From an uncultured Treponema sp. (GTDB taxonomy: Bacteria; Spirochaetota; Spirochaetia; Treponematales; Treponemataceae), in assembly GCA_905236315.1 (NCBI GenBank), contig CAJOPO010000107.1, positions 1-14,238 on the forward strand: a DNA stretch of 14,238 nucleotides. Reading direction: 5' to 3'. Within the stretch, counting starts at the first letter, position 1; each line of letters starts with the position of its first letter. The translations under genes and the position numbers were made by a program. Under the pieces are notes generated by a model. That model was given only the letters and a program-made list of their open reading frames with translations, ran no database searches and was not told the origin of the DNA. Shown piece after piece: positions 1 to 14,238 of this stretch.

Positions 1-33
1 GTTGTAAGTCGCGCTATTATAGCGACTTACAAC
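1..33. repeat. Perfect inverted repeat, 12-bp arms
   Basis: GTTGTAAGTCGC (1-12) is the exact reverse complement of 22-33, with a 9-base spacer. No T-run follows on either strand inside the window, so it does not read as a classical intrinsic terminator. It begins at the first base of the window, so the structure may extend further left. Confidence 0.75.
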
Positions 34-38
34 TCGCA

Positions 39-81
39 GGAACCTCGAAAAACTTTCTGAAAGGGAGTTTTTCGAGGTTCC
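39..81. repeat. Perfect inverted repeat, 16-bp arms
   Basis: GGAACCTCGAAAAACT (39-54) is the exact reverse complement of 66-81, separated by 11 bases (55-65). A shorter alternative pairing inside (CTTTC 53-57 with GAAAG 59-63) competes with it. It lies 6 bp after the first hairpin. The absence of a T-tract and the paired arrangement suggest a repeated intergenic element or a protein or RNA structure site rather than a simple terminator. Confidence 0.75.
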
Positions 82-148
82 CTATACGTAAAATACGTAG
101 CAAAATACCAAGGGGGATGGGTACTGACGTGTAAAGGGGGCACATACC

Positions 149-162
149 GACGTGTACACGTC
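149..162. repeat. 14-bp perfect palindrome with nearby half-site
   Basis: GACGTGTACACGTC reads the same on both strands. The preceding copy of its left half, in TACTGACGTGTA (122-133), recurs as TACCGACGTGTA (145-156). Such dyads can be operators, but no gene starts close by, so no role is assigned. Confidence 0.55.
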
Positions 163-258
163 ATAGCCATCGACATATACACATCGCATATACCGTTCTA
201 TAAACGCTTGTCATTGCCTTGATTAGCATACTTTATGTAACATTAATGAGTTTCCTAT

Positions 259-293
259 AAAAAAAGCCTGCCTTATAGTATAAGGTAGGCTTT
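259..293 (-). terminator. Intrinsic terminator of tRNA-Ala
   Basis: On the minus strand, just past the tRNA 3' end, a 14-position stem (263-276 with 280-293, one mismatch at 270/286, 3-base loop) is followed by a run of seven T (complement of 259-265). It is correctly placed and oriented to end the tRNA transcript. Confidence 0.85.
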
Positions 294-296
294 ATA

Positions 297-370
297 TGGA
301 GATGAGGGAAGTCGAATCCCTTACCTTCTGCATGCCATGCAGACGCTCTAGCCAGTTGAGCTACACCCCC
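297..370 (-). tRNA. tRNA-Ala, anticodon GGC
   Basis: The 74-nt minus-strand sequence folds into a full cloverleaf. It has a 7-bp acceptor stem (370-364 with 304-298), a 4-bp D stem with a 9-nt loop, a 5-bp anticodon stem TCTGC/GCAGA around loop ATGGCAT, a 5-nt variable loop, and a T stem AGGGA/TCCCT with loop TTCGACT. The anticodon GGC (complement of 334-336) decodes GCC alanine codons. The acceptor stem carries the G3-U70 wobble pair, the alanine identity element, and the discriminator base is A (297). CCA is not encoded, so it must be added after transcription. The gene has its own promoter and terminator and is transcribed divergently from the permease-kinase gene. Confidence 0.96.
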
Positions 371-381
371 ATTTTTTGTCT

Positions 382-411
382 ATTATAACAAATACATCCC
401 TTTATAGTCAA
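382..411 (-). promoter_or_regulatory. Sigma-70-type promoter of tRNA-Ala
   Basis: On the minus strand, TTGACT (411-406) and a perfect TATAAT (387-382) are separated by 18 bases. The predicted start lies around 375, a few bases before the mature tRNA 5' end at 370. Confidence 0.8.
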
Positions 412-468
412 GCCTAAAAATATGTATTTTATTAAATTTCTGTTATGCAAATGTCTTTTTTTTAATGC

Positions 469-497
469 TTGACCGCTTAAAAGCATAGGGGTAAAAT
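469..497 (+). promoter_or_regulatory. Promoter of the permease-kinase gene
   Basis: TTGACC (469-474) and TAAAAT (492-497) are separated by 17 bases, a good sigma-70 match. The expected transcription start is near 503-505, only about 4-6 bases before the ATG at 509. That leaves no room for a Shine-Dalgarno sequence; the purine run AGGGG at 487-491 is too far away and lies inside the promoter. Confidence 0.65.
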
Positions 498-508
498 ATT
501 TATTAATT

Positions 509-3433
509 ATGGCAACTAAGAAACCTTATAAACACCTATCTACTCTAAATGTTTGGGCACTTTCTTTTGGGTGCATTATAGGCTGGGGTGCCTTTGTAAT
601 GCCTGGTACAACCTTGCTTCCTATAGCAGGACCTTTAGGTACTACACTGGGAATGTTAATTGGCTTTGGTATTATGCTTGTACTTGCAGCAAATTATCAT
701 AATATGATGAACCGCTACAGCGAATATGGAGGGGCGTTTTCCTATACAAAGCACATTTTTGGCTATGACCATTCATTTTTATGCGCTTGGTCAATAGTGC
801 TTGCATATCTTTCTGTATTATGGGCTAACGCTACATCATTCATCTTGCTCATGCGCTTTATACTGGGAAATTTCTTTCAGTGGGGCTTTCATTATACGGT
901 TGCAGGTTATGACATATATTTAGGCGAAATTCTTATTACGTTAGCTATAATTTTATTGTTTGGCTTTAATAGTTTAAGAGGAATAAGAGCAAATAAAAGA
1001 CTATATACTATTTTTGCATTAATTTTATTAATAGGTTCTATAATCTGCTTCTTTGCAGTGCTTATTTTTGCTCCTAGTGCAGGACAGAATGTAATGCAAA
1101 ATGTGCACCCGCTATTTTCTTCTGATAATAATGTTCCCATTCAAATATTGAATATTTTTGCTTTAGCACCTTGGGCCTTTGTTGGCTTTGAATCAGTGTC
1201 TTATGCTTCCCCTCGATTTAGCTTTTCAGAAAAGAAATCTTTTAGGATAATATTACTAGCACTTCTATCTGGGGCTGCAATATATATTATCTATTCTCTT
1301 ATTTCCGTCTTTTGCTTACCTAAAGGCTTATCTTGGAATGAATATCTTTCTCACTTGTCAGACTATCCAGGAATAGATGCCCTGCCTGTGTTTCATGCTA
1401 TAAAGTATACGTTAGGTGATAATGGCTTAAAACTTTTATTTTTGTGCATTATATCAGCATTGACTACAAGCCTTATGGGGTGCTTTTCTTCTTGTGCAAA
1501 TCTTGTAAATGCTATGGCAAAAGAAGATATGCTACCCAAATGGTTATCTATAGTAACAAAGGATGGCGTTCCTAAAAATGCTCTCTTTGCAATCATTTTA
1601 GTTTCCCTTCCAATTCCCTTTTTAGGACGCACTGCAATAGGCTGGATTACAGACATTACTACTATAAGTGCTTCTATAACCTATGCTTATACATCTGCTT
1701 GCTGCATAAAAACAGGAATTGCAGAAAAAGATATAAAACAAAAGATTTTGGGAAGTATAGGTATAGTATTTTCCTTGTTATTCTTTTTCTTTCCCCTTAT
1801 TCCAAATCTTTGGAATATGAGTAGCATTGCAACCGAATCTTATTTAATTTTAGTTGCTTGGAGCATAACAGGGTTTATTCTATTTAGGTATGTGTTCCAG
1901 AAAGATAATAAAAATCGTTTTGGTAAGTCTACAGTTATGTGGATTGTTATGCTTTTTTTAATTTTATTTTCGTCTACAATGTGGATAAGGCAGAAAAATC
2001 ATGACCTTATAAAAAACAGCATAGCTGATATTAATACTTTTTATACAGAAGAACTAAAAGAACAAAATATTGTTTTACCAGAAGAAAGCAGGCAAGAAGA
2101 AAGGGAGTATTTAGAAAATCAACTTGCAAAGATTCAATCATCATTGGTAAATACTACAATAATACAAATGATTTTGATTGTGATTACACTTATTGTAATG
2201 TTTAATATTTTTTCTACGCAGCATAAGAGGGAGCAACATTTTTTTGAGGAGAAACTAAAGGCAGAAGAAAGTAACCAAGCAAAGACTACATTCTTATCTA
2301 ATATGAGCCATGATATTCGCACCCCTATGAATGCCATTGTAGGCTATATACGCCTTGCGCGTCAGGGGAACGCTAGTGCAGAGGATATTCAAAATTACCT
2401 TGCAAAAATAGATTCTTCTAGTAAGCACCTTTTGGCATTAATAAATGATGTGCTAGAGATGAGCCGCATAGAAAGTGGCAAGATGGAAATAGAAAATATT
2501 CCTACAAATTTATGTCAAGTAATTGATGATGTGAGGGATATGTTTTCTACGCAAATGCAAACTAAGCATATTGAATATAATGTAAACGCTATAGATATTG
2601 TAAACTCTAATGTGTTGTGTGATAAAAATCGTCTAAATCGTGTGTTATTAAATCTGATTAGTAATGCATATAAGTTTACTCCAGAAGGGGGAAAGGTTTG
2701 CGTAGACTTTAGACAATTAAAGGCAGAAAGCGATGAATATGGTGAGTATGAGCTTAGGGTAAAAGATAGCGGAATTGGAATGTCTCCTGAGTTTGCACAG
2801 AGGGTTTTTGAAGCATTTGAAAGGGAGCGTACTTCAACCGTAAGTGGTATACAAGGGACAGGGCTAGGAATGGCTATTACAAAGGCCATTGTAGATTTGA
2901 TGGGTGGAGATATTAGTGTAAATACAGAGAAGGGCAAGGGAACAGAGTTTGTTATACGCTTAAGGTTTAAAATACAAGAGGTAGAGGCTCCTGAAGAAAA
3001 AGAACTTGTAACTAGTGAGCCTAATGAAGAGGAAAAAACTGTGTTTGATAGTAAATCAATGCGTATCCTTCTTGTTGATGATATGGATGTAAACCGAGAG
3101 ATTTCAAAAATGCTCCTTGAAGGAGAAGGCTTTCCTGTAGAAACTGCTGTGAATGGGCTTGAAGCGGTGGAAAAGGTTAATTCTTCTAAGCCAGGTTACT
3201 ATAAAGCCGTGCTTATGGATATTCAAATGCCTGTTTTAGACGGTTATGGTGCTACACGTGCAATAAGAACGCTAGAAAATAAAGAACTTGCTTCTATTCC
3301 TATCATTGCTATGACAGCAAATGCTTTTGCAGAAGATGTAAAAAAGGCAACGGAAGCGGGGATGGTTGCGCATATTGCTAAGCCTATAGATGTTGATAAA
3401 CTATTTGAAACCTTAAGAAGTATTTTGCGTTAG
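509..3433 (+). CDS. APC-family permease fused to hybrid histidine kinase
   Basis: This single 974-aa polypeptide joins a transporter to a complete hybrid sensor kinase. Residues 1-460 look like a full APC-superfamily amino acid permease of about 12 membrane helices: the broken first helix shows GCIIGWGAFVMPG (21-33), and a GFES segment lies near 226-229. An extra helix (about 474-492), an outside segment of about 56 residues and another helix (about 550-568) follow, which puts the kinase in the cytoplasm. The kinase has an H-box with His601 (SHDIRTP), an N-box (Asn715/Asn719), G1 DSGIG (753-757) and G2 GTGLG (783-787). The C-terminal receiver (851-974) has Asp857/Asp858, phospho-acceptor Asp904 and Lys958. 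No HPt or output domain is present and no partner regulator lies beside it. The permease part probably senses an amino acid or related substrate, with or without moving it; the ligand is unknown. CbrA-type SLC5-kinase fusions are a parallel with a different transporter. Confidence 0.93.
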   Translation: MATKKPYKHLSTLNVWALSFGCIIGWGAFVMPGTTLLPIAGPLGTTLGMLIGFGIMLVLAANYHNMMNRYSEYGGAFSYTKHIFGYDHSFLCAWSIVLAYLSVLWANATSFILLMRFILGNFFQWGFHYTVAGYDIYLGEILITLAIILLFGFNSLRGIRANKRLYTIFALILLIGSIICFFAVLIFAPSAGQNVMQNVHPLFSSDNNVPIQILNIFALAPWAFVGFESVSYASPRFSFSEKKSFRIILLALLSGAAIYIIYSLISVFCLPKGLSWNEYLSHLSDYPGIDALPVFHAIKYTLGDNGLKLLFLCIISALTTSLMGCFSSCANLVNAMAKEDMLPKWLSIVTKDGVPKNALFAIILVSLPIPFLGRTAIGWITDITTISASITYAYTSACCIKTGIAEKDIKQKILGSIGIVFSLLFFFFPLIPNLWNMSSIATESYLILVAWSITGFILFRYVFQKDNKNRFGKSTVMWIVMLFLILFSSTMWIRQKNHDLIKNSIADINTFYTEELKEQNIVLPEESRQEEREYLENQLAKIQSSLVNTTIIQMILIVITLIVMFNIFSTQHKREQHFFEEKLKAEESNQAKTTFLSNMSHDIRTPMNAIVGYIRLARQGNASAEDIQNYLAKIDSSSKHLLALINDVLEMSRIESGKMEIENIPTNLCQVIDDVRDMFSTQMQTKHIEYNVNAIDIVNSNVLCDKNRLNRVLLNLISNAYKFTPEGGKVCVDFRQLKAESDEYGEYELRVKDSGIGMSPEFAQRVFEAFERERTSTVSGIQGTGLGMAITKAIVDLMGGDISVNTEKGKGTEFVIRLRFKIQEVEAPEEKELVTSEPNEEEKTVFDSKSMRILLVDDMDVNREISKMLLEGEGFPVETAVNGLEAVEKVNSSKPGYYKAVLMDIQMPVLDGYGATRAIRTLENKELASIPIIAMTANAFAEDVKKATEAGMVAHIAKPIDVDKLFETLRSILR

Positions 3434-3450
3434 GTGTATTTGTGCGCTAC

Positions 3451-3480
3451 TTGACAGTACAAAAGTTTTAAAGCAAGATT
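3451..3480 (+). promoter_or_regulatory. Possible rsgA promoter
   Basis: A perfect -35 box TTGACA sits at 3451-3456 in the gap before rsgA. The -10 element is poor: AAGATT (3475-3480, 18-base spacer) matches weakly, and TTAAAT (3479-3484) matches better but at a 22-base spacer. Read-through from the upstream kinase gene is an alternative, since no terminator is seen in the 53-bp gap. Confidence 0.3.
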
Positions 3481-3486
3481 AAATAT

Positions 3487-4449
3487 ATGCAAGGACTTGT
3501 TCTTAACGGCAGTAAAAATGTATTTGAAGTTGAATGTGAAGACGATGTGATTCGCTTTTGTTCAATCAAGGGTAAGATATTAAAAAGTTCAAGAGGATAT
3601 TATAATCCCATTGCTCCAGGAGATAGGGTAGAACTTAATGATTCTTCTTTAGATAAGGATAAGGGGCAGATTATAGATTTAGTTCCTAGACGCAATGAAT
3701 TTGTTAGGTGGAATATAAAGAAAAGACAACCGCAACTAATTGCTGCAAATGTGGATTATCTTATGATTGTTACAACTCCTGATGAACCTCCTTTTCGCCC
3801 GCGTTTTATAGATAGGGCACTTTGTCAGGCAGAATATGAAGGTATAACCCCTGTTATAGTTTGCAATAAATATGACCTACCTGCTGCTAAAGACCTTGAT
3901 TTCCAAGAGAGAATTAATAGTTGGGAAGAAATAGGATATAAAGTTATAAGGCTTAGTGCAAAGACTGGGGAAGGCATGGTAGACCTTGCTCAGTTGTTAG
4001 AAAATCATTTAAGTGCTTTTGTGGGGCAGAGTGGAGTTGGAAAAAGTTCTATAATCAATGTGCTTGACCAAAATGTAGTCTTAAAAACTGGTAGTTTAAG
4101 TCAGAAATATGGAAGGGGAACGCATACAACTACAAAGGGTTCCCTTATGCACATAGAACTTGATGAAGCTCTTATGGGCGGCTTACAGGGAATGACGGCA
4201 GATATAATAGATACGCCAGGAGTAAGACGTTTTTTATTGCATGATATTTCTGCAGATAATCTAGCATTTTATTTTAAGGATTTTAAGCCCTTTTTGGGAA
4301 AATGCTCCTATGGGATGAGTTGCACACATCAAAATGAAAAAGGTTGCGCAGTTCAAAAGGCTGTTAGTGATGGCGTAATAAATCCCCTGCGCTACGACAG
4401 TTGGAATCGTATAGCGCAAGAGATGAAGACAGGCTCGTTTGAAGATTAG
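3487..4449 (+). CDS. rsgA: Ribosome small-subunit biogenesis GTPase RsgA
   Basis: This circularly permuted GTPase acts in late maturation of the 30S ribosomal subunit, checking the decoding centre and leaving on GTP hydrolysis. An N-terminal OB-fold (about 1-70) comes first. The GTPase motifs then follow in permuted order: G4 NKYD (127-130), G5 SAK (157-159), P-loop GQSGVGKSS (180-188), the switch-I threonines around 213-216, and G3 DTPG (242-245). The C-terminal zinc site is complete: Cys273, Cys279, His281 and Cys287, in C-x5-C-x-H-x5-C spacing. The 320-aa length is normal. The start fits the family, whose proteins begin with a G-L-V strand, although no Shine-Dalgarno sequence is visible. 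It lies 53 bp after the kinase gene and converges on the ANTAR gene. I see no functional link with its neighbours. Confidence 0.96.
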   Translation: MQGLVLNGSKNVFEVECEDDVIRFCSIKGKILKSSRGYYNPIAPGDRVELNDSSLDKDKGQIIDLVPRRNEFVRWNIKKRQPQLIAANVDYLMIVTTPDEPPFRPRFIDRALCQAEYEGITPVIVCNKYDLPAAKDLDFQERINSWEEIGYKVIRLSAKTGEGMVDLAQLLENHLSAFVGQSGVGKSSIINVLDQNVVLKTGSLSQKYGRGTHTTTKGSLMHIELDEALMGGLQGMTADIIDTPGVRRFLLHDISADNLAFYFKDFKPFLGKCSYGMSCTHQNEKGCAVQKAVSDGVINPLRYDSWNRIAQEMKTGSFED

Positions 4450-4475
4450 ACCTAAAAGATAAGATGCTGAAGTTT

Positions 4476-5042
4476 TTAGCCGTACATTTTTATTATATTT
4501 TCTGCAATTACGGTGCGCTTTTGCCCTCTGTCCATAGCTTCTTTTTCAATATAGCGATGAGCTTCTTGTTCTGTCATTTTAAGGCATTGCATTAAAAGCA
4601 GTTTTGCTCTGTTAATAAGTCTTATCTCTTCCATTTTTACTTTTAACTTTGCTGTTTGAGAAGAAAGCGACTGTATTTTATAATGAACGGCAATGGCTAC
4701 TTTTATTATGCTGTAAAAGTAGAATAGTTCAAAAGGTTTTGCAATAGTAAGAATACCATAGCTTTCCATTTGATACGATATGGAATCAAAGTGTTCAGAG
4801 GGAACAAGCAAGAGGACTACTGAATAGAAATCAGAAACATTTATAGCAAACTCTGTATCATAGCCATCTCCTGAATCTGCTATAATAATATTAAAGTTAA
4901 ATTCCCCTGCAAGTCTCCTAGCTTCATAGAAATCGGTACAAGTGGTAAGAGAAAACATTGGAGTTGTTAAAAACGATTGAATTTGAGAAATTATTTTATT
5001 GTCTTTTGAAACCAAAAGAACGCTATAATTTTCTGTATTCAT
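4476..5042 (-). CDS. ANTAR-domain response regulator (RNA-binding antiterminator)
   Basis: This 188-aa protein has an N-terminal receiver-like domain (about 6-120), a short helical linker and a C-terminal ANTAR domain (about 132-186). The ANTAR part shows the family pattern: NRAKLLLM (144-151), then TEQEAHRYIEKEAM (157-170) and the final helix ending NIIKMYG. ANTAR proteins of the AmiR/NasR/EutV type bind RNA hairpins with six-base loops and prevent transcription termination. The receiver is atypical: the phospho-acceptor position (Asp56 in IIIADSG) and Lys102 are kept, but the acidic pair is replaced by Ser12-Lys13 and the switch Thr/Ser is not obvious. Control may therefore not be ordinary phosphorylation. 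The gene lies 6 bp after glnA, with AGGA overlapping the glnA stop region, so the two are probably coupled. ANTAR regulators beside glnA are known in some clostridia. It ends the car-gln unit, whose leader contains a terminator. Confidence 0.9.
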   Translation of the reverse strand: MNTENYSVLLVSKDNKIISQIQSFLTTPMFSLTTCTDFYEARRLAGEFNFNIIIADSGDGYDTEFAINVSDFYSVVLLLVPSEHFDSISYQMESYGILTIAKPFELFYFYSIIKVAIAVHYKIQSLSSQTAKLKVKMEEIRLINRAKLLLMQCLKMTEQEAHRYIEKEAMDRGQKRTVIAENIIKMYG

Positions 5043-5048
5043 TTGTTT

Positions 5049-6242
5049 TTATCCTACTATTTTCCCAAGCACAGATTTTACGAAACTACTGTTTAAGGCA
5101 ATTTCTTTTGCATCGCTAAGATTCTGTGGCAAAGGGTGTAAATGTGAATTATTTACAGCATTAAAAAGATTTTCTTTTGTTTCACTAGTAGCTTGAATCT
5201 TATTTTTTATTCCATCAAGGGCTGCTTGAATTATTAGTGTTAGTGCAATGTATGGGTTGCACATGGGGTCTGGAGAGCGCAGTTCTAGTCTTTGCTCATT
5301 CTTACAAAGTGGCATTCTAATAAGTGTAGAACGATTTTGCTTTCCCCATGAAATATAGAGTGGAGCCTTGCTACTACCTAGCCTTAAATATGAAACATCT
5401 TGAGGATTTAGAAAGTAGGTAATTTCTTCTATATGTTTTAAGATGCCACCTAAAATATATGGCATAAGGTCTTCGGAGTTTTTACCATATAAGGAGCGGT
5501 AGGAAATATTTATGTGCATTCCATTTCCTGGCATATCTTTTATGGGCTTAGGAGAAAAATCTGCATAAAGGCCGTTTGCCTGTGCCTTTGTGTGTACTAT
5601 CCACTTAAAAGTTGCAACGTTGTCTGCGGCGGTAAGTGCATCAGAATAATGAAAATCTATTTCGTTTTGTCCAGGTCCTTCTTCGTGGTGGCTTGATTCT
5701 GGTTGTATGCCCATTTGCTCTAACGTAAAACATATATCACGGCGAATGTTTTCTCCTTTATCATCAGGAGCAATATCCATATACCCAGCACTGTCAAAGG
5801 GAATATTTGTTACATTGCCTTGCTCATCAAGTTTAAAAAGGTAAAACTCAATTTCAGTTCCAATGTTAAACTCTAGTCCGTATTCATCTTTTGCAGTTTT
5901 TACAATATTCCTTAACATTGAACGGCAGTCTTTGGGGTATTCGCTACCGTCTGCGGTTTTTATTGTACAGAACATTCTTACAACCTTGCCTGTACTAGGT
6001 CGCCATGGCAATATAGAAATTGTTGTAGGGTCTGGATAAAGAAATAAATCTGAGTTTTCTGGCTCTTCAAAGCCATAGACTGCAGAAGCGTCAAAGCTTA
6101 CACCATCGCGGAATGCGGCTTCTAGTTGCTCTGCCATAATAGAAATATTTTTTTGTACTCCGCTTAAATCAAAAAACGCAAGACGTACAAACTTTACATC
6201 TTCTTCTTTTACATAATCTAAAACTTCGCTTTCTGTGTACAT
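5049..6242 (-). CDS. glnA: Type I glutamine synthetase, short C-terminus
   Basis: It catalyses glutamate + ammonia + ATP to glutamine in the cytoplasm. Family motifs are present: FDASAVYGF (50-58, usually FDGSSI-GF), the metal-site GTEIEF (128-133), the EEGPGQNE segment (187-194), GNGMHINIS (239-247), the RLGSSKAPLYISWG and NRSTLIRMP segments (287-311), and RLELRSPDPMCNPYIAL (318-334). The N-terminal beta-grasp and catalytic domains look complete. The protein stops at 397 residues, straight after FVKSVLGKIVG, whereas typical type I enzymes run to about 440-470. The missing part is the final helical tail, which in known structures ties the two hexamer rings together. The site corresponding to the adenylylated tyrosine region (around 359-372) lacks a clear match. 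A good ribosome site (AGAAGG, about 8 bp upstream) supports the ATG start. It follows carB by 19 bp and supplies the nitrogen donor used by CarAB. Confidence 0.93.
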   Translation of the reverse strand: MYTESEVLDYVKEEDVKFVRLAFFDLSGVQKNISIMAEQLEAAFRDGVSFDASAVYGFEEPENSDLFLYPDPTTISILPWRPSTGKVVRMFCTIKTADGSEYPKDCRSMLRNIVKTAKDEYGLEFNIGTEIEFYLFKLDEQGNVTNIPFDSAGYMDIAPDDKGENIRRDICFTLEQMGIQPESSHHEEGPGQNEIDFHYSDALTAADNVATFKWIVHTKAQANGLYADFSPKPIKDMPGNGMHINISYRSLYGKNSEDLMPYILGGILKHIEEITYFLNPQDVSYLRLGSSKAPLYISWGKQNRSTLIRMPLCKNEQRLELRSPDPMCNPYIALTLIIQAALDGIKNKIQATSETKENLFNAVNNSHLHPLPQNLSDAKEIALNSSFVKSVLGKIVG

Positions 6243-6261
6243 TCATAACCTTCTATAAAAT

Positions 6262-9200
6262 TTATGCAGATAAAAAATTAGAGGTGCAAATATCAATTAT
6301 ACTTGTATTTTCTAATGAAAAGGAACTTGCAAGGCAGTCTGCAAGAGCATTTGCAGTGTCCATTGAAGTAAGACAGTCTATATCATGTTCAACGGCAAGC
6401 CTACGTAATCTAACACTTTCTGCAAGTGGGTCTCTGCCTTTTGCTGATGTGGAAATGAGATAAGTGATTTTTCCGCTTTCTAGTAGTGTCATAACGTTAT
6501 TATGATAATCTTCATGGACTTTAGCAATATGTTGCACTTGCATACCAGAACGCTCAATGGTGGAAGCATTGCCTTGTGTTGCGTATAACGTAAATCCTGC
6601 TTCATAAAACTTTTTAGCTAAAGCAGGTAGTTCTGGTAAATCTGTGGCACGTACAGAAAATAGTACACCACCACTTTTTTTCATTTTATATCCTGAAGAT
6701 ACCATACCCTTAAATATGGCTTCACTTTTTGTTTTGGCAATTCCTAGAACTTCTCCAGTGCTTTTCATTTCTGGTCCTAGATGAGTGTCTACGTCAGTGA
6801 GTTTTTCAAAGCTAAACACAGGTACTTTTACTGCAAAGTAATTAGGCTTTTTGTATAATCCTATGCCAAATTCCATATCGCAAAGTTTTTCTCCTAGCAT
6901 AACACGTGTTGCAATTTCTATGATTGGAATATTAGATACTTTGCTAAGATAGGGCACTGTGCGGCTAGAGCGTGGATTTGCTTCTATTATGTAAAGTTCA
7001 TTTTGGTAGATGAGATACTGAATATTTACAAGTCCCTTTGTTTTTAGTGCAAGGGCTAGTGAGATAGATTGTTCTACAATTTTTGTTTCTATATCTGTAC
7101 TAAATTCTCCAGGATAGCAGGCTATAGAATCTCCTGAATGAATACCTGTGCGCTCAATGTGTTCCATAATGCCTGGTATTAGCACATTTTCCCCATCGCA
7201 TATACAATCTAGTTCAAGTTCTTTACCTTCTAAATATTTATCTATAAGGACTGGATTTTGAATAGCCTGTCTAAGAATGATTTTCATATATTCTTTAACG
7301 TCTGCGTTATTATAGGCAACTATCATATTTTGCCCACCTAGTACATAACTAGGACGCAAAAGAACTGGGTAGCCTATTTTAAATGCTACTTCTAATGCTT
7401 CAACTTCTGTAAAAACTGTAAAGCCCTTTGGTCGTTTTATATTGAGCCTATCACATAGTTCTTCAAATCTTTCTCTATCTTCTGCAAGGTCTATAGCATC
7501 TGCATTTGTTCCTAGTATTTTAATTTTTTGTGAATCTAAAAACTTTGTTAGTTTTATGGCTGTTTGCCCACCAAATGCAACTACCACGCCAAGTGGTTTT
7601 TCTATATTAAGTACGTTCATTACATCTGTTGGAGTGAGCGGTTCAAAGTAAAGTCTATCTGCTGTATCAAAATCTGTTGAAACTGTTTCTGGATTATTGT
7701 TTATTATGGCAACTTCATATCCTAGTTTTTTTAATGCTTGAACGCATTGTACGCTTCCATAATCAAATTCAATTCCCTGTCCAATGCGAATTGGTCCAGA
7801 ACCTAAAACAACTATTGTTCCCTTTGTTTTTGTTTGTTTTTTTTCTTTTATAAAATATTCCGCTTCATTTTCTCCGTCCGTAGTGGAGTAAAAATATGGA
7901 GTTTCTGCAGAAAACTCCCCTGCGCATGTGTCAACCATCTTAAATGATTTAGGGGAATAAAATGTTGTGTCTGATATTTTTTTTAATTTATATAAGAACC
8001 ATTTATCAATTTTTGTGATTTTGTATATTTGCTCTATAGTCATAATATTTCTTTTTAATGCCTGATAAATTGCAAATATTCTTTGGTCTGTACATTCTGT
8101 GACACGTTTAATGATTTGTTCATCTCTTTCTTTTTCAAAAGATGGAAGATTCAAGTCTTTTATGCCTATTTCAAGCCCTCGTACTGCTTTTAGAAGTGCT
8201 TCCTCAAAGTTTTGACCTATAGCCATTACTTCTCCAGTTGCTTTCATTTGAGTTCCTAGATTGCGAGAAGCGTATACAAATTTATCAAATGGAAACTTAG
8301 GCATTTTTACAACAACATAGTCAAGCGCAGGTTCAAAGCAAGCCATTGTTTTTTGTGTTACAAAATTAGGAATTTCATCTAGTGTATATCCAAGTGCAAT
8401 TAATGTTGCTACTTTTGCAATGGGGTAGCCTGTCGCTTTACTTGCTAGTGCAGAGGAACGTGATACTCTAGGATTCACTTCTATTACTGCGTATTCAAAA
8501 CTATTAGGATTTAGTGCAAACTGGCAGTTGCAGCCACCTTCTATTTTTAATGTACTTATTATATTTAATGCAGCGGAGCGCAGCATTTGGTATTCCTTAT
8601 CTGCTAGTGTTACGCAAGGCGCAATAACAATAGAATCTCCTGTATGAACACCTACTGGGTCAAAGTTTTCCATTGAGCAGATTGTAATTACGTTTCCCTT
8701 GCAATCTCTCATAACTTCAAATTCTATTTCTTTCCAGCCACTAATACATTTTTCTACTAATATTTGATGAATAGGAGAACGATGAAGCCCATTTTGAGCA
8801 ATTTCTTCTAATTCTAAATCATTTTTTGCAATTCCCCCACCTGTTCCACCTAAAGTAAAAGCAGGGCGAATAATTGCAGGAAAGCCTATTTCATTATGTA
8901 CAAAGTCTATTGCGTCTTTTAAATCTGTAACTACTTTAGAGGGAATGCAAGGCTCTCCTATGGATTTCATAGTATCTTTGAAAAGCTGCCTATCTTCTGC
9001 TTTGTCTATAGTTTCTGGACTTGCACCTAAAAGTTTTACACCGTTTTCTTTTAAGAAACCTGATTTTGCTAGTTCCATACTTAAAGTAAGACCTGTCTGC
9101 CCACCAAGAGTGGAAAGTAGGGAGTCTGGTTTTTCTTTTTGAATAATGCGTTTAAGGGTAGTAAGATTTAGGGATTCAAGATAGATTTGGTCTGCCATAG

Positions 9201-9375
9201 ATTTATCTGTCATAAGTGTGGCAGGATTAGAATTTACAAGACACACTTCTAAGCCTTGCTGCTTTAGTGCCTTGCAAGCCTGATTTCCTGCATAGTCAAA
9301 CTCTGCACCCTGCCCAATTACAATAGGACCTGAACCAATAATCATAACTTTATGAATGTTTTTATTTAATGGCAT
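6262..9375 (-). CDS. carB: Carbamoyl-phosphate synthase large chain
   Basis: This is the synthetase subunit, which uses ammonia from CarA, bicarbonate and two ATP to form carbamoyl phosphate for pyrimidine and arginine synthesis. It has the duplicated ATP-grasp architecture: the carboxyphosphate half (1-400, with GSGPIVIGQGAEFDYAG at 14-30) and the carbamoyl-phosphate half (518-900, with GSGPIRIGQGIEFDYG at 525-540). Both halves contain E-N-PR metal-site motifs (EVNPR 299-303, EANPR 798-802). The C-terminal MGS-like allosteric domain covers about 903-1018. At 1037 aa it is shorter than the usual 1065-1075, mainly because the middle oligomerization domain is cut down: KWFLYKLKKI (458-467) runs almost directly into FKMVDTCAGEF (478-488). 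Several effector-site residues in the MGS domain also differ. The ATG lies inside the end of carA (14-bp overlap), with GGAG about 10 bp upstream. Confidence 0.96.
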   Translation of the reverse strand: MPLNKNIHKVMIIGSGPIVIGQGAEFDYAGNQACKALKQQGLEVCLVNSNPATLMTDKSMADQIYLESLNLTTLKRIIQKEKPDSLLSTLGGQTGLTLSMELAKSGFLKENGVKLLGASPETIDKAEDRQLFKDTMKSIGEPCIPSKVVTDLKDAIDFVHNEIGFPAIIRPAFTLGGTGGGIAKNDLELEEIAQNGLHRSPIHQILVEKCISGWKEIEFEVMRDCKGNVITICSMENFDPVGVHTGDSIVIAPCVTLADKEYQMLRSAALNIISTLKIEGGCNCQFALNPNSFEYAVIEVNPRVSRSSALASKATGYPIAKVATLIALGYTLDEIPNFVTQKTMACFEPALDYVVVKMPKFPFDKFVYASRNLGTQMKATGEVMAIGQNFEEALLKAVRGLEIGIKDLNLPSFEKERDEQIIKRVTECTDQRIFAIYQALKRNIMTIEQIYKITKIDKWFLYKLKKISDTTFYSPKSFKMVDTCAGEFSAETPYFYSTTDGENEAEYFIKEKKQTKTKGTIVVLGSGPIRIGQGIEFDYGSVQCVQALKKLGYEVAIINNNPETVSTDFDTADRLYFEPLTPTDVMNVLNIEKPLGVVVAFGGQTAIKLTKFLDSQKIKILGTNADAIDLAEDRERFEELCDRLNIKRPKGFTVFTEVEALEVAFKIGYPVLLRPSYVLGGQNMIVAYNNADVKEYMKIILRQAIQNPVLIDKYLEGKELELDCICDGENVLIPGIMEHIERTGIHSGDSIACYPGEFSTDIETKIVEQSISLALALKTKGLVNIQYLIYQNELYIIEANPRSSRTVPYLSKVSNIPIIEIATRVMLGEKLCDMEFGIGLYKKPNYFAVKVPVFSFEKLTDVDTHLGPEMKSTGEVLGIAKTKSEAIFKGMVSSGYKMKKSGGVLFSVRATDLPELPALAKKFYEAGFTLYATQGNASTIERSGMQVQHIAKVHEDYHNNVMTLLESGKITYLISTSAKGRDPLAESVRLRRLAVEHDIDCLTSMDTANALADCLASSFSLENTSIIDICTSNFLSA

Positions 9376-10516
9376 AAGAGTTTCTCTCCATTATCATTTT
9401 TGCAAACTTATCAAATAAGAAATTTGTATCATGCGGACCACCACAGGCTTCTGGGTGAAACTGTACACTAAAGGCTGGGATATCTGTGTAGTCTATGCCC
9501 TCACAAGTGTTATCATTCATATTTATAAAACGTAATTTTAATGATGGAGGTAACGAAGCATTTTCTACAGCATAACCGTGATTTTGACTTGTAATATATA
9601 TTCTGCCATTTTCTAAATCTTTTACAGGGTGGTTTGCACCTCTGTGGCCATATTTTAATTTACTAGTCTTTGCCCCATTTGCAAGAGCTAGAAGTTGATG
9701 CCCTAAACAAATTCCAAAAATAGTAATTGGCGCATTAGTATTTTTATTCCATTCACATATTTTTTTTATTTCTTCAATTATATAAATATTTTCTGAAGGG
9801 TCGCCAGGTCCATTGCTGAGAATAAGACCATCTGGCTTTAATTTTATTATTTCTTGAGCGGTAGTATTATACGGAACGCTTATAACATTAAACCTCCTTT
9901 TTTGTAATTCTCGTATAATGTTTTCTTTAGCACCAAAATTATATATTACTACGGTTTTAATTTCTTTTGCATTAGTTTCTGATATACGAATATTGCTTGG
10001 TGTTTGTTGAACCGCTTTTAGTGCATTTGTAATTTTATAATTTCTTATTTTGCTTAATAAGCTCTCTTTTTGCAAAGGATTTTTTAGAACGTTATCTATA
10101 TTTTGGATTTCTTTTCCGCTTATAATCATAGCGTTCATAACGCCTATATTTCGTAGCAATTTTGTTAAATGTCTTGTATCAATTCCTGCAATACCTATTA
10201 TTCCTTGCGATTGTAAAAAAGACTCTAATGTATATTCACTGCGAAAGTTGGAAGGCTTCTCACATAATTCATGCACAATATATCCATTTAACCATGCTTT
10301 TTTACTTTCAAAGTCTTGCAAACTTATTCCGTAATTACCAATTAAAGGAAATGTTTGCATAACAATTTGACCATAATAGCTTGGGTCTGTTAAAGTCTCT
10401 GTATACCCTGTCATTCCTGTTGTAAATACTATTTCCCCAATCGTACTGCCAGTTTTCCCAATAGCTTTTCCTTCAAAAATTGCTCCATTTGCAAGAATTA
10501 GATATGCTTTGTCCAA
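9362..10516 (-). CDS. carA: Carbamoyl-phosphate synthase small chain
   Basis: This is the glutaminase subunit, which hydrolyses glutamine and passes ammonia through an internal tunnel to CarB. Residues 1-150 form the CarA-specific N-terminal domain. Residues about 186-378 are the class I amidotransferase domain, with the nucleophile Cys270 in FGICLGHQ and the partner His354 and Glu356 in VQFHPEA. The oxyanion loop NGPGDP (235-240) is also present. The 384-aa length is normal. The start is TTG (complement of 10514-10516), chosen because GAGG lies six bases upstream and the family's N-terminal strand begins just there; no ATG or GTG is available at this point. It heads the carA-carB-glnA-ANTAR unit and is preceded by a strong terminator in its own leader, so its expression probably depends on read-through. 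Confidence 0.96.
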   Translation of the reverse strand: MDKAYLILANGAIFEGKAIGKTGSTIGEIVFTTGMTGYTETLTDPSYYGQIVMQTFPLIGNYGISLQDFESKKAWLNGYIVHELCEKPSNFRSEYTLESFLQSQGIIGIAGIDTRHLTKLLRNIGVMNAMIISGKEIQNIDNVLKNPLQKESLLSKIRNYKITNALKAVQQTPSNIRISETNAKEIKTVVIYNFGAKENIIRELQKRRFNVISVPYNTTAQEIIKLKPDGLILSNGPGDPSENIYIIEEIKKICEWNKNTNAPITIFGICLGHQLLALANGAKTSKLKYGHRGANHPVKDLENGRIYITSQNHGYAVENASLPPSLKLRFINMNDNTCEGIDYTDIPAFSVQFHPEACGGPHDTNFLFDKFAKMIMERNSYAIK

Positions 10517-10522
10517 AATTAG

Positions 10523-10526
10523 CCTC
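10523..10526 (-). promoter_or_regulatory. Ribosome binding site fixing the carA TTG start
   Basis: GAGG on the minus strand sits six bases before the TTG codon and only four bases beyond the T-run of the leader terminator. It supports TTG as the true start. It also places the ribosome site directly beside the termination point. Confidence 0.6.
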
Positions 10527-10530
10527 GCAT

Positions 10531-10584
10531 AAAAAAAGCGTCCACCCCTCTTACCAACAATAAGTTGACAAGTTGAATGAACGC
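10531..10584 (-). terminator. Leader terminator (attenuator) of carAB-glnA-ANTAR
   Basis: On the minus strand the leader folds into a long hairpin. The outer arm GCGUUCAUUC (10584-10575) pairs with 10547-10538 (10 bp including G-U pairs). After a 2x2 internal loop, CUUGUCAAC (10572-10564) pairs with GUUGGUAAG (10558-10550) around the loop UUAUU. Seven U follow at once (10537-10531). It lies between the carA promoter and the carA start codon with no room for another promoter. Every transcript of the operon must therefore pass it, as in transcription attenuation. It would also stop read-through from the upstream membrane-protein gene. Confidence 0.85.
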
Positions 10585-10598
10585 CTTTGTTCTATTTC
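10575..10598 (-). promoter_or_regulatory. Candidate ANTAR-type hexaloop antiterminator hairpin
   Basis: Near the start of the carA transcript, GAAC (10592-10589), loop AAAGGC (10588-10583) and GUUC (10582-10579) form a hairpin. It can be extended by GAA/UUC pairing (10598-10596 with 10577-10575) across a small internal loop. The loop has six bases with A at position 1 and G at position 4, the feature recognised by ANTAR proteins. Its 3' arm is part of the terminator's 5' arm, so the two folds exclude each other. Known ANTAR sites have two such hairpins, and I do not find a convincing second one. The core stem is only 4 bp. Confidence 0.45.
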
Positions 10599-10602
10599 CT
10601 TA

Positions 10603-10631
10603 ATTATATTAATAGAAAATATTTTTGTCAA
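10603..10631 (-). promoter_or_regulatory. Consensus sigma-70 promoter of carA
   Basis: On the minus strand, a perfect TTGACA (10631-10626) and a perfect TATAAT (10608-10603) are separated by exactly 17 bases. The expected start is around 10596-10598, giving a leader of about 80 nt. The promoter lies just after the stop codon of the upstream membrane-protein gene and is expected to be strong, which fits control by attenuation downstream. Confidence 0.9.
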
Positions 10632-10651
10632 TTAGATGATAATGAAACTTA

Positions 10652-13600
10652 TTAGTCTCCTGTCAGTAATTGAATACCTGTAATGTTTATATTAGGGTTT
10701 TCATTTTCCACTTTTAAAATTTGTATTTCATCAGTATACCAGTAATAATCTATGCTTGGACGTATGATATAATCACATTCTCCACTACGAACGTTAAAGT
10801 TGATATTAAACTTTTTGTAAAAAGAATTATTTTTATTCTCCCCAAATACAAGATTTATGGTTTTATCAGAAGCTGTATTATTTATATGCAATAAAAGATA
10901 GTTCCCCATATTTTTTTGTACATCTGAAATCTGTGGTATTTGATAAACGCCATCATTACATTCTAATGTAGAAATGGGTATGTTATTTTTTGCATTCCTT
11001 ATGTCTTTATTTGCCCATAGATATGCTAGATTATTTTCTAGATATTTATGAAAATCAAATTTGTCATCATAGCCATAATCAATTTGTTCTAGTGATTTAT
11101 CTAAAGTATTATTATAGAAATTGTACTTTTCTTTATCACACCAAATTGCATATTCACCAACAGAACATAGTGGTCTATAGTTTTGATATAGATATTCTGC
11201 TATTTTATAGTACCTCAAAACTACAGGTACTCCATCAATGGATTTTGACAAATAATAAGAACTCAAAGGGAAAAGTGCTATAGGTAACTTTTCTTTTTGG
11301 CTTTTTATTTCATTAATAAAGCAGTTTTGACTAAATTCCCCTGATAGCATGGAAGGAGATTGTGAGATATACACAGGGCACTCCCTTTGCATTGCAGAAT
11401 AAATAAATGTTGTAGATGTGAAATCAATAAAAGATTCATCTTTGCTTAATAAAATATCAATTACATTTTCTAATTCTTTATAATGTTCTTTTGAATGTTC
11501 GCTTAATAAGACTCTCTCAACATTTTCTTTTGGCATAGATATTTGTTTATTTTTTTCAATGAATCTCGCTATGTATCCAAAGTCAAATATATTTGTATTT
11601 TCGCAAAAAAATAAATAGCTTATAAAAAGTAAAATTGTAAAAATAGGGGAAAACAACGCTTTCTTTTTTCTTACAATACTTATAAAAAGCGGAATAAATA
11701 GCCATACAGTGTACATACCTACGCGAATAAAGTTTGCGGTTTCTGCAAAACTATGCCTAACTAAAAAGCGGGGAACGTTAAAAAAATATGTAAAACCTAA
11801 GATTAAAAGTAATACAATATCTTCTGCGTTATAGTCTTTAAAATTTATCTTATTTGAAAATATTAAGAAACTAAGGCAACTTGCCATAAAAACTGGAATT
11901 ACAAGATATGCTATGGTATATCCTACTTTTGTAATTGCTCCAAGTGAAGTGTATGCCCAAGATGTGTTTGAACTTGAAATAGCAATAAATTCATGTAATC
12001 TATCTATAGGATTAATGCCTTTAAAAATACACAAAAGAGACCAAACTAATATTCCGAATATAGCACTTGTTCCAAGAGTAAAAAATACTTCTTGTGCTAC
12101 ATTTTTATTTTTTGTTTTTATGCAATAGATACATAAACTTACTATAGTGCTACCTAAAAAAGCATAACCTAAATCTAACCTAAAGAGTGTAATACATACA
12201 AATGAAAACCAAATATAATATGCTCGTATTAAAGAGTTTTTCTTTATGTATTGAATTACAGTAACGCAAAGAAAAAGTCCTCCCATAAAGTATGTTGAAG
12301 CGGATTCATAGGGAATGAATAGAGTAATTAAAGAAGCTAAAAACTCACCTACGATATTTTTTAGTGTAAGATAAAATAATACGGCAAATATTGTTGATTG
12401 AATATAGTATGCATACGGAGATGCAATAGCACCAGAAAAATCTCCATTAAGAATAGCATATAAGATGCCAGTTATAACATCTGTTAGCATATGTCCACCG
12501 TAATGTTCAACTATTGGGAGCTTTCCAAATTGTAAAAAGTCGCTTATTAAAATACTTGAATTTGCAGATTCAAAAATATCTGGGCTAAAATTAATTTGTA
12601 ATGGAGGTTGCGTTGAGCACATTACAATTCCTGCTATGATTATTGGATAAACAAAGTTTTTATTCCAGAGTTTAAAACTTTTATTTGATTTTACATACCA
12701 TAATGAATATACAAAAGCTACAATAAGTATTGTTAGAAATAAAATTATAAGGTAGCGAGAAAAATGTGATATAAAAACTGAATGTTGATTAAGAATAAAA
12801 ACACCTTCGATTAATAAGGATGTAATAAAGGGTAAAGTGATAATTACGCAGGAAGTAAAATCAAAAAATGGATAAAGTATAGCTTTGCTTGTAATATAGC
12901 TCCAATTTCTTGAAATAATTAAACTTAAAAATACAGCTAAAGGAAGTAGAAATAAAAAGCATTTTTGACTACCAATAAAAGGCAAGCAAAAAACTGTATA
13001 ACAAACTAAGGAAAAAGTTGTAAGTTCAATTTGCTTAAAGACTTCAAGTTCAATATATTTTTCAAAATTAAAAAATAAATATATAAATGAAATAGCAAAT
13101 ATAAATATTTGCATTAAAGTTGAATATATAGCGTAGGTAGAGTTAAAAATAATTCCGTCTTTAAAATATGAAACACCACCATATAATAATAGCAAAGATA
13201 GTGAGAGAGCTGAAAAGTTATCTAAAAACTGCCATATTTTTTGACAATTATTTGTAGATTTTTTAATACGTAAATAATTAAAGAAAAATGAAAGACTTGC
13301 TAGTAATATTACAAATGTAAAAATCCAAATATAAAAATTGTGGATAAGAGCCGAAATATCATAGTCTGCTAATACAGTTTGTCCTATTTGTCGAGAAAAC
13401 TTGTTTATTTGTATTGATTTTATGGATGTTGGATTTACTAATAAAATAGAAAGAAGAGAAAAGTATATACTGTAAAGGAGTGATTCTTTATAAAACTTTT
13501 CTTTGTATGCTGAATATACTTTTTCAAAATTAAAAATTGTATATGTTACACTACAAAATATACATGCTTCAATAAAAAATGAGAATATAAAAACTTTCTT

Positions 13601-13717
13601 TGATATTTGGGTTAGTTGCTCTATATGAAGCTTTAATGAGAATATTGCTAATGATAATACTACTAAAAAAGAAAGTAGTTTTAATATATGTGTTTTATTT
13701 AATTTTGTTTCTACCAT
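10652..13717 (-). CDS. Large multi-pass membrane protein, possibly GT-C glycosyltransferase-like
   Basis: I do not recognise a specific family. The 1021-aa protein has roughly 18-20 predicted membrane helices in residues 1-705 and a soluble C-terminal part of about 310 residues. The first ten or so helices (to about 370) form a block of their own. The second block starts with an outside loop rich in acidic and polar residues (FSPDIFESANSS, 377-388, and VEHYGGHM, 403-410), followed by helices that include FRLDLGY (512-518). A long first loop with acidic residues followed by many helices resembles GT-C lipid-linked-sugar transferases, and the neighbouring sugar cupin fits a surface glycan role; this is inference. 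The C-terminal part has no recognised motif and a strand-rich end. A weak AGG site about 11 bp upstream supports the ATG. It is very AT-rich, like its neighbour. Confidence 0.8.
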   Translation of the reverse strand: MVETKLNKTHILKLLSFLVVLSLAIFSLKLHIEQLTQISKKVFIFSFFIEACIFCSVTYTIFNFEKVYSAYKEKFYKESLLYSIYFSLLSILLVNPTSIKSIQINKFSRQIGQTVLADYDISALIHNFYIWIFTFVILLASLSFFFNYLRIKKSTNNCQKIWQFLDNFSALSLSLLLLYGGVSYFKDGIIFNSTYAIYSTLMQIFIFAISFIYLFFNFEKYIELEVFKQIELTTFSLVCYTVFCLPFIGSQKCFLFLLPLAVFLSLIISRNWSYITSKAILYPFFDFTSCVIITLPFITSLLIEGVFILNQHSVFISHFSRYLIILFLTILIVAFVYSLWYVKSNKSFKLWNKNFVYPIIIAGIVMCSTQPPLQINFSPDIFESANSSILISDFLQFGKLPIVEHYGGHMLTDVITGILYAILNGDFSGAIASPYAYYIQSTIFAVLFYLTLKNIVGEFLASLITLFIPYESASTYFMGGLFLCVTVIQYIKKNSLIRAYYIWFSFVCITLFRLDLGYAFLGSTIVSLCIYCIKTKNKNVAQEVFFTLGTSAIFGILVWSLLCIFKGINPIDRLHEFIAISSSNTSWAYTSLGAITKVGYTIAYLVIPVFMASCLSFLIFSNKINFKDYNAEDIVLLLILGFTYFFNVPRFLVRHSFAETANFIRVGMYTVWLFIPLFISIVRKKKALFSPIFTILLFISYLFFCENTNIFDFGYIARFIEKNKQISMPKENVERVLLSEHSKEHYKELENVIDILLSKDESFIDFTSTTFIYSAMQRECPVYISQSPSMLSGEFSQNCFINEIKSQKEKLPIALFPLSSYYLSKSIDGVPVVLRYYKIAEYLYQNYRPLCSVGEYAIWCDKEKYNFYNNTLDKSLEQIDYGYDDKFDFHKYLENNLAYLWANKDIRNAKNNIPISTLECNDGVYQIPQISDVQKNMGNYLLLHINNTASDKTINLVFGENKNNSFYKKFNINFNVRSGECDYIIRPSIDYYWYTDEIQILKVENENPNINITGIQLLTGD

Positions 13718-13753
13718 TTTGTTTTCTACCTGTATTTATGCGGAGCTCAATAT

Positions 13754-13799
13754 CTGAGGCAAGTTCAAAAGTTAAAAGAAACTTTTGAAACTTTCTCAG
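13754..13799. repeat. Long imperfect hairpin between cupin and membrane-protein genes
   Basis: TTCAAAAGTT (13764-13773) pairs perfectly with 13780-13789 around a 6-base loop. The stem is extended by AAG/CTT and by CTGAG (13754-13758) with CTCAG (13795-13799), with small internal bulges. On the minus strand no T-run follows, so it is not a typical terminator. It could modulate read-through or protect mRNA ends within the operon. Confidence 0.45.
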
Positions 13800-13818
13800 C
13801 TATTCGTTTTTGTTAGTC

Positions 13819-14178
13819 CTATTTTGTATAAATATCTTTAGTGCCATCTGTATGTTCTACGCCTATGTCATACATACTTGCAACATAAGAGTCTTCAAGA
13901 TAATAAAAACTGTGTATAACGTATGGCATAATAAGAAACATATCACCTGCTTTTAGCGTATATTCTTCTATTATGACATCTTTTGATAGAGTTAATTTAA
14001 AGCTTCCACTAATTACAAAAAAAGCTTCTTTGTTTTCCTTATGATAGTGATTTCCTCGCAATACATTTTTCTTAGAGAATATTATGTTGTACTGTTTAAA
14101 TCCTTTATGGATAAGTTGTGTAAGAGAGCCTCTTTCATCAGAAAATGAAAAATCTGGTTTTAATAATTCAATTAACAT
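13819..14178 (-). CDS. CapF-type sugar cupin (stand-alone)
   Basis: This is a 119-aa single-domain cupin. Motif 1 is RGNHYHKENKEAF (41-53), giving metal ligands His44, His46 and Glu51. Motif 2, GDMFLIMPYVIHSF (78-91), gives His89. The RGNHYH signature with the early RGSLTQL strand (16-22) resembles the C-terminal zinc cupin of CapF/WbjC, which acts at C3 of a UDP-4-keto-6-deoxy amino sugar in capsule synthesis. Here it stands alone, without the reductase half. FdtA/WxcM-type ketoisomerases are an alternative, but they usually have RG-HAHK at this site. The spacing to the gene before it is 10 bp, and an AGGTAGAA sequence like that before the membrane-protein gene lies upstream. Its role in making a surface sugar is inferred; the substrate is unknown. 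Confidence 0.8.
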   Translation of the reverse strand: MLIELLKPDFSFSDERGSLTQLIHKGFKQYNIIFSKKNVLRGNHYHKENKEAFFVISGSFKLTLSKDVIIEEYTLKAGDMFLIMPYVIHSFYYLEDSYVASMYDIGVEHTDGTKDIYTK

Positions 14179-14188
14179 AGCTTTTATT

Positions 14189-14238
14189 CTACCTAGTAAG
14201 AAAATTTCCCTTCTTTATACGTTCACGCCAATAATCTA
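14189..14238 (-). CDS. 3' end of an unidentified gene
   Basis: The last bases of the window, read on the minus strand, give an open frame ending DYWRERIKKGNFLTR and a TAG stop (14191-14189), 10 bp before the cupin start. The composition and the tight spacing look like the end of a co-transcribed gene whose body lies outside the window. Fifteen residues are too few to identify it. It could be another sugar-biosynthesis or transfer enzyme, judging only by context. Confidence 0.5.
   Translation of the reverse strand, partial: DYWRERIKKGNFLTR

Follow-up and report, generated by a model that had tools for sequence, protein, structure and literature searches.

The stretch of DNA analysed here (the window, 14,238 nucleotides) is a contig of a gut Treponema genome that is 84.5% complete, and the 80 nearest relatives of its carA gene are likewise records of Treponema or other spirochaetes. 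On the minus strand it carries the gene order carA-carB-glnA-ANTAR, successive genes overlapping or lying apart by no more than 19 bases, and in front of carA lies a short leader. The features are as follows.

10626..10631, minus strand: -35 hexamer TTGACA, from the promoter scan
10603..10608, minus strand: -10 hexamer TATAAT, from the promoter scan, separated by 10 bases from the stem of the hairpin
10579..10592, minus strand: hexaloop hairpin of the antiterminator type, GAAC[AAAGGC]GUUC, from sequence, covariation and folding
10531..10588, minus strand: intrinsic terminator, whose 5' arm begins inside the hexaloop and whose T run spans 10537-10531
10523..10526, minus strand: GAGG, likely the ribosome site of carA, by eye
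9362..10516, minus strand: carA, carbamoyl-phosphate synthase small chain, with a TTG start at 10516 (Pfam)
6262..9375, minus strand: carB, carbamoyl-phosphate synthase large chain (Pfam)
5049..6242, minus strand: glnA, short type-I-like glutamine synthetase of 397 aa (Pfam)
4476..5042, minus strand: ANTAR protein with a receiver-like N-terminus, the proposed reader of the hairpin (Pfam, alignments)

The glnA product (397 aa) stays below the NCBIfam cut-off for type I, with 351 vs 429 bits. The region of the carA promoter is immediately preceded by a gene for a probable membrane protein of 1021 aa with zero Pfam matches (10652-13717, minus strand). On the far side of rsgA, running towards the ANTAR operon, the plus strand encodes a 974-aa fusion protein that joins an amino-acid permease to a hybrid histidine kinase and a receiver (509-3433), and stretches related to it were seen after carB in locus L037 (51%) and near the ANTAR gene in L025 (29%). 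This fusion is a possible amino-acid sensor; as the sensor of the ANTAR protein it was rejected, its neighbourhood not being conserved among the ANTAR loci compared.

The initial annotation had placed a perfect-consensus promoter before the leader, and TTGACA-17-TATAAT is indeed the sole 12-of-12 site among the 44 promoter-like sites of the window. Shuffles would lead one to expect 60.8 such sites, more than the 44 present, so it is solely the perfect score that speaks for this promoter; the carA transcript would start near 10596. The strong terminator described as ending a few bases before the ribosome site is there as well: its T run stops 4 bases before GAGG, and a 78-nt stretch folds at -27.7 vs -14.1 +/- 2.7 for shuffles (z -5.0), while a simple terminator scan, limited to loops of at most 8, did not report it. 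The hexaloop hairpin, said to share its 3' arm with this terminator, does so at 10592-10579, and the terminator reuses not only that arm but the loop too. By minimum-energy folding the 68-nt leader reaches -26.7 kcal/mol, compared with -12.6 kcal/mol when the hexaloop hairpin is forced, and in folds of the growing transcript the hexaloop hairpin persists up to 56 nt and is replaced by the terminator at 60 nt.

In order to follow this leader through relatives, we gathered 81 carA loci (80 relatives and the window) and examined 79, dropping L089 and L111 with their gene starts cut. A hexaloop hairpin lies directly upstream of carA in 51 of the 79, the window included; 25 have none, and in three more (L034, L058, L062) the hairpin was false. 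The 25 include variants (loop GAAGRC in L064 and L066, a broken stem in L082) and two loci cut by contig ends (L041, L061), and in many of the remainder carA sits, as judged by eye, behind the coding sequence of another gene. At L107, L109 and L110 a leader directly upstream of carA was not found. Aligning 42 of the 47 distinct carA leaders (L048, L063, L095, L100 and L104 were left out) gave 168 of 168 cells paired in the hexaloop stem, a figure partly built in by picking rows that have the hairpin, with both partners exchanged in three of the four pairs; in the terminator, 94.6% of 920 cells are paired and both partners are exchanged in 14 of 22 pairs. A second alignment of 30 leaders from several kinds of genes (11 carA and 19 other; L182, L187, L197 and L203 were left out of its set of 24 leaders) has 97.5% of 120 cells paired in the hexaloop stem and 96.9% of 419 in the terminator, with 27 and 60 double-changed cells against 7.7 and 14.9 in shuffles, respectively. 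Two further measures were unremarkable, namely the number of further pair types in the carA alignment, reached by 61 of 500 shuffles, and the number of pairs with a double change in the mixed one, reached by 379 of 500. Computation thus bears out the mutually exclusive hairpins of the initial annotation: the antiterminator and terminator stems compete for one strand, and both covary. The hairpin is more than chance, because it recurs with compensatory changes.

The collection of leaders from all genes comprises 99, of which 95 are distinct; repeats of carA loci (L176, L178, L180, L183, L185, L206, L208) were counted once, and L188, the carA locus of G033 with a 5-base loop, was excluded. At loop position 4 all 95 have G, and at position 1 there are 87 with A and 8 with G, with the reservation that outside carA such conservation is partly built in, as the leaders were found by models trained on leaders of this kind; of the expected A1 and G4, G4 is thus constant, and position 1 is A or G. 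Position 2 is A in 95, position 3 A in 80, position 5 G or A in 95 and position 6 C in 87. The loop is closed by C-G in 94 of the 95 and by U-G in one, the pair next to this being A-U in 66, G-C in 24, G-U in 7, U-A in one and unpaired in one (n=99), and 86 of the 95 have a stem of at least 4 bp. Because the AAAG of the loop also pairs with CUUU in the terminator, loop conservation alone is not proof of recognition; the independent evidence is the upstream arm and the fixed spacing only.

A promoter matching at least 9 of 12 positions precedes 80 of the 99 leaders, and in 68 of these 80 the end of the -10 hexamer and the stem are 5-13 nt apart; for every 99 sequences, shuffling produced 17 such promoters, with 3.6 falling at 4-12 nt. 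Most of these promoters leave no space upstream for a second hexaloop. Within 2-25 nt upstream, 3 of 99 leaders have a second A1/G4 hexaloop (5.8 +/- 2.2 in shuffles), and within the same distance downstream 11 of 99 do (10.0 +/- 3.3 in shuffles), with enrichment on neither side; one leader, L234, is misplaced in the promoter and upstream counts and correctly placed in the downstream count. The leader is not a standard dual-hexaloop ANTAR target: the second hexaloop, which had not been visible in the window, is really missing.

Searches for leaders before other genes relied on two models without antiterminator pairs, R1, which held terminator pairs only, and R2, trained on leaders from many of the searched genomes, G007 and G066 among them. 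In the window's own genome R1 found one further site, followed by genes for a glutamine synthetase of type III and for an ammonium transporter; the other model matches there had E above 4, which is chance level, and a simple IUPAC scan was uninformative, with 71 matches vs 125 in the reversed control. Across 59 genomes of the genus, R1 and R2 placed leaders before carA, pyrG, asnB, gltB, amt, glnN, gdhA and nadE, before ABC transporters, ornithine cyclodeaminase, a PucR regulator and glnA-ANTAR, and before an isochorismatase-family protein with a circularly permuted ATP-grasp protein. A leader also precedes the gene of a protein that combines an ammonium transporter with a PII signalling domain (L194, 293-2056), and in two other species (G025, G071) the leader precedes glnA-ANTAR itself. 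The leader regions read were a subset of all matches (40 from R1 and 18 further from R2), and the downstream genes, about 16 labels in all and mostly of nitrogen metabolism, were labelled by Pfam for 20 proteins and otherwise by eye from the likeness of protein starts. Behind the leader of L200 no gene was identified, and the matches L189, L193, L195, L201, L204, L210, L213, L144, L282 and L283 were judged by eye to be non-leaders. Two other families carry the leader before pyrG, a gltB-like amidotransferase, asnB, amt and glnN. These computations show a regulon that is wide in nitrogen and glutamine metabolism and is not a pyrimidine regulon. Of the nitrogen/pyrimidine circuit first suggested, the nitrogen half stands; pyrimidine control was rejected on account of similar leaders before gltB, amt, asnB, glnN and transporters. 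In G001, which has the ANTAR gene and no R2 match, hexaloops GATGGC with terminators occur in L222 at 3253 and 8517, perhaps a drifted form of the leader.

As a control, 135 other strong terminators in 80 carA loci were tested for a hexaloop closed by 4 or more base pairs. Three neighbouring registers fit the leader arrangement, and there 26, 11 and 26 terminators had such a stem, against 0, 2 and 2 at three non-fitting registers; 59 of the 63 hexaloops at fitting registers have A1 and G4. Among 24 such terminators that were read, 22 precede nitrogen or amino-acid genes (asnB 10, dapF 7, pyrG or its preceding gene 3, glnN 1, nadE 1), and behind two no gene was identified. The hexaloop-bearing terminators of the control set look like further leaders, and because its matches are mostly further A1/G4 hexaloops, the set gave no clean background rate. 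There is a second subtype of leader, CGRC[AAAGAG]GUCG, with a different terminator arm, before asnB, the diaminopimelate epimerase gene dapF and glnN (loci include L033, L039, L043, L045, L050, L051, L065, L087, L096 and L098). Leaders of glnN, the type III glutamine synthetase gene, hold a tandem pair of hexaloops, each having a terminator of its own (L174 in the window's own genome, 1-330, and L202, L235 and L099), the first loop being AATGAG, AACGAG or AAAGAG. In L043, L045, L067 and L090, hexaloops that lie two together at a distance of 52-92 bases may be tandem arrangements too.

At the carA leader of the window, we propose an attenuator in which the ANTAR protein holds the single hexaloop, giving a self-controlled loop together with a nitrogen regulon, a reading to which we give a probability of roughly 0.77. 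RNA polymerase would start a few bases before the hexaloop hairpin, which, as computed on growing transcripts, would form first and later be consumed by the longer terminator hairpin; once the latter has formed, transcription would stop before carA. Under a shortage of nitrogen or glutamine, the presumed signal, the ANTAR protein made from the last gene of the operon would bind the single hexaloop, so that the terminator could not form and carAB-glnA-ANTAR would be transcribed. Similar leaders of other nitrogen genes would be read by the same protein. One hexaloop near the 5' end of the RNA would suffice here, without the upstream recruitment hairpin required by EutV. The initial annotation's reading of an ANTAR-controlled attenuator is supported, because the stems covary, G4 is fixed, leader and ANTAR gene occur together, and the leader precedes glnA-ANTAR in two other species; that the ANTAR protein is what reads the hairpin we infer.

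It is this step that leaves room for another reader: the leader could be a two-state nitrogen attenuator whose hexaloop is recognised by some other RNA-binding factor, with the ANTAR gene merely a member of the regulon. The distribution of leaders argues against this. Among 198 genomes of the class, counted with the window's own genome, the leader (E <= 0.001) is present in 15 of 29 with the ANTAR gene vs 0 of 169 without it (Fisher 6e-15, phylogeny ignored), where the ANTAR and leader searches were taken as one genome sample on the strength of equal genome number and agreeing handles. In the genus, leaders (E <= 0.02) were found in 44 of 51 ANTAR genomes vs 2 of 8 others, G007 and G066 (Fisher 8e-4, again ignoring phylogeny). 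Laxer filters on 34 chosen genomes gave matches in 7 of 14 ANTAR genomes previously missed and in 1 of 20 without the gene, which after reading, with L282 (ANTAR genome) and L283 (no ANTAR) set aside as non-leaders, became 6 of 14 vs 0 of 20. Two other families have genomes whose leader adjoins the ANTAR gene or lies at most 2 kb from it (G091, G181, G173; G258, G269, G206, G245), and the hexaloop itself, with its fixed G4 and C-G closing pair, is as in ANTAR targets.

The two exceptions in the genus speak for the other reader. In G007 (94% complete, 280 contigs), which has a good nadE leader (L198, G007:C93), neither the ANTAR gene nor a matching glnA was found, either because the gene was lost or because of an assembly gap; in G066 (72% complete) leaders are present and the ANTAR gene was not found. 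A search with the window's glnA in 7 of the 8 ANTAR-less genomes of the genus gave three without a match, two weak matches (E 5e-4 and 1e-3), a divergent match in G066 and a clear one (49%) in G013, where the ANTAR gene was likewise not found. At each of 29 loci inspected, out of 35 matches outside the window's own genome, the gene immediately ahead of ANTAR was glnA. A glnA-linked ANTAR regulator, NitR, is also known from Clostridium.

The protein bears on the same question. That the fourth gene encodes an ANTAR protein is borne out by its PF03861 domain (57.7 bits vs a curated cut-off of 27.3), and its matches among solved structures are 1s8n (a putative antiterminator), which we take to be Rv1626, 1qo0 (AmiR), 4akk (NasR) and 6wsh (a response regulator), presumably EutV. 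For 1s8n the identity with Rv1626 is also given in the part of PMC8934654 drawn on here, from which we took the EutV residues that touch the hexaloop. By our reading of the alignment, in 29 readable rows of 30 and with numbering offset by two from EutV, the contacts K149, E160 and M172 correspond to K147, E158 and M170 and are kept in 29 of 29 rows, while the equivalents of K143 and K147 (141 and 145) are R or K. Three contacts are replaced, Tyr164 by His (25) or Gln (4), Arg142 by Ile (29) and Arg168 by Glu (29), and N173, R175 and R177 are not kept as such, which leaves some weight with the other reader. The receiver pocket is incomplete, with D56 in 29 of 29 rows and its lysine partner K102 in 16 of 29. 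On balance, an alternative reader of the hexaloop appears improbable.

A comparably improbable alternative keeps the ANTAR protein as the reader and has two hexaloops still in use, through two transcripts bridged by a dimer or through a non-canonical second hairpin. It draws on what is known of ANTAR systems: in the parts of PMC3369931, PMC8164766 and PMC8934654 drawn on here, the target of ANTAR antitermination is two hexaloops, EutV requires both P1 and P2 in vivo (PMC3369931), and a short linker between them is needed as well (PMC3369931, PMC8934654). The tandem hexaloops of the glnN leaders, each with its own terminator, also fit this alternative. Conversely, A1/G4 hexaloops close to either side of the first are not above shuffles, promoters leave no upstream space in most leaders, and the authors of the 2022 structure paper PMC8934654 judge the binding of two transcripts in trans unlikely, as stated in the part of that paper considered here. 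In that same part, EutV binds isolated P1 or P2 and the minimal binding motif is redefined as one hexaloop, antitermination is still held to need both hairpins, and single sites are expected where polymerase imposes no time limit, with a call for work on these.

A last pair of readings, a plain terminator that has an A-tract and fortuitous complementarity upstream, or a pyrimidine-responsive attenuator, is very improbable. In their favour, the loop is paired with the U run, a common feature of terminators, the enzyme encoded by carA supplies the pyrimidine pathway, and the targets include pyrG. Against them, the hexaloop stem shows compensatory changes outside the terminator, a covariation that is hard to reconcile with chance, the targets are mostly nitrogen genes including gltB, amt and asnB, and Rfam covariance models (PyrR site, riboswitches etc.) gave zero matches to the leader above the gathering score.

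The attenuator proposed to be read by the ANTAR protein resembles the eut leaders of EutV/EutW in Enterococcus faecalis, as far as the parts of PMC3369931 and PMC8934654 used here describe them, in its G4 hexaloop with mostly A1, its short stem with conserved closing pairs, the 3' arm common to an intrinsic terminator, and an ANTAR protein carrying a receiver-like domain. It differs from them in having one hexaloop where eut has P1 and P2 with a linker of 5-12 nt, in a hairpin near the 5' end of the RNA whose loop forms the base of the terminator, and in an atypical receiver with no kinase partner identified. The window's ANTAR protein matches the solved structures of AmiR (amiE) and NasR (nasF), with which it has the nitrogen theme in common, and with AmiR it shares, in the alignments, a His at the position of EutV Tyr164; neither of their sensors (AmiC, NIT domain) turned up in the present system. 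Their leaders, unlike ours, are described with a dual hexaloop motif in the part of PMC3369931 drawn on. The nitrogen ANTAR regulon predicted there for Desulfotomaculum likewise joins many nitrogen operons under one leader type and includes enzymes of glutamate and glutamine synthesis, but was found by a dual-hairpin model. With the binding unit of PMC8934654, in the part used, our leaders share one hexaloop as the unit, whereas contrary to what is expected there for single sites, the present ones sit inside attenuators. In the open-access literature searched, we found no described ANTAR regulon in Treponema or spirochaetes and, for ANTAR with glnA or single hexaloops, no report of the present regulon; the term 'spirochaet', in that spelling, is absent from the main text of PMC3369931 and PMC8164766.

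Spirochaetes of at least three families probably possess an ANTAR nitrogen regulon in which one hexaloop near the 5' end is enough for antitermination without a recruitment hairpin, glnN stands behind a double gate, and the operon of the regulator is under the same switch. In the current model, as given in the parts of the papers cited above, an ANTAR dimer overcomes the terminator only by engaging two hexaloops one after the other. The 99 leaders are natural single-hexaloop attenuators and form a direct test set for the role of single hexaloops, and they offer an RNA-based system of nitrogen control for spirochaetes.
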